Shown: positions 1-64,000, counted from the first letter of the stretch. The stretch: DNA of 64,000 bases from Streptomyces tendae (GCF_008632955.1 NZ_CP043959.1:3410001-3474000), one strand, 5' to 3'. The notes: generated by a model not told the origin, from the letters alone. Made by a program: numbers and translations.

Positions 1-371
1 GCGTGCACCAGCACCAGCGGATCGTTGTCCACGTACACGATGCGGCTCTCGGGCGCGATGCGCTGGGCCAGCTCGTGCGTGTTCTCCGCGGTGGGCAGCC
101 CCGTCCCGATGTCCAGGAACTGCCGGATGCCTGCCTCGCCCACCAGGAAACGCACGGCGCGCGCGAGGAACCGCCGCTGCAGCCTGGCGACGGCGGCGAA
201 CTCCGGGAACGTCGTCAGGATGGCCTCGCCGACCTCGCTGTCGACGGGGTAGTTGTCCTTGCCGCCCAGGAGGTAGTTCCACACCCGGGCGGAGTGCGGA
301 CGGTCGGTCTGCAGCCTGTCCCGGATGTCACCGCGCGGGGTTTCGGGAGATTCCATGGATTCCATGGGCAT
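1..371 (-). CDS. S-adenosyl methyltransferase (DUF574 / Methyltransf_19 family), 3' part cut off by window edge
   Basis: Reading the minus strand from the ATG at 371 gives about 123 residues that run off the left edge. The order of motifs, an RPHSARVWNYLLGGKDNYP block, an LARAVRFLV block and then a FLDIGTGLPT glycine-rich SAM-binding loop followed by YVDNDPL, is that of the actinomycete DUF574 SAM-dependent methyltransferases, usually about 270 residues. Three in-frame ATGs (371, 365, 356) are possible starts and none has a convincing ribosome binding site. These proteins are numerous in Streptomyces and their substrates are mostly unknown. It is divergent from the SDR gene at 576 and shares no obvious function with it. 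The family assignment is secure; a specific reaction cannot be given. Confidence 0.85.
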   Translation of the reverse strand, partial: MPMESMESPETPRGDIRDRLQTDRPHSARVWNYLLGGKDNYPVDSEVGEAILTTFPEFAAVARLQRRFLARAVRFLVGEAGIRQFLDIGTGLPTAENTHELAQRIAPESRIVYVDNDPLVLVH

Positions 372-514
372 AGCTTCACACACGGTGGTGCAGAAAGTGA
401 TCAAGTGCCCGCATGTCCACCGGACTTCGCGGCAGAACCGCCTGCCGCGCCGCCGCCCTCGCCGTGCCGCCGCCGAGTGCCGTTGACGCGCACCGTGGGG
501 CCGACTACCTTTCA

Positions 515-532
515 CTAGAATCGCGATTCTAG
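515..532. promoter_or_regulatory. Palindromic operator CTAGAA-N6-TTCTAG upstream of SDR gene
   Basis: The 18 bases here form a perfect palindrome, CTAGAATCGCGATTCTAG, 44 bp before the likely GTG start at 576. The same CTAGAA-N6-TTCTAG architecture recurs at 9145-9162 before the catabolic operon, and a weaker copy at 2058-2075 before the TetR gene. It is the probable binding site of that TetR protein (inference). Confidence 0.75.
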
Positions 533-575
533 AGGAATTGTTCGGATCAAGCCCGTGACCCAGGAGCAGCGCACC

Positions 576-1286
576 GTGACCGAAGCACACCCCACCGCCC
601 TCGTGATCGCCGGCAGCAGCGGTATCGGCGCCGCCTCGGCGCGTGAACTGGCAGCACGTGGGCACCGGGTGGCGGTGCTGGCACGCGGCGAAGGGGCGGA
701 CGCGCTGGCCGGGGAACTGGGCGGTCTCGCCCTCCGCGGCGACTACACCGAACCCGGGGTCGTCGAGGGCGCCGTCGAGCAGGTGCTCTCCGCCTGGGGG
801 CGGCTGGACGTGCTGGTCAACAGCGCGGGTCACGGCCCCAAGGGGAAGCTGGAGGAGCTGACCGACGAGGACTGGGCCACCGGGTTCGACCTGTACTTCT
901 ACCACGTGGTGCGGGCCTGCCGTGCCGCCCTGGCCCCGATGCGCGCCCAGGGTGGAGGCAGCATCGTCAACATCTCCTCGGCCAGCCCCGGCGAGCCCTC
1001 GCCCCGCTTCCCCACCTCCATGGTGGCCCGGGCCGCGATGACGACCTGGACGAAACTGTGGGCGGACGAGGTCGCCGCCGACGGCATCCGCGTCAACAAC
1101 GTGCTCCCCGGCTATACCGTCGCCGACCCGGAGACCGTGCCGGCCGCCTGGACCGCCAGCATCCCGCTGGGCAGGGCCGCCGCCTACCAGGAGGTGGCGC
1201 GGGCAGTGGCCTACGTCGCCTGCGACGCCACGTACACCACCGGACAGAACCTCCGGGTCGACGGCGGACTCACCCGCGGCGTCTGA
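576..1286 (+). CDS. SDR-family oxidoreductase-like protein lacking the YxxxK catalytic pair
   Basis: This is a classical-length (about 236 residue) short-chain dehydrogenase/reductase fold. It has an N-terminal nucleotide-binding loop IAGSSGIGAA, an NSAG motif, the IVNISSAS serine strand and a C-terminal RVDGGL segment. The position that normally carries Tyr-x-x-x-Lys reads SMVAR, so Tyr is Ser and Lys is Arg. Either the reaction does not use the usual proton relay or the protein is not a standard dehydrogenase. GTG 576 is preferred because AGGAG lies 9 bases upstream; GTG 555 is an alternative seven codons earlier. The gene stands alone behind a palindrome shared with the aromatic catabolic operon, so it probably belongs to that regulon, perhaps acting on a related ring or side chain. 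The substrate is unknown. Confidence 0.8.
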   Translation: MTEAHPTALVIAGSSGIGAASARELAARGHRVAVLARGEGADALAGELGGLALRGDYTEPGVVEGAVEQVLSAWGRLDVLVNSAGHGPKGKLEELTDEDWATGFDLYFYHVVRACRAALAPMRAQGGGSIVNISSASPGEPSPRFPTSMVARAAMTTWTKLWADEVAADGIRVNNVLPGYTVADPETVPAAWTASIPLGRAAAYQEVARAVAYVACDATYTTGQNLRVDGGLTRGV

Positions 1287-1292
1287 CTCACC

Positions 1293-1311
1293 CGTCCCGC
1301 CGGGCGGGACG
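1293..1311. terminator. Hairpin between convergent SDR and TetR genes
   Basis: CGTCCCGC, a 3-base loop, then GCGGGACG form a perfect 8-bp stem. It lies in the 32-bp gap between two converging genes, so it can end both transcripts. There is no T-run, as is usual in Streptomyces. Confidence 0.6.
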
Positions 1312-1318
1312 CGAGGGG

Positions 1319-2005
1319 CTACCGCTCCCCGGCCGCCCGGCGGGCGTGGTCGTCCACCAGACTCTCCAGCGCCCGCGCGGCCAGGTCCGCGTACTCGGCG
1401 AAGTCCAGCTCCAGGTGCACCTCGGAGTTCGCGTGGACGTAGAGGCCGTCGGTCAGCGCCAGACTCAGCACCGTGAGCTTGGTGGGCAGATCGGGGAAGC
1501 GCTCGGTGACGTCGGCGGGGACGGACTCGGTGATCCGCGCGACGTCCACCCTGAACATCTCCACCCGCATCCGCAGGTATGCCGCACGGACCTCGCTGTC
1601 CTCGCCCAGGCCGCCGAGCTGCCGGCTCAACGCCCAGACCGCCGCGGCCTTGAGCAGCGCCTCCTCCTTCGTGTACTGCTCGGGGTCGGCCCCGGACAGG
1701 CCGGTGATGCCGCGCGACAGTTTCTGACGCAGCCCCTCGGGCCCGGAGTGGATCTCCATCCACACCTCGTAGCAGTGCTCGAGCAGGGCGACGAAGAGCT
1801 GCTCCTTGCTCTTGAAGTGCCAGTAGACCGAGCCGATGGGCAGACCGGACTCGGTGCTGACGGCCGCCATCGTCGTGCCCTGGTAGCCGTGCTCCAGCGC
1901 CAGGTCCAGCGCCGCACGCAGGATCTGCTCCCGGCTCCGGCCCGTACGCGCCTGCCGCGTGCCCTTGCCCCTGGTGCCGCCGCTCTGCCGTGTGCCCTGC
2001 TCCAT
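1319..2005 (-). CDS. TetR-family regulator, likely repressor of the aromatic catabolic operon
   Basis: A 228-residue TetR-type protein. The N-terminal helix-turn-helix reads TTMAAVSTESGLPIGSVYWHF, followed by KSKEQLFVALL, and the C-terminal ligand-binding half is all helical. ATG 2005 is chosen because AGGGG stands just upstream; an earlier in-frame ATG at 2056 has no ribosome binding site and would abut the operator-like sequence at 2058-2075. The gene lies directly downstream of the seven-gene aromatic operon on the same strand, separated by a long hairpin. The shared palindrome before the operon, the SDR gene and, imperfectly, this gene suggests that it represses all three and itself. The inducer is probably an aromatic acid or ring-cleavage intermediate. 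The family is certain; target and inducer are inferred. Confidence 0.88.
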   Translation of the reverse strand: MEQGTRQSGGTRGKGTRQARTGRSREQILRAALDLALEHGYQGTTMAAVSTESGLPIGSVYWHFKSKEQLFVALLEHCYEVWMEIHSGPEGLRQKLSRGITGLSGADPEQYTKEEALLKAAAVWALSRQLGGLGEDSEVRAAYLRMRVEMFRVDVARITESVPADVTERFPDLPTKLTVLSLALTDGLYVHANSEVHLELDFAEYADLAARALESLVDDHARRAAGER

Positions 2006-2057
2006 GCCGCCCCTGTCGCCGTGTCGTGCGTGCCCCACGTTCAGTGAAGTGCCCATT

Positions 2058-2075
2058 CTAGAACCCGGCTACTAA
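2058..2075. promoter_or_regulatory. Degenerate copy of the CTAGAA-N6-TTCTAG operator before the TetR gene
   Basis: The left half CTAGAA is exact and the right half reads TACTAA (4 of 6 match) at the same 6-base spacing. It sits 53 bp before the chosen TetR start. A weaker site at the regulator's own promoter would fit autoregulation. Confidence 0.5.
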
Positions 2076-2127
2076 CGGGTCCGGGACCGAAAGGGCACAT
2101 CTGTACGCCCATTCGGTCCCGGACCCG
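2076..2127. terminator. Long hairpin ending the aromatic operon
   Basis: Positions 2076-2091 and 2112-2127 are perfect inverted repeats (16 bp), with a further GGGC/GCCC pairing inside the loop. The hairpin lies just after the hydroxylase stop at 2167 and before the TetR gene, so it separates the two transcripts. Confidence 0.7.
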
Positions 2128-2166
2128 GTGCGCACCGTCCCACGCGGGGCCGGGGCCGCGCCGCCG

Positions 2167-3780
2167 TCACACGGCGCAGGCGGCCGCCAGGACCCGGGCC
2201 GCCACGTCGTCGAGCTCCTGGGTCAGGCACTCGGCGGCGATCACATGGTCGGGGCGGAGGATCACCGCGCCCACCGGCCGCGCGTCGAACCACGCCTGGA
2301 GGCCCGCCTCGCCGCCGAGGTCGCCGACGACGGTGACGCCGGCCGTGGCCTGCTCGCGCGCCCACGGCAGCTGGGCCTTCGGCACCACCTGCACGAGACG
2401 GGCGCCGAGCCGGTCCAGCGCCACACGCCGCTCGGCCGACAGGAACGCCGTCGGGTCGTTGTTCCAGGTGAGGATCCGCCAGCCCTGACCGGTCGCGTCG
2501 TCGAGCAGCATCTCGACGCCGTCGGCGTCGGTGGCCCTCGGCTGCGGGAAGATCGTGCCCGCCAGCCGGGGCACGTCGCGGACCGGCAGCGACTTGGACA
2601 CCGGCAACGGGGTGTGCACCACCACGCCCCGGTCGAACTTCGGCTGCGGCTTGAACGCCTGCCGCTTCTGCGCCTCCCGCTCCTCGGGCGTACGGGAGGC
2701 GGCGATCCGGTCGCGCTCGGCGGCCTTCTCGGGGTCGTGGTCCGTCATCTCCTTCGCCATCCGGAGGGAGACGGCCACCATCTGCGTGACATGACCGAGC
2801 CGTTCGGTCTCGTACGTGTCCAGCAGACCGTCGGCCGCCAGCCCCTTGACGACGGCGGCGAGCTTCCAGCCCAGGTTGAAGGCGTCGCGGATCCCCGAGT
2901 TCCAGCCCTGTCCGCCGACCACCGGCATGACATGGGCGGCGTCACCGGCGAGGAAGATCCGCCCGTGCCGGAACCGGCCCGCGATGCGGGCGTGGTGACG
3001 GTAGACGCGGCGGCGGATGATGTCGAGCTTCGACGGGTCCGGCACGTGGGGCGCGAGCAGGGCGAACACGAACGCGTCGTCCTCGACCTCGGCCTCGCCC
3101 TCGTGCTCGAAGAGGGTGAACTCCCAGCGCCGGATGCCGTGCGGCAGCGCGATGGAGGCGTAACTGCGGGCGGGATCACCGCCGAAGACGGCGTGGGGCG
3201 TGCCGATCGGGTCGTTGGCGACGTCGATGACGATGCCGTCGGTCGGCCGGGTCTCGCCCTCGAACGAGATGCCGAGACGCTTGCGGGTGGGGGAGGACCC
3301 GCCCTCGGCGGCGACGGCGTATCGCGCGCGCACCGTCCCGCCGTCCGCGAGCGTGGCGACCACACCGTCGGCGTCCTCGGTCAGGTCCACGACCTCGGCG
3401 CCGAAGCGCACGGCTGTGCCGGGGAAACGGTCGAGGCCGGCGAGCAGCACCCGGTCGACCAGCGGCTGCACGAAGCCGTTGCGGCGCGGCCAGCCGAACT
3501 CACGTGTCGTCGGGTTCACTTCGGACAGGATCGCCCCGGCACCGTTGATCATGTAGATCTTCTGGTCCGGGATGGTGTGCGGAAGCACCTCGTCGACCAG
3601 GCCGGCGGTCTGCATCGCGCGCAGTGCCTCGTCGTCGATGCCCACGGCCCGCGGGTAGTCGACGAGTTCGTGCTCCCGCTCGACGACCAGTACGTCGATG
3701 CCCTGCTGCCCCAGCAGGTTGGCCAGGGTCAGGCCGACCGGACCCGCCCCGACGACGAGGACGTCGCAGGCCTTGTTCAT
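2167..3780 (-). CDS. FAD-dependent aromatic hydroxylase (MhpA-like, 3-(3-hydroxyphenyl)propionate hydroxylase family)
   Basis: A 537-residue class A flavoprotein monooxygenase. The N-terminus has the ADP-binding GAGPVGLTLANLLG loop, the middle has the second FAD motif FLAGDAAHVMPVVGGQG, and a thioredoxin-like C-terminal domain follows. Length and domain order match E. coli MhpA (about 550 residues). It would hydroxylate a phenolic acid to a catechol using NAD(P)H and oxygen, supplying the substrate of the ring-cleaving dioxygenase in the same operon. Its ATG overlaps the aldolase stop (ATGA at 3777-3780), showing translational coupling, and it is the last gene of the operon. The true substrate, phenylpropionate or another hydroxyaromatic, cannot be read from sequence. 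Confidence 0.88.
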   Translation of the reverse strand: MNKACDVLVVGAGPVGLTLANLLGQQGIDVLVVEREHELVDYPRAVGIDDEALRAMQTAGLVDEVLPHTIPDQKIYMINGAGAILSEVNPTTREFGWPRRNGFVQPLVDRVLLAGLDRFPGTAVRFGAEVVDLTEDADGVVATLADGGTVRARYAVAAEGGSSPTRKRLGISFEGETRPTDGIVIDVANDPIGTPHAVFGGDPARSYASIALPHGIRRWEFTLFEHEGEAEVEDDAFVFALLAPHVPDPSKLDIIRRRVYRHHARIAGRFRHGRIFLAGDAAHVMPVVGGQGWNSGIRDAFNLGWKLAAVVKGLAADGLLDTYETERLGHVTQMVAVSLRMAKEMTDHDPEKAAERDRIAASRTPEEREAQKRQAFKPQPKFDRGVVVHTPLPVSKSLPVRDVPRLAGTIFPQPRATDADGVEMLLDDATGQGWRILTWNNDPTAFLSAERRVALDRLGARLVQVVPKAQLPWAREQATAGVTVVGDLGGEAGLQAWFDARPVGAVILRPDHVIAAECLTQELDDVAARVLAAACAV

Positions 3781-4550
3781 GTGGTGCTCCGTGCGGATCG
3801 TGCCGGGCCGAGCCCGGCGATGGTGTCGCCGAACGCGCGGTTCAGCAGGACGAGATCGATGCCGAGGCCGACGTAGTCGACGAGGCCGTCGGCGAACAGG
3901 CGGGCGGCGTACTCCGGACGGCCGGAGTAGATGCCGAGGGTGACGCCGTGCGCGCGCGTCACCTCGCGGAGGTGAACGATCGCCTCGCGCACCGGGCCCT
4001 CCTCCCAGTCGCCGCGCCCGGGCAGGCCGTAGGAGACGGCGAGGTCGGCCGGGCCGATGTAGACCGAGTCCAGGCCGGGGGCCGAGACGATCTCCTCGGC
4101 CCGGTGGACTCCGGTGCTCGTCTCGATCTGCGCGACGGCCGACACCGCCCGGTTGCCCGCGTCGGTGTAGGAGTCTCCCGGGTACAACGCGGGCCGGGAG
4201 GGGCCGAGACTGCGGTTGCCGGCCGGCGGGTACTTGGTGGCGGCGACCAGGGCCTCGGCCTGGGACCGGGACTCGACGGTCGGCGCGACGATGCCGCGGG
4301 CCCCGCTGTCCAGGAGCCGCAGGACCGGCGCGGGGTCCAGCGAGCCCACCCGGGCGTACGCGTAGGCGTTGTCCCGGGGGATCGAGCGCAGGATCCCGCA
4401 GGCCGCCTCCAGCCCCAGCTCCCCGTGCTGGAGGTCGAGGATCACGCCGTCGTAACCGGCGGCCACCGCCCACTCCGGCACCGAGAACGCCGGGACCGTC
4501 TGGTGGTACAGGATCGGATGCCGTCCGCCGCCGAGAGCGTCCCGCTTCAC
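3777..4550 (-). CDS. HpcH/HpaI-family aldolase
   Basis: A 257-residue class II pyruvate-type aldolase. Recognisable blocks are DGVILDLQHGE near residue 35, a RVGSLDPAPVLRLLDSGARGIVAP strand, QIETSTGV carrying the metal-binding Glu, and YIGPADLAVSYG with the metal-binding Asp. Family members cleave 4-hydroxy-2-oxo acids to pyruvate and an aldehyde. In this operon it takes the place normally held by the MhpE/MhpF aldolase-dehydrogenase pair. GTG 4550 overlaps the preceding stop (GTGA), which fixes the start; the longer in-frame extension upstream is not coding in character. Coupled by 4-bp overlaps on both sides. The aldehyde product and any dehydrogenase for it are not evident. Confidence 0.85.
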   Translation of the reverse strand: MKRDALGGGRHPILYHQTVPAFSVPEWAVAAGYDGVILDLQHGELGLEAACGILRSIPRDNAYAYARVGSLDPAPVLRLLDSGARGIVAPTVESRSQAEALVAATKYPPAGNRSLGPSRPALYPGDSYTDAGNRAVSAVAQIETSTGVHRAEEIVSAPGLDSVYIGPADLAVSYGLPGRGDWEEGPVREAIVHLREVTRAHGVTLGIYSGRPEYAARLFADGLVDYVGLGIDLVLLNRAFGDTIAGLGPARSARSTT

Positions 4551-5017
4551 CGGGCCGGCCCTTCCTGTCCGGCCACGCGCGCCGCGTGGGCCGCCGCCGC
4601 CCGGCCGCCGAAGACCGGCACGATCTCCCGGCGGGCGAACAGCCACCGGCCGTCCACCTTGCGGTAGCGCTCGCGGAACTCACCGACCGACGCGGGCAGC
4701 GTCTGCGGCTCGCCCGTGTCGCGGAAGGTCAGGTACTGCACGGTGCCCTCGACCTCGTCCCCGTCCTCGGCCCACACCAGGCGGATCCCGCCGATGAAGT
4801 GACGGCCGACGACGTCCGTCTGCCGGGCCCGCCTGGCACCCCACACCTTCATGGCCTCGCGGTCCATGTCGCCCATCGGGCCGATGGAGACGCCGTCCTC
4901 GGTGTACAGCTCCCAGGTGGTGTCCGCGCGATGGTGGTCGAGGCGGTGAAGCATCTCGGTGACGAGTTGCTCGATCTCGACGCGGGTGATCGCGTCGACG
5001 GGACGGTAGTCAGTCAT
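4547..5017 (-). CDS. SnoaL-like / NTF2-fold protein
   Basis: A 156-residue protein with the cone-fold (SnoaL-like, ketosteroid-isomerase-like) pattern: an N-terminal helix EIEQLVTEMLHRLDHHRADTTWELY, then TEDGVSIGP, then beta strands around GRHFIGGIRLVW and FRERYRKVDGRWLFARREI. Such proteins act as small hydratases, isomerases or dehydratases, or as beta subunits of ring hydroxylases. The ATG at 5017 has GAAAGG 7 bases upstream. It sits between hydratase and aldolase genes, so a role on a ring-cleavage intermediate is likely, but E. coli mhp operons have no counterpart. It lacks features that would name the reaction. Confidence 0.78.
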   Translation of the reverse strand: MTDYRPVDAITRVEIEQLVTEMLHRLDHHRADTTWELYTEDGVSIGPMGDMDREAMKVWGARRARQTDVVGRHFIGGIRLVWAEDGDEVEGTVQYLTFRDTGEPQTLPASVGEFRERYRKVDGRWLFARREIVPVFGGRAAAAHAARVAGQEGPAR

Positions 5018-5019
5018 GT

Positions 5020-5814
5020 TCAGCCTTTCGAATCGGCGGTCGCGACCACGCGACCCAGCCCGGTGACGGTGGCGACGCACTCGACGTCGGCGGGCCACGG
5101 CTCGATGTAGCCGATGGAGCCCGACAGCAGCACCTCGCCGGCGCGCAGCGGCTCGCCGGTGCGCAGCGCGGTCCCGGCCAGCCAGACGACCGCGTTGACC
5201 GGGTCCCCCAGCACGTTGGCACCGACACCCCGGGTGATCTCCTGACCGCCACCGGTGATGACCATCTCGACCTGGGTCAGGTCGACCTCGCCGTACGGAT
5301 GCCGTTCCTCGCCGAGGACGACTCCGCTGCAGCCGGCGTTGTCCGCGATGGTGTCGACGATCTGCCCGACGGAACCGGCGTAGCGGAAGTCGACGACCTC
5401 GAAAGCGGGCGTCACGTAGTCGATGGCGGCCTCCACGCACGCACGGGAGGGCTCGAGGACGTCGCTCTTCAGCACGAACGCGACCTCCGCCTCGATGAGC
5501 AGGCGGTTGTACGCGGACAGCGGCAGGCGCGTGCCCGAGGGGTGCACCATGTCGTCGTGGATGATCCCGTAGTCCGGCTCGTCGATGCCCACGCGCTGCT
5601 GCACGAGGGCGTTGGTCAGGCCGACCTTGCGGCCCACCCGCCTCACCCCGAGTTCGCGTTCGCGCAGGGCGGCGAACTCGGCGGAGATCGCGTAGGCGGA
5701 GTCGAGGTCGCGCTCGGGCAGCCGGGGGCTCACGTACGGCACCGTGTACACGCCGCGCTTGGCCTCGAACAGCTCGCGCGCGATCTCGCTGATGGTCTCC
5801 CGGGTGACGCTCAC
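5020..5814 (-). CDS. 2-keto-4-pentenoate hydratase (MhpD-like)
   Basis: A 264-residue member of the 2-oxopent-4-enoate hydratase / fumarylacetoacetase-like family (E. coli MhpD is about 269). It shows the conserved GRKVGLTN block, the acidic EAEVAFVL segment that binds the divalent metal, then VDFRY, DNAGCSGVVLG and a C-terminal GEVLLSGSIGYIEPWPAD stretch. It adds water to the dienoate left after C-C hydrolysis, giving 4-hydroxy-2-oxovalerate or a homologue for the aldolase. GTG 5814 is chosen because AAAGGA stands 6 bases upstream; an upstream ATG would overlap the hydrolase gene without a binding site. Third from last step of the meta-cleavage route. Confidence 0.88.
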   Translation of the reverse strand: MSVTRETISEIARELFEAKRGVYTVPYVSPRLPERDLDSAYAISAEFAALRERELGVRRVGRKVGLTNALVQQRVGIDEPDYGIIHDDMVHPSGTRLPLSAYNRLLIEAEVAFVLKSDVLEPSRACVEAAIDYVTPAFEVVDFRYAGSVGQIVDTIADNAGCSGVVLGEERHPYGEVDLTQVEMVITGGGQEITRGVGANVLGDPVNAVVWLAGTALRTGEPLRAGEVLLSGSIGYIEPWPADVECVATVTGLGRVVATADSKG

Positions 5815-5827
5815 TCCGGTCCTTTCG

Positions 5828-6712
5828 TCAGGCATGCTTCTGGAGGAAGGCGACCGCCGCGGCGTTGAACTCGGCGGCACCCTCCCACTGCGGCCAGTGC
5901 GCGGCGCCGCGGACCAGCAGGTACTCGCCGTCCGTGATCAGCCCGCACAGGCGCTCGCCCTCGGCCTCGTCGCCGGTCGGCTCGTTGTCGGTCCACACCA
6001 TCAGGGCGGGGACCGGGACGGCCGCGAAGTCGTCGTCGGTCACGCGGTTGCGCCAACGCCGCTCCGGCTCCCGCAGCGCGGACACGTTCGCCATGCTGAA
6101 CCCGTCGCGGGCGTAGATCGCCTGGCGGACGCGGACCAGCTCGTCGGTGATGTTCCGCGGGTCGTGGATCACGACCTGGAGACGCTTCCTCACGTTCTCG
6201 AAGGTCGGCTCGCTCACCGCCTTCGCGCTCACCGACTGGGTCCGGTCCAGCTGCGGTTCGCCGATCACCCGGCCGCCCGGCGCGGACAGGATGACCGTGC
6301 GCAGACGTTCGGGGTGCTTCGGCGCGAACTTCAGCGCCAGCCAGCCGCCGAGCGACTCACCGGCGAGGTGCACCCGGTCCAGCTCCAGCGCGTCGAGCAG
6401 CGCCAGCAGGTGCTCCTCGTAGTCGCGGATCTCGAGCGGGTGGTCGGCGAGCGCGGTGTAGCCGTGGCCCGGGTAGTCGTAGCCGACCACCCGGAAACCG
6501 GCCTCGGCGAACGCGCGGACGTTCTGCGTCCACGCCTCGATGTGGCCGCTGGTGCCGCTGGCCAGGACGACCGTCTGCGCGTCCGGGGACGCCCCGGCGA
6601 TGTCGAGGACCCGGGTGCGGCAGCCGCCCGCGTCCACGTACCGCAGCGCGTGCTCCAGGTCCGCGATCTCTTCCCACAGGGTCGCCAGGTGCGCCCTCTC
6701 CGCCCCGCTCAC
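5828..6712 (-). CDS. Alpha/beta-fold hydrolase, meta-cleavage product C-C hydrolase (MhpC-like)
   Basis: A 294-residue alpha/beta hydrolase. The nucleophile elbow is GESLGG (Ser of G-x-S-x-G), the oxyanion segment is near ASGTSGHIEAW, and the catalytic His is in the late GAAHWPQWE motif. Length and position match MhpC (288 residues), which splits the vinylogous diketone made by extradiol cleavage into succinate or fumarate (or an analogous acid) and a 2-oxopentadienoate. The GTG start overlaps the dioxygenase stop (GTGA at 6709-6712), which gives translational coupling. Neighbouring dioxygenase and hydratase genes make the assignment to a ring-cleavage pathway firm; the exact substrate is open. 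Confidence 0.86.
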   Translation of the reverse strand: MSGAERAHLATLWEEIADLEHALRYVDAGGCRTRVLDIAGASPDAQTVVLASGTSGHIEAWTQNVRAFAEAGFRVVGYDYPGHGYTALADHPLEIRDYEEHLLALLDALELDRVHLAGESLGGWLALKFAPKHPERLRTVILSAPGGRVIGEPQLDRTQSVSAKAVSEPTFENVRKRLQVVIHDPRNITDELVRVRQAIYARDGFSMANVSALREPERRWRNRVTDDDFAAVPVPALMVWTDNEPTGDEAEGERLCGLITDGEYLLVRGAAHWPQWEGAAEFNAAAVAFLQKHA

Positions 6713-7644
6713 GCCGTCACCGCCGCCTGCACGGCGAAGCCCGCGCCCCACTTCTCGACCGCCCAGTAGCGGTCGACGGCGAAGCGGTAGGGTCCGGCGG
6801 TCGACAGGGCCGCGTAGGCCGCGATCCAGCTGCGCATCTCGTGCGCGGCCGAGCCGCCCTCCGCCACGAACCAGCCGTTCTCCCAGCCGTCGGCCGGGGT
6901 GAGGTCGCCGGAGCGGAACGTGTCGAGGACGAGCTTGTCCCACTCCTCGTTCAGCGGGTCGCTCGGCGCCTTGCCGTCGGCGATCGCCCGGATGCCCTTG
7001 ACGATCATCTGCTCGCGCTCGTGCCGCTCCTCGGGGGAGGGCGCGTAGGCGACCAGACGTTCCCGCACGGTGCCCGGGGCGCCGTCCCAGCGGGGGATCG
7101 GGGGGTTGTGGGAGATGCCGCCCGAGGCGAGGAACAGCACCTTCTTGTCCAGGGCCCGGGCGGCCCGGCCGAACGCCTCGCCCATCAGGCGCACCCGCCG
7201 CATGGGGGAGAGGGGCAGGCCGATCGCGTTCACGAACACCGGCACGATCGGTTGCGTGAAGTCCTTGCCGAACACGAAGTCCAGGGGCTGGACGATGCCG
7301 TGGTCGACCGTCATCCGCTCGCTGCGGCCGATGTCGATGCCCTCGGCCAGGACGGCGGCGTGCAGGGCCCGGGCGGCGTCGGCGTCGACGGGGAGCGGCC
7401 CCGCGGTGGTGCCGTAGTCGCCGATGCCCTCGGCGACCGCTCCGATCACCCACGGGGTGATCAGCGAGTAGAGCTGGCCGTTGAAGTGGTCGGGCCCGAA
7501 CACCACGACGAGATCGGGGTCGTACGCGGAGACGAACTCCCTGACCTCGTCGATGGCGGCATTGATCTCGGCGAACGTCTCCCCGCCCGGGTCGACGTTG
7601 CCGAAGGACGGCGCGTGGGAGAGCGCTGCGACGGCCAGCGGCAT
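6709..7644 (-). CDS. mhpB: Extradiol ring-cleavage dioxygenase, 3-carboxyethylcatechol 2,3-dioxygenase type (MhpB-like)
   Basis: A 311-residue type II (LigB superfamily) extradiol dioxygenase, very near E. coli MhpB in length (314). It begins MPLAVAALSHAPSFGNV with the iron-binding SH pair and has FGPDHFNG, the active-site block TVDHGIVQPLDFVF, and LASGGISHNPPIP. It opens catechol rings next to the diol using Fe(II) and oxygen; the MhpB type acts on 2,3-dihydroxyphenylpropionate and dihydroxycinnamate. AAAGGA precedes the ATG at 7644. Second gene of the operon, right after the transporter. Because all downstream meta-cleavage enzymes follow it, this is the defining enzyme of the locus. Confidence 0.9.
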   Translation of the reverse strand: MPLAVAALSHAPSFGNVDPGGETFAEINAAIDEVREFVSAYDPDLVVVFGPDHFNGQLYSLITPWVIGAVAEGIGDYGTTAGPLPVDADAARALHAAVLAEGIDIGRSERMTVDHGIVQPLDFVFGKDFTQPIVPVFVNAIGLPLSPMRRVRLMGEAFGRAARALDKKVLFLASGGISHNPPIPRWDGAPGTVRERLVAYAPSPEERHEREQMIVKGIRAIADGKAPSDPLNEEWDKLVLDTFRSGDLTPADGWENGWFVAEGGSAAHEMRSWIAAYAALSTAGPYRFAVDRYWAVEKWGAGFAVQAAVTA

Positions 7645-7680
7645 GGTGCTGGTTCCTTTCTGGGAGGGTGCGGACGGCCG

Positions 7681-9045
7681 CTAGGCGGACGTGCCGGAGA
7701 GCGCGGGTTCGGGGCGCTGGGCCTCGCCCGCGTCGGGGCGGCGCTGGGCCAGGTGGAGGACGATGATGCTGACGCCGGCGAGCAGCATCGGCAGGGAGAA
7801 GACGGTGAAGGCCACGCCCGTGCCCCAGCCGGCGTCGAAGGCCGCGCCGCCGATGACCGGGGCGGCGATGCCGCCGAACCGGCCGACGCCGATGACCACA
7901 CCGAAGCCGGTCGAGCGGGCCAGCGTCGGGTAGAGCGTCGGGACGATCGTGTAGAAGGCCGCGGTGCCCGAGCAGACGAAGAAGGAGGCGGCGAACAGGG
8001 TCCACCAGGCGGTGGGCATCTGGGAGCCGATGATGCCGAACAGCGACAGGGTGAAGGTGGCCAGGAGCAGGAAGACGGGGGCGAGGACGCGGATGCTGAT
8101 CCTGCCGCCCAGGTAGCCGAAGAGGACGTTGCCGAGGATGCCGCCGATGCTGAAGGCGGTGACGAGCTGCGGGGCCAGCGCGGGGTTGTCGTTGGCGGAG
8201 GCCACGCTGCTGGGGGCCCAGTTGGTCATGAAGTAGAAGCTGAGCATGTAGGCGATGTAGCCGACGATCATCAGCAGGGTGTAGACGCCGGTCCGGCCGG
8301 TGAAGACGGTGCGCAGCGAGCCCTTCGCCTTGACTCCCGTGGACTCCGGCACGGGAAGCGCCGTGAGCGCGGGCCGGTGCATCTTCGCGAGCAGCGCGTT
8401 GAGCCGCTGCAGGGAGTCGGGGCGGCGGCCCTCGGAGAGCCAGGCCAACGACTCGGGCAGCAGCGCGTACGTGGCGACCGCGGCGATCGCGCTGAGGACG
8501 AACCCGATCCACCAGCCGAACTGCCAGCCGCGGGCGTCGAGCATCGGGCCGACGATCATCGAGCCGAGCAGTCCGCCGATGTTGATGGCGGCGGCGTAGA
8601 CCGCCATGACCAGGGCGTACACCCGCTTGCCCGTGTACTCGGTGAGGATGACGCCGACCACGGCCACCAGACAGCCGACTCCCACGCCGGTGACGATGCG
8701 GCTCAGGACCAGGGGCCAGGTTCCGGTCTCCGGAGTGGCGAACGGGCCGATGAACATGCCCACCGCGATCGTCGTGGTGGCGATGACGCCCATCTTGCGC
8801 CGGCCGATGCGGTCGGCGAGCGGCGCGACGATGATCGAACCCACGAGCATGCCGATCAGGGCGCCGGACATGACCAGTCCGAGTTCCGCCTTCGAGACGC
8901 CGAAGCCCCTCTCGATGTAGGGCGCGGAGAACGACGTGAGGGAGACGTCGTACCCGTCGAGCACGACCAGGGTGATCGCGATGACGACGGCGCGTTTCTG
9001 CAGCCCGCTCATTCTCTCCTGCGGGATGTGGTCGGTGATCCTCAT
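7681..9045 (-). CDS. MFS transporter, aromatic acid:H+ symporter (AAHS) type
   Basis: A 454-residue major facilitator protein with 12 likely membrane segments. The first helix carries the AAHS signature VVLDGYDVSLTSF, the loop after helix 2 reads GSIIVAPLADRIGRRKMG, and a long charged central loop sits near residues 210-250. AAHS proteins (PcaK, BenK, MhpT) import aromatic acids with protons. The start at ATG 9045 is supported by AGGGGAA upstream; a longer frame to 9135 would run through the leader. First gene of the catabolic operon, 99 bp downstream of the CTAGAA-N6-TTCTAG operator. Most likely the uptake system for the acid degraded by the following enzymes. Confidence 0.88.
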   Translation of the reverse strand: MRITDHIPQERMSGLQKRAVVIAITLVVLDGYDVSLTSFSAPYIERGFGVSKAELGLVMSGALIGMLVGSIIVAPLADRIGRRKMGVIATTTIAVGMFIGPFATPETGTWPLVLSRIVTGVGVGCLVAVVGVILTEYTGKRVYALVMAVYAAAINIGGLLGSMIVGPMLDARGWQFGWWIGFVLSAIAAVATYALLPESLAWLSEGRRPDSLQRLNALLAKMHRPALTALPVPESTGVKAKGSLRTVFTGRTGVYTLLMIVGYIAYMLSFYFMTNWAPSSVASANDNPALAPQLVTAFSIGGILGNVLFGYLGGRISIRVLAPVFLLLATFTLSLFGIIGSQMPTAWWTLFAASFFVCSGTAAFYTIVPTLYPTLARSTGFGVVIGVGRFGGIAAPVIGGAAFDAGWGTGVAFTVFSLPMLLAGVSIIVLHLAQRRPDAGEAQRPEPALSGTSA

Positions 9046-9144
9046 GCGGGTTCCCCTGTTCCGGGACAGAGCGGACCGACGCCGGGGCGGCGGCCCGCAA
9101 AGGAGGAGGCGGAACGCTGACCAGCCGCGTTCCATCGACGAAAC

Positions 9145-9162
9145 CTAGAAGTTACGTTCTAG
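9145..9162. promoter_or_regulatory. CTAGAA-N6-TTCTAG operator of the aromatic catabolic operon
   Basis: CTAGAAGTTACGTTCTAG has exact 6-base arms with the same spacing as the site at 515-532. It lies about 100 bp before the transporter start, within the leader or promoter of the seven-gene operon. The overlapping TTCTAGAA at its right end extends the symmetry. Confidence 0.75.
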
Positions 9163-9360
9163 AATCGCCATTACAGTGACGAGCGGCCGGGGGTGGTGTC
9201 AAGGGGTGGCGGGTGATCGGTTGAAAGTGCGGACGCGCGGAGCGGAAAGGTCCCGACGCATGTGTCGGTAACATCCGATAGGATGCCGACGCTCGTGTCG
9301 TCAAGTGCGAGTAAAGGGCGTGCGTGCCGCGCCCCCCTCTCCCCGCAGCCCGGAGTTCCC

Positions 9361-10488
9361 GTGTTTCTTGCCCTACGCGATCTGCGCTTCGCCCGCGGCC
9401 GCTTCGCCCTGATGGGCGCCGTGGTCGCCCTCATCGCCGTCCTCGGCGTCCTCCTCTCGGGGCTCGCCTCCGGACTGGCGGACGCCGGTATCTCCGGGCT
9501 GCGCGCGCTGCCCGTGACCCACATGGCCTTCGACGGGAAGGCGACCAGCGAACAGTTCTCCCGTTCCACCGTGGAGCAGGAGGACTGGGAGGCCTGGTCC
9601 GAGGCCCCCGGTGTGAAGCGGGCCGAACCGTTCGGCAACGCCCTGGTCAACGCCCAGGTGACCCAGGGCGGGCAGAAGGGCGAGCAGGTCAACCTCGCCG
9701 TCTTCGGCATGGCGCCCGACTCGCCCCTGGCCCCGAGCCCCGGGGAGGGGAAGGGGTTGAAGGACGGCGGTGGCGGCATCGTCATCACCCAGGAGATCGC
9801 CGACCTGGGCGTGCGCGTCGGGGACGTTCTGACCGCCGACAAGAGCGAGGTCAGGCTGACGGTGGTCGGCCTCGTCGACGACACCGTCTCCTACGGCCAC
9901 ATCGGTGTCGCCTACGCCGACCTCGACACCTGGCGCCACCTCCACTACGGCCTGCCCGGCGCGCTGCCCGAGGCCGCGCTCCGCCAGGCCACGGCCGTCG
10001 CCCTGACCCTGGAGGACGGCGCCGACGTCACCGCCGTCGAGAAGGCCACCGGCACCCGCGCCGACAGCAAGGAGACCACCTACGGCGCGTCTCCCGGCTA
10101 CACGGCGGAGTCCAGCACCATGGCCCTGATCAAGGGCTTCCTCTACGCCATCTCCGCCCTGGTCGTCGGCGCCTTCTTCACCGTCTGGACCGTCCAGCGC
10201 AAGCCCGAGATCGCCCTGCTGAAGGCGCTCGGCGCCCCCACCGGCTACATCCTGCGCGACGCCCTCGCCCAGGTCGTCGCCGTCCTCGTCGCCGCCACGG
10301 CCGTGGGCACCGCCGCCGGTCTCGCCCTGGGCAGCGCGATGATCGGCAAGGCGCCGTTCTCCCTGTCCGCCCCCGCCATCGCCACGTCCGCCGGCCTGCT
10401 CATCGGCCTGGGGACCGTGGGCGCCGTCGTCGCCGTCCGCCGCATCACCGCCGTCGACCCCCTGACCGCCCTGGGAGCCACCCGATGA
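9361..10488 (+). CDS. ABC transporter permease, FtsX/MacB type
   Basis: A 375-residue permease with one N-terminal membrane helix (residues about 15-37), a large extracellular domain of about 200 residues, and three C-terminal helices (TMALIKGFLYAISALVVGAFF, then DALAQVVAVLVAATAVG, then ATSAGLLIGLGTVGAVVAV). This is the FtsX-like layout of lipoprotein or lipid exporters and antimicrobial-peptide pumps. GTG 9361 has GGAG 5-6 bases upstream; an ATG-like start 33 codons earlier would lie in the leader. Its stop overlaps the ATPase start (ATGA), so the two are made together. Substrate unknown. A TetR gene follows the pair and may control it. Confidence 0.88.
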   Translation: MFLALRDLRFARGRFALMGAVVALIAVLGVLLSGLASGLADAGISGLRALPVTHMAFDGKATSEQFSRSTVEQEDWEAWSEAPGVKRAEPFGNALVNAQVTQGGQKGEQVNLAVFGMAPDSPLAPSPGEGKGLKDGGGGIVITQEIADLGVRVGDVLTADKSEVRLTVVGLVDDTVSYGHIGVAYADLDTWRHLHYGLPGALPEAALRQATAVALTLEDGADVTAVEKATGTRADSKETTYGASPGYTAESSTMALIKGFLYAISALVVGAFFTVWTVQRKPEIALLKALGAPTGYILRDALAQVVAVLVAATAVGTAAGLALGSAMIGKAPFSLSAPAIATSAGLLIGLGTVGAVVAVRRITAVDPLTALGATR

Positions 10489-11201
10489 CCACGACCAGCA
10501 CCGACCACCGGGCCGCCCCGGACGCCACCGGCTCCGGCGGGCTGCGCCTGCACGACGTCAGCCTGACCCTCGGTGACGGCGACACCGCCGTCACCGCCCT
10601 CGACCACGTCGGACTGACCGTCGCCCCGGGCGAGTTCGTCGCCGTCGTCGGCCCCTCGGGATCCGGCAAGTCCAGCCTGCTCGCCGTCGCGGGGGGACTC
10701 CAGCGGCCCACCTCGGGCGCGGTGCACATCGCCGGCACGGAGCTGACCGCCCTGTCCGACAAGGAGCGCACGGCGGCCCGCCGGCGCCACATCGGTTTCG
10801 TCTTCCAGCAGTCGAACCTGCTTCCGTCCCTGACCGTACGGGAACAGCTCCTGCTGCCCCTGCACATCGACGGACGCCTGGACGCCGCGGCCCGGACCCG
10901 GGCCGACGAACTCATCGAGGCGGTCGACCTGGCGCACCGCGCCGGCTCCCGCCCGCACCAGCTGTCCGGAGGCGAACGCCAGCGCGCCGGTCTGGCCCGC
11001 GCCCTGATGACCTCACCCGCCGTCCTGCTGGTGGACGAGCCCACCTCCGCGCTGGACCGGGAGCGATCCGCCGAAGCGGTACGGCTGATCGCCGAGCAGA
11101 CCCACCGGCACGGCACCGCGACCGTCATGGTCACCCACGACACGGCGATAATGGACGCCGCCGACCGGGTGCACGAGATGGTCGACGGCCGGCTGTCCTG
11201 A
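10485..11201 (+). CDS. ABC transporter ATP-binding protein, LolD/MacB type
   Basis: A 238-residue ATPase. It shows Walker A GPSGSGKSS, Q-loop FQQSNLLP, the signature LSGGERQRAGLARAL, Walker B VLLVDEP followed by TSALD, and an H-loop His in MVTHD. The sequence between Q-loop and signature is that of the LolD/MacB group, whose partners are FtsX-type permeases, in agreement with the overlapping upstream gene. A 22-residue N-terminal tail rich in Thr, Ala and Gly precedes the domain. Powers the neighbouring permease; the exported compound is not known. Confidence 0.9.
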   Translation: MTTTSTDHRAAPDATGSGGLRLHDVSLTLGDGDTAVTALDHVGLTVAPGEFVAVVGPSGSGKSSLLAVAGGLQRPTSGAVHIAGTELTALSDKERTAARRRHIGFVFQQSNLLPSLTVREQLLLPLHIDGRLDAAARTRADELIEAVDLAHRAGSRPHQLSGGERQRAGLARALMTSPAVLLVDEPTSALDRERSAEAVRLIAEQTHRHGTATVMVTHDTAIMDAADRVHEMVDGRLS

Positions 11202-11259
11202 ACCGGGCGGCCGGCGCCGTGCCGCCCGGCCCCGTCCGTCAGCCAGGAGTCCCGCCCGC

Positions 11260-11859
11260 ATGCCGAAGATCAACGCCGCCACCGTCGCCGAGCACCGTGC
11301 GCACCAGCGCGAGACGCTGATCGGCGTGGCGATCGACATCCTGGTGAACGAGGGCGCCGCCGCCGTCACCCCGGCGGCGGTCGGCGCCCGCGCGGGCCTG
11401 GCACGCTCCAGCGTGTACCAGTACTTCGACTCCTCGGCGGCCCTGCTGGCCACCGTCACCGAGGAGGCCTTCCGGCGGTCCAACGAGGCACTCGCCCGCG
11501 CGATGGCCACGGCGGAGGGCCCGGTGGAGCGGGTCGAGGCGTTCTTCCGGGAAAGTCTGCGCCTCGGTGCCGAGGGCGCCCACCGGCCGGCCGCCGCCCT
11601 CATGAACGCCGGCCTCCCGCCCGCCTGCCAGGAGCGCCTGGTCGAGCTCCACCTGGAGCAGGTCGAGCCGTTCCGCGCGGCCGTCCGGGAGCTCGGCGCC
11701 CCGGAGCCCGCGCTCACCGCGGACCTGATCGCCGGGATGCTCCACACGGCCCTGGCCGCCGTGGACGGCGGTGCCCCGCTCGACACGGTCACCGGACGCA
11801 CGCTGGACCTGGTGCGACGCTGCCTCCGTCCGCACGACGGTGCGGCGGGTCCGGCATGA
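11260..11859 (+). CDS. TetR-family regulator following the ABC exporter
   Basis: A 199-residue TetR-type regulator. The helix-turn-helix reads AVTPAAVGARAGLARSSVYQYF. The C-terminal part is helical and poorly conserved. GGAG lies 10 bases before the ATG. It is 58 bp downstream of, and co-directional with, the FtsX/LolD-type genes, so the likely role is control of that exporter in response to its substrate. No clear shared palindrome was found to prove the target. Confidence 0.85.
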   Translation: MPKINAATVAEHRAHQRETLIGVAIDILVNEGAAAVTPAAVGARAGLARSSVYQYFDSSAALLATVTEEAFRRSNEALARAMATAEGPVERVEAFFRESLRLGAEGAHRPAAALMNAGLPPACQERLVELHLEQVEPFRAAVRELGAPEPALTADLIAGMLHTALAAVDGGAPLDTVTGRTLDLVRRCLRPHDGAAGPA

Positions 11860-11902
11860 CACCGGAACCCGCCGCACCGGCTCCCCCTCGGAACAGGGCT
11901 TC

Positions 11903-13384
11903 TCAGCGTTGCAGGGTCAGCAGGCCCGGGCGGTAGGGCAGCAGGCCGTAGTCACCTCCGGAGTTGGGGCTGCGGCCCTGGTACAGCAGTTGCAGGTTGC
12001 AGGGGTCGACGGTCATGGTCTGGTCGGCGCTGGTCCGCAGCAGCTCGCCGTGACTGATGTCGTTGGTCCAGGTGGCACCGCTGTTGGCCTTGCCGGCGAA
12101 GGGGTTGCTCTCCGTCGCGGCCTGGGGCGTCCAGCTGCCGCCCAGGCTGGTCGCGGTGAACGAGCGGAAGTACCGGCCCTGCGAACCGATCGCCTCGACG
12201 ATCATGAGGTAGCGGTTCTGGCCCTGCAGCTTGTACACCTGCGGGGCTTCGAACAGGTTGTTCGTCGTGTCGCTCATGACCACGGTCGAGGTCGAGCCGA
12301 AGCTGCCGGGGAAGTTCCCGATCGGCATGCTCGTCCGGTAGATCTTGCCGTTGTCGCCGGCGAAGAACAGGTACATGTTCGTGCCGTCACCGATGAGTGC
12401 CTGGTCGATGGGGCCCGTTCCGGAGCCGGAGATGCTCCCGGAGAACAGCACCTGCTCGGACGACCAGCCGTTGGGGTTGGTGGGGTCGGTCGACGTCCGG
12501 TAGGAGAAGGCGGTGCCGCCCCACTGGTAGGCCAGCACCCAGATGTTCTTCGGCGCGAAGTAGAAGAGGCTGGGCGCGACCGTGGAGCTGTTCATCGTGT
12601 TCTGGCTCGCCGAGCCCATCTCCGACCAGGCTCCGAACAGGCCGAAGTTCATCGAACCCCAACGCGTCCCGGTGTCGTGCGTGGTCGCGTAGACGAGCTG
12701 CTTGCCGTTGTAGGGGGCGACGGTGAAGTCCTTGAGCGACACCCATCCCTGCCGCGGCTGCGCCAGGGCGCCGGTGGAGCTCCAGCGGTAGCTCGACGGC
12801 AGGTCGCAGACGCCCGGGTCGCCGGGGTTCCCGGTGTCCGAGCCGACCTTGACGAGCTGCCACTGCTGGTTGGTCCCGCCCCAGTCGTCGTACTGGACGA
12901 CGTTCGCGTTGTCGGCGGTGGAGGCGCCCTGCACCTCGAGGGCCTTGCCGCTGTGGCGGGAGATGAGGCGTACGTGGCCGTCCGGGCTGTCGGCCAGCCG
13001 CCACTGCTGGTTGGCGGCGTTCAGGTCGGACCACTGGACGATCGAACCGCCGTTCGCGGTGGACCAGTTGTGGACGTCCAGCACCTTGCCGGAGTGACGG
13101 GACTTCAGGCGGTACCAGCCGTTCCCGGAGTCGACGAACTGCCACTGCTGCTGGCTCTGGTCGTTCCTCGACCACTGGGTGATCCGGGCGCCGTCGTTCG
13201 TCGCCAGGTTGTAGACGTCCAGCGCCTTGCCGCTGTTGCGGTTCACCAGCACGTACGAGGCATTGGTGTCCACCGTCGCCGCCTCGGCGGGCTGGGCGCC
13301 GAGGAAGGTGGCGAGCAGCAGCAGGGGAGCGAGGACACCGAGTAAACGTCTGGAACGGACGGGAAGGGTGTGGCGAAGCCACAT
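11903..13384 (-). CDS. Secreted GH62 alpha-L-arabinofuranosidase with N-terminal ricin-B-type (CBM13) module
   Basis: A 493-residue exported enzyme. Residues 1-35 are a Sec signal ([13 protein letters not shown], a leucine-rich core, AEA cleavage). Residues about 40-165 form a beta-trefoil lectin module with repeated [20 protein letters not shown] and SGKALEVQ units and QQQW/NQQW motifs. Residues about 185-490 are the GH62 five-blade propeller, starting [18 protein letters not shown] with [15 protein letters not shown] (catalytic Asp region). GH62 enzymes remove arabinose from arabinoxylan. GAGGAGG precedes the ATG at 13384, well after a longer unsupported frame. It is divergent from the xylanase gene, so the two probably act together on xylan and share control. 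Confidence 0.9.
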
Positions 13385-13461
13385 GGGACGGCCTCCTCGA
13401 AGTGGGGGGACATGACGCCGGCGAACGGCGGAGCGGCCACCGCGCAGGGCGGAAAGGGGTC

Positions 13462-13629
13462 CGAATGTTTCGATGTGATTCCGGCTCTGTGACGCCACAA
13501 GGTAGAAAGCGGAGGGCATCCGGTCAAGGCCCGTCGCCGATCTGGCCGCAAACAACCGCTAGTTCTGGGCATGGTGGACGACCATGCGTGGATGCGAAAG
13601 TTTCGAAAGAGGAACAGAAACTTTTTCTG
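13462..13629. promoter_or_regulatory. Candidate xylan-regulator sites (CGAAA-N-TTTCG palindromes) between divergent GH62 and xylanase genes
   Basis: The 465-bp divergent intergenic region holds CGAAAGTTTCG (13595-13605, perfect around one central base), CGAATGTTTCG (13462-13472, one mismatch) and CAGAAA-ctt-TTTCTG (13615-13629). GAAA/TTTC inverted repeats of this kind are reported before Streptomyces xylanase genes. One site lies near each promoter, which fits joint repression and induction by xylan breakdown products. Confidence 0.6.
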
Positions 13630-13663
13630 CCGGGAGGGTTGACGCGTACTCGGCAACCCCTAA

Positions 13664-15301
<1,638 letters not shown>

Positions 15302-15319
15302 CGCGGCCCGTCCCTTCAT

Positions 15320-15364
15320 GATCGCGGGGGTCACCGCCGTACCCGGGCGGTGACCCCCGCGATC
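15320..15364. terminator. Strong terminator between xylanase and GH3 genes
   Basis: Positions 15320-15338 and 15346-15364 are perfectly complementary (19 bp) with a 7-base loop. The hairpin follows the xylanase stop by 18 bases and also lies downstream of the converging GH3 gene, so it can serve both. Confidence 0.85.
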
Positions 15365-15414
15365 GGCTTGCCCGTCGGCGTACGGGACGCGGCCGGCGAC
15401 GGAGGACGGGAGCG

Positions 15415-17238
15415 TCAGCGGCCGTACGACAGCCCGTACCCGGACGGGAACAGGACCTCGGCCGGGTCGTCGGCGCGCTGGACGGGGACCGGCAGCGTGC
15501 CGCGCGGTGCGACCCGGCCGGCGATCACCCGGGCCGCGGCGCGCAGTTCGACCTCGGTCCAGCAGTAGGAGGCCAACGAGGCGGGGACACCGTCGAGGTG
15601 GGCGATGTCGTACGGGTTGCGCACGGCGAGATGCACGACGGGCACGCCGGTGGCGAGCAGCCGGGACACCAGGGTGCGCTGGGCGCTGGTGGTGCCGACG
15701 TTGTCCGTGGTGACGACCACGCGTCCGCCCCGCGTGGCGGCCACGGCGGCGTCGATCGCGGCGGCGTCGGGCGAGCGGCCGGTGACGAGGTGGGCGGTGT
15801 CGTAGCCCAAGGCGTCGAAGGCCTTCGCCAGTTCGGGCACCGTGCTCCGGGTGTCGTCGGTCGGGAAGGCCGGGCCGGCGCCGACCACGAGCAGCTTGCG
15901 TTGCCCGCGGCGCAGCGGGAGCGTGCGGCCCTCGTTGACCAGCAGGGTGGTGGTGCGCTCGGCGATGCGGTCGGCGGCGATCCGGTGCTGCCGGGAGCCG
16001 ACGACCCGGTCGACCTCCCTGGGGGAGGTGAGCGGGCTGCCGCCGAGGAGTCCGGCCTTGTCCTTGAGGCGGAGGATGCGCAGGACCGACTCGTCGAGCC
16101 GTTCCTCGGTGATCTCTCCGTCGCGGACGGCGGCCAGGACGCCGTGGTAGGCGACGTCGATGTCCGGCGGGAACAGCAGTTGGTCGGCCCCGGCCTTGAG
16201 CGCGAGGACGGGCACGCGGTCGTCGCCGTACTTGGTGCGTACGCCGGCCATGTTCAGGGCGTCGGTGACGATCACCCCGTCGAACCCCAGCTCGCCGCGC
16301 AGCACGCCCTGGAGGATCTTGGGCGACAGGGTGGCCGGATCGTTGCTGGGGTCGAGCGCGGGGACCTGGAGGTGAGCGGTCATGATCGAGTCGACGCCGG
16401 CGGCGATGGCGGCCTGGAAGGGCGGGGCGTCGATGCGCTCCCACTCCTCGCGGGTGTGGGTGATCACGGGCAGCTCGGTGTGGCTGTCCTGCCCGGTGTC
16501 GCCGTGGCCGGGGAAGTGCTTGGCGCAGGCGACGACGGAGGCTCGCCGGTAGCCGGTCACCTGTGCCGCCACCATGCGGCCCACCTCGCGGGCGTCCGCG
16601 CCGAAGGAGCGGATGTTGATGATGGGATTGGCCGGATTGACGTTGACGTCGGCGACCGGGGCGAAGTTCTGGTGGATGCCCAGGGCGGCCAGCTCAGTGC
16701 CCGAGATGCGGGCGGCCGTGCGGGCGTCGGACAGCGAGTGGCCCGCGCCCAGCGCCATCGCGCCCGGCAACTGGGTGGCCCCGCTGCCGACCCGGACGTT
16801 GGCCCCGTGCTCCTGGTCGATGGAGATCAGGGAGGGGATGGGGGTGGGCAGGGACAGCGAGGCCCGCTGCACGCCGTTCGACAGCTCGGCGACCTGGCGG
16901 GGGTCGTGGATGTTGTTCGTCCAGCCCGAGAAGTAGATGACACCGCCGAGGTGGTACTTGGCGATGAGCTCGGCGACGGTACGGACGCCGAGTTCACGGA
17001 GGTTGCGCTCCTGGTCGGCCTGGCTGGGCGAGGTCGCCGACGCGCCGTAGAAGTACGGCACGAACAGCTGGCCGACCTTGGCCTCGACACTCATCCTCGC
17101 GATGATCTTCTTGAGGCGCTTGTCGCGCCCGTGCGCGGCGGCGGGGGTGGCCGCCACGCCCGCGAGGCCCGTCGCGCCGGCGGCGACCACGGTCGCGGAG
17201 GCGAGGACGGACCGCCTGGACAGACTCCGGTCCTGCAT
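15415..17238 (-). CDS. Tat-exported GH3 beta-N-acetylglucosaminidase (NagZ-like)
   Basis: A 607-residue glycosidase. The N-terminus MQDRSLSRRSVLASATVVAAG is a twin-arginine signal, cleaved near AAAHG. The catalytic barrel (about 40-390) holds the NagZ signature KHFPGHGDTGQDSH, in which the DSH loop supplies the unusual His acid/base, and the nucleophile Asp in VIVTDALNMAG. A C-terminal alpha/beta domain (about 410-600) is present, as in two-domain Gram-positive NagZ proteins. It would release N-acetylglucosamine from muropeptides or chitin oligomers outside the membrane. AAGGAG precedes the ATG at 17238. The gene stands alone between two long spacers. Confidence 0.9.
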   Translation of the reverse strand: MQDRSLSRRSVLASATVVAAGATGLAGVAATPAAAHGRDKRLKKIIARMSVEAKVGQLFVPYFYGASATSPSQADQERNLRELGVRTVAELIAKYHLGGVIYFSGWTNNIHDPRQVAELSNGVQRASLSLPTPIPSLISIDQEHGANVRVGSGATQLPGAMALGAGHSLSDARTAARISGTELAALGIHQNFAPVADVNVNPANPIINIRSFGADAREVGRMVAAQVTGYRRASVVACAKHFPGHGDTGQDSHTELPVITHTREEWERIDAPPFQAAIAAGVDSIMTAHLQVPALDPSNDPATLSPKILQGVLRGELGFDGVIVTDALNMAGVRTKYGDDRVPVLALKAGADQLLFPPDIDVAYHGVLAAVRDGEITEERLDESVLRILRLKDKAGLLGGSPLTSPREVDRVVGSRQHRIAADRIAERTTTLLVNEGRTLPLRRGQRKLLVVGAGPAFPTDDTRSTVPELAKAFDALGYDTAHLVTGRSPDAAAIDAAVAATRGGRVVVTTDNVGTTSAQRTLVSRLLATGVPVVHLAVRNPYDIAHLDGVPASLASYCWTEVELRAAARVIAGRVAPRGTLPVPVQRADDPAEVLFPSGYGLSYGR

Positions 17239-17654
17239 GCGGGCATGCTCCTTCCGGCCTGTGGGGCACGGGAGTTGAAGGAAACGCGAAGGGCTCCGAA
17301 CAGCGGGCAACGTAGCCCGCGGGGGAGGAGCTGGACAAGAGGTCTAGACAAAATGGGCCGGACGAACCGCGGACTTCCGGTGGGCGTTCGACGAAAGGGA
17401 CGCCGGCCTCCTGACCGGCCCCCTGGCCGCCCTCGTGCGTGGCAGGCCGTTGACACACCGCGATGACCCGCCAGGTGGTCGAACGGCCCCCGGATGTCCA
17501 GGCGTGCTCGACGAGGAGAGGGCGCCTACGATGGACTGGTCGGCGGCCGCCCTGGTCAGAGGCAACGAGGACGGCCTCGAGCACCGCGCGACGGGCATGC
17601 TCGGTCCCGGACACGACTGAGCCCCGCGAAGCGATTCCAAGGACGTGAGAAGCG
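17239..17654. other. Intergenic spacer between divergent GH3 and DUF5996 genes
   Basis: About 415 bp without a supported gene. It must hold both promoters. A TTGACA hexamer lies at 17450-17455, but I find no good -10 partner. Several short open frames here lack binding sites and coding bias. Confidence 0.5.
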
Positions 17655-18599
17655 ATGGCCACGACCAGCTGGCCGAGCCTCCGGGTCTCGGACTGGACCG
17701 CCACCCGCGACACTCTGCACATGTGGACCCAGATCGTGGGCAAGATCCGCATGGCCCACGCACCGATGGTCAACCACTGGTGGCAGGTCACGCTGTACGT
17801 CGATCCCCGCGGGCTGACGACCTCGGCCGTCCCGTACCGCACCGGGGCCTTCGAGATCGCATTCGACTTCGTCGGACACCGGCTCGAGGTGCGCAGCAGC
17901 GACGGCGGCGAGCGAGGTTTCCCGCTCCGGCCCATGCCGGTCGCCGAGTTCTACGCCCAGGTCCTGCACGCGCTCGACGCGCTCGGGATCGAGGCCCCGA
18001 TCCGTCCGTACCCGAACGAGGTGGAGCCGGCGATCCCCTTCGCCGAGGATCACGACCACGCCTCCTACGACGGTGACGCGGCCGCCCTGTTCTGGCGACA
18101 GCTGCTGCAGGCGCACCGGGTCATGGGCGAGTTCCGGTCGCACTTCGTCGGCAAGGTCAGCCCGGTGCACTTCTTCTGGGGAGCGATGGACCTCGCCTGC
18201 ACGCGCTTTTCCGGGCGGAAGGCTCCTCCGCATCCCGTGGTGCCCCAACTGCGGGACTGGGTCATGGTCGAGGGATACTCCCGAGAGCTGTCGAGCTGCG
18301 GGTTCTGGCCTGGTGGGGGAGAGGAAGGCGCCTTCTACGCCTATGCCTATCCCGCGCCGGACGGTTTCGCCGACCACCCGGTCGGACCCGAAGGTGCCCA
18401 CTTCAGTTCCGAGTTCCAGCAGTTCCTCATTCCCTACGAGGCCGTCCGTTCCGCCCCCGACCCCGACGACGCGGTCGCCGAGTTCTTCCGCACCACCTAC
18501 GAAGCCGCCGCCGTGCTGGGGAAGTGGGATCGCTCCGTGCTCGAGGACGACCCCCGCCGGTGGGACGGAACCGCAACACCGCGCTGGACTCCCCGGTGA
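17655..18599 (+). CDS. DUF5996 family protein
   Basis: A 314-residue soluble protein matching the DUF5996 pattern: LHMWTQIVGKIRMA near residue 22, VNHWWQVTLYV, FDFVGHRLEVR, a central FWRQLLQAHRVMGEFRSHFVGKVSPVHFFWG block and a SSCGFWPGGG segment followed by AFYAYAYPAP. The family is widespread in bacteria and has no established function. The many conserved Trp, His and Tyr residues in the central block suggest a binding pocket or enzyme active site, but this is only an impression. No membrane segment or signal peptide is seen. It stands alone; the B12 transporter genes converge on it from the other side. Confidence 0.85.
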   Translation: MATTSWPSLRVSDWTATRDTLHMWTQIVGKIRMAHAPMVNHWWQVTLYVDPRGLTTSAVPYRTGAFEIAFDFVGHRLEVRSSDGGERGFPLRPMPVAEFYAQVLHALDALGIEAPIRPYPNEVEPAIPFAEDHDHASYDGDAAALFWRQLLQAHRVMGEFRSHFVGKVSPVHFFWGAMDLACTRFSGRKAPPHPVVPQLRDWVMVEGYSRELSSCGFWPGGGEEGAFYAYAYPAPDGFADHPVGPEGAHFSSEFQQFLIPYEAVRSAPDPDDAVAEFFRTTYEAAAVLGKWDRSVLEDDPRRWDGTATPRWTPR

Positions 18600-18649
18600 T
18601 CCGCACCGTCGCGGCGTCCACCGGGTAGCGGCAGGACCGGACGGACCCG

Positions 18650-19435
18650 TCAGCCGCCTGGCTCCTCGGGGAGGAACGTCACCTGCGGGGCGCCCGTACG
18701 CGGATGGGTGGCGACTTCCGCCGCCACTCCGTACACCTCGGCCAGCAACCCAGGGGTGAGGATCTCGGCGGGCGGGCCGCAGGCGGTGACCTCACCGTCG
18801 TGCAGCACGTAGAGGCGGTCGCAGTAATAGGCGGCCAGGTTGAGGTCGTGCAGGGCGAGCAGCACGGTGGCGGGCAGGCGGCGCAGCGTGCCGAGCACGG
18901 ACAACTGGTGGCGGACGTCCAGGTGGTTGGTGGGTTCGTCGAGGACGAGGAGCGTGGGCTGCTGGGCGAGGGCGCGAGCGATGAGGACACGCCGGCGTTC
19001 GCCCCCGGAGAGCCGGTCGAAGGGGCGGTCGGCCAGGTGGAGCGCGTCGACGGCGAGGAGTGCGGAGTCGATGAGTTCGGCGTCCTCGGGGGTGTCCCCG
19101 GCGAGGAGCCGTTTGTGCGGGGTGCGGCCCATGGCGACGACCTCACGGACGGCGAGGTCGAAGTCGGCTGCCGACTCCTGCACCACCGCCGCCACGGTGC
19201 GGGCCAGTTGCCGCACCGGCAGTGCCCAGGCGTCGTTGCCGTCGACCCGGACCTGGCCGGCGTCGGGTCGCAGGACGCGGTACACGGTGCGCAGGAGACT
19301 GGACTTCCCGCTGCCGTTGGGACCGACGAGCCCGATGGTCTCGCCCGGGCGGGCGGTCAAGGACACGTCGCGTACCAGGTGGCGGGCTCCGGCGGTGAGC
19401 GTGACACCGTCGACGCTCAGTTCGGTCGCGGTCAT
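18650..19435 (-). CDS. btuD: ABC transporter ATP-binding protein (FecE/BtuD type), vitamin B12 importer
   Basis: A 261-residue ATPase of the iron-siderophore/B12 class: Walker A GLVGPNGSGKSSLL, Q-loop VVQESAAD, signature LSGGERRRVLIARAL, Walker B LLVLDEPTNHLD, and H-loop in LALHDLNLAAYYCD. The last motif is typical of FecE and BtuD proteins. The ATG overlaps the permease stop (ATGA at 19432-19435). It is the last gene of a three-gene operon led by a cobalamin riboswitch, so B12 or a precursor corrinoid is the likely cargo rather than a siderophore. Confidence 0.87.
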   Translation of the reverse strand: MTATELSVDGVTLTAGARHLVRDVSLTARPGETIGLVGPNGSGKSSLLRTVYRVLRPDAGQVRVDGNDAWALPVRQLARTVAAVVQESAADFDLAVREVVAMGRTPHKRLLAGDTPEDAELIDSALLAVDALHLADRPFDRLSGGERRRVLIARALAQQPTLLVLDEPTNHLDVRHQLSVLGTLRRLPATVLLALHDLNLAAYYCDRLYVLHDGEVTACGPPAEILTPGLLAEVYGVAAEVATHPRTGAPQVTFLPEEPGG

Positions 19436-20538
19436 GCCCCTCCCCGGTCGGTGCCGCGCCGTGCGTCCCGGCGCATCAGCCACAGGAAGAACGGCCCGCC
19501 GCACAGAGCCGTGAGGACGCCGACGGGTATCTCCATGGGTGCGGCGACCGTCCGGGCGGCGATGTCGGCCCAGACCAGGAAGACCGCCCCGCCGAGTGCC
19601 GCCGTCGGCAGGACCCGGCGGTGGTCGCCGCCGACGAACAGACGCACGATGTGCGGCATCATCAGGCCGACGAAGCCGATCGGTCCGGCCGCCGCGACCA
19701 GCACGCCCGTGACGAGGGAGAGCAGGACGAACAGCCGGGCGCGGAACCGGGCCACGTCCAGCCCCATCGTGGTCGCCGCCTCCTCCCCGGCCAGCAGCAC
19801 GTTCAGGTTGCGGGCCTGCGCCATGAGGACGCCGACACCGAGCAGCAGGGCCGTGCTCGGCAGCCACAGCGTGCCCCAGTTGACACCGCCGAGACCGCCG
19901 AGGGTCCAGGCGAGGACCGCGCGTGCCTCGTTGCCGCGGCCGGTGGTGAGCAGCAGCAGATCGAGGACCGCGGTGAGCACCGCCGCGACCGCCACCCCGG
20001 AGAGCACCAGCCGTGACGAGGTGATGCGTCCGCCGGTGCGGGCGGTGGCGTACACGAGCACAAGGGCGCCCAGGGAGCCCAGGAAGGCGGCCACCGACAG
20101 GGAGACCGGTCCGAAGAGGCTGACACCGAGCACGATCACGGAGACCGCGCCGAGGGACGCGCCGGAGGAGACGCCCAGCAGGTAGGGCTCGGCGAGCGGG
20201 TTGCGCACCAGGGCCTGGAGGGCGGTGCCGACGACCGCGAGGCCGGCGCCGGTGACCGCGCCGAGCAGTACCCGAGGCGCCCGCACGTCCACCACGATGG
20301 TCTCCCGTGCCCGCGGCCAGTCCGGCTCCCGCCAGTCGGCGCCCAGGGCGTGCGTCACGATGCCCCACACCTGGCCCGGCGGCACGTGCACGGAGCCGAT
20401 GGCGAGGCCGGCCGTGGCGGAGACGACGAGCAGGGCGGTGAGGACGATCACGGTGACGGCCGACCTCGTACGGCCCGCCCCCGGCTTGGTGGTCCTGCGC
20501 GGCGGAACGGTCCGCTCGGTGGTGGTGGCCCGGCTCAC
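19432..20538 (-). CDS. btuC: FecCD-family ABC permease (BtuC type)
   Basis: A 368-residue permease with about ten membrane helices and the FecCD hallmarks [42 protein letters not shown] in the first half and GPIGFVGLMMPHIVRL in the second; the latter is the loop that contacts the ATPase. An N-terminal tail of about 28 mostly polar residues precedes helix 1. The GTG start overlaps the binding-protein stop (GTGA), so all three genes are coupled. The upstream cobalamin riboswitch makes corrinoid uptake the best reading. Confidence 0.88.
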   Translation of the reverse strand: MSRATTTERTVPPRRTTKPGAGRTRSAVTVIVLTALLVVSATAGLAIGSVHVPPGQVWGIVTHALGADWREPDWPRARETIVVDVRAPRVLLGAVTGAGLAVVGTALQALVRNPLAEPYLLGVSSGASLGAVSVIVLGVSLFGPVSLSVAAFLGSLGALVLVYATARTGGRITSSRLVLSGVAVAAVLTAVLDLLLLTTGRGNEARAVLAWTLGGLGGVNWGTLWLPSTALLLGVGVLMAQARNLNVLLAGEEAATTMGLDVARFRARLFVLLSLVTGVLVAAAGPIGFVGLMMPHIVRLFVGGDHRRVLPTAALGGAVFLVWADIAARTVAAPMEIPVGVLTALCGGPFFLWLMRRDARRGTDRGGA

Positions 20539-21560
20539 CGGAAGCGCTCGGGGTGCAGACCGCGGGCCAGGTCCTCGACCGCGTAGGCCGAGCGGACGCC
20601 GACCAGGGTGGCGGTCAGCGGCAGGACGACGAACCGCTTGTTCCTGACAGCGGGTACGTCGGCGAGCGCGGGCTGGGAGAGCAGGAACTCCTTCTTCTCC
20701 TCGACGCTTCCGGCGCCGGCGTAGTCGTAGACGGCGATGGCTTCCGGCTTGCGCTCGACGACCTGCTCCCAGGAGACGTCTCCGAAGACGTCGTCGAGGT
20801 CGGCGAAGACGTTCTCGCCGCCCGCCAGCCGGATCAGTTCGGTGCCCAGGCTCCTGCCGCCGGCGGTGAAGGCGCTCTTGTCGCCGCTGTCGTAGACGAA
20901 GACGGGCACCTCGGGCTCGTCCTCGACCGTGCCGGCGGCCTGGCCGACGCGGGCCTCGAGGTCCTCGACCAGCTGGTCGGCCCGGTCCGGAACACCGAAG
21001 ACCTTGCCGATGGTGCGGATCTCGTCGTAGGTGTCCTTCATCGTCACCTGCTTCCCGCCGCAGTACTCACGGTTGAGGTAGGTGTCGATGCCGGCGTCGG
21101 CGAACGCCTTGCGGGAGCGGCCCTCGTTCTCGGCGAAGGCGCTGCCGTAGCCGCCGTAGACGAAGTCGGGTTCGGCGTCCAGGATCTTCTCGAACGACGG
21201 TTCCTTCTCCGCCAGTTCGGGGATCGTCTCGTAGTCCTTCCTCAGCTCGGGCAGGACGGCGGAGTCGGGGAAGGCCGTGCCGACCATGCGGTCCCTCAGC
21301 CCGAGGGCGAGCATGAGTTCCGCCGGGTGCTGGTGGATGGTGACCACCCGCGACGGAGGCTCGTCGTACGTCGTCGTGACGCCGCAGTTGTCGATGGTGA
21401 CCGGGAAGCCCGCGTGCACGGCCGCGGTGGTCTTCGCGTCCCCGCCGCCCTCGTCGGACGAACCGCAGCCGGCGGCCGACACCATCGACGAAAGGGCCAC
21501 GGCAGCGGCCGTGGCACGGAGGAACCCGCGCGTGCGGGCAGGGGTGAGCAACTGGGACAC
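20535..21560 (-). CDS. btuF: Cobalamin ABC transporter substrate-binding lipoprotein (BtuF type)
   Basis: A 341-residue lipoprotein. The N-terminal signal ends in a lipobox SAAGC at about residue 32, followed by a Ser/Asp/Gly-rich tether. The body is a two-lobed type III binding protein with PSRVVTIHQHPAELMLALGLRDRMVGTAF and the linking helix ADQLVEDLEARVGQAAG. GTG 21560 has GGAGG 7 bases upstream. The cobalamin riboswitch lies directly in the leader, which makes corrinoids the best candidate ligand although fold alone would equally allow a ferric siderophore. First gene of the operon. Confidence 0.86.
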   Translation of the reverse strand: MSQLLTPARTRGFLRATAAAVALSSMVSAAGCGSSDEGGGDAKTTAAVHAGFPVTIDNCGVTTTYDEPPSRVVTIHQHPAELMLALGLRDRMVGTAFPDSAVLPELRKDYETIPELAEKEPSFEKILDAEPDFVYGGYGSAFAENEGRSRKAFADAGIDTYLNREYCGGKQVTMKDTYDEIRTIGKVFGVPDRADQLVEDLEARVGQAAGTVEDEPEVPVFVYDSGDKSAFTAGGRSLGTELIRLAGGENVFADLDDVFGDVSWEQVVERKPEAIAVYDYAGAGSVEEKKEFLLSQPALADVPAVRNKRFVVLPLTATLVGVRSAYAVEDLARGLHPERFR

Positions 21561-21599
21561 GTGAAGCCTCCTGGAGTCCGCGCTCCTTGGGACGGGCCC

Positions 21600-21785
21600 G
21601 CGACGGACCAGTGTCCTGACTCCCGGATCGACGTTTCCCTCCGCCTTCCCGCGCGGTGCGCAGTGGCATGTCGGAGGGGCGCTCCCCGGTCACAGTGGCG
21701 GGACCGTGCCGGATTCGCACCGGCTTCCTGTCTCCCGTCGCGGCGATGACCAGGCGATCCTACGTTCCCCCGAACCGACGGCGAA
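21600..21785 (-). promoter_or_regulatory. Cobalamin riboswitch in the leader of the B12 importer operon
   Basis: Read on the minus strand, the leader contains the class signature AAGCCGGTGCGAATCCGGC, then GGTCCCGCCACTG, and at its 3' end a B12-box-like GGAGTCAGGACACTGG (21608-21623). These elements occur in the order known for cobalamin riboswitches. The B12 box lies about 50 bases before the GTG of the binding-protein gene. High adenosylcobalamin would shut off the importer. Exact outer limits are approximate. Confidence 0.93.
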
Positions 21786-21925
21786 AGGGCGTGCCGAGCC
21801 GAGCACCTCGCCTGGCTGCTCTGGCCTGATTGTGGCTCCAAGGATCACGCCCTCGTCAGCCAGACTTGTTGCCTCACGCCACATGAGCCACCGCTGCCGC
21901 GATGGCCCGTGCCCGGGAGGCCCTG

Positions 21926-22902
21926 ATGACGTCGGACGTGAGGCCGGACGAGGACGGGGCGGTGTCCCGTCAGGAAGCAGCGGCCTCCGGTGACCGTGTC
22001 GCGCTGCGCGGCGATCTGCGGCCGCCCTGCCCGACGCCACCGCCGCGGTGGTGGTCACCGTGCTCGTGTTCGCCCTTCTGTGGGCGCGCATGGATTCGGG
22101 AGCCTCGGACACCGTCGCGGTGATGCCGTTCATGGACGATCCCGGCACCTACTGGATGTATCTGCTCAGCCAGGCGTTCGGCTGGTCCGCCCTGCTGTGG
22201 GCCTGGGGCACGGTCATGCTCGGGCTGCTGCTGTCGGGACCACGCCCCGCCCGGCTGCCGGTGTCGCGGCAGGTACTGGAGCGCTGGCACCGCACCACCA
22301 GCCTGACGACCATGGCGCTGATGTTCGCGCACGCGCTGATGTTCGCGGCCGAACTCGTGCGCTACGAGACGAAGGTGGACTGGGCGGAGCGGCTGTGGGT
22401 GGCCTTCGCGGACACCCTCGTGCCGGGCTGGTACGACTCCGGGACCGGCCGCATCGCCATCCCGATCGGCCAGGGTGCCCTGTACCTGGCCATCCCGCTC
22501 GGGCTGCTGTTCTACGTCCGGCACCGCATCGGGGCGAACACCTGGCGCCGGCTGCACCGCTTCGTGATCGTCGTGTACGTGCTGAGCGTCTGGCACACGC
22601 TGCTGTACGGGACCAACGTCTGGTACGGGGAGTGGCCGCGCACCGTGCTGTGGCTCCTGCAACTCCCGGTCGCACTGCTGCTGTTGCTCCGTCTGCTGCG
22701 GCCGGCCCGGCGAGCCGAGCGGCTGGGCCCGCCGGGCGGGGGCGCGGCCCGGCCGGGCTGGTGGGTGCGGGCGGCGGGACGGGCCGCCGCCGCGGCCGTC
22801 CTCGTGGGGCTGGTCGTTGTCGCGGTGTCCGGCCGTGACGGCGGGCGGGACCGCCCGGCCCATCCGCCCGCGACGGCTCCCCACGCCCAGGAGACGGACT
22901 GA
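21926..22902 (+). CDS. Ferric-reductase-like / cytochrome b-type membrane protein, apparent frameshift near 22020
   Basis: From GTG 22048 there are 284 residues with about six membrane helices and two conserved His pairs, WHRTTSLTTMALMFAHALMF and RRLHRFVIVVYVLSVWHTLLYG, as in the ferric reductase-like transmembrane domain that binds two haems. No ribosome binding site precedes 22048. A better start, ATG 21926 with GGGAGG 5 bases upstream, opens a frame that reads sensibly to GDLR and then needs one extra G near 22019-22021 to continue as AALPDATAAVVVTVLVF. With that base the protein is 325 residues. It may move electrons across the membrane, perhaps to iron. Divergent from the B12 operon but not clearly linked to it. 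Confidence 0.78.
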
Positions 22903-23100
22903 CGGCCGGTGCGGCGTCCCGAATGATGTGTACGTCGAGCGGATTCCCCTCTCCCACGCCGAGGGCGCCCAGCAGTCGGTCATCAGCACGAGTCGCGGGG
23001 ACCCTGGGGACAGCTGCCCGGGAACGCGACTCGTTGTAAGGTGTCGAAACAGCCCTTGACCAGCACACGCAGGCAGGGAGCCGACGCCCAGGAGTCCAAC

Positions 23101-23523
23101 GTGCTGCGCACCATGTTCAAGTCCAAGATCCATCGGGCCACCGTCACCCAGGCCGACCTGCACTACGTGGGGTCCGTGACGATCGACGCCGATCTCCTCG
23201 ATGCCGCCGACCTCCTGCCCGGTGAGCTCGTGCACATCGTCGACATCACCAACGGGGCCCGGCTGGAAACCTACGTCATCGAGGGTGAGCGCGGGTCCGG
23301 GGTGATCGGGATCAACGGGGCCGCCGCCCATCTCGTGCACCCGGGCGACCTGGTGATCATCATCAGTTACGCTCAGGTGACCGACGCCGAGGCACGGGCG
23401 TTGAAGCCCCGCGTCGTGCACGTGGACGCGGACAACCGCATCGTCTCCCTCGGCGCCGACCCGTCCGAGCCGGTACCCGGGTCGGACCAGGAGCGCAGCC
23501 CCCAGGCCGTCGCCACGGTCTGA
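23101..23523 (+). CDS. panD: Aspartate 1-decarboxylase (PanD) proenzyme
   Basis: A 140-residue pyruvoyl enzyme precursor. It starts at GTG 23101 ([21 protein letters not shown]) with AGGAG 7 bases upstream, and the self-cleavage site is the Gly-Ser pair in [32 protein letters not shown] and the C-terminal tail match other Streptomyces PanD proteins almost residue for residue. It makes beta-alanine for pantothenate and coenzyme A. An in-frame extension of 24 codons upstream is not supported. No other pan genes are adjacent. Confidence 0.96.
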
Positions 23524-23561
23524 CGGGCGCCGACCCGACTGAAGACAGGAGCGTGACGGGT

Positions 23562-23906
23562 ATGGACGGCATGGAGATCCGGGACGACCGGGCCGCGGGC
23601 CGGCTCGAGGCGGTGGTGGACGGCGAGGTCGTCGGCCGCATCGAGTACTTCGTCCTCGACGACCCCGCTCCCGCCCTCGTCCCGGTGCACACCGTCGTCG
23701 AGGCCGCGCACGAGGGGAAGGGCATCGCCGGCTCCCTCGCCCGCGAGCTCTACGCCCTGGCCGCCCGCGCCGGCACCGTGGTCGCGCCGCTGTGCCCGTA
23801 CGTCGTCCGGTGGGCCGCGCGTCACCCCGACGAGGCCCCGGCGGCCGACCCGGAGCTGCTGCGCGCGGCGAAGCAGTGGCTGGCGGAGCATCCGGAGCGG
23901 TTCTGA
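23562..23906 (+). CDS. Small GNAT-like N-acetyltransferase (YjdJ/COG2388 type)
   Basis: About 114 residues. The pattern VVDGEVVGRIEYFVLDD, HTVVEAAHEGKGIAGSLARELYALA (acetyl-CoA loop GKGIA) and VAPLCPYVVRWAARHPD is that of the short one-domain GNAT proteins of the YjdJ group, whose substrates are unknown. ATG 23562 has AGGAG 10 bases upstream; GTG 23553 is an alternative but too close to that site. It follows panD by 38 bp on the same strand and may share its transcript. Confidence 0.85.
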   Translation: MDGMEIRDDRAAGRLEAVVDGEVVGRIEYFVLDDPAPALVPVHTVVEAAHEGKGIAGSLARELYALAARAGTVVAPLCPYVVRWAARHPDEAPAADPELLRAAKQWLAEHPERF

Positions 23907-24067
23907 CGCGTCCCCGCCCGGTACGTCCGGCGCGTCGGGGATTCCCTCCCGTGCGCCGGCCGGGCGTGCTGTCGTCACGCGCGCGGGTGAGTGCGGGCAG
24001 GGCCGCCGGGTAGGCGGGGGGAGTAGTCCAGAGCCGACGTCGAGCGACAGGCCGGAGGGCATGTGTC

Positions 24068-24358
24068 ATGACGAACCCGTACCCGGATCCCGTCCCGCCG
24101 GGACCGACTCCGGGGCCCGTCCCGGGGCCGGACCCCGCGCATCCCGGTCCCGGGCCTGACCCGGTGCCGGCCCCCGAGCCGCCGCCGCCCGGGCCCGATC
24201 CGGCCCGGCGCCCAGCCTCCGGGGCCTGGCCCGCAGCCCCCGGGGCCGAACCCTCAGCCGCCCCGCCGCATCCGGGGCCGCCCGAGCCGTCGCCCTCGCC
24301 GATTCCGCCGGGGCCGGAGCCGGTGCCGAGCCCGGAGCCCGGGCCGCCGTTGACCTGA
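24068..24358 (+). CDS. Small Pro/Gly-rich hypothetical protein
   Basis: A possible 96-residue protein, about half proline, glycine and alanine, with repeating PxPGP units and no hydrophobic segment. GGAGGG lies 8 bases before the ATG, the main evidence that it is real. Low-complexity frames like this also arise by chance in GC-rich DNA, and it ends right at a block of intergenic repeats. If expressed it would be an extended, unstructured polypeptide. No function can be assigned. Confidence 0.45.
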   Translation: MTNPYPDPVPPGPTPGPVPGPDPAHPGPGPDPVPAPEPPPPGPDPARRPASGAWPAAPGAEPSAAPPHPGPPEPSPSPIPPGPEPVPSPEPGPPLT

Positions 24359-24393
24359 ACCCACCGTCCGCGCGTGCGGGTGGGTGGGGGCGG

Positions 24394-24609
24394 GTCGCGC
24401 AGTTCCCCGCGCCCCTGGGGGTGCGTAGCTCCCGGGTGAGTGAGGGCCCGGCCGCGCAGTTCCCCGCGTTCCTGTGAGGTGGCGCGATCAGCCCCTCCCG
24501 CGCGTGCGGGTGGGTGGGGCGGGTCGCGCAGTTCCCCGCGCCCCTTCGGGGCGCCGGGGTTCCGCGTCCGCGGGTGGGTGCTGCCTGCGTCGCGCAATCC
24601 CCGCGCCCC
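24394..24609. repeat. Cluster of four copies of a GTCGCGCAGTTCCCCGCGCC intergenic repeat
   Basis: Near-identical 21-22-bp units begin at 24394, 24451, 24523 and 24589. Two are followed by a GCGCCCC-TTC-GGGGCGC hairpin (24538-24554 and 24603-24619), and two share a preceding GCGTGCGGGTGGGTGGGG tract. Such units are scattered in Streptomyces intergenic regions and often mark transcript ends. Confidence 0.75.
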
Positions 24610-24619
24610 TTCGGGGCGC
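24603..24619 (-). terminator. GC hairpin directly after gndA
   Basis: GCGCCCC, loop TTC, GGGGCGC: a 7-bp perfect stem 4 bases beyond the gndA stop. The same hairpin repeats at 24538-24554, giving a tandem terminator made of intergenic repeats. Confidence 0.6.
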
Positions 24620-24622
24620 TCC

Positions 24623-26062
24623 CTACGCCGGGACCTCCGAGCGGTCGTCGCCCCACAGGGTGTGGAACGAGCCGTCGCGGTCGGTGCGGCGGTACGTGTG
24701 CGCGCCGAAGAAGTCGCGCTGGCCCTGGGTCAGGGCCGCCGGCAGCCGCTCCGCCCGCAGGGCGTCGTAATAGGCGAGCGCCGCCGCGAAACCGGGGGTC
24801 GGCACGCCCTGCCGGGTCGCCGCGATCAGCACCTCGCGCCAGTCGTCCTGCGCGTCGGCGATCTCCTGCGCGAACGTCTCGTCCGACAGCAGGCTCGGCA
24901 GGTCCGCCCGCGCGTCGTAGGCGGCCCGGATGCGGTCCAGGAAGGCCGCGCGGATGATGCACCCGCCGCGCCAGATCGCGGAGACCGCGCCGAGGTCGAT
25001 GTCCCAGCCGTACTCCTCACTGCCCGCGGCGATCTCGTGGAAGCCCTGCGTGTACGACACGATCTTCGACGCGTACAGCGCCTGCTCCACCCGGTCGGCG
25101 AACGCGGACGCCTCCGACTCGCTCATCGGCGTCGGCTTCGGGCCGGCCAGCCCGCGCGAGGCCCCCCGCAGTGCCGCGTGACCCGACAGGGAGCGGGCGA
25201 ACACCGCCTCCGCGATGCCCGACACCGGCACACCCAGGTCGAGGGCGATCTGCACGGTCCAGCGGCCGGTGCCCTTCTGCTCCGCCTGGTCCACCACCAC
25301 GTCGACGAACGGCTTGCCCGTCGCCGCGTCCACGTGCGACAGCACCTCGGCGGTGATCTCGATCAGGTACGAGTCCAGCCGGCCGGTGTTCCAGGTGCGG
25401 AAGATCTCCGCGATCTGCGCGGGGGAGTACCCGGCGACGTCGCGCAGCAGCTGGTACGCCTCACCGATCAGCTGCATGTCGGCGTACTCGATGCCGTTGT
25501 GCACCATCTTCACGAAGTGGCCGGCGCCGTCCGGACCCACGTGCGTGACGCACGGCGAACCGTCCTTCGCCTTCGCGGAGATCTTCTCCAGCATCGGGCC
25601 CAGCGAGTCGTACGACTCCTTCGGGCCACCCGGCATGACGCTCGGCCCGTTCAGCGCGCCCTCCTCGCCGCCGGAGACGCCCATGCCGACGAAGTGGATG
25701 CCCTGCTCACGCAGCGCCTTCTCGCGGCGGCGGGTGTCGGCGAAGTGCGCGTTGCCACCGTCGATGATCATGTCGCCGGGCTCCAGCAGCGGCGCGAACT
25801 CCTCGATCACGGCGTCCGTCGGGTTCCCGGCCTTGACCATGACGACCAGCCGCCGCGGCCGCTCCAGCGCCGCCACGAAGTCCTTGGCCGTCTCGGCCGC
25901 CACGAAGCTCCCCTCGTGCCCGAACTCCTCCACCAGCGCGTGCGTGCGTGCCGCGGTGCGGTTGTGCACCGCGACCGTGTAGCCGTTGCGGGCGAAATTG
26001 CGCGCGAGGTTGCGGCCCATGACCGCGAGCCCGGTGACGCCGATCTGCGCTGAACTGCTCAT
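24623..26062 (-). CDS. gndA: NADP-dependent 6-phosphogluconate dehydrogenase, decarboxylating
   Basis: A 479-residue protein of the long (dimeric) 6PGDH type. The N-terminus IGVTGLAVMGRNLARNFARNGY binds NADP. The substrate-binding blocks are IDGGNAHFADTRRREK, VGMGVSGGEEGALNGPSVMPGG (substrate loop) and GAGHFVKMVHNGIEYADMQ, with the catalytic Lys and the HNGIEY motif; the late GGCIIRAAFLDRI is also conserved. It oxidises 6-phosphogluconate to ribulose 5-phosphate, CO2 and NADPH. ATG 26062 has AGGAG 8 bases upstream; the long upstream frame is not coding. Confidence 0.95.
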   Translation of the reverse strand: MSSSAQIGVTGLAVMGRNLARNFARNGYTVAVHNRTAARTHALVEEFGHEGSFVAAETAKDFVAALERPRRLVVMVKAGNPTDAVIEEFAPLLEPGDMIIDGGNAHFADTRRREKALREQGIHFVGMGVSGGEEGALNGPSVMPGGPKESYDSLGPMLEKISAKAKDGSPCVTHVGPDGAGHFVKMVHNGIEYADMQLIGEAYQLLRDVAGYSPAQIAEIFRTWNTGRLDSYLIEITAEVLSHVDAATGKPFVDVVVDQAEQKGTGRWTVQIALDLGVPVSGIAEAVFARSLSGHAALRGASRGLAGPKPTPMSESEASAFADRVEQALYASKIVSYTQGFHEIAAGSEEYGWDIDLGAVSAIWRGGCIIRAAFLDRIRAAYDARADLPSLLSDETFAQEIADAQDDWREVLIAATRQGVPTPGFAAALAYYDALRAERLPAALTQGQRDFFGAHTYRRTDRDGSFHTLWGDDRSEVPA

Positions 26063-26280
26063 AAGGGTGACTCCTGGTGACCTCGGTATCGGTGCCGCCG
26101 GGTGCCGGTGCTGCTGGTGGACGCCCGCCGGTCCTGACATCGACCATCCTTGCGTGCCGCACTCGCGTGCGCATGCGCGGGTCTTCGGGACCCGCGCAGG
26201 CACATACGCGCGAAGGCGCCCTCCGTACTCAGCGCGGGCCCCCCTGACCGCCCGGTGCGGCCGACATCCCACCCGGCTCC

Positions 26281-26340
26281 CCCCTACTGGGCTCACCCCT
26301 ACCGGGCTCACCCCCGCCCGGCGCACCCCCACCGGCACAC
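26281..26340. repeat. Four tandem 15-bp repeats upstream of the Rpf-type gene
   Basis: Units cccctactgggctca, cccctaccgggctca, cccccgcccggcgca and cccccaccggcacac run back to back, with increasing divergence along the array. They lie in the 463-bp divergent spacer between gndA and the Rpf-type gene. Role unknown. Confidence 0.6.
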
Positions 26341-26462
26341 ACCCCCGCGTGCTCCCGCGCCCGGAGGCAGGACCCCGCGCACGCCCCCCGGTGGTGGTGA
26401 ACAGGGGCGCAACGGGCGTAACGTCCCGGCCACTTGGCGCATCCGTGCGGCTGATAGCCGCC

Positions 26463-26492
26463 TTGTCACGGCCTGTTCGCAGCGCTTACTTT
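26463..26492 (+). promoter_or_regulatory. Candidate promoter of the Rpf-LysM-M23 gene
   Basis: TTGTCA (26463-26468) and TACTTT (26487-26492) are 18 bases apart, 34 bases before the ATG at 26526. No riboswitch of the ydaO/c-di-AMP type, which precedes some Streptomyces rpf genes, is visible in this spacer. Confidence 0.45.
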
Positions 26493-26504
26493 TGCCCCTC
26501 CTGA

Positions 26505-28929
<2,425 letters not shown>

Positions 28930-29160
28930 CGGCTGCTCCTCTGCGTGAGGCCGGGGCGGTCTGCCCGGCGCGGCGAACGGTCGGCTTCCATGACCAACAC
29001 GATGCCGTGCCAGGGTGTTCCCCGTCGTCGTCCCTGAGCACCCAATGCGTCCTACTGCCGATGGAGTACGGGGGCGCCCCCGTCATCCCCTGGGTGGGGG
29101 CCAGGGGACCGAGGCCCCTGACACCCACTCGCCTCGGCGGACTTGGTAGTACTGCACCTC

Positions 29161-29910
29161 GTGGACCTCGACCCGCGCCTCACCGCCCTCCGTGACCTCG
29201 GTGGCTTCTTCGTCCTGCGTGCGGCGGAGGAAGCCGGCCGCCGCCTGCCCACGCTCGACCAGGCATACGGCCCCCGCCGCCCGGATGTTCAGGGTGACCC
29301 CCTGATCGATCTCCTGACCGACCCCCTGGCCGTGCGGGTGCGCCGGGTCGGGGCCGCCCTGCGCGCCCCCGAGCCGCGGGTCGCCGCCTCCGTGGCGCAT
29401 CAGGGTCTGGCCGCCCGCCTGTGGTCCGCGGCCCTCGGCTGCGCCGCGCTGTACGGCGCCGTCCCCGACCTCGCCCCGGGGGCGATGCGCTGGGACCCCG
29501 AGGGGAGCGCCCCCGACGACCTGTGGCTGACCGAGGTCCGGCCGCTGCCCGGCGACGCGGCGACCCTCGCGGACGTGGTGCTGCACGGCCATCTGGAACC
29601 GCTCGCCGCCGCCCTGCGCGCCCGTCACCGCCTCGCGCCCGGCCTCCTGCGCGGCAACGCCGCCTCCGCCCTGGCCGCCGCGGCCCGCGAACTGGGCCGC
29701 CACGCCCGGCCGGACGTGGCCTCCCGGGCCGCCCGGCTGTGCCGCGAGCTCCTCGCCCACCCCCTGCTCACCGGCTCCGGCACGCTCACCGGCACCACCT
29801 TCCGGCGCCGCAGCTGCTGCCTGTACTACCGGGTGCCCGGCGGGGGCGTCTGCGGCGACTGTTGCTTCGTTCGGCCGCCCCGCTCTTCCCCACGCGCCCC
29901 GTCTGGGTGA
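29161..29910 (+). CDS. FhuF-like (2Fe-2S)-binding protein
   Basis: About 249 residues with a C-terminal cysteine cluster, RRRSCCLYYRVPGGGVCGDC, that matches the C-terminal iron-sulfur motif (CC-x10-C-x2-C) of FhuF-type ferric-siderophore reductases. The remainder is an Ala/Leu-rich helical domain, as is common in actinomycete members. GTG 29161 (DLDPRLTALRDLGGFFVLR) seems the best start; a TTG at 29143 is also in frame and no clear ribosome binding site decides. It likely reduces iron released from siderophores in the cytoplasm. glgA follows 37 bp downstream on the same strand, probably by chance. Confidence 0.82.
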   Translation: MDLDPRLTALRDLGGFFVLRAAEEAGRRLPTLDQAYGPRRPDVQGDPLIDLLTDPLAVRVRRVGAALRAPEPRVAASVAHQGLAARLWSAALGCAALYGAVPDLAPGAMRWDPEGSAPDDLWLTEVRPLPGDAATLADVVLHGHLEPLAAALRARHRLAPGLLRGNAASALAAAARELGRHARPDVASRAARLCRELLAHPLLTGSGTLTGTTFRRRSCCLYYRVPGGGVCGDCCFVRPPRSSPRAPSG

Positions 29911-29947
29911 CCATGAGAGCGACGTCCGCGCAGACAGGGGGTTCAGG

Positions 29948-31099
29948 GTGCGAGTGGGACTGCTGACCCGGGAGTACCCCCCGGACGTGTACGGGGGCGC
30001 CGGGGTCCACGTGGAGTTCCTGGCCCGGGAGCTGCGGTCCCTGGTGGACCTGGAGGTGCACTGCTGGGGCGAGGGCCGCACCGACGGCGTGCTGCGCCAC
30101 CGCTCCTGGCCGTCGCTCGACGGCGCCAACGACGCGCTGCGCACCTTCTCCGTGGACCTCGCCATGGCCGCCGCCCTCCAGGGCCGCGAGCTGGTCCACT
30201 CCCACACCTGGTACGCCAACCTCGGCGGCCACCTCGCCAAACTGCTGTACGGCATCCCGCACGTGGTCACCGCCCACTCCCTGGAGCCGCTGCGCCCCTG
30301 GAAGGCCGAGCAGCTGGGCGGCGGCTACGCCTTGTCGAGCTGGGCGGAGCGCACCGCCTACGAGGCCGCCGACGCGGTGATCGCCGTGTCCGGTGCCATG
30401 CGCGACGACATCCTGGAGTGCTACCCCGCGCTGGACCCGGCCCGGGTGCACGTGGTGCACAACGGCATCGACACCGCCCTCTACCGGCCCGACCCGGGCA
30501 CGGACGCGCTGGACCGGATCGGCCTGGACCGCTCCCGCCCGTACGTGCTGTTCGTCGGCCGGATCACCCGGCAGAAGGGCGTGCCCCACCTGCTGCGGGC
30601 GGTGCGGGACATCGACCCCGCCGCGCAGGTGGTGCTGTGCGCGGGCGCCCCGGACACCCCGGAGATCGACCGCGAGTTCCGCGAGCTGTACGACGAGCTG
30701 AGCCGGGTCCGCGACGGCGTGCACTGGATCCCGCAGATGCTGCCCCGCCCGGAGGTGATCCAGCTGCTCACGCACGCCGCCGTGTTCGCCTGCCCCTCGG
30801 TGTACGAGCCGCTCGGCATCGTGAACCTGGAGGCGATGGCGTGCGGCACCGCGGTGGTCGCCTCCCGCGTGGGAGGCATCCCGGAGGTCGTGGACGACGG
30901 CAGGACCGGGCTGCTGGTGGACCTGGACGACGACTTCGAGGCGGCGCTCACCCGGGCGCTGGACGCGGTGCTCGGCGACCCGGACACCGCCCGGGCGATG
31001 GGCGAGGCGGGACGGGAGCGCGCGGTGACCGAGTTCGGCTGGGACGCGGTGGCGCGCCGCACGGCCGGACTGTACGAGGAGATCGGCGAACAGGCTTAG
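29948..31099 (+). CDS. glgA: Actinobacterial GlgA/GlgM-type glycosyltransferase (GT4)
   Basis: A 383-residue GT-B enzyme. The N-terminus RVGLLTREYPPDVYGGAGVHVEFLARELR is typical of actinobacterial glycogen synthase-like GT4 proteins; HSHTWYANLGG and VTAHSLEPLRPWK follow, and the donor-binding half has YVLFVGRITRQKG and the Glu motif CPSVYEPLGIVNLEAMACG. Mycobacterial relatives (GlgM) use ADP-glucose and glucose 1-phosphate to make maltose 1-phosphate for the GlgE route, so the product may be that rather than glycogen directly. Start GTG 29948 follows a G-rich stretch. glgC lies 51 bp downstream on the same strand and supplies ADP-glucose. Confidence 0.92.
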   Translation: MRVGLLTREYPPDVYGGAGVHVEFLARELRSLVDLEVHCWGEGRTDGVLRHRSWPSLDGANDALRTFSVDLAMAAALQGRELVHSHTWYANLGGHLAKLLYGIPHVVTAHSLEPLRPWKAEQLGGGYALSSWAERTAYEAADAVIAVSGAMRDDILECYPALDPARVHVVHNGIDTALYRPDPGTDALDRIGLDRSRPYVLFVGRITRQKGVPHLLRAVRDIDPAAQVVLCAGAPDTPEIDREFRELYDELSRVRDGVHWIPQMLPRPEVIQLLTHAAVFACPSVYEPLGIVNLEAMACGTAVVASRVGGIPEVVDDGRTGLLVDLDDDFEAALTRALDAVLGDPDTARAMGEAGRERAVTEFGWDAVARRTAGLYEEIGEQA

Positions 31100-31150
31100 C
31101 CCGGCCCGTCCGGGGCAGTCATGGGAAAACTCGGCGTGAGGGGAGCGGCC

Positions 31151-32371
31151 ATGCGTCGTGGTGGTCCTTCGGTCCTGGGAATCGTGCTGGCGGGCGGCGA
31201 GGGCAAGCGCCTGATGCCCCTCACGGCGGACCGCGCCAAACCGGCGGTCACCTTCGGCGGCACCTACCGCCTGGTCGACTTCGTGCTGTCCAACCTGGTG
31301 AACGCCGACATCCTGCGGATCTGCGTGCTCACGCAGTACAAGTCGCACTCGCTGGACCGGCACGTCACCACCACCTGGCGGATGTCCAGCCTGCTCGGCA
31401 ACTACGTCACCCCGGTCCCCGCACAGCAGCGCCTCGGTCCGCACTGGTACCTGGGCAGCGCCGACGCCATCCTGCAGTCGCTGAACCTGATCTACGACGA
31501 GCGCCCGGAGTACGTGGCGGTGTTCGGCGCCGACCACGTGTACCGCATGGATCCGCGCCAGATGCTCAACCAGCACATCGAGAGCGGCGCCGGCGTCACC
31601 GTGGCCGGGATCCGGGTGCCGCGCGCGGAGTCGTCCGCGTTCGGGGTGATCACGCCGGGCTCCGACGGGCAGGCCGTGGAGCGCTTCCTGGAGAAGCCCG
31701 CCGATCCGCCCGGCCTCGCCGACGACCCCGAGTGCGTGTTCGCCTCCATGGGCAACTACCTCTTCACCACCAAGGCGCTCGTCGAGGCACTCCAGCGGGA
31801 CGCCGAGGACGACAACTCGGTGCACGACATGGGCGGTTCCATCCTGCCCCAGCTCACCGAGCGGGGCGAGGCCCATCTGTACGACTTCAGCACCAACCAC
31901 GTGCCGGGGGAGACCAGCCGCGACCAGGGCTACTGGCGGGACGTCGGCACGCTCGACGCGTACTACGACGCGCACATGGACCTGATCGCCGAGCGCCCCG
32001 CGTTCAACCTGTACAACCGCCAGTGGCCCATCTACACGCACTCCGGGCAGCTCTCGCCGGCCCGGTTCAACGCGGGCGGCATCGCCAGCGAGTCGATCAT
32101 CAGCGCCGGGTGCCTGATCCGGGGGCAGGTGACGCGGTCGGTGCTGTCGCCGGGCGTGGTCGTCGACCCGGGAGCGGTGGTGCAGGGCTCGGTGCTGCAC
32201 GACAACGTGCACATCGGGCGGGGCGCGGTGGTGCGCGGGGCGGTGCTGGACAAGAACGTGGAGGTGCCGCCGGGCGCGACGATCGGGGTCAACCCGGAGC
32301 GCGACGCGGAGCTGTACACCGTGTCCAAGGGCGGCGTGATCGCGCTCGGCAAGGGGCAGTTGGTGCCGTAG
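31151..32371 (+). CDS. glgC: Glucose-1-phosphate adenylyltransferase (ADP-glucose pyrophosphorylase)
   Basis: A 406-residue enzyme. The nucleotide-binding start [28 protein letters not shown], the [10 protein letters not shown] motif, the sugar-phosphate site [15 protein letters not shown] and the [13 protein letters not shown] block are all present, followed by a left-handed beta-helix C-terminus. It makes ADP-glucose from ATP and glucose 1-phosphate for the adjacent GlgA. ATG 31151 has GAGGGGAG 6 bases upstream; an ATG 10 codons earlier is less likely. A terminator with a T-rich tail follows the gene. Confidence 0.95.
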
Positions 32372-32385
32372 CGGCCCGTCATGAA

Positions 32386-32417
32386 GGCCCCGGTCGTACG
32401 AGACGGCCGGGGTCTTT
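32386..32417 (+). terminator. Terminator after glgC
   Basis: A 12-bp stem (32386-32397 with 32403-32414, two G-U pairs) with a 5-base loop is followed by CTTTG. It lies 14 bases after the glgC stop. Confidence 0.75.
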
Positions 32418-32470
32418 GTCATGTCCCTGGACTGCTGACGGAATCCGTGCTGTTATGCCAAGTGCTGTTC

Positions 32471-32488
32471 TTTGACAACGTTGTACGG
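32471..32488. promoter_or_regulatory. LacI-type operator before the GH2 glycosidase gene
   Basis: TTTGACAACGTTGTACGG contains the perfect palindrome ACAACGTTGT, the core of many actinobacterial LacI-family sites. A second half-site, TGACAACG, lies at 32492-32499. It is 65-80 bp before the GTG at 32553, suggesting repression relieved by a sugar. No LacI gene is in the window nearby. Confidence 0.6.
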
Positions 32489-32552
32489 GACTGACAACGC
32501 ACAGAACAGAACATGCACAGCGAGCCGTCACTTCCTCACCGACGGAGGATCC

Positions 32553-35171
32553 GTGCGCATCAGACGCCTCAGGAACCGCTTCGCCCTCCTCCTGGCCACC
32601 GCGCTGGGCGTCACCGGACTCGGCGCGACCGGGCCCGCCGCGAGCGCGGCGGAGGACGACCCCGTGGAGATCCACGGACTGAGGGGCGAGTACTGGACCC
32701 ACTCCGCCCCCGGCGCCTTCGACTTCCACGAGCTGAAGGCCGTCGCCTTCGACTCCCACCTCGACTTCGACAACCTGGAGCCGCGCCTGAGCCTCACCAC
32801 GGGCCGGGCCGACGACGTCAGCGTCCGCTGGACCGGCAGGATCGTGCCGGAGACCACCGGCGCCCACACCTTCTCGGTCAGCGCCGACAACGGGTTCCGC
32901 CTGTGGGTCGACGGCCGCCTCGCCATCGACCACTGGGTCGACGACTGGGACGTGGAACAGACCGCCGAACCGATCGACCTGACCGCGGGCCGCGCCTACG
33001 ACATCAAGGTCGAGTACTTCGAGCACTACGGGGGCTCCAACTTCCACCTGCGCTGGACCCCGCCCGGCGGCACCAAGGCACCGGTGCCCCGGTCGGCGTT
33101 CCGCCTCCCGGACGGCTTCGACTACGACGGCGCGCTCGCCGCCACCGTCCTCGCCTCCGGACGCACTCTGAAACTCGACTTCCCCCGGCCGCTCGCCACG
33201 CCCCCGGCCGGCTTCACCGACCACGTCAACGCGGTGATCGGCGGCGCCACCTGGCCCCTGACCTCGGCGGAACCCGACCCGGCCGACCCGAAGGCGCTGC
33301 TGGTCACGCTCGGCGAGCCCGTCGTCGGCAACAGGACGGGCACCGCCCGCGGCAGCGCCGACGTGCGCTACGACGGCCAGGGCGGCCTGACGACCACCGA
33401 CGGCGACCCCGTGGACGCCTTCCTCAGCAGCGGACCCAACCGCTCCACCCATGAGCTGCGCACCCGGTGGGCCGACCAGGTGGGTCCCGGCAACGCCCAC
33501 CCCGAGTACCCGCGCCCGCAGCTCACCCGGGACGCGTGGCGCAACCTCAACGGCAGCTGGCAGTTCGCCGCCGCCGAGGAGGGCGAGGGCCCGCCCGTGG
33601 GCCGCACCCTGAAGGAGCGCGTCCTGGTGCCGTACCCGGTGGAGTCCCAGCTCTCCGGAATCCAGCGGCACGAGGACCGCATGTGGTACCGCCGCACCTT
33701 CACCGTGCCGCGCGACTGGCACATCGGCTCCGGCAAGCGGCTGCGCCTGAACTTCCAGGCGGTCGACTGGCGCGCCGAGGTGTACGTCAACGGCACGAAG
33801 GTCACCGCGCACGAGGGCGGCTACGACAAGTTCGCCGTGGACGTCACGGACGCGCTCAGGCGGAGCGGCCCCCAGGAGCTGATCGTCGGCGTGTACGACC
33901 CGACGGACGCCGCCGACGGCGAGAACCCGCCGATGGGCAAGCAGCGCCTCGACCCGAGCGGCATCTGGTACACGCCCAGCTCCGGCATCTGGCAGACGGT
34001 GTGGATGGAGCCGGTCGCCCGCGACCACGTGGACTCCCTGAAGCTCGTCCCCGACGTGGCGGGCGAGAGGCTCTCCGTGGAGGCGAAGGGCGTCCGCGCG
34101 GGTCTGCCCGTCACGGCCACCGCCTACGACGGACGGCGCAAGGTCGCCACCGTGTCAGGCCGTACCGGACAGCCGCTCAGCCTGAAGATCAGGAAGCCGC
34201 ACCTGTGGTCACCCGACGACCCGTTCCTGTACGACCTGAAGGTCACCGTCGGCGCCGACCGCGTGAGCAGCTACTTCGGCATGCGCTCCATCGCCGTGGA
34301 GAAGATCGACGGCGTGCCGCGCACGGTCCTCAACGGCAAGCCCGTCTTCCTGATGGCCACCCTCGACCAGGGCTTCTGGCCCGACGGCCTGCACACGGCG
34401 CCCACCGACGAGGCCCTCGCGTACGACCTCAAGGCGCACAAGCAGCTCGGCTTCAACTCCGTGCGCAAGCACATCAAGGTCGAACCCGACCGCTGGTTCT
34501 ACTGGGCCGACCGGCTCGGGCTGATGGTGTGGCAGGACATGCCCTCCATGCGGGACGCCCGCAACCCGGACGCCGAGGCCCGCGCCCGCTACGAGCGCGA
34601 GATGAAGGAGATGATCGACGAGCACATCAGCAGTCCGTCGATCGTCATGTGGGTCACCTTCAACGAGGGCTGGGGTCAGTACGACGTCGGCCGGGTCGCC
34701 GCGCAGGCCAAGTCCTGGGACCCCAGCCGGCTGGTCAACAACCAGTCCGGCCTCAACCTCGGCGCCGACGGCGGCACCGGCGACATCATGGACGAGCACG
34801 GCTACCCGAGCCCGGCCCTGCCGCCCCGCCCGGACGGTGAACGCGCCCTGGTCAGCGGCGAGTACGGCGGTCTCGGCCTCGCGGTGCCCGGCCACGCCTG
34901 GCCCGTGCAGCAGTCGTACGTCGACGTCGACCCGGCCACGTACACCGACGACTACCTCACCAAGCTCGACGAGGTACGGGCCCTGGTGTGCAAGGGCGGC
35001 AACGGCGCCGTCTACACCCAGATCTCCGACGTCGAGGGCGAGCTCAACGGTCTGCTCACCTACGACCGGCGGGTGATGAAGCCCGACGTGCCGAGGGTGC
35101 GGGCCGCTCAACGGGACCTGATCCGGGACGCCTCCCGGGCCCGCCCCGCGGGCTGCCCGGCCGCGGAATGA
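32553..35171 (+). CDS. Secreted PA14-containing GH2-family glycosidase
   Basis: An 872-residue protein. Signal peptide 1-34 ends ASAAE. A PA14 module (about 40-180; LRGEYW, FSVSADNGFRLWVDGRLAIDHW, FHLRWTPPGG) probably binds a glycan. The GH2 region spans about 290-870, with the jelly-roll part (WYRRTFTVP, VYVNGTKVTAHEGGYDKFAVDVT), the immunoglobulin-like part, and the barrel with acid/base Glu in MWVTFNEGWGQYD and a likely nucleophile Glu in VSGEYGG. GH2 members hydrolyse beta-galactosides, beta-glucuronides or beta-mannosides; sequence alone does not choose. GTG 32553 has GGAGG close upstream. A LacI-type operator precedes it and a strong terminator follows. Confidence 0.88.
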   Translation: MRIRRLRNRFALLLATALGVTGLGATGPAASAAEDDPVEIHGLRGEYWTHSAPGAFDFHELKAVAFDSHLDFDNLEPRLSLTTGRADDVSVRWTGRIVPETTGAHTFSVSADNGFRLWVDGRLAIDHWVDDWDVEQTAEPIDLTAGRAYDIKVEYFEHYGGSNFHLRWTPPGGTKAPVPRSAFRLPDGFDYDGALAATVLASGRTLKLDFPRPLATPPAGFTDHVNAVIGGATWPLTSAEPDPADPKALLVTLGEPVVGNRTGTARGSADVRYDGQGGLTTTDGDPVDAFLSSGPNRSTHELRTRWADQVGPGNAHPEYPRPQLTRDAWRNLNGSWQFAAAEEGEGPPVGRTLKERVLVPYPVESQLSGIQRHEDRMWYRRTFTVPRDWHIGSGKRLRLNFQAVDWRAEVYVNGTKVTAHEGGYDKFAVDVTDALRRSGPQELIVGVYDPTDAADGENPPMGKQRLDPSGIWYTPSSGIWQTVWMEPVARDHVDSLKLVPDVAGERLSVEAKGVRAGLPVTATAYDGRRKVATVSGRTGQPLSLKIRKPHLWSPDDPFLYDLKVTVGADRVSSYFGMRSIAVEKIDGVPRTVLNGKPVFLMATLDQGFWPDGLHTAPTDEALAYDLKAHKQLGFNSVRKHIKVEPDRWFYWADRLGLMVWQDMPSMRDARNPDAEARARYEREMKEMIDEHISSPSIVMWVTFNEGWGQYDVGRVAAQAKSWDPSRLVNNQSGLNLGADGGTGDIMDEHGYPSPALPPRPDGERALVSGEYGGLGLAVPGHAWPVQQSYVDVDPATYTDDYLTKLDEVRALVCKGGNGAVYTQISDVEGELNGLLTYDRRVMKPDVPRVRAAQRDLIRDASRARPAGCPAAE

Positions 35172-35275
35172 CCGGCTCCGGCGGCGGGCCGCGCCCGTCC
35201 GGGTGGCGTGCGTCCGGGTGGCGTCCGTCGACCCGCCGGGCGGGCGCGACGCCGCCGTAGCCCCCGCTGTCACCC

Positions 35276-35318
35276 CGTCTCCGCCCCTTCTGCCGTAGTG
35301 GCAGAAGGGGCGGAGACG
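35276..35318. terminator. Strong terminator after the GH2 gene
   Basis: Positions 35276-35294 and 35300-35318 form a 19-bp perfect stem with a 5-base loop. It isolates the glycosidase from the acyltransferase gene starting at 35419. Confidence 0.85.
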
Positions 35319-35418
35319 TCACATGCTGTTAACTATGTGTAGCCAGATCGTACTTGACCGTAATCGGCCGGGAGCGATTGACTGCTGATCCGTTCCCGTC
35401 GTCGACGCGAGGCCGCCC

Positions 35419-36846
35419 ATGACCGCAGACCCGCTCGCCCCCCTGGACCTGGCGTTCTGGAACATCGAGTCCGCCGGGCATCCGATGCACCTCGCGGCGC
35501 TCGGAGTCTTCACGGCCGGCTCACCCTCCGCGGCCGCCCACGCGGCGGACCTGCTGGCCGCCCGGGCGGCCGCCGTCCCCGGACTGCGCATGCGCATCCG
35601 GGACACCTGGGAGCCGCTCGGCCTGCGGCGCTCGCTGTCCGCACTGAGCCGCCCCTGGCCGGCCACCGGCGAACCGCTGACGGCCGCGCTGCGCAGGCCG
35701 CTGGCCTCCGCCGTGCGCCGCTCCCTCGCCTTCGGCGGCGCCACCCGCGAACCCGACCCCGGCTTCGACCCGCTGAACCACGTCCGGCTGCATCCGGCGA
35801 CGGCCGACTTCCACGCCGCCGCCGGCGCGCTGATGGGGCACCCGCTGGAGCGCACCCGGCCGCCCTGGGAGGCTCATGTGCTGCCGGGGGAGGACGGCGC
35901 CCGCTTCGCCGTCCTGTTCAAGTTCCACCACGCCCTCGCCGACGGCCTGCGCGCGCTCACCCTGGCCGCCGCGCTGATGGACCCGATGGACCTGCCCACG
36001 CCCCGCCCCCGCCCCGCCGAACCGCCCCGCGGACTCGTCCCCGACGTGCGCGAGGTGCCCGGCCTGGTGCGCGAGGCGCTCGCGGACGCCGGCCGCGCCC
36101 TGGACATCGGCGCCGCCGTCGCCAGGTCCACCCTCGACATGCGCTCCTCGCCCGCGCTGACCTGCGCGCCCAGCGGCACCCGCCGCACCGCCGGTGTCGT
36201 CGTCGACCTCGACGACGTGCACCGCATCCGCAAGAGCGCCGGCGGCACTGTCAACGACGTCCTCATCGCGGTCGTCGCCGGCGCGCTGCGCCGCTGGCTC
36301 GACGAACGCGGCGACGGCAGCGACGGCGTCGCCCCGCGCGCCCTCGTCCCCGTCTCCCGCCGCCGTCCGCGTACCGCCCACCCACAGGGCAACCGGCTGT
36401 CCGGGTACTTGATACAGCTCCCGGTCGACGAGCGGGACCCGCTCGCCCGGCTGACCCGGGTGCGCACCGCCATGGACCGTAACAAGGAGGCGGGCCCGCA
36501 CCGCGGCGCGGGCGCCGTCGCCCTGCTCGCCGAGCACGTGCCGCCGCTCGGCCACCGGCTCGGCGGACCGCTGCTCGGCCAGGCGGCCCGGCTCTGGTTC
36601 GACGTCCTGGTCACCAGCGTGCCGCTGCCCGGCTTCGGCCTGCGGCTCGGCGGCGACCCGCTCGGCGCCGTGTTCCCGCTCGCCCCGCTGGCCCCCGGCC
36701 ACTCCCTGGCGGTCGCCGTCTCCACCTACCGGGGACGCGTCCACTACGGCCTGGTCGCCGACGGCGCGGCCGTCGAGGACCTCGACCGGCTCGCCCGCGC
36801 GGTGACCGAGGAGGTGTCGGCACTCACCGTGGCCTGCGATCACTGA
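35419..36846 (+). CDS. Wax ester synthase / diacylglycerol acyltransferase (WS/DGAT)
   Basis: A 475-residue WS/DGAT family enzyme. It starts LDLAFWNIESAGHPMHLAALGVF and has the catalytic HHxxxDG motif (FKFHHALADGLRA, near residue 175), then the C-terminal-half blocks GTVNDVLIAVVAGALRRWL and PLPGFGLRLGG. These enzymes esterify diacylglycerol or fatty alcohols with acyl-CoA at the membrane. The characterised triacylglycerol-forming enzyme of S. coelicolor, Sco0958, belongs to this family, so triacylglycerol storage is the likely role. No signal peptide or membrane helix is seen. The gene is isolated by a terminator upstream; the zinc-ribbon SDR gene follows 104 bp downstream. Confidence 0.92.
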   Translation: MTADPLAPLDLAFWNIESAGHPMHLAALGVFTAGSPSAAAHAADLLAARAAAVPGLRMRIRDTWEPLGLRRSLSALSRPWPATGEPLTAALRRPLASAVRRSLAFGGATREPDPGFDPLNHVRLHPATADFHAAAGALMGHPLERTRPPWEAHVLPGEDGARFAVLFKFHHALADGLRALTLAAALMDPMDLPTPRPRPAEPPRGLVPDVREVPGLVREALADAGRALDIGAAVARSTLDMRSSPALTCAPSGTRRTAGVVVDLDDVHRIRKSAGGTVNDVLIAVVAGALRRWLDERGDGSDGVAPRALVPVSRRRPRTAHPQGNRLSGYLIQLPVDERDPLARLTRVRTAMDRNKEAGPHRGAGAVALLAEHVPPLGHRLGGPLLGQAARLWFDVLVTSVPLPGFGLRLGGDPLGAVFPLAPLAPGHSLAVAVSTYRGRVHYGLVADGAAVEDLDRLARAVTEEVSALTVACDH

Positions 36847-36950
36847 GCGCAGCGGTTTTGGTGCTGCGGCCCGGCGCTCCGTAAAATCCCCCGTTCGACA
36901 GCGGACGCGGACGGAGCGCCGCGCGAACCGAAGCGGGAACGGCAGCGGCG

Positions 36951-38444
36951 ATGACGGTGACACAGGACGGCCCCGGGACCACGGACGAGGTGGCGTACGG
37001 GCCGGGCATCGACCCGGAGCGGCTGGCCGTCTGCCTGAGCGTGCTCGAGGAACTCGACGGCATCGACGTCGACCACCCGGACGCGATCGCGGTCCGGCGG
37101 GCCACCTCGCACATCTACCGCACGGTCAAGCAGCGCCGCCGCCAGGAGCGCCGGGCCGCCAAGACCGCGCACGACAAGGCGGTCACCGAGGCCACCGCCA
37201 CCGGCTCCGCCGAGCGCATCGACGACGAGACCGAGGGCATCCTGCCCTCCTCCCGCGTCGAGGCGGGACGGATCGCCGGGATACTCCAGCGCCCCCGCTC
37301 CTGCTACGTCTGCAAGACCCGCTACGTCGAGGTCGACTACTTCTACCACCAGCTCTGCCCGACGTGCGCCGACGAGAACCGGACGCGGCGCGAGGCCCGC
37401 GCCGACCTCACCGGCAAGCGGGCGCTGCTCACCGGCGGACGCGCCAAGATCGGGATGTACATCGCGCTGCGGCTGCTGCGCGACGGCGCCCACACCACGA
37501 TCACCACGCGCTTCCCCAAGGACGCCATCCGCCGGTTCAGGGCCATGGACGACTCCGGGGACTGGATGCACCGCCTCGAGGTCGTCGGCATCGACCTGCG
37601 CGACCCGGGCCAGGCCGTCGCGCTCGCCGACCAGGTCGCCGAGCAGGGGCCGCTCGACATCCTGATCAACAACGCCACCCAGACCGTACGCCGGCTGCCC
37701 TCCGCGTACGCCGCGCTCGTCGAGGGCGAGAGCGCCCCGCTGCCGGCCGGTGAGCTGCCCGCCCACCATGTCATCGGCGCCTTCAACTCCGGCGCGGTCG
37801 ACGGGCTGACCGCGCTGCCCGCCGGGGTCAGCGGCCTCGACGCGCAGGCGGTGGCCGACCTGGCCCTCGTCGCGGGCAACGCCAGCGTGGAGCGGCACCG
37901 GGACGGCACCGCCATCGACGCGGGCGGTCTGGTGCCGGACGTCGTCGACTCCAACACCTGGGTGCAGACCATCGAGCAGATCTCCCCGGTGGAGCTGCTG
38001 GAGACCCAGCTGTGCAACTACACGGCGCCGTTCATCCTGATCAGCAAGCTGCGCCCGGCGATGGCCGAGGCGGCCCGCCGCTCGTCCTCGAAGCGCGCCT
38101 ACGTCGTCAACGTCTCCGCGATGGAGGGCGTGTTCGCCCGCGGCTACAAGGGTGCCGGCCACCCCAACACCAACGCGGCCAAGGCAGCAATGAACATGGT
38201 GACGCGGACCAGCGCGCAGGAGATGTTCGACGCCGACCGCATCCTGATGACGTCGGTCGACACGGGCTGGATCACCGACGAGCGCCCGCACTTCGACAAG
38301 CTGCGCCTCGCCGAGGAGGGCTTCCACGCCCCGCTCGACCTGGTCGACGGCGCGGCCCGGGTGTACGACCCGATCGTGCGCGGCGAGGCGGGCGAGGACC
38401 TGTACGGGGTGTTCCTGAAGGACTACGCGCCCGGCCGCTGGTGA
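36951..38444 (+). CDS. Extended SDR protein with N-terminal zinc-ribbon-like motif
   Basis: A 497-residue protein. Residues 1-115 are helical and charged. A CxxC...CxxC motif (SCYVCKTRY and LCPTCADEN, about 117-140) could bind zinc. A Rossmann domain follows (LTGGRAKIGMYIALRLLRDGA near 150) with LINNATQ, VNVSAMEG and a GHPNTNAAKAAMN segment. In the last, the position of the SDR catalytic Tyr is Thr (T-N-A-A-K), while the Lys is kept. The whole arrangement is a recognisable conserved family seen also in eukaryotes; no reaction is established that I know of. A strong hairpin ends the gene. Confidence 0.82.
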   Translation: MTVTQDGPGTTDEVAYGPGIDPERLAVCLSVLEELDGIDVDHPDAIAVRRATSHIYRTVKQRRRQERRAAKTAHDKAVTEATATGSAERIDDETEGILPSSRVEAGRIAGILQRPRSCYVCKTRYVEVDYFYHQLCPTCADENRTRREARADLTGKRALLTGGRAKIGMYIALRLLRDGAHTTITTRFPKDAIRRFRAMDDSGDWMHRLEVVGIDLRDPGQAVALADQVAEQGPLDILINNATQTVRRLPSAYAALVEGESAPLPAGELPAHHVIGAFNSGAVDGLTALPAGVSGLDAQAVADLALVAGNASVERHRDGTAIDAGGLVPDVVDSNTWVQTIEQISPVELLETQLCNYTAPFILISKLRPAMAEAARRSSSKRAYVVNVSAMEGVFARGYKGAGHPNTNAAKAAMNMVTRTSAQEMFDADRILMTSVDTGWITDERPHFDKLRLAEEGFHAPLDLVDGAARVYDPIVRGEAGEDLYGVFLKDYAPGRW

Positions 38445-38450
38445 GCCGCG

Positions 38451-38490
38451 CGGACGGCCGGGGACCGCCGAACGGCGTCCCGGCCGTCCG
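38451..38490 (+). terminator. Hairpin after the zinc-ribbon SDR gene
   Basis: Twelve perfect base pairs (38451-38462 with 38479-38490) plus an inner GCCG-AA-CGGC stem follow the stop codon at once. Confidence 0.75.
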
Positions 38491-38586
38491 GACTTGTCCG
38501 GTACATCGGCACTCGTGTACTCCGATCGAGTGAGCTTCGTTGTGCATTCTGTCACGACATGGCAGGAAATAGCCCCTGATGATGGG

Positions 38587-38714
38587 CGATCCGTCATGTG
38601 ATTGTTACAGCCAGTTTCCAGCCCCATCGAGCAGGGGGCCGCTCATTTGGTTAATCTGAGTCGGACGGACAGCAGCAAGGGTCATACCCGCACCCACGAT
38701 CCGTCATGGGACTG
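38587..38714. repeat. 18-bp direct repeat upstream of the small-peptide gene
   Basis: CGATCCGTCATGTGATTG (38587-38604) recurs as CGATCCGTCATGGGACTG (38697-38714), two differences, exactly 110 bp apart. The copies lie 145-270 bp before the 57-residue peptide gene, in an unusually AT-richer 414-bp spacer. Possibly paired regulator sites. Confidence 0.5.
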
Positions 38715-38858
38715 CCGGTTCACCACGGCCTGCTCCCCCTCGAACGACCGGCGCCACCGCGTCCGACGGCATTGGACACAGACCCGATCGGACGGCGTGC
38801 GCAGGCACAGGGCCGACGCAGTACGTCCCGAGGGTGACCGACACATAAGGAGTGCGCG

Positions 38859-39032
38859 GTGACACCGGAGCAGACGAAACTCGAACAGCGCCCTGACGAA
38901 CGCACGCAGCGTTCCGGCCGCCGGCCGGGGGAACTGGGAAGCCTCGACGTGTGGGCCCGCTCGGCCCCGATCCGCCTCGCCGGCTACGAGGAGGACCTCG
39001 CCGAGCCGCACATCCTCCCCAGCGTCGACTGA
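38859..39032 (+). CDS. 57-residue orphan peptide
   Basis: A small gene below usual length cut-offs but with a textbook ribosome binding site, AAGGAG 6 bases before GTG 38859. The first 28 residues are charged and leader-like (MTPEQTKLEQRPDERTQRSG). The C-terminal half, SLDVWARSAPIRLAGYEEDL then AEPHILPSVD, contains a Trp, a Tyr and an acidic tail and looks conserved in character rather than random. There is no hydrophobic segment and no Cys. It stands alone behind a long spacer with an 18-bp direct repeat; a GNAT acetyltransferase gene begins 57 bp downstream. It could be a modified-peptide precursor or a regulatory peptide; no modifying enzyme is adjacent, so this is speculation. Confidence 0.65.
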   Translation: MTPEQTKLEQRPDERTQRSGRRPGELGSLDVWARSAPIRLAGYEEDLAEPHILPSVD

Positions 39033-39089
39033 CACCCCTTCTCCCCCCGCACCCGCACCCCCGTCCGCGGGCGTGCCAGACTCGCGTCC

Positions 39090-39611
39090 ATGCTGATCAG
39101 GGAAGCGAGCCCCGACGACTGGCCGCGCATTTGGCCGTTCTGGCACCGCATCGTCGCCGCGGGCGAGACCTACACCTGGGACCCGGGCACCTCCGAGGAG
39201 GCCGCCCGGGCCCTGTGGATGAGCCCCGCGAAGCAGGTGTACGTCGTCGAGGACGACGCCCAGGCCGTCGTCGCCTCCGCCTACCTCACCCCCAACTACG
39301 GCGGCCCCGCCCGGGACGTCGCCAACGCCGGCTTCATGGTCGACCCCGACCACGCCGGCCGGGGCGTCGGACGTCTCCTCGCCGAGCACGTGCTGGCCGC
39401 GGCGCGCGACGCCGGCTACCGGGGCATGGTGTTCAACGCCGTCGTCGAGACCAACCCCGCCGTGACACTGTGGACCTCGCTCGGGTTCACGGTCCTCGGC
39501 ACGGTCCCCGAGGCGTTCGACCACCCCCGGCACGGCCGCGTGGGGCTGCACGTCATGTACCGCCCGCTCCGACCGGACCCCGTCAGGGACGGACGTACGG
39601 CCGGGTCATGA
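39090..39611 (+). CDS. GNAT-family N-acetyltransferase
   Basis: A 173-residue acetyltransferase: MLIREASPDDWPRIWPFWHRIV at the start, the acetyl-CoA loop VDPDHAGRGVGRLLAEHVL near residue 90, and NPAVTLWTSLGFTVLGTVPEAF near 125. The latter is typical of the phosphinothricin-acetyltransferase-like branch of unknown substrates. No ribosome binding site is evident before ATG 39090, so a leaderless or weakly initiated message is possible. It converges on and overlaps the VOC gene by 29 bp. Confidence 0.87.
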   Translation: MLIREASPDDWPRIWPFWHRIVAAGETYTWDPGTSEEAARALWMSPAKQVYVVEDDAQAVVASAYLTPNYGGPARDVANAGFMVDPDHAGRGVGRLLAEHVLAAARDAGYRGMVFNAVVETNPAVTLWTSLGFTVLGTVPEAFDHPRHGRVGLHVMYRPLRPDPVRDGRTAGS

Positions 39612-39978
39612 TCTCCATGTTGTGGCCGTCCGGGTCGTCGAAGTAGGCGCCCCGGCCGCCGAAGAGCGTGTTCACCCGGCCCGGTTCGGTGTGCGGCGGG
39701 TCGGCGTAGTACGTCACCCCGGCCGCCTCCAGGCGCGCGATCATCGCGTCGAACCGCTCCTCGGGCACCAGGAACGCGTAGTGCTGGGACTGCACGGGCT
39801 CGTCCCGCTTCTCGTAGTAGTCGAGGGTCACGCCGTTGCCCAGGTCGACCGGGAGGAACGGGCCGAACGGCGCCCCCACCTCCAGCCCCAGGACCCCCGC
39901 GAGGAACTCGGCGGAGCGCCTGCGGTCACGGGCGTAGACGGCGGTGTGGTTCAACTGGACGTGCGGTGCTGCGGACAT
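39583..39978 (-). CDS. VOC-family (glyoxalase/bleomycin-resistance fold) protein
   Basis: A 131-residue vicinal-oxygen-chelate protein made of two beta-alpha-beta-beta-beta units. HVQLNHTAVYARDRRRSAEFLAGVLGLEVG gives the first metal-ligand His, and YFDDPDGHNMEIMTRPY near the end gives the second His and the Glu. The SAEF/YYEKRDEPVQSQHYAFLVP middle is common in uncharacterised actinomycete members. ATG 39978 has GGAGA upstream; a longer frame to 40086 is not supported. Reaction unknown. Confidence 0.86.
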   Translation of the reverse strand: MSAAPHVQLNHTAVYARDRRRSAEFLAGVLGLEVGAPFGPFLPVDLGNGVTLDYYEKRDEPVQSQHYAFLVPEERFDAMIARLEAAGVTYYADPPHTEPGRVNTLFGGRGAYFDDPDGHNMEIMTRPYVRP

Positions 39979-40431
39979 GGCTGTCTCTCGTCTCCGGGGT
40001 CGGTTCGTCGATCCCCGCCGGCGTGGAGCGCGGCGGGCGGAAGGAACGACCGACGGCGGAGGCGCACGCGCCCGCCCCGGACTCACTCCGGAGCCGGGAG
40101 CACCGTTCTCGTAAGGCCTGAGGCCGACCCGGCAGTCACGGGGCCGACCCTAGTTCCGAGGTGCCGGTGCCGGCAACGCGTTTCGGGGGAGGCGCGCTGA
40201 CGTGTCAGGGGGTGTCAGGACGCGGGCCAGGGTGTGATCCGGTTCGTTACGGTGCGAGCGCGGGCCTGGCCGGCGTGCGCGGGAACCGTTCGCCGAGGAC
40301 GTGACGTGCGGGAGTGGCTCATGGATGAGGGGCCGGCGAACCGGCGGACGACTCCGGAGGTGCCTCGCGCGTGCCGGCCGGCCCGTGCCCACGGACGCGA
40401 GGAACCGGTCGTCATGCCGAAAGGGAACACC

Positions 40432-41271
40432 ATGGGTACTGTCCCCACCGCCCCGCCCACCGCACTGGTCACCGGTGCCTCCTCCGGTCTGGGAAGGGAG
40501 TTCGCCGCCCGGCTCGCCGCCCGGGGGCACGACCTCGTCCTGGTGGCACGCTCCCGCGACCGGCTGGAGGCCGTGGCCGAGGAGCTCACCAAGGCCCACG
40601 GGGTGACCGTCCACGTGCTGGTCCACGACCTCGCCCGGCCCGGCGCGGGACGCGCGGTGGCACGGGAACTCGCCGAGCGCTCGCTGACGGTCGGCCTGCT
40701 GGTCAACAACGCCGGCTTCGGCACCGCCGGGCGCTTCGAGGAGATCCCCGCCGAACGCGACCACGACCTGCTGATGGTGAACGTCGTCGCCCTGGTCGAC
40801 CTCACCCACGCGCTGCTGCCCGGCATGCTGGAACGCGGCTCCGGCGCCGTCCTCAACGTCGGCTCCACCGCGGGCTACCAGCCCAGTCCCTACCTCTCGG
40901 TGTACAGCGCCTCCAAGACGTTCGTCCTGAACTTCTCGCTCGCGCTGCGCCAGGAGTACCGCGGCCGTGGCATCCGCGTCACCGCGCTGTGCCCCGGTCC
41001 CGTCGAGACGCGCTTCTTCGAGGTGGTCGGCACCCGCAACGCCGCCGTCGCCGGGCGCTTCACCACCCCCGAACCGGTCGTCAGGGCCGGCCTGAAGGCC
41101 CTGGACCGCGACCGGGCCTACGTCACGCCCGGGCTGGGCAACGCGGTCATGGCCCACCTCAACGCCCGGCGTCCGCGCGCCCTGATCGCCTGGGTCGGCG
41201 AACGCGTCTGCCGCAAGGTGCTCAGGACCGAGGCCGCCCCGGGGGCCGCCGTGGAGAGCGGGGCCCGCTGA
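40432..41271 (+). CDS. SDR-family NAD(P)-dependent oxidoreductase
   Basis: A 279-residue classical-type SDR. The cofactor loop ALVTGASSGLGREFAARLAARGHDLVLVARS, NNAGFGTAG, the Ser strand VLNVGSTAGYQPSP, and the intact YSASK catalytic pair (LSVYSASKTFVLNFS) are all visible. The C-terminal part is longer than in FabG-like members and ends with basic residues, resembling DltE/YqjQ-type reductases acting on lipid-like ketones. AAGGGA 6 bases before ATG 40432 fixes the start; the open frame extending back to 40234 is not coding. Substrate unknown. Confidence 0.88.
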   Translation: MGTVPTAPPTALVTGASSGLGREFAARLAARGHDLVLVARSRDRLEAVAEELTKAHGVTVHVLVHDLARPGAGRAVARELAERSLTVGLLVNNAGFGTAGRFEEIPAERDHDLLMVNVVALVDLTHALLPGMLERGSGAVLNVGSTAGYQPSPYLSVYSASKTFVLNFSLALRQEYRGRGIRVTALCPGPVETRFFEVVGTRNAAVAGRFTTPEPVVRAGLKALDRDRAYVTPGLGNAVMAHLNARRPRALIAWVGERVCRKVLRTEAAPGAAVESGAR

Positions 41272-41327
41272 CGGCCACGCCGGCACCGGGCCCGGCGGCC
41301 CACGGGACCGGCGCCGAGGGCCGCCGG

Positions 41328-42471
41328 TCAGCGGAAGCGGTCGGGGGAGAGGAAGTCCAGGCCGGTGGCCGGGGTGTCGCCGCGCACCACATCGGCCAGC
41401 GCCTCCCCGACGGCCGGCGCGAGCGCGAAGCCGTAGCCGTTCTCGCCGCCCGCCACGACCAGACGCGCGTCCCCGCCCGGGCGGCCGAGCAGGAACCGCC
41501 CGTCCGGGGTGCGGGTCCGGGTGCTCAGCGCCACCCTGGTCGGCCGCGGCCGCAGCCCCGGCAGCCTGACGGGCAGGATCCTCGCCGGCTCCGACCAGTC
41601 CTCCGACGTCACGGAACGGTCGGTGTCCTCCGGGTCGACCGGTTTCGCCGCCACCCCGGCGTCGTCCAGGCCGAGTTCGACGCCGTCCCCGCCCTCCGCG
41701 CCGTTGCCCCACAGCACACGGCCGTCCTCGAGCTCGCGTGCGAAGGCGGGGAACTCCTCCGGCCCGAATCCACTGTCCGGCTCGTAGGGGCGGAACCAGG
41801 CCAACGGCCTGCGGACGGTCTCCAGAGGCAGCTCCGGCAGGAACCCGGTCAGCCAGGCGCCCGCCGTCAGCACCACCTGGCGCACCCGCACCGACCGTTG
41901 CGCGGTGTGCAGCCGCACGCCGCCCGGCACCGGCTCCACCCGGGTCACCCGGCAGTCCGCGAGGACCCGGGCGCCCGCCTCCTCGGCCAGGGCGACGGCC
42001 GTGCGCACCGCTCGCTCGGGCCGGATCAGCGCCGCCGACGGCTCGTACACACCGATGTGGCGGTCCGGTACACCGGTGTGGCGCGGGTACTGGAAGCGCA
42101 GCGCGCTCGCCGAGAACGTCCGCACCCGCACCCCGTGAGCGCGGGCGGCCCGCAGCGCGCCCCCGGCCAGCGGCCCGTTCTCCGTGCCGACGGTCAGTGC
42201 GCCGCACACCACCAGCAGGCGCTCCTGTCCGGTGTCCTCCATCTCGGACCACAGCTCCCGCGAGCGCCGCGCCAGCGGCACGAGCCCGGGGTGCTGCGGA
42301 CAGGCCAGCCGCAGCACCCGGGCGTGGCCGTGCGAGGAACCCGAGGGCGTGACCGGGCGCGAACCGCTCGAACCCGATGACGTCGACGTCCCGGGACGCC
42401 AGCCGCCAGAGCGCCGACGCCCCCCACGCCCCCAGTCCCACCACCGCGGTCTCGGCGTCCCAACGCGTCAT
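41328..42471 (-). CDS. FAD-dependent amine oxidase (sarcosine / N-methyltryptophan oxidase type), apparent frameshift near 42338
   Basis: The N-terminus from ATG 42471 reads MTRWDAETAVVGLGAWGASALWRLASR, the FAD-binding GxGxxG, then FERFAPGHALG. Here one base too many (AA at 42338-42339 on the plus strand) breaks the frame; removing one gives the family motif GSSHGHARVLR and joins the remaining 329 residues (VVLTAGAWL, FLLGRPGGD, VAGGENGYGFALAPAVGEALADVV). The repaired protein is 380 residues, the usual size of monomeric sarcosine oxidase/MSOX relatives. AGGGAG precedes the start. It would oxidise a secondary amine or amino acid with oxygen. Either a real recent frameshift or a sequence error. 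Confidence 0.82.
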
Positions 42472-42539
42472 GTCACCACTCCCTGCCCTCCGGCTCCCGT
42501 ACCGCGCCCAGCGGACCACGGGCGGGCGCGCGCGGGCCT

Positions 42540-42652
42540 GAGTAACCGTTACTCACCTTGACGCCCCGGCCGGCCGCGACCGGCGTGGGCGACGCGCCGC
42601 CAGGGCGCCGATGTGACGCAGCGTCACCGCGTTTTGGAGTACCTGAGTACTC
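42540..42652. promoter_or_regulatory. Three palindromes in the divergent region before the SARP gene
   Basis: GAGTAACCGTTACTC (42540-42554) and GTGACGCAGCGTCAC (42613-42627) are each symmetric about one central base with 7-base arms. GAGTACTC (42645-42652) follows a direct copy of GAGTAC at 42637. They lie between the amine oxidase start (42471) and the SARP start (42730) and are likely regulator sites. Confidence 0.55.
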
Positions 42653-42729
42653 ATGTGTCCGGGCCCGCCCGCGTGATCACCTGCTGGAGCGCGGAGCGGA
42701 ACGGGCCGCGAAGACCGGTGGAGGTGGCG

Positions 42730-43695
42730 ATGCAGTTCCGGGTGCTGGGGTCTCCTGGGATCCACGACGACGTCAGGGGGCGGAGCGTACGGCTGACCAG
42801 TCCCAAGCAGCGGGTGCTGCTCGGGGCGTTGACGGTGCGCCTGGGAACGCCGGTGCCGACCGAGGAGCTGATCCGGGAGCTGTGGGGGGACGACGCGCCG
42901 GACAAGGCAGGCAACGCCCTCCAGGCGCACGTCTCCCGGCTGCGTCAGCAGCTCGTCGAGGCGGAGCCCTCGCGGGTGAACACCCCGCGCCTGGTGGTCC
43001 GCGGGCCCGGCTATGTGCTGCAGGCCCGTCCCGAGGAGCTGGACAGCGTGCAGTTCCGGTTGCAGGTGACCCGGGCCAGGCGGCTGCTGGACGCCGACCC
43101 GCACACGGCGGCCCTGCTGCTGCGCAAGGCCCTCGGTCTGTGGCGCGGCCCGGCCCTGGACGGCGCCGGCGGACCGCTGTGCGCCGCCGCCGCGGCCCGG
43201 CTCGAGGACGAACGGCTGCTGGCCCTCGAGGACCTGTGCGAGGCGTCGCTGCGGCTCGGCCGGCACCACGAGGTGGTGCGCCGGCTGGAGGAACTGGTCG
43301 CCGCACATCCCTCGCGTCCCCGCTTCCGGGAACAGCTCACCCTCGCGCTGCGGCGCTGCGGCAGACACAGCGAGGCGCGCGCGGTGGACGAGGCACCCCG
43401 TGACCCGCTCCCCGCTGAGCCCGTGGCACCGGCGCACACCGGCAACGTCCGGGTTCTCCGCGACGCCGCCGGCGTCCGCCCGGGCGTCCCCGAACCGGCG
43501 CCGGGGGAGCGGCCGGCCGACCGGACCGGCACCACGGAGTCCCCGGACCGCCCCGGCACCCGTCTCGAACTCGTGCGGCTGCGCGGACGGCTCGAGGAGC
43601 TGACCCTGCAACAGCACGCCCTGCGCGCGGAGATGGAGCGCCTGATGGCGCTGATGGAGGAGTCCACCGCCCTCCCGCGCCGGGACTCCGCGTGA
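42730..43695 (+). CDS. SARP-family pathway-specific activator
   Basis: A 321-residue Streptomyces antibiotic regulatory protein. The winged-helix OmpR-type DNA-binding domain covers about 1-95 (MQFRVLGSPGIHD, SPKQRVLLGALTV, VPTEELIRELWGDDAP, LQAHVSRLRQQL, GPGYVLQ). The bacterial transcriptional activation domain covers about 96-230 (VQFRLQVTRARRLL, AALLLRKALGLWRGPAL, LEDLCEASLRLGRHHEVVRRL). A Pro-rich linker and a short C-terminal coiled coil (LVRLRGRLEELTLQQHALRAEMERLMALM) follow. ATG 42730 with GGAGGTG upstream is the start, not the earlier frame. It leads the plus-strand biosynthetic genes and probably activates the cluster. Confidence 0.92.
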   Translation: MQFRVLGSPGIHDDVRGRSVRLTSPKQRVLLGALTVRLGTPVPTEELIRELWGDDAPDKAGNALQAHVSRLRQQLVEAEPSRVNTPRLVVRGPGYVLQARPEELDSVQFRLQVTRARRLLDADPHTAALLLRKALGLWRGPALDGAGGPLCAAAAARLEDERLLALEDLCEASLRLGRHHEVVRRLEELVAAHPSRPRFREQLTLALRRCGRHSEARAVDEAPRDPLPAEPVAPAHTGNVRVLRDAAGVRPGVPEPAPGERPADRTGTTESPDRPGTRLELVRLRGRLEELTLQQHALRAEMERLMALMEESTALPRRDSA

Positions 43696-43758
43696 GCGCA
43701 CGCACCGCCGGCCGGCTCGGCGGACCCCGCACCACCCGCACCGCGAAAGGACACGTAC

Positions 43759-44178
43759 ATGGCCGTCATGCATCGGACCCTCACCGGTTCCGCCACCCCC
43801 GACCAGGTGTGGAAGGCGCTGCTGGACGTCGAGGCGTTCCCCGACTACATGGAAGGCGTCAGCGAGGTGACCGTCACCGGCGGGGACGGTGACCGGCGGG
43901 AGAGCAGCTGGATCGTCGAGCTCAAGGGCTCGGAGATGGAGTGGGAGCAGGAGGACGTCCTCGACCACGTCGCACGCCGCTGGGAGTTCCGCCAGACCGA
44001 CGGCGACCTCGCCGAGTACCGGGGCCACTGGCAGGTCGGCGAGGACCCGTCGGGCGTCTCCCTCGAACTGAAGGTGGAGTTCGACATCGGACTGCCGATG
44101 GTCGCCGACATGATCCACCCCGCCGTCGTCCGCGCCCTCGAGGGGTATCAGCGGGGCGTGCTGGACCGGAGTGCGTGA
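43759..44178 (+). CDS. SRPBCC / polyketide cyclase-like protein
   Basis: A 139-residue START-like (Bet v1 fold) protein: MHRTLTGSATPDQVWKALLDVEAFPDYMEGVSEVTV at the N-terminus, central strands SSWIVELKGSEMEWEQED, and a C-terminal helix HPAVVRALEGYQRGVL. This is the coenzyme Q-binding/cyclase-dehydrase subfamily. In biosynthetic clusters such proteins bind a hydrophobic intermediate and sometimes catalyse cyclisation. It follows the SARP gene by 63 bp. The binding role is reasonable; a cyclase role is a guess. Confidence 0.85.
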   Translation: MAVMHRTLTGSATPDQVWKALLDVEAFPDYMEGVSEVTVTGGDGDRRESSWIVELKGSEMEWEQEDVLDHVARRWEFRQTDGDLAEYRGHWQVGEDPSGVSLELKVEFDIGLPMVADMIHPAVVRALEGYQRGVLDRSA

Positions 44179-44191
44179 GGGGACCGTGACG

Positions 44192-45460
44192 ATGACAGAG
44201 CCGACCGGCACTTCCCCGCGCACACCCGTCGTCGACGCGAAGGAGACCTTCCGCAGGGTCAAGCGTCACTTCTCCCCGGCGCTCGCCGTCGCGGGCAGGT
44301 TCACCGGCCAGGGGGCGGTGGAGTCCGCCGCCGAGGGCAGCCGGGTCACCCTCTCCGACGGACGCGAGGTGCTGGACTTCGGCTCCTACGCCGTCGCCCT
44401 GCTCGGACACCGCAACCCGGCGATCGTCGAGGCGGTACGCGCCCAGCTGGACGTGATGCCCACCTCGACCCGCTCGGTGCAGAGCCCGGTCGCCCCGCTG
44501 GCCGCAGAACGCCTCACCGCGTACCTCGGCGGCTCGCTCGGCCGGGTCTACTTCGGCTGCGGCGGCGCCGACGTGGTCGAGGCGTCCGTCAAGCTCGCCC
44601 GGACGGCCACCGGCCGCACCACGGTCGTCGCCGTCCGGGGCGCCTTCCACGGCAAGACACTCGGCGCCCTCGCGCTGACCGACAACCCGCGGTTCAAGGC
44701 GGGACTCGAACCGCTGCTCCAGGGCGTCGTGCACATCGACCCCGAGGACCCCGAGGCCGTCGCGAAGGTGGTGCGCGAGCACGACGTGGCCGCCCTCGTG
44801 TTCGAGCCGGTGCAGGCGGAGAACGGCGTGCGTCTGCTCGACCCGGCGGTCCTCGCACGGTGGTGCCGGGACGCCCATGGGCACGGCGCCCTCGTCGTCG
44901 CCGACGAGATCCAGGCCGGGCTGCGGCGCTGCGGTGCCCCGTCCCTGGCCCTGGAGTACGGGCTGGACGTGGACGGCGTCCTGCTCGGCAAGCCGCTCGG
45001 CGGCGGGGTCCTGCCGGTCTCCGCCGTGGTGGGCAACGACACGCTGTTCGCGCCGCTGCTGGCCGATCCGATGCTGCACACCGCCACGTTCAGCGGTCAC
45101 CCGCTGAGCACCGCGGTGATCCCCCGGGCCCTGGACCTCGTCGAGGAGTGGGCCGAGAACGGCGACATGCTCGCCCGTGCCATGGAACAGGGCCTGGCCG
45201 ACCTGCGCGAGGCCCACCCGGAGGCGGTGGCCGCCACCCGCGGACGAGGTCTGCTGTGGGGCGTCGACCTGCGCACACCCGAACTGGCCGGCGGCGTCCT
45301 GACCGGACTCGCTCAGCGCTCCGTCGTCGTCTCCCCGTGCCTGAGCCGGCCCGCCACCATCCGCCTGCTCCCGCCGATCGTCGCCACCGAGACCGAGGTC
45401 AAGGAGGCGATGGCCCTGCTCTCCGACGCGGTGGCCGAGGCGGCCCTCGCCGCGGCCTGA
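44192..45460 (+). CDS. Class III pyridoxal-phosphate aminotransferase
   Basis: A 422-residue fold-type I enzyme of class III (omega-aminotransferase, acetylornithine type). GCGGADVVEASVKLARTATGRTTVVAVRGAFHGKTLGAL is the PLP-phosphate region, VVADEIQAGLRRCG carries the Asp, and LLGKPLGGGVLPVSAVVG holds the Schiff-base Lys. LATFSGHPLST-like HTATFSGHPLST follows. ATG 44192 has GAGGGG upstream; a GTG 21 bases earlier would overlap the SRPBCC stop. Next to a thioester-reductase-like gene it would convert a chain-end aldehyde to a primary amine, a known pairing in polyketide alkaloid pathways. The specific donor and acceptor are not known. Confidence 0.88.
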   Translation: MTEPTGTSPRTPVVDAKETFRRVKRHFSPALAVAGRFTGQGAVESAAEGSRVTLSDGREVLDFGSYAVALLGHRNPAIVEAVRAQLDVMPTSTRSVQSPVAPLAAERLTAYLGGSLGRVYFGCGGADVVEASVKLARTATGRTTVVAVRGAFHGKTLGALALTDNPRFKAGLEPLLQGVVHIDPEDPEAVAKVVREHDVAALVFEPVQAENGVRLLDPAVLARWCRDAHGHGALVVADEIQAGLRRCGAPSLALEYGLDVDGVLLGKPLGGGVLPVSAVVGNDTLFAPLLADPMLHTATFSGHPLSTAVIPRALDLVEEWAENGDMLARAMEQGLADLREAHPEAVAATRGRGLLWGVDLRTPELAGGVLTGLAQRSVVVSPCLSRPATIRLLPPIVATETEVKEAMALLSDAVAEAALAAA

Positions 45461-45509
45461 CGCACACCCCGCGCCCCGCGCACGTCCCCGGAAGGACCGT
45501 AGACAACAG

Positions 45510-46685
45510 ATGACTTCGACGATGACCACGGAAGGCGCCGAGGAGTTCGCCGGCGACGTCGTCCTGGCGGACGACATCGCCGGGTTCCCGGCACCGGACC
45601 CGCAGACGGTGTCGGAGGTGTTCCTCACCGGCGCGACCGGGTTCCTCGGGGCCTTCCTCCTCCGTGACCTGCTGCGTCAGGGCCTGGTCGTGCACTGCCT
45701 CGTGCGGGGCGCGGACACCGCGGCCGCCCGGGACCGGCTGACCGCCAACCTGCGCGCCCTCGAACTGCTCGACGACGTCGACCTCGACCGGGTGCGGGTG
45801 TACACCGGCGACGTGACCAAGCCGCGGCTCGGGCTGGCCGAGGACACGTACGCAGGCCTCGCCCGCCGGGTCGGCGCGGTCTACCACTCCGCGGCCAAGG
45901 TCAACTTCCTCACCCTCTACAAGTGGCTGCGCAAGTCCACCGTGGAGGCCACGCACGGCATCCTGCGCTTCGCGTGCGCGGCCCGGGCCACGCTGCACCA
46001 CGTGTCCACCACCGGTGTGTTCGAGCCCGGGGCGGACCGTCCGCCCCGGGCCGAGCTCGATCCCACCGGGCCGCCGGAGGCGCTGTCGCTGGGCTACACC
46101 AAGAGCAAGTGGGTCGCCGAGCAGCTGGTGCTGGAGGCGTCCCGCCGCGGGGTGCCGGTGACGATCCACCGGCCCGGCCAGGTGTGGGGCGACTCGGTCA
46201 CCGGTGCCTGTCAGCCCAACGACTTCGTGTGGCGCTTCATCAAGGGCGCCGTACAGGTGGGCCTCTACCCGCGCCGGTTCCGGCTGGAGATGAACATGGT
46301 GCCGGTGGACTACGTCAGCGCGGCGATCGTCGCCGCCTCCCGGCTTCCGGAGGGGACCGGCGGGATCTACCACCAGGTGAGTCCGCGCACCCTGACGTCG
46401 GACGAGATCCTCAGGCTGCTGCGCGGCGTCGGCTACGAGCTGCCGGAGGTCTCCATCCTGAGGTGGATGAAGGCCGTCGCGGCCGACCTCACCAACTCCA
46501 TGGCACCGCTGCTGAGCATCCTTGTGGAGTCGGAGAAGGTCGAGGTCGCGCGGTTCGCCGACGAGGCCACTCGCGACCTGCTCGACGGGACGGGCATCGT
46601 CTGCCCCGACATCGACGACAAGGTCTTCGGCACCTACGTGGCCTATTTCGTCCGGCAGGGTGTCCTGCCCGCTCCGGGCGCGTAA
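45510..46685 (+). CDS. Stand-alone thioester-reductase-like extended SDR
   Basis: A 391-residue extended SDR of the NAD_binding_4 (thioester reductase, carboxylic acid reductase R-domain) type. VFLTGATGFLGAFLLRDLLRQG binds NAD(P)H, VYHSAAKVNFL and LHHVSTTGVFEPG follow, and the catalytic pair is in LGYTKSKWVAEQL. HRPGQVWGDSVTGACQPNDFVWRFI is a family signature. R domains reduce a carrier-bound thioester to an aldehyde or alcohol and so release a chain. Here it is not fused to an NRPS or PKS and must act in trans. Directly after the aminotransferase gene (49-bp gap). Start ATG 45510 has a rather distant GGAAGGA. Confidence 0.87.
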   Translation: MTSTMTTEGAEEFAGDVVLADDIAGFPAPDPQTVSEVFLTGATGFLGAFLLRDLLRQGLVVHCLVRGADTAAARDRLTANLRALELLDDVDLDRVRVYTGDVTKPRLGLAEDTYAGLARRVGAVYHSAAKVNFLTLYKWLRKSTVEATHGILRFACAARATLHHVSTTGVFEPGADRPPRAELDPTGPPEALSLGYTKSKWVAEQLVLEASRRGVPVTIHRPGQVWGDSVTGACQPNDFVWRFIKGAVQVGLYPRRFRLEMNMVPVDYVSAAIVAASRLPEGTGGIYHQVSPRTLTSDEILRLLRGVGYELPEVSILRWMKAVAADLTNSMAPLLSILVESEKVEVARFADEATRDLLDGTGIVCPDIDDKVFGTYVAYFVRQGVLPAPGA

Positions 46686-46703
46686 CACCCGGCGTTCGCC
46701 CAC

Positions 46704-46741
46704 AGCGGTGTCCCGCGAGGAGTGCCTCGCGGGACACCGCT
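46704..46741. terminator. Terminator after the SARP-to-reductase operon
   Basis: A 17-bp perfect stem (46704-46720 with 46725-46741) with a 4-base loop lies 18 bases after the reductase stop. Confidence 0.85.
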
Positions 46742-46847
46742 TCGCTGTGCGCGCACGGCGGACGGCGGGCACCGGGCGGCGGGCGGCGGGCGGCCGGGGC
46801 ACCGGGCACCGGGAGGGGCCGGGGTCGCCGGGCCGCCGCGTGCGAAA

Positions 46848-46875
46848 GCCCCCCACGCCGTTCGGCGCGGGGGGC
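46848..46875 (-). terminator. Terminator of the LAL regulator gene
   Basis: GCCCCCC pairs with GGGGGGC around an inner CGCC-GGCG stem with one mismatch; on the minus strand it is followed by TTTC. It is 53 bases beyond the LAL stop. Confidence 0.7.
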
Positions 46876-46927
46876 CGTGGGTCCGGGCCGCCGCAGCCGG
46901 GGAGCGTGCGGGCCCGGGGGACGGACG

Positions 46928-49723
46928 TCAGGCGACCTGGCCCGAATCGGCCGGGGCGACCAGGTGCAGCGCCCTGCGGGCCTCGTCGCGGTCGTGCCCG
47001 AGCCGGTCGAGGCCCCGCTTGAGGTCGTTGCGGGCCGTGATGCCGAGCTTGTGGTAGATGCGGTGCAGGTGGTTCTCGACCGTACGGACGGAGACCACGA
47101 GGCGGGTGGCGATGTCCCGGTTGGACATGCCGGTCGCCGCCAGCGCGGCCACCTCCCGCTCCCGGGGCGTCAGCGAGGCGGAGTCACTGTCCGCACGGCC
47201 GTCCTGCTCCACCCACGACGGCAGCGTGACGCCGTGGTCGCGCTGCAGGTCCCGGCAGGCCGCGGAGGCCTCCCGGCTCTTGCGGTGCTGGCCGGCCGTC
47301 CGGAAGGCGCGGGCCGCCTGGGCCGCGGCCTCGGCGGCCAACGGCAGGGCGCCCATGAGGGCCAGCGTGCGTGACACCTCCATGAGGGTGCCGCCGTCCG
47401 CGTCGGCGAGCCCTTCGACGTAGTCGGCGTAGACCCGGGTCAGGCCGCCGGCCGCACGGGCGGAACGGACCAGTTCGCGGTGCGGGAACCGCACCGCCCC
47501 GCCGTCCGTGACCCGCGCCGCCAGCAGCAGGGCCGTGGTCGCGCGGACCGTACGGCCCGCCGCGTGGGCACGCCCGGCCAGCTCGGTCGCCTGGACGGCC
47601 GCACTGTAGTGGTCGCCGGTGTGGGCGAGGACGAGCGCGCTCTCGTAGGCGGTCTCGTCCTCGGTGACGGAGGAGACGGGGCCGTCGTACCGCAGCGAAC
47701 GCACCTCCACCATGGTGCGCAGCGCCTCCGTGTGGTGGCCGGACTCGGCGAGGGCGCCGGCCAGCTGGGCCAGTGGCCAGGCACCGGAGACCGGGTACTC
47801 CTCGGAGCCCTCGCCGGCGATCACCCGCCTGAGCAGGGCGACGGCCTCCTCGGGCCGGCCGAGCAGCCGCAGCAGACGGCTCCGGTCGAGGTGTGCCTGG
47901 AGCAGTACGGGCCGGCCGCGGCCGGAGTCGTGGTGCTGCACCCGCTCCAGCGCCTCGGCCGCGCCACGGATGTCCCCGAGCAGCGAGGCGCACCGCGCGG
48001 ACACGGAGTCGGCCAGCGTCACGCTGGCGGCGTCCCATCCGGTGAAGGCGTCACGGTAGCCGTCCAGCAGCCTGGACGCGCCGATCACATCGCCCAGTTC
48101 GGCACGGGCGAACGCGACCGTCGGCACCAGCATCTGGGCGACCGCGGCGTCCTCGCCCCGCTCGGCCAGCACGGTCTCCCCCTGGGACACCGCATCGCTG
48201 AGCCGGTCCGCCAGCACGGAGATGAGCACACGTGTGGCGTGCAGCACCCCGGCGTGCTCGGGGCGCACCTCCGCGATCATGCGGTCCAGCAGCCGGCTCG
48301 CGTCCTGGACCCGGCCGAGGCTCCACGCCATGTTGAGGACGCGGGTGTGCAGGGCCGAGACGTACTCGGCCGGCGGCACCGGCACCCGGCAGGCCGACGC
48401 GGCGGACAGCACCTCCTCCGCCTCGGCCGGACTGCCCCGGCCCACCAGCACCTTGCCCAGCAGCAGAAGGGCCCTCACCCGGTAGGGCGCCCGCGCGGGC
48501 GACTCCTCTACGCGCGTCATCAGACGGCGTACGTCCACGGTGCCGTTCGTCCGGTCCGGCAGGGGACCGTACATCGGCGGGGCGTCCAGGTCGTCGGGCG
48601 CGTCGTGCAGGGCGAGCAGGCACATGCGCTCCGCGAGGGGGAAGTCCCGGCGGCGGGCGGCGATGCCGGCGGCCGTGAGCAACTGGTCCGGCTCGGGAAC
48701 GATCCCCGCCTCCATCCGCAGCGACACGATCCGCAGGACGTCCTCGTCCCGGCGGGCCCCGGTGCGCTCCAGCGCGTCGGCGACCTCGCGGCGCAGCCGG
48801 TTCGCGGTGAGGTCGGACATGCGCGAGGCCACCACCACGCGGCTGAGCGGCACGGCCAGCCGGATCTGGACGCGGGCCCGCTTGCGCTCGACGCTCACGA
48901 TGCCCCGCAGATCGAGGGATTCCGCCGCCTTGGCCAGGCCCGCCGCGGCGACGATGTCGGCCTCCAGCGGCTCGGCCACGGCGAGCATGTGGACCAGTTC
49001 GTGTTCGTCCAGGGAGAGATCGCGCAGGCTCACCCGGATCACGTCCGACAGCCGCCGTCCGGGACGTTCGGTCAGGCCCGACCACCGCCACACACCGTCG
49101 GTGCGGCGCAGCGAGCCCTCCTGGAGGGCGTGCTCCACCAGTTCGCGCAGCATGAGCGCGTTGCCGTGGGTGGCCGCCCACAGGCGCTCCAGCGTGGCGG
49201 TGTCGGTGTGGCCGCCGAGCCGGGCCCGCAGCACCCGGCCCATCGCCGCGCTGTCGAACGGCGCCACCTCGACGTGCTCGACGAGCCGCTCCACCCAGAG
49301 CTTGTCGATGCCGGTGGGCGCGGCGACGTCCTGCCGGGTGGCGGCCAGCACGCTGAGCCGCCCCGCCGCGACCAGCCGGTGCAGCCGCAGGCTGGAGGCG
49401 GCGTCCAGGGTGTGGGCGTCGTCGATGCCGACGAGTGGCCGGCCGGCGGCGGTGCCGTCCGAGGTGGAAGGCCGTACGGCCTCCAGGCATTCGGCGAGGG
49501 TGCCGAACCCCCGGGTCCCGGTGAGGGCCACCCCGCCGACGTGGAGGACGGTGCGGCCCTCCTCGGCCGCCCTGCGCAGAGCCGTGGACAGCAGACGGCT
49601 CTTTCCCACACCCGGGGCGCCGAACAGGAGGGCGCCCCCGTGCTGTCCGATGGCGGTCCTGATGGTCCGCAGCTCGGCATCTCGTGCCGTTATGGGCCAG
49701 TCGGACGTCTCATTCTTTTCCAT
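46928..49723 (-). CDS. LAL-type (LuxR-family ATP-binding) transcriptional regulator
   Basis: A 931-residue large regulator. The N-terminal AAA-type ATPase has Walker A LLFGAPGVGKSRLL near residue 35 and Walker B LVGIDDAHTLDA near 95. A long helical, TPR-like middle (about 350-840) follows. The C-terminal LuxR helix-turn-helix, LTPREREVAALAATGMSNRDIATRLVVSVRTVENHLHRIYHKLGI, spans about 855-910. ATG 49723 is preferred; a second ATG six codons earlier is possible. LAL proteins often control actinomycete secondary metabolism. It lies between the two halves of the cluster and probably works together with the SARP. Confidence 0.92.
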   Translation of the reverse strand: MEKNETSDWPITARDAELRTIRTAIGQHGGALLFGAPGVGKSRLLSTALRRAAEEGRTVLHVGGVALTGTRGFGTLAECLEAVRPSTSDGTAAGRPLVGIDDAHTLDAASSLRLHRLVAAGRLSVLAATRQDVAAPTGIDKLWVERLVEHVEVAPFDSAAMGRVLRARLGGHTDTATLERLWAATHGNALMLRELVEHALQEGSLRRTDGVWRWSGLTERPGRRLSDVIRVSLRDLSLDEHELVHMLAVAEPLEADIVAAAGLAKAAESLDLRGIVSVERKRARVQIRLAVPLSRVVVASRMSDLTANRLRREVADALERTGARRDEDVLRIVSLRMEAGIVPEPDQLLTAAGIAARRRDFPLAERMCLLALHDAPDDLDAPPMYGPLPDRTNGTVDVRRLMTRVEESPARAPYRVRALLLLGKVLVGRGSPAEAEEVLSAASACRVPVPPAEYVSALHTRVLNMAWSLGRVQDASRLLDRMIAEVRPEHAGVLHATRVLISVLADRLSDAVSQGETVLAERGEDAAVAQMLVPTVAFARAELGDVIGASRLLDGYRDAFTGWDAASVTLADSVSARCASLLGDIRGAAEALERVQHHDSGRGRPVLLQAHLDRSRLLRLLGRPEEAVALLRRVIAGEGSEEYPVSGAWPLAQLAGALAESGHHTEALRTMVEVRSLRYDGPVSSVTEDETAYESALVLAHTGDHYSAAVQATELAGRAHAAGRTVRATTALLLAARVTDGGAVRFPHRELVRSARAAGGLTRVYADYVEGLADADGGTLMEVSRTLALMGALPLAAEAAAQAARAFRTAGQHRKSREASAACRDLQRDHGVTLPSWVEQDGRADSDSASLTPREREVAALAATGMSNRDIATRLVVSVRTVENHLHRIYHKLGITARNDLKRGLDRLGHDRDEARRALHLVAPADSGQVA

Positions 49724-50213
49724 CAACTCATGCCCCCGCATTCGAATGATTCAAGTCATCGTGCGATGCGTGCCCTGAATCCACCGGGCCGTCTGTCCGA
49801 ATTTTCCTTGAACAGTCGACGAGCCGGGGACGAGTAGGTGAATGGTCAATGATTCCGGTTCCCCTCCGGTACTGATTGACACCTCGTCCACAGGGTCGTT
49901 CGGAAGACGGATGTTCGGTGGACGCTGGCCAGTATAGACCGGAAGCTCGGAAGCGGATCTGACATGCTTTCACATGCAATGTGTATGGGAAAGTGCCAGG
50001 TCAGACAGCATGTGGGAGATTTTCACGCCAGGTGGGCGGCAACTTCGACCGGCAATTCTGTCAGGATCGACGTGTTTTGTTCATCACGCAGACAATGGCG
50101 AGATTAATTCCGTGTGACGCAACGCCGAGTGGCCCCCGGGAGAAGTCCCGGGGGCCACAATCAATTTCAGGGTGAACAGCCGCTCGGAGGTCTGTCCCCG
50201 AGTTGACCGGACG
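49724..50213. other. Intergenic spacer upstream of the LAL gene
   Basis: About 490 bp, visibly less GC-rich than its surroundings and without a supported gene. It must hold the LAL promoter. CACAT-GCA-ATGTG (49971-49983) is a short inverted repeat; the terminator at 50129-50158 ends the ABC operon. A 64-codon frame at 49981 has no ribosome binding site and is not accepted. Confidence 0.55.
50129..50158 (-). terminator. Terminator of the ABC transporter operon
   Basis: GTGGCCCCCGGGA, loop GAAG, TCCCGGGGGCCAC: 13 perfect base pairs located 56 bases beyond the ABC stop at 50214. Confidence 0.8.
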
Positions 50214-51950
50214 TCAAGAACGGTGCCCGGCCAGACTCCAGTCCTGCGCCTTGTTCCTTTCCGTCCAGAAGGACGCGTAGGCGCCGCCCGACGCGACGAG
50301 TTCGGCGTGCGTACCGCGCTCGGTCACGCGGCCCCGGTCCAGGAAGAGGATCTGGTCGGCCGCCGCGACCGTCCCGAGCCGGTGGGCGATGACGAGCAGG
50401 GTGCGGCCGGCGCTCAGGGCGCTCAGGGCGTCCTGCACCGCCCGCTCGTTCTCGGGGTCGAGCGAGGCGGTCGCCTCGTCGAGCAGCACGATCGGCGCGT
50501 CCTTCAGGATGGCCCGGGCGATCGACACCCGCTGGCGTTCGCCCCCGGACAGGAGCGCACCGCCCTCGCCGACCTGCGCGTCCCATCCGTCCGGCAGCCG
50601 GTGCACGATCTCGTCCACGCCCGCCAGCCGGGCTGCCCGGCGGACCTCGGCGTCGTCGGCGCCGGGACGGCCCACCCGGATGTTGTCCAGGATCGAGCCC
50701 TGGAAGAGGTAGACGTCCTGGAACACGATGGAGACACGGGACATCAGCACCTCGGGATCGATGTCCCGTACGTCCACCCCGCCGACCCGCACCACGCCGG
50801 AGTCCACGTCCCAGAAGCGCGGGACGAGCTTGCTCACCGTGGTCTTGCCGGCGCCCGACGGGCCGACGAGCGCGGTCATGGTGCCCTCGGCCAGCGTCAT
50901 GGACACGCCCGACAGCACCTGCTTGCCGTCGTAGCCGAAGTGGACGTCCTCGAACTCCACCGTGTTGCCCACCGGGACGGCGGGACGGTCCGGGCGGGGC
51001 AGCGTGGGCTCGGCGAGCAGTCCGGCCACCCGGTCGAGCGCCGCGCCGGCCGTGCGCAGGGTCGACCCGAGCACCGCGGTCTCGGCGATGGGCTCGGTGA
51101 ACCGCACCGCCAGGACCAGCAGGGCCAGCAGCTCGGCCACGCCCAGGTCGCCGTCCAGCACCAGGTACACGCCGGCGACCAGGACGACCGTGAAGGCCGC
51201 CTGGATCGCCAGGGCGAACCCGATCAGCCCGGGCACCCCCGTCACCAGTACCCGGCGGGACGCCTCCGTCTGGGTCCGCAGCGCCTCGTCCAGCGGGGTG
51301 CCGGAGTTCCCGGCGCCGCGGCCGAACACCCGCAGGACCGGCTGGTTCTGGGCGAACTCCACCACCCGGCCGCCCGTCGCCGCGGCGGCGGCGGTGCGGG
51401 CCTCGTCCGCGCGCCGGGTCAGAGAGGTGCTCCACCGGTGCACGAGGACGATCAGCGGGACGGTCAGGGTGGCCGCCAGGGCCAGTCGCCAGTCGAAGAG
51501 GTACATCAGGACGACCACGGTCGCCGGTGTCACGAAGCTGGTGACGAGCGGGCGCAGCAGGTGCGCCGGCACGCCCATCACGTCCATCACGCTCTTCGTG
51601 GCGAGGTGCCCGAGCCGTCCCACCCGCTCGGGGCCGAACCAGCCGAGCGGCAGCGCGGCCACCCGGTCACCGATGTGACGGTGCAGGGTCCTGGAGAGCG
51701 CGGCGCCCGCCTCGAAGCCGGCCAGCAGGCTCCAGAAGTACGCCCCCGCGTACAGGAGCGACACCCCGAGCAGCGCCCACAGCCAGGGCCAGACCTCGTC
51801 GGGATCCTGGCCGAACAGGGCGCGCAGCACCGGCACCAGCAGGGTGAAGGCGATGCCCTGCAGCACCGCACCCACCACCAACAGGGCGATCATGCGGCGC
51901 AGCGGACGCGCCTGCCGCGGGCCCACCACGTCGATCAGCCGGCGGATCAT
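50214..51950 (-). CDS. ABC half-transporter (fused membrane and ATPase domains), second of a pair
   Basis: A 578-residue type IV (exporter-fold) ABC protein: six membrane helices in residues 1-300 and an ATPase domain with Walker A ALVGPSGAGKTTVSKL, Q-loop FQDVYLFQGSILDNIRVG, signature LLSGGERQRVSIARAIL, Walker B IVLLDEATASLDPENE and H-loop IAHRLGT. All catalytic motifs are intact. Its ATG overlaps the stop of the other half-transporter (ATGA at 51947-51950), so the two form a heterodimer. The pair resembles IrtA/IrtB and YbtP/YbtQ, exporter-fold proteins that handle siderophores; within this cluster, export of the product or uptake of a metal complex is possible. Confidence 0.9.
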   Translation of the reverse strand: MIRRLIDVVGPRQARPLRRMIALLVVGAVLQGIAFTLLVPVLRALFGQDPDEVWPWLWALLGVSLLYAGAYFWSLLAGFEAGAALSRTLHRHIGDRVAALPLGWFGPERVGRLGHLATKSVMDVMGVPAHLLRPLVTSFVTPATVVVLMYLFDWRLALAATLTVPLIVLVHRWSTSLTRRADEARTAAAAATGGRVVEFAQNQPVLRVFGRGAGNSGTPLDEALRTQTEASRRVLVTGVPGLIGFALAIQAAFTVVLVAGVYLVLDGDLGVAELLALLVLAVRFTEPIAETAVLGSTLRTAGAALDRVAGLLAEPTLPRPDRPAVPVGNTVEFEDVHFGYDGKQVLSGVSMTLAEGTMTALVGPSGAGKTTVSKLVPRFWDVDSGVVRVGGVDVRDIDPEVLMSRVSIVFQDVYLFQGSILDNIRVGRPGADDAEVRRAARLAGVDEIVHRLPDGWDAQVGEGGALLSGGERQRVSIARAILKDAPIVLLDEATASLDPENERAVQDALSALSAGRTLLVIAHRLGTVAAADQILFLDRGRVTERGTHAELVASGGAYASFWTERNKAQDWSLAGHRS

Positions 51951-53746
51951 CGGGCGGCACCTTCCTGGGCGACGGCGGCCGCGGCGGACGCCGTCGGCGC
52001 GAGGTCACGGGGCCGCCAACGGGCCGAACGTTCATGGGCGTGCCACATGGCGGCGTACCGGCCGCCCGCGGCGACCAGCTCCGTGTGCCGGCCGCGCTCG
52101 ACGACGCGGCCGTTGTCCAGGACGACGATCTGGTCGGCGTCCACCACGCTGGACAGCCGGTGCGCGATCATGAGCACCGTCTTGCCCCGGGCCAGCCGGG
52201 CCATCGCCCGCTGCACCGCGGCCTCGGCGTGCGGGTCCGCGTGCGCGGCCGCCTCGTCGAGCACCACGACCGGGGTGTCCGCCAGCAGGGCCCGCGCCAC
52301 GGTGACCCGCTGGGCCTGACCGCCGGAGAGCCGGGCGTCCTCGCCGATCACCGAGTCGTAGCCGCGCGGCAGGGACTCGATCACGTCGTCCACGCAGGCC
52401 GCCCGGGCCGCGGCCCGCACCTCCTCGTCGGTGGCGTCCGGCCGGGCCATGCGGATGTTGGCCGCGACTGTGTCCCCGATCAGCCGGACGTCCTGGAAGA
52501 CGAAGGCCACCCGGCCGTAGAGGTCCTCGAGCGACATCTCGCGGATGTCCACACCGCCGACGAGGATCGCGCCGCCCGTGACGTCCCGGAACCGGGGGAG
52601 CAGGGCGGCCAGGGTGCTCTTGCCGGACCCCGAGGGTCCGACCAGGGCGGTGACCGTACCGGGTGCCAGCTCCAGGTCCACATCCGTCAGGACGTCCTGC
52701 TCGCCGTCGTAGGAGAACGACACCCGGCGGTAGCTGACGTGGTTGCCGGCCGGGGAACGGGGGCTGTCGGGCACGGGCAGTTCCGCGGCGTCCAGGATGC
52801 CGGTGACACGCTCGGCGGCGCCCCGCGCGATGCGCAGTTCGTAGCTCGCGTAGAACAGCGACAGGACCGGCGCGGTCAGGCCGATGCCGAGCAGTGTGAA
52901 CGGCAGCAGGTCCACCGCGGCCAGCCACCCCTGCGTGACGAACAGCGCGCCGCCGAACAGGGTGGTGAGCAGCACGGCCACCGGTGACAGGACGATCTCC
53001 GCGGCGGCCTTGGAGTAGCGCGTGGCGCGCACCCAGCCCAGGAAGAAGTCGGCGAAGGAGTCGGCCGCCTCGGTGAACTCGCGGTGCGCCCGGCCGGCCT
53101 GGCCGAAGGTCTTGACGACCGCGATGCCCTGCACGAACTCGACCGTGCTGCCGTTGACACGGCCCATCGCGCGGTCGTACCGGGGCAGGTTCTTGGACAT
53201 GCCGGCCATCGTGGCGCTGTACAGCGTGAGTCCGACGAGCAGCGGGGCGATCACCACGAGGGTCATCCGCCAGTCCACCCAGAAAAGGTAGGCGAGGGAG
53301 GCGGCCGGCACGACGGCCGCGGCGGTGATGTCCAGCAGCGAGTGGGCGATCAGATGGTGCATCGCCTCGACGTCGTCCTGCACCGCCTGCTTGACCTGGC
53401 CGGAGTTGCGGGACGAGAACCAGCCCAGCGGCACCCGGCCGAGGCGGTCGACGAGAGCGCGCCGGATGTGGAACTGCAGGGCGTTGTCGGCGAGGTGGGA
53501 GATCCCGCCGGCGACCAGCATGACGATCAGCCGGACCAGCAGGGCGCCGGCCGCGATCGCGGTGACGGTCCACGCGTCGTGGGACCGGTCGGGGCCGTCG
53601 TCGAGCAGGATGCGGCCCAGTTCGGCGAGGGCGACGAACGGCACCACTCCGGCCGTCGCCGCGACGGCCTGGGCGGCGATCGCCCAGCGCAGCCGTCCCT
53701 TGACGGGACTCAGGATCGCGCCGAGCGCGGTCTTTCCCGCGGCCAT
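51947..53746 (-). CDS. ABC half-transporter (fused membrane and ATPase domains), first of a pair
   Basis: A 599-residue exporter-fold half-transporter. Six helices lie in about 1-310 (including ALVDRLGRVPLGWFSSRNSGQVKQAVQDDVEAMHHLIAHS), then the ATPase: ALVGPSGSGKSTLAALLPRF, FQDVRLIGDTVAANIRMARP, signature RLSGGQAQRVTVARALL, Walker B VVVLDEAAAHADPHAE, IAHRLSS. The Walker B extension AAAHADP differs from the TASLDP of its partner, as in IrtA/YbtP-type subunits. A predicted promoter-proximal inverted repeat lies 20 bp upstream. Forms a heterodimer with the next gene; cargo unknown. Confidence 0.9.
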   Translation of the reverse strand: MAAGKTALGAILSPVKGRLRWAIAAQAVAATAGVVPFVALAELGRILLDDGPDRSHDAWTVTAIAAGALLVRLIVMLVAGGISHLADNALQFHIRRALVDRLGRVPLGWFSSRNSGQVKQAVQDDVEAMHHLIAHSLLDITAAAVVPAASLAYLFWVDWRMTLVVIAPLLVGLTLYSATMAGMSKNLPRYDRAMGRVNGSTVEFVQGIAVVKTFGQAGRAHREFTEAADSFADFFLGWVRATRYSKAAAEIVLSPVAVLLTTLFGGALFVTQGWLAAVDLLPFTLLGIGLTAPVLSLFYASYELRIARGAAERVTGILDAAELPVPDSPRSPAGNHVSYRRVSFSYDGEQDVLTDVDLELAPGTVTALVGPSGSGKSTLAALLPRFRDVTGGAILVGGVDIREMSLEDLYGRVAFVFQDVRLIGDTVAANIRMARPDATDEEVRAAARAACVDDVIESLPRGYDSVIGEDARLSGGQAQRVTVARALLADTPVVVLDEAAAHADPHAEAAVQRAMARLARGKTVLMIAHRLSSVVDADQIVVLDNGRVVERGRHTELVAAGGRYAAMWHAHERSARWRPRDLAPTASAAAAVAQEGAAR

Positions 53747-53765
53747 GGGGCCTCCAAAGCGCTTG

Positions 53766-53793
53766 GTTGGACAGCTCTTAGACGGTGTCCAAC
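53766..53793. promoter_or_regulatory. Inverted repeat GTTGGACA-N12-TGTCCAAC before the ABC operon
   Basis: Eight-base perfect arms around a 12-base spacer, 20 bp upstream of the ABC start at 53746. Within it TTAGACGGTGTCCAA matches the minus-strand TTAGACAGTGGACAA before the MMPL gene at 12 of 15 positions. Likely a repressor site for the neighbouring TetR. Confidence 0.6.
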
Positions 53794-53873
53794 GGGTGAC
53801 TGTACCTGGCTTCCGCCGAATTCCGTCAAGTACCGGCAGAAAAGGCGAAGAAATTGAGCAGACGCCCGGGGCC

Positions 53874-53908
53874 GCCCGAAGTCCCGTGCCGCGCAGGGGA
53901 CTTCGGGC
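53874..53908 (-). terminator. Terminator of the MMPL gene
   Basis: A 12-bp perfect stem (53874-53885 with 53897-53908) and 11-base loop, 14 bases after the MMPL stop, separates it from the ABC operon. Confidence 0.7.
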
Positions 53909-53921
53909 AACCGGGAACGGC

Positions 53922-56096
53922 TCAGCCGCCCACGGTGACCGGCTGCCGGGGCTCCGGCGCCGCGTCGGACTCCTTGATGCCGAAGCGGCTGTAGAACCGT
54001 GCCAGCGGGCCCGGAGCCCACCAGGCCGACCTGCCCATCAGCTTCAGCACCGCGGGCACCAGCAGGAGCCGTACGACGGCCACGTCCGCCAGGATCGCGA
54101 ACACCATGCCGACGCCGAACAGCTTCATGGTGAGCACACCGCTGGTCGCCATCGCGGCGAGCGGGACGCACATCAGCAGCGCCGCGTTCACGATCAGCCG
54201 GCCGATCTTCTGCAGACCGGACGCCACCGCGGCCGTGCTGTCGCCCAGCGTGTCGTACTGCTCCCGGATCCGGGACACGAGGAACACCTCGTAGTCCATG
54301 GACAGTCCGAAGATCAGCGCGAACAGCATGATGGGCATGTTCGGCTCGATGTTGCCGGTGGAGTCGAAGCCGATCAGCCCCTCCAGATGGCCGTCCTGGA
54401 AGATCCACACCAGCACGCCGAACGTCGCCGAGAGGGACAGGAGGTTCATGAGGATCGCCTTGAGCGGCAGCAGCACGGATCCGAACGCCAGGAACAGCAG
54501 CAGGTACGTGGCGACCGCGATGTACAGCAGCATCCACGGCAGCACGTCGCCCAGCGCGTCCAGGGTGTCGTCGAACACCGCGGTCTCACCGCCGAAGTAC
54601 GCCTGCGCGCCGGCCGGCGGCGGGACGTCCTTGAGCCGGTTCACGAGGTCCCGGGCGTCCGCGGACACCGCGGCGCCGTCGAAGGTGACCGACACCCGCG
54701 CGGTGGTGCCGGTGGCACCGGTGACCTGCGCGCCCGTGGCCCCCTCGGTGTCCCCGAGCTTCTCGGCGTACGCCTGGAGGGCGGCACCCTGCTCCGGGGA
54801 CGTGGCGCTCGACCGCAGCACGAGCAGCGAGTCGATGGACTTCACCGCGTCGCTGTCGAAGTCGCGCTCCAGCGCGTTGTGCACCTGCCGTCCCTGGGCC
54901 GAATCCGGCAGCTGGCGGGCGTCGTTGGCGCCGAAGTCGATCCGCAGGAAGGGTGTGGCGAGGGCCAGCAGCACCACCAGCGCGCCCAGCGCGACCAGGG
55001 CGGGCCGCCGCATCAGGCCGTGCGCGAACCGGTACCAGGCCCCCTGGCCGTCCGGGCGGGCCGCTTTCCGGCGACCGCGGCGCAGGGCCAGGGCGTTGAC
55101 CTTGTCGCCCATGATGCCGAGGGTCGCGGGCAGGGCGATCAGCGAGAAGAACACCGACAGCACGACCGCGGCCACACCGCCGTACGCCATCGACTTCAGG
55201 AAGCCGAAGGGGAAGAAGGTCATGCCGGCCAGGGCCACGGCCACGGTGATGCCGGAGACGACGACCGTGCGCCCTGCGGTGGCCACGGTGCGCGCCAGCG
55301 CCTCCTCCCCGGCGTACCCGCGCTCCAGCTCCTCGCGGTAACGGCTGACGATCAGCAGGCCGTAGTCGATCGCGACGGCGAGACCGAGGATGGTCACCAG
55401 GCTCATCGAGAACACCGACACGTCGGTGACCTGCGCGATCAGCCGCAGCACGGCCATCGAGCCGAGGATGGACAGACCGCCGACGAGCAGCGGCAGACTG
55501 GCCGCGGCCAGGCCGCCGAAGACGACGACCAGCAGGAGGAAGAGCACCGGGAAGGACAGGCCCTCCGCCGTGCCGAGGTCCTTGCCGATCTCGTCACCGG
55601 CCTGGTGGCCGGTGGCCACCGGGCCGCCGCGCAGGGACTCCAGGCCCCGCGCGTCCAGCTGGTCGCTGATCTCCTTGTACGCCTCCTCCTTGGCGTTGTC
55701 GTCGCCGCCGCGGAGGTTGATGCCGACGTAGGTGGCGTGCCGGTCGTGGCTCACCTGGGCCGGCATCTTGGTCATCCAGAAGGTGGAATACCCGGTCACG
55801 GCCGACTCGGGCAGCCCCTCGACCGTCGCGGTGACGGCCTGGCGGAACGAGGTGTCGTCCACCGTGCGGTCCTTGTCACGGTACACGACCACGACGTCGG
55901 GCGACCGCTGCGGGAACGCCTTCTCCGCCAGCTGGGCGGCCTTGCGGCTGTCGGACCCCGGGTCCTCGAACCCGCCGGGCTTCATGTCACCGAAGACGCC
56001 GACGCCGTAGGCACCGGACAGGACGGCGAACAACAACGTCAGGGCCAGCAGGGGTTTGCGCCTGCGGAACAGGAAACGCCCCAGCGCCTCGAACAT
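53922..56096 (-). CDS. MMPL-family (RND superfamily) transporter
   Basis: A 724-residue membrane protein with two similar halves. Each has one helix, a periplasmic-type loop of 100-150 residues and five further helices. Conserved signs are the repeated LAVAIDYGLLIVSRYREEL and IFGLSMDYEVFLVSRIREQY segments, in which the Asp-Tyr pairs relay protons. MMPL proteins of actinomycetes export lipids, siderophores and natural products. ATG 56096 has GGGAG 5 bases upstream; an earlier frame start at 56198 lies in the promoter region. Divergent from a TetR gene and next to the ABC pair, so probably part of product export or resistance. Confidence 0.92.
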   Translation of the reverse strand: MFEALGRFLFRRRKPLLALTLLFAVLSGAYGVGVFGDMKPGGFEDPGSDSRKAAQLAEKAFPQRSPDVVVVYRDKDRTVDDTSFRQAVTATVEGLPESAVTGYSTFWMTKMPAQVSHDRHATYVGINLRGGDDNAKEEAYKEISDQLDARGLESLRGGPVATGHQAGDEIGKDLGTAEGLSFPVLFLLLVVVFGGLAAASLPLLVGGLSILGSMAVLRLIAQVTDVSVFSMSLVTILGLAVAIDYGLLIVSRYREELERGYAGEEALARTVATAGRTVVVSGITVAVALAGMTFFPFGFLKSMAYGGVAAVVLSVFFSLIALPATLGIMGDKVNALALRRGRRKAARPDGQGAWYRFAHGLMRRPALVALGALVVLLALATPFLRIDFGANDARQLPDSAQGRQVHNALERDFDSDAVKSIDSLLVLRSSATSPEQGAALQAYAEKLGDTEGATGAQVTGATGTTARVSVTFDGAAVSADARDLVNRLKDVPPPAGAQAYFGGETAVFDDTLDALGDVLPWMLLYIAVATYLLLFLAFGSVLLPLKAILMNLLSLSATFGVLVWIFQDGHLEGLIGFDSTGNIEPNMPIMLFALIFGLSMDYEVFLVSRIREQYDTLGDSTAAVASGLQKIGRLIVNAALLMCVPLAAMATSGVLTMKLFGVGMVFAILADVAVVRLLLVPAVLKLMGRSAWWAPGPLARFYSRFGIKESDAAPEPRQPVTVGG

Positions 56097-56190
56097 GGTT
56101 CTCCCTAGGTAGGTCGGCGGGCGCCACTTCCTGCCAGGGTCCGGCGCCCCGGAAACCGTAACAGCGTTTTCAATGCCTTCTCCACTGCTC

Positions 56191-56205
56191 TTGTCCACTG
56201 TCTAA
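56191..56205. promoter_or_regulatory. Operator-like TTGTCCACTGTCTAA between MMPL and TetR genes
   Basis: On the minus strand this reads TTAGACAGTGGACAA, 12 of 15 matches to the sequence within the inverted repeat before the ABC operon. It lies 95 bp upstream of the MMPL start and 149 bp before the TetR start. Confidence 0.5.
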
Positions 56206-56353
56206 CGCGAAGCCCCGCGAGAAGGTGGGCTGACCTGCACATTCGACCGAAAAAACTTCCCTGCCAGGGAAGATGTCGACCTTCAGGCAAACCTGACGCC
56301 ACCTGACGTCCCCCGGTAGCCCTTTCATAACGCCGTTGTCATACTCTTGGGAG

Positions 56354-56950
56354 ATGGCCAGACTCAAGACTCATGACGAAGCGCTCCGGCAGCGACTGAT
56401 CAACCGCGCGGCCGCCACCGTGTTCGACCGGGGCACATCGGCGCTGAGCCTGAGACAGCTCGCGGCGGACGCGAAGACCTCCACCACGGCGGTCTACTCG
56501 CTCTTCGGCAACAAGGCCGGGCTCCTGGCCAGCCTCTACCAGGAGGCCGCGCGGCTCTTCGTGGCGCGACTGGCCGCCGTCCCCACGACCGGCGATCCGG
56601 CGAACGACGTGATCCGCCTCGGTCTGGCCTACCGCGAATACGCGCTCGCGAACCCGCACCTGTACGCCGTCCTCTTCCTGGAGAGCCCCGCCCAGTTCGG
56701 CGACCCGGCCGAGGGATCCAGCGAGGTGATGGAGATGTACCAGCCGCTGGTGGACGCGGTGCGCCGGGGACAGCGGGCCGGGCAGTTCACCACCGAACTG
56801 GACGCCGAGGTGGTCGCGCTGTCCTGCTGGGCCACCGCGCACGGACTGGTCTCCCTGGAACTCTCGGGCAACGAGCCGCCGGGCCTGTCGATCGGCGCCT
56901 CCTACGAACGGACCCTGCACGCGCTGGTGACGGGGTGGCGGGTCGGATGA
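56354..56950 (+). CDS. TetR-family regulator divergent from the MMPL gene
   Basis: A 198-residue TetR-type protein: helix-turn-helix LSLRQLAADAKTSTTAVYSLFGNKAGLLASLY, then a TetR_C (WHG-type) ligand domain with AYREYALANPHLYAVLFLESP and a LSCWATAHGLVSLEL segment. ATG 56354 has no spaced ribosome binding site, and a -10-like CATACT lies just 9 bases upstream, so the message may be leaderless. Its position opposite the MMPL gene, with a motif shared with the ABC operon, suggests that it represses both transport systems until the product accumulates. Confidence 0.88.
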   Translation: MARLKTHDEALRQRLINRAAATVFDRGTSALSLRQLAADAKTSTTAVYSLFGNKAGLLASLYQEAARLFVARLAAVPTTGDPANDVIRLGLAYREYALANPHLYAVLFLESPAQFGDPAEGSSEVMEMYQPLVDAVRRGQRAGQFTTELDAEVVALSCWATAHGLVSLELSGNEPPGLSIGASYERTLHALVTGWRVG

Positions 56951-56989
56951 ACCGGCCCGTGCCGGGGGCCCGCGGGGCCTTCGCGGGTG

Positions 56990-57024
56990 CGACGGGCCCG
57001 GAGCGTGCCGCTCCGGGCCCGTCG
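56990..57024. terminator. Bidirectional terminator between TetR and the KR-DH operon
   Basis: A 15-bp perfect stem (56990-57004 with 57010-57024) with a 5-base loop touches the stop codon of the converging KR-DH gene. Confidence 0.85.
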
Positions 57025-59468
57025 TCATGACCCGGCCGCTCCGACGCCCTCCGCCCGCAGGACGACGGCACCCCGCGGCTGCCCGTCCACCGTCGTGCCC
57101 CGTCCTCCGGAGTGAGCACCTCCACCCGCTGGGCCCCGGGCGCCAGGACCAGTCGCCGCACGCCGAACGTGCCCGTTCCGGCGTCCCGGGGGCGGCGGCA
57201 CGCGGTGCGCACGAGCTCCTCCACGGCCGCCGGATCGACCGTCGGCACGGGCGGGAACGGCACGGTCCACAGATCCGCCGGCCGCACCTCGGGCAGCAGG
57301 AGAGACGCGTCCGCACCACCGTCCGCCGCGCCACCGGCAGACACGTCCGCCTCGGGGAGGACGAGCCCCGCCCAGTCCGGACCGGTCCCGCGGCCGGCAC
57401 CCGGGCCGCCCCGGCGCAGCCGCCGGCACGGTCGCCGGGCCGTACGGTCCTGCCCTCCGGCGCCGCGGGGGAGTCGCCGTACACCAGCGTCACCGAGGCC
57501 ACCCGCACCCCCGCGACGGTCTCCACCACGACGTCCACGCACCAGGCCTCGCCGCGGTACCCGCCGCGCGCCGTGCGGCACAGCACGAGAGTCCCCGCGT
57601 CGAACCGCAGCGCCGGCAACTCCACGCGCAGATCCCGCAGTTCCCGCAGATGGAGCAGCGGCCAGCCCTCCGGCACGACCCAGTCGCCCGCCGCCACCGC
57701 GTACTCCAGGACCACGCTCACCGGCACCGCGAGGTCCGGGCCGACCCGGAACTCGGACAGACAGGGGTGGCTCCCCGCGGTGAGCGTGAGCGTGCCGCTC
57801 AGCGAGCGGAAGACCTCGTACTCCTCCACCTCGCCCAGATAGTGGTTCAGGGCGTGCAGCCGGGGCAGGTCGGGATGGCCGGTGAGCATCCCGAAACCGC
57901 GCAGCTGGCCGGGGGACAGCACGGCACCGACCCGGCCCAGGAACACCACCTCTCCGGTGTGCCCCGAGGCCAGCTCCGCGCACCAGCGGCGGGCGCCGTC
58001 GGCGGGGTCGAGCGTCGACACGTAGCGCACCGCGGCCGCGTAGTTGGCGATGACGCCGAGCCGCTCCCAGGTCGGCCAGCACAGCGTCTGCACCGGCAGA
58101 CCGAGCGTGTCGCGCGCCCAGAAGCCCAGCCGGGCCAGTGCCTCGTTGCCCGCCGCGTAGTCGGCCTGCCCGACCATCCCGCCCATCCGGCCCGCCAGCG
58201 AGCCGACGTTGCTCAACAGGCGCAGCCGCGCGCGGCGTTCGGGCCGCGCGAGGACCGACCGGACGAGGTGGGCGAAGCCGGTGACCTTGACGTCCACGGT
58301 GCGCACCACCTCCTCGGCCGTCTTGCGGTCGAAGCGAGCGGGCTCGTCGACGCCCGCGTTGTGCACGATGTGGGTCGGGCCGTCACCCAGCGCCGCGAAG
58401 ACCGCCTCGACCTGCGGCAGTTCCGTGCAGTCGCACCGCAGGTAGTCCACGCGCAGCCCGTCCGCCTCGGCGCCGGCGAGATTGCGGTGCACGGTGCGCT
58501 CCTCCTCCGCACGGCGCACCTCGCGCCGCACCCGGGAGAGATCCGCCGGTGTCCGGGCCGTGGCCAGCCGGCCGCGCCGCCAGCGGGCGAACGCCGCGTC
58601 GTCCAGCGTCACCGGCCCCTCGGGCGAGGGCCGTTCGTGACGGCCGGTCACCACGACCCGGCACCCGAACGTCTCCGCGAACGCGCGGGCGGCCGCGAAA
58701 CCGACGCCCCGGGCGCCACCGGTGACCAGGACGGTGTCGCCGGGCCCCGGCGAGGCCGCGCCGGCGGGGGCGTCCCGGCCGGGCGGCCCGCGAGCACGTG
58801 GCGCCGCCCGTCCCGGTAGCACACCTCGAAGTCCCCGGGCTGCGGCAACTCCCGGGCCACCGCCTCCGCGATCACCTCCGGCTCGGCCCGGTCGACGTCC
58901 ACCACCACGATCCCGGCGGCCGGCAGCTCACGGGGCAGGCACTTGGCGAGCCCCGCCCAGACCCCGCCGAGCGGCTGCGGGACCGGACCCGCGCCGTGCC
59001 CGCCCAGACCGCCCAGGTGGGTGACGGCCAGGTACACGTGGCGTCCGAAGCGCCGCTCGGCCGCCCAGCGCGGGTACGCGGCCTGCACGGCGCGGGTGGT
59101 GCGGGCGAGCGCCGGCCGCCACCCCGTGTCCCCGCCGCGTACGTCGTGCCCGTCACGTTGAGGTCGACGATCCCGTCCCAGCCGTCCCGGCGCAGCTCCC
59201 GTCCGGGCGTGTACGGCACCGCGTGCGCCCCACGCCGTTCCAGCGCCGCGCCGACGGCGTCGGCCAGCTCCGCCGACTCGCCGACCAGCAGCAGCCGCCG
59301 CCCGGCGAGCGGCCGCGCGGTGCCCGGAAGGGGGCGCGGCGCCTCCACGGGTTCCCAGACGAACCGGCCGACACCCCGCACGAACGCGTCGGGGTCGAAG
59401 GACGACAGATGCGGCCGGAGCGCGGGCCACCGTGTCCCGGCAGGCGCCGCCTCGGGTGCGGAGGTCAC
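57025..59468 (-). CDS. Ketoreductase-dehydratase didomain protein (PUFA-synthase/iterative-PKS-like), DH motif degenerate; four apparent frameshifts
   Basis: The gene starts at GTG 59468, overlapping the P450 stop (GTGA). Restoring one base at each of four G/C runs (59130-59133, 58774-58776, 57387-57389, 57098-57101) gives one frame of 815 residues. Order: structural KR half (FVWEPVEAPRPLPG, RRLLLVGESAELADAVG), catalytic KR (DTVLVTGGARGVGFAAARAFAET, THIVHNAGVDEPARF, Ser in LLSNVGSLAGR, Tyr in ADYAAGNEALA), then a hot-dog DH region (HYLGEVEEYEVFRSLSG, HPCLSEFRVGPDLAVP). The DH His expected in HxxxGxxxxP is Phe here. The KR looks active, the DH not. It resembles KR-DH parts of PUFA synthases but as a separate protein. 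Confidence 0.75.
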
Positions 59469-60849
59469 CGGTGCCGCTCCTCGGCCGTCACCCTGATGCC
59501 GTCCTTGGGGAACAGTGTGATGTAGGCGCCGTTCCTGGGCGGCCGCGCGTCGGCCACGGTCAGCCGGAAACGTCCGTGCACCGCGGCGACGGTCTGCCGC
59601 AGCAGCGACAGTCCCACGCGCTTGCCGATGCACTGGCGCCGGCCACCGCCGAACGGCACGTACGCGGACCGGTCCCGGTCCTGCCCGGCGCCCGGCCGGA
59701 ACCGCTCCGGGTCGAAGCGGTCGGGGTCCTTCCACTGCTCGGGTTGCGGTGCGCGCCGTAGACCGACACGAGTACCGGGGTGCCCGCGGAGACACGGCGG
59801 CCCGCGAGCACGTCGTCCTCCAGGGTCTGGCGCGGGAACTGCCAGACCGGGGGATGCAGGCGCAGCGCCTCGTCGACCGCCATCGCGGTGTACGTCAGGG
59901 AGTCCAGGTCCGCCGCCCCGGGCGGCCGCCCCTCCAGCACGCGGTCCGTCTCCTCCTCGAGCCGGTCCCGCACCCCGGGATGACGGGCGGTCTCGTACAG
60001 CGTCCAGGTCAGGGCCAGCGCCGTGGTCTCCACGCCCGCCAGCATCAGCGTCACCAGGTCCGACCGGAAGGCGTCCGGCGGCAGCTCCGAGGCCCGCAGC
60101 AGGGCGGCCACCTCACCTCCCGCACCCTCGTCGGCGTCGCGCGCGACCCGGTCGACGATCCGCTCCAGGGTGCGCCGGGCACGGCTCACCCGTCGCCGGT
60201 AGGGGGTGGGGAGGAACGACGGCAGCATCTTCTCCAGCGAACCGACCTCCTTGAAGATCGCCTCCAGCGCGACGGCCAGTGCCCGGGAGAACTCCTCGCC
60301 CTCGGCCGACAGATCACGCCCCACCAGGGCGTGCCCGATCACCCGGGCGGAGAGCCGCATCGACTCGGCGTGCAGGTCGAACGGCTCCCCCGTGTCCGCG
60401 TGACCGGCCCACCGGCCGATCAGATCGGCCACGGCGGCGTCGGTGACCGCGGCGCGGGCGGCGACGGCCCCGGGGGTGAAGGCGGGATTGACGACCTTGC
60501 GGTGGCCGCGCCACTCGGCGTCGTCGAGGGTCAGCAGACCCTCGCCCATGAACAGCCGGAACGCCTCGTAGTAGGCACCGCGGCAGTAGTTGTCGGCGTT
60601 GCCCTGAAGGATGCGCCGGATCGCCTCCGGGGCGGTGACCTGCACGGTCGGGTTGTGCGGCAGCATCGGCAGACTCACCACGGTGCCGTGGGCGCGCTGG
60701 GCGCGCACCACGAAGGAGGGGGGATCCGCGGCGTACAGGACGGTCGAGCCGACCACCGGCCAGGCCAGCGGCAGTCCGGTGGGGCCGTCGGGCTCCGGGG
60801 CGCCGGCGGCCGACGTCACCGGGCAGCGGGGGGTGTTCTCTCGGGTCAC
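59465..60849 (-). CDS. Cytochrome P450, one apparent frameshift near 59742
   Basis: GTG 60849 overlaps the preceding KR-DH stop (GTGA), and the stop overlaps the next KR-DH start. With one G restored at 59740-59743 (HRNP-EQWKDPDRF) the protein is 461 residues. It shows the I-helix LMLAGVETTALALTWTLYETARHP, the ExxR motif in DEALRLHPP, PERF, and the haem loop FGGGRRQCIGKRVGL with the Cys ligand. The sequence style (LPLAWPVVG, GHRKVVNPAFTPGAVAA) is that of class E-like bacterial P450s that act on lipids or polyketides. It probably hydroxylates or cross-links the cluster's product. The redox partner is not in view. Confidence 0.88.
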
Positions 60850-63531
60850 CGGGTCGCCTCCGAGGCGTTCGTGGCGGCGCGCGGGCGTTCGCGGAACGCG
60901 CCGGTGGTCTGCTGGACGTGGCCGAGGACCACACCCGTCATGTCCTTGATCTGGAGCACCACGTCACCGTCGGCCGTGACCGCGACCGCCCGGTTGTCCT
61001 GCCCGCTCTCCAGATCGAGGCGGGCGGGCAGCGAGTACAGCTCCACCGGGGTGCCGGCGGCGGCGAGCGAGGCGTCGGTGTGGCCGCCGTACAGGTCGAT
61101 GCGGCGGATCGTGCGCGGCACGGCCAGCGGCGTCCAGCCGCTCCCCGCGCCCGGCAGGTCCACCTGGTCGAGCACACTCACCCGGGCCAGCCCGTCCAGC
61201 AGCACCGAGGGAACGGCGAGATCCGGGAACCAGCGCTCGATCCCGGCCCGGTCGGGCGCGTACCGGGCGCGCCGGCCGCTCGGATGGACGCGGGTGTCCG
61301 CCGTGGACACGAACACCCCGCTCAGCAGCACGGCCGGATTCGGCAGGTGGTAGGGGTCGGCCAGCGGTGTGGCGCCGTGGTCCGCCCAGTGTTCCCAGCG
61401 GGGTGGGGCGACCGGTTCGTCACGCAGCCGCACCCGGGCGGTGAAGTGCCTGCGGTCCCGCACCAGCAGCCGTCCGCCGGGGCCGACCACGTCACCGGTG
61501 ACCTCGACGTCGACGACGGACTCCCGGGGGCCCTCCCGCACCAGCCGGGCCGTGATCCGCTTGGTCTCGGGCCGGTCCGGCCGGTAGACGCGCAGAAAGG
61601 ACTCCAGCCGGACGTCCTCGACGACGGCCGGCACCCTCCCGGGGACCAGCCGCAGCGCCGCCTCGACGGCCAGTTCGGGCACGAACGTGCCCGGCAGGGT
61701 CGGGTGACCGCGCACCACGTGGTCGAGGAGGTAGGCGTCCCGTTCCAGGCTGAAGGTGCGTACGACGGTGATCCGCCCAGGTGCCCGGTCGACCACGTCG
61801 TCCACGTAGGCGCCGGGCGGCTCGGGGCGACCGGACCGGGCGCCGTCGGCGGACCGCCGGCCGCCGGCGCCCGGCAGAAGTCGAGATAGCCGGGCACCGC
61901 CGCCTCGATGGCGGCGCGTTCCGCGTCGCCGAAGAACACGGTGGCCGGCGGCTGCTCCGGCTGGTCGAGCTCGTGCAGGAAGTGGTGCACGCCCTCGGCG
62001 GTGGGCATGGCGGTGAACTGCGCGCTCTTGGCCAGGAACGTCCGCATCAGCGGCGTCGCGCCCAGGCCGACGTCCCGCCACAGGGTCCAGCCGAGGGTGA
62101 ACTCCCGGCTGCCGTGTGCGTGGTGGTGGAGCGCGGCCGTGTTGAAGTAGTCGTTGGCCGCGCCGTAGTCGGTCTCGCCCGTCTGCCCGGTGAAGCCGAC
62201 GAACGAGCCGAAGTTGCACCAGCGCCGGGGTGGCCGCCCGGCGAACGCCGCCTTCAGATGCGCGTACGCGCGCACCTTCAGGTCGCGGACCGCGTGGAAA
62301 TCCCGCAGCCGTTTCTTCTCCACCGACGCGGCCCGGTTCGTCCCGGCGATGTTGAGCAGCAGGTCGACGGTGCCCTCGGCCTCGGTGACGCGGTCCACCA
62401 CGGCCCGCACCGCCTCCGGGTCGCGTAGGTCGCACACGTGGTACGTCACCCGGTCCTCGCCGCACAGGTCGCGCAGCGCGGCGAGGTTCTCGCGCACCTC
62501 GCGTGCCGCCCCCAGCCGGTCGTACGCCATGGTCGCCTCACGCACGGTGAGACGCCGCGGTCCGGTGGTGCACGCCCTGATGAACTCCTTGCGCTCCAGG
62601 TGCGCGTCGGGCTCCTCGGCGTCGGGCCGGGTGGATCCGACGAGGTGCAGCCGGGGCCGGTCACGGCGGGCCAGGGCCAGCAGCAGCGCCGCGCCGATGC
62701 CCCGCGCCCCGCCCGCCGCCACCACCGTACGCACGGCGGGGGCGGGGGCGCCGGCGGCCGTGCCCGGATCGGCCACCGCCTGCCACAGCAACCGGGTTCC
62801 CCCGCGTACCACACGGCCGGCAGCGACTGGTCGGTCACCGTCTCGCGTGCGGCGTCCGGTCCGGCCGAGGCGAGGTCCCGGGACTCGTGCACCACCGCCA
62901 GGACCGAGGTGCCGGGCCACTCCAGGGCGAGGCTCTTGACGAAGCCCGTGAACAGCCCGGAGCAGGCGTGCGGCACCCGGCCGGCGCTGATGCCGCCCAG
63001 CACCACGACGACGAACGACTCCGGCGGCGTCGGCAGCGCCGCGCACGCCTTCGCCGTACGGAACAGCGCGTCGTGCAGGGCGAGCAGGGATTCCGAGGGA
63101 ACCGCGTCCTCGCCGTGCAGTTCGACCACCGCCCGGATGTGACGCGGGCGGAGCCGGTGCACGGTCTCCTCGAGGGTGTCGTCGAGCGGGAGCGTCCGGC
63201 CGCCGGCCGTGCCCGACGGGGTGCCGGCCAGCACGGCGGTGCCGGGCGGGAAGAGGTCCGGCACCGTCCCGGGACGCGGCACGGCGGGCGCGGGAGCCAG
63301 CCGCAGGACATGACGGTCCAGCAGCCATGACGGTTCGGCGGCCGCCGCGGGCGGGGCGGTGTCCGGCGGCGGGGCGTCGGGACGCCGGAAGACCACGCGC
63401 AGGGGCGGGGCACCCGGGTGAGGGATCCGCTCCACCACCGCGGTCCCGCTGCCGGAACCGGTCAGCAGGGCGGTCAGCTCACGGGCCCCCTCGGCGCCCA
63501 GCAGGGTGGTGCCCTGGTGCGGGGCGGTCAT
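60846..63531 (-). CDS. Ketoreductase-dehydratase didomain protein (PUFA-synthase/iterative-PKS-like), DH motif intact; two apparent frameshifts
   Basis: ATG 63531 has AAGGAG 9 bases upstream. Restoring one base at 62799-62803 and at 61824-61827 gives 895 residues. The first 230 are a structural region (VVVVLGGISAGRVPHACSGLFTGFVKSLALEWPG, AVWYAGG). The KR follows (TVVAAGGARGIGAALLLALA, LLLNIAGTNRAASVEKKRLRD, Ser in NFGSFVGFTG, Tyr in TDYGAANDYFNTAAL), with a long insert after the first strand like PUFA-synthase KRs. The DH has the complete motif in LLDHVVRGHPTLPG (HxxxGxxxxP) followed by VPELAVEAALRL. Both domains look functional. Stop overlaps the P450 start. It would process a chain on a carrier protein encoded outside the window. 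Confidence 0.78.
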
Positions 63532-63535
63532 AGGG

Positions 63536-64000
63536 TCACGCTCCTTCCATGACGGCCAGGACGGGCAGGCCGGCCTTCTCGGCCAGGGACCGGCGGGTCA
63601 CCGCGAACAGGAACGCGCCCTCGGCCGCCGAGGTGTCCTCGCCGTCGTTCCAGCCGGGCAGCGCGGTCCCGTTGACGCCGGCGACCAGCGCCACGTCGAT
63701 CTCCCGGAAGCCGAGGTACAGGCCCGCCACGGAGCAGGCCTCCAGGAACGACGCCTCGCCCGCGTCGACGGTGAGGCTGAGGCCGCGCAGGTCGAAGTAG
63801 TTGGACAGGCGGGCGGCGATGACGTTCGGCATCTCGCCGGGGAACGAGTCCTCCGTCGGCGCCGCGATCAGACCGGTGGCCCGCTCCCGCAGCCTCCGCA
63901 GGAACTTCTCCGTCTCGTCCCGGCCCCCCGCTTCCTCCACCACGTGCTCGATCTCGTCGAGGTAGGCGCGGGTCTTGTACAGCAGGGCGTTGCGGGTGGC
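63536..64000 (-). CDS. Ketosynthase / chain-length-factor-like domain with Glu in place of catalytic Cys; 5' part beyond window
   Basis: The visible C-terminal 154 residues begin outside the window. The segment MPNVIAARLSNYFDLRGLSL, then TVDAGEASFLEACSVAGLYL, then IDVALVAGVNG and AEGAFLFAVTRRSLAEKAG is the central part of a thiolase-fold ketosynthase. At the TxCSSSL position the residue is Glu, so condensation is not possible; this resembles chain-length factors or decarboxylative KS variants. The protein stops only about 95 residues after the Glu, before the two His regions a KS needs. The next gene follows after 4 bp. It heads the KR-DH/P450 operon in this window. Confidence 0.7.
   Translation of the reverse strand, partial: ATRNALLYKTRAYLDEIEHVVEEAGGRDETEKFLRRLRERATGLIAAPTEDSFPGEMPNVIAARLSNYFDLRGLSLTVDAGEASFLEACSVAGLYLGFREIDVALVAGVNGTALPGWNDGEDTSAAEGAFLFAVTRRSLAEKAGLPVLAVMEGA

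Follow-up and report, generated by a model that had tools for sequence, protein, structure and literature searches.

The window analysed here (64,000 nucleotides of the Streptomyces tendae chromosome, with coordinates counted from its first base) raises the question of whether a palindrome recurring at separate promoters, CTAGAA-N6-TTCTAG, joins an SDR-like gene, a tetR gene and an aromatic-catabolism operon into one regulon, and which protein reads it. Our analysis makes it very probable that the motif serves as operator for the local TetR, which would repress the operon, the SDR-like gene and tetR until an aromatic ligand binds; we infer binding, repression and inducer from sequence comparisons. 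In the proposed mechanism, TetR dimers would bind CTAGAA-N6-TTCTAG, at most promoters as two dimers on palindromes offset by 14 bp around a central TTCTAGAA. TetR bound over the core promoters would block RNA polymerase at the uptake and meta-cleavage operon, the SDR-like gene and tetR itself, and would be released by an aromatic acid of the pathway, either its substrate or an intermediate, with a 3-(hydroxyphenyl)propionate or the 2,3-dihydroxy compound formed from it as the most likely candidate.

A sequence-only reading of this DNA had placed perfect copies of the motif at 515-532 and 9145-9162 and an imperfect one at 2058-2075, with a TetR gene between them. A motif scan bore out these coordinates: operator O1 (515-532, CTAGAATCGCGATTCTAG) and the site at 9145-9162 (CTAGAAGTTACGTTCTAG) have no mismatches and operator O2 (2058-2075, CTAGAACCCGGCTACTAA) has two, while the gene for TetR1, a TetR-family regulator of 228 aa (Pfam TetR_N, 56 bits), lies at 1319-2005 on the minus strand. 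The scan added a second palindrome at 9159-9176, absent from the earlier reading, which has two mismatches and overlaps the 9145 site through a common CTAG; the two palindromes, offset by 14 bp, constitute operator O3 (9145-9176). These four were the only matches within the window when up to two mismatches were allowed. With up to three mismatches, nine matches were obtained versus 2.0 expected from shuffled sequences, and none of 100 shuffles reached nine. Each of the three sites contains one TTCTAGA heptamer, and the 64 kb has no other; CTAG occurs 10 times versus approximately 158 expected from base composition.

The operon downstream of O3 contains seven genes, all on the minus strand and running from 9045 down to 2167, of which the first codes for an MFS aromatic-acid transporter (7681-9045; best NCBIfam match TIGR00895, aromatic acid/H+ symport, 259 bits, below cut-off). 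It is followed by genes for MhpB, a 3-carboxyethylcatechol 2,3-dioxygenase (6709-7644); an alpha/beta hydrolase similar to meta-cleavage product hydrolases of the MhpC/BphD type (5828-6712; Pfam and NCBIfam matches, below the NCBIfam cut-off); a 2-oxopent-4-enoate hydratase-like protein of the MhpD type (5020-5814; NCBIfam catechol_dmpE, 174 bits, below cut-off); a SnoaL-like protein (4547-5017; Pfam SnoaL_4); an HpcH/HpaI-type aldolase (3777-4550; Pfam HpcH_HpaI); and an MhpA-type FAD monooxygenase (2167-3780). MhpB has the signature of the MhpB-type class III extradiol dioxygenases, reaching 439 bits in NF009910 versus a curated equivalog cut-off of 291. The best NCBIfam match of the monooxygenase is 3-(3-hydroxyphenyl)propionate hydroxylase, with 612 bits versus a cut-off of 853, and its second best reaches 524 versus 546. 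In line with the aromatic catabolism that the earlier reading had proposed for these seven genes, the enzyme set fits a meta-cleavage route, that of 3-(3-hydroxyphenyl)propionate and 2,3-dihydroxyphenylpropionate, the former being the predicted substrate. It is quite possible, if not probable, that the regulon is the same and that its substrate and inducer are a different substituted phenol, on a side chain of which the SDR-like and SnoaL-like proteins would act: MhpA, MhpC and MhpD score below curated NCBIfam cut-offs, the SDR-like protein has an unusual active site, and SDR and SnoaL genes are foreign to the classical E. coli mhp route. Against this stand the score of MhpB, above its curated cut-off, and the best-matching families of MhpA, which are all 3-HPP/3-hydroxycinnamate hydroxylases.

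The cluster resembles the mhp cluster of E. coli in the transporter, hydroxylase, extradiol dioxygenase, hydrolase and hydratase of hydroxyphenylpropionate meta-cleavage, and in having a dedicated local regulator. However, the regulator here is a TetR-family protein with an unrelated operator, whereas E. coli MhpR belongs to the IclR family and its operator is GGTGCACCTGGTGCACA (PMC8222616). The cluster also differs in its HpaI-type aldolase and in the added SnoaL-like and SDR-like genes.

The SDR-like gene codes for SDR1, a protein with a probable SDR fold (576-1286, plus strand). Its family assignment in the earlier reading is in line with a Pfam match (adh_short_C2, 161 bits), but the classical catalytic Tyr and Lys are absent, YxxxK being replaced by SxxxR. 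The same was observed in all 26 aligned members of two types (SDR1 and SDR2), in which the catalytic Tyr is changed to Ser, the Lys to Arg, and the Asn of the tetrad is also replaced, so none of them has the classical Asn-Ser-Tyr-Lys set. At the glycine-rich nucleotide-binding loop, SDR1 has IAGSSGIG and SDR2 VGGGSGIG, versus TGxxxGxG. What the aligned members do have in common is a His conserved in an NSxGH-like motif, together with an EP...P motif. The nearest solved relative of SDR1 is 4o6v (E 5e-63), which we take to be a Brucella suis SDR-family protein and which also carries Ser and Arg where classical SDRs have the catalytic Tyr and Lys. Since these residues are replaced, the label "oxidoreductase" is unsafe for the SDR-like protein. 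An SDR gene regularly accompanies the system: SDR1 genes have their own operator or lie beside tetR, and SDR2 genes either follow tetR2 or are transcribed divergently from mhpB. Tentatively, these proteins might form a conserved subfamily whose active site has been rebuilt (Ser/Arg and the conserved His) and which catalyzes a non-classical step of the pathway or serves as a nucleotide-binding accessory; its recurrence in the regulon in various actinobacterial genera would then reflect a requirement of the pathway. The operator led to SDR-like genes with a non-classical active site, which poses an enzymological question.

Each site had been described as lying before a promoter, and this fits the SDR-like gene, the operon and tetR. 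The putative core promoter of the SDR-like gene (483-511, plus strand) consists of a -35 TTGACG (483-488), a 17-bp spacer and a -10 TACCTT (506-511), and an alignment showed TTGACG and a TAnnTT -10 conserved in 10 species; O1 starts four bases past this -10, over the expected transcription start. For tetR, the sequence ATTCTAGAA (2055-2063), adjoining O2, carries a -10-like TAGAAT on the minus strand. In the transporter promoter, an invariant TTGACA (9197-9202, minus strand) precedes O3, and no clear -10 was found for it in the alignment of relatives. The gene starts differ from those of the longest ORFs. The tetR start is at 2005, an ATG that is conserved in relatives; ATG 2056 was rejected, as it falls within the operator and the -10. 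The SDR-like gene starts at GTG 576, where relatives have ATG, and alignment with these led to rejection of GTG 555. A hairpin at 2076-2127 (minus strand; 16-bp stem, -45.7 kcal/mol, z -8.0), probably a terminator, separates the end of the operon from the tetR promoter, and its inverted repeat is visible in most relatives.

The sites are positioned at the -10 or beyond it, a geometry that favours repression. TetR-family activators exist, and the transporter promoter, lacking an exact -10 assignment, would allow TetR to act as an activator, or as repressor or activator depending on the site. We consider this very unlikely, because the SDR site, just past TACCTT and over the expected start, and the tetR site, over TAGAAT, occupy positions typical of repression. 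TetR1 has traits expected of a TetR-family repressor with a local operator: an N-terminal HTH domain, an all-helical C-terminal domain, a predicted fold (mean pLDDT 84, all-helical) that matches TetR-family structures, and palindromic sites at its own and neighbouring promoters. The tetR-proximal site is the weakest of the three, with two mismatches, and was counted against the main explanation.

Genome-wide scans were carried out by pattern matching. A search for CTAGAA-N6-TTCTAG, which had been suggested as a check, detected two exact copies in the 7.34-Mb genome, both of them the window sites at 515-532 and 9145-9162. Among 199 congeneric genomes, the exact motif was present in three, and these were the same three in which a homologue of this TetR was detected (E<=1e-30); with the genome of the window excluded, the probability that both others coincide by chance is approximately 5e-5. 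All four exact copies in the 199 genomes belong to this system, so that the motif is not common at unrelated promoters and is, as had been claimed, specific enough for a genome-wide search. In a sample of 393 genomes, a 32-bp double-palindrome pattern with up to two mismatches matched eight, of which six code for the TetR; the other two (G147 and G351), which lack it, had two-mismatch matches. Inspection of the two-mismatch sites of the window's genome at 524-531 kb and 4700-4707 kb revealed no connection to the pathway. The best additional site of this genome, with one mismatch and located 13 bp before a 181-aa ORF (G000:C1:4203522), was not counted in the regulon; it has no counterpart in seven related genomes.

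The TetR alignment was also scanned against 84,980 species, with one genome each, and 32 clear actinobacterial homologues were retrieved (L029-L060). Nine close relatives keep sites before the transporter, tetR and SDR genes, with orthologs of O1 in L029-L037 and one to three mismatches in those of O2, three in the degenerate site of L037. In Microbispora, Actinomadura and a Propionibacterium assembly, sites were found before mhpB/tetR, with a further one before the transporter in the first two, and enzyme identity falls to only about 40-56%. A second type of repressor (TetR2) was seen in other Streptomyces, Amycolatopsis, Agromyces, Nocardioides luteus and Microbacterium; its gene is divergent from the transporter, with a site in between. 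Three Arthrobacter genomes and Nocardioides nematodiphilus have their only exact site approximately 20-100 bp before mhpB, with tetR some 10 kb beyond it or not adjoining it; Georgenia has its best site, with one mismatch, between SDR2 and mhpB, and its tetR at a different locus. These are the strongest cases because motif and regulator are not neighbours. Overall, no fewer than nine genera have the motif at orthologous promoters. A regulon joining the seven-gene operon, the SDR-like gene and tetR is thus strongly supported by genome comparisons, and with it the earlier claim that the distant SDR gene is tied to the catabolic operon: the motif co-occurs with TetR, and in close relatives the site is retained at each of the three promoters.

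The distance of about 10 kb, or the different locus, of tetR in some genomes could also suggest that another regulator, global or pathway-specific and encoded elsewhere, binds the palindromes and that tetR is merely one of its targets. This is highly improbable, since the sampled Streptomyces genomes without TetR also lack the exact motif, a global regulator would have more sites than the two exact ones in the window's genome, and the motif accompanies TetR across genera. That the palindromes are chance or compositional features with no regulatory role was rejected as next to impossible: short palindromes do arise by chance (3-8 matches per genome for a reversed control pattern with one mismatch), but CTAG is strongly depleted, and the motif is confined to this system as an exact match in the 199 genomes, co-occurs with TetR and is conserved. 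The operator would be a specific DNA code, by which a sequence search alone retrieves the pathway regulon in long-diverged genera.

The operator had been claimed to be the single palindrome CTAGAA-N6-TTCTAG. The palindrome itself stands; its usual arrangement is a double one. The best site in 57 promoter regions has no mismatches in 33, one in 15, two in eight and three in one, and in 38 of the 57 a second palindrome with up to three mismatches is offset by exactly 14 bp, versus a mean of 2.5 (maximum 10) with shuffled flanks; these loci were found through TetR and are mutually related, which means that the 57 sites do not count as independent. The common CTAG favours an offset of 14, and the shuffle control retains it. 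At the other offsets from 8 to 23, no second palindrome was found in these regions. The consensus is CTAGAA-N6-TTCTAGAA-N6-TTCTAG, in which one of the outer half-sites is frequently degenerate; the SDR site of the window is a single palindrome. Two TetR dimers may occupy one double palindrome. In this, the system would resemble QacR and other paired-dimer TetR-family repressors (PDB 1jt0), with which it has in common the TetR fold, the N-terminal HTH and an operator that could hold two dimers; the cooperative QacR-DNA complex 1jt0 was among the fold matches of the TetR1 model. It differs from QacR in the 14-bp offset of its second palindrome with a common CTAG, and its binding of two dimers is what we infer from this arrangement. 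The nearest solved structures by sequence profile, also among the nearest by fold, are M. tuberculosis AcrR (6a4l) and Rv0302 (5d18), only 24-25% identical to TetR1 and, to our knowledge, with no link to aromatic catabolism.

TetR1 and TetR2 are approximately 41% identical and are separated with full support (100/100). Both have the recognition helix GLPIGSVYWHF, save for an I/V/T change in a few members, and both types accompany one type of operator. The enzymes of window-type clusters are about 79-92% identical to those of TetR2-type Streptomyces clusters, whereas the closest relatives of their TetR and SDR outside their own group are of the Microbispora type (about 62% and 73%, respectively), whose enzymes are far less similar to theirs. 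Window-type clusters therefore look like hybrids. Some genomes code for both repressors, that of the window and those of four relatives for TetR1 alone, and Streptomyces fragilis combines TetR2 with the SDR1 type. No remnant of a second repressor type adjoining the transporter was found in the window. The TetR homologue of Rhodococcus sp. HM1 has an altered helix, GLPNGSIYYHF; no site with up to one mismatch was found near its mhp genes, and the two one-mismatch sites of that genome are elsewhere. This association of an altered helix with a missing operator near the mhp genes is a single case and suggestive only.

A TetR regulon on an aromatic pathway is a familiar kind of system, and what is noteworthy here is the replacement of the repressor on a fixed operator, of which these clusters offer a clear example, and the rebuilt SDR active site. 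Among the papers available for search, none was found that describes a TetR regulator for this pathway in Streptomyces, or this operator. A TetR/operator pair that answers to an aromatic acid would serve as a biosensor. In Streptomyces brasiliensis and Streptomyces carpinensis, the full double palindrome was also detected upstream of a gene for an alpha/beta-hydrolase (esterase-like), which is likely an extra member of the regulon in these two species.

The SDR-like protein encoded in the cluster (576-1286 in the window) contains SxxxR where classical SDR enzymes have YxxxK, and the tetrad Asn is likewise absent. Both features were common to the 26 aligned members of this group (26/26; homologues in the TetR homologue loci L029-L060 and in L098), and the same Ser/Arg as in the window protein was found in PDB 4o6v. 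Many clusters of the TetR2 type (second repressor type) and of the Microbispora type contain, about 2 kb or less 3' of MhpA, another FAD monooxygenase that shares 34-38% identity with it (loci L052, L054, L055, L056, L057, L047, and L038-L040); it was not seen in the window cluster.

In Streptomyces loci L053, L055 (9892-9923), L056, and L058, CTAG repeats at 7-bp spacing (CTAGAATCTAGGTTCTAGGTTCTAGG) form an enlarged operator, which is an alternative operator arrangement. The full 32-bp double palindrome was located 5' of an alpha/beta-hydrolase gene in S. carpinensis and S. brasiliensis (L056:15367-15398 and L083:1487-1518), and this gene is probably an additional regulon member in both species. 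The genome of the window's own strain contains an operator-like site with one mismatch (G000:C1:4203522-4203539, locus L025). A 181-aa ORF has its start codon 13 bp beyond this site, which showed no conservation in relatives.

The cluster is flanked (9358-11859) by genes for an FtsX-like permease and an ABC ATPase, followed by an additional TetR-family-like gene (11260-11859). Several relatives likewise have the ABC/FtsX pair beside the cluster.
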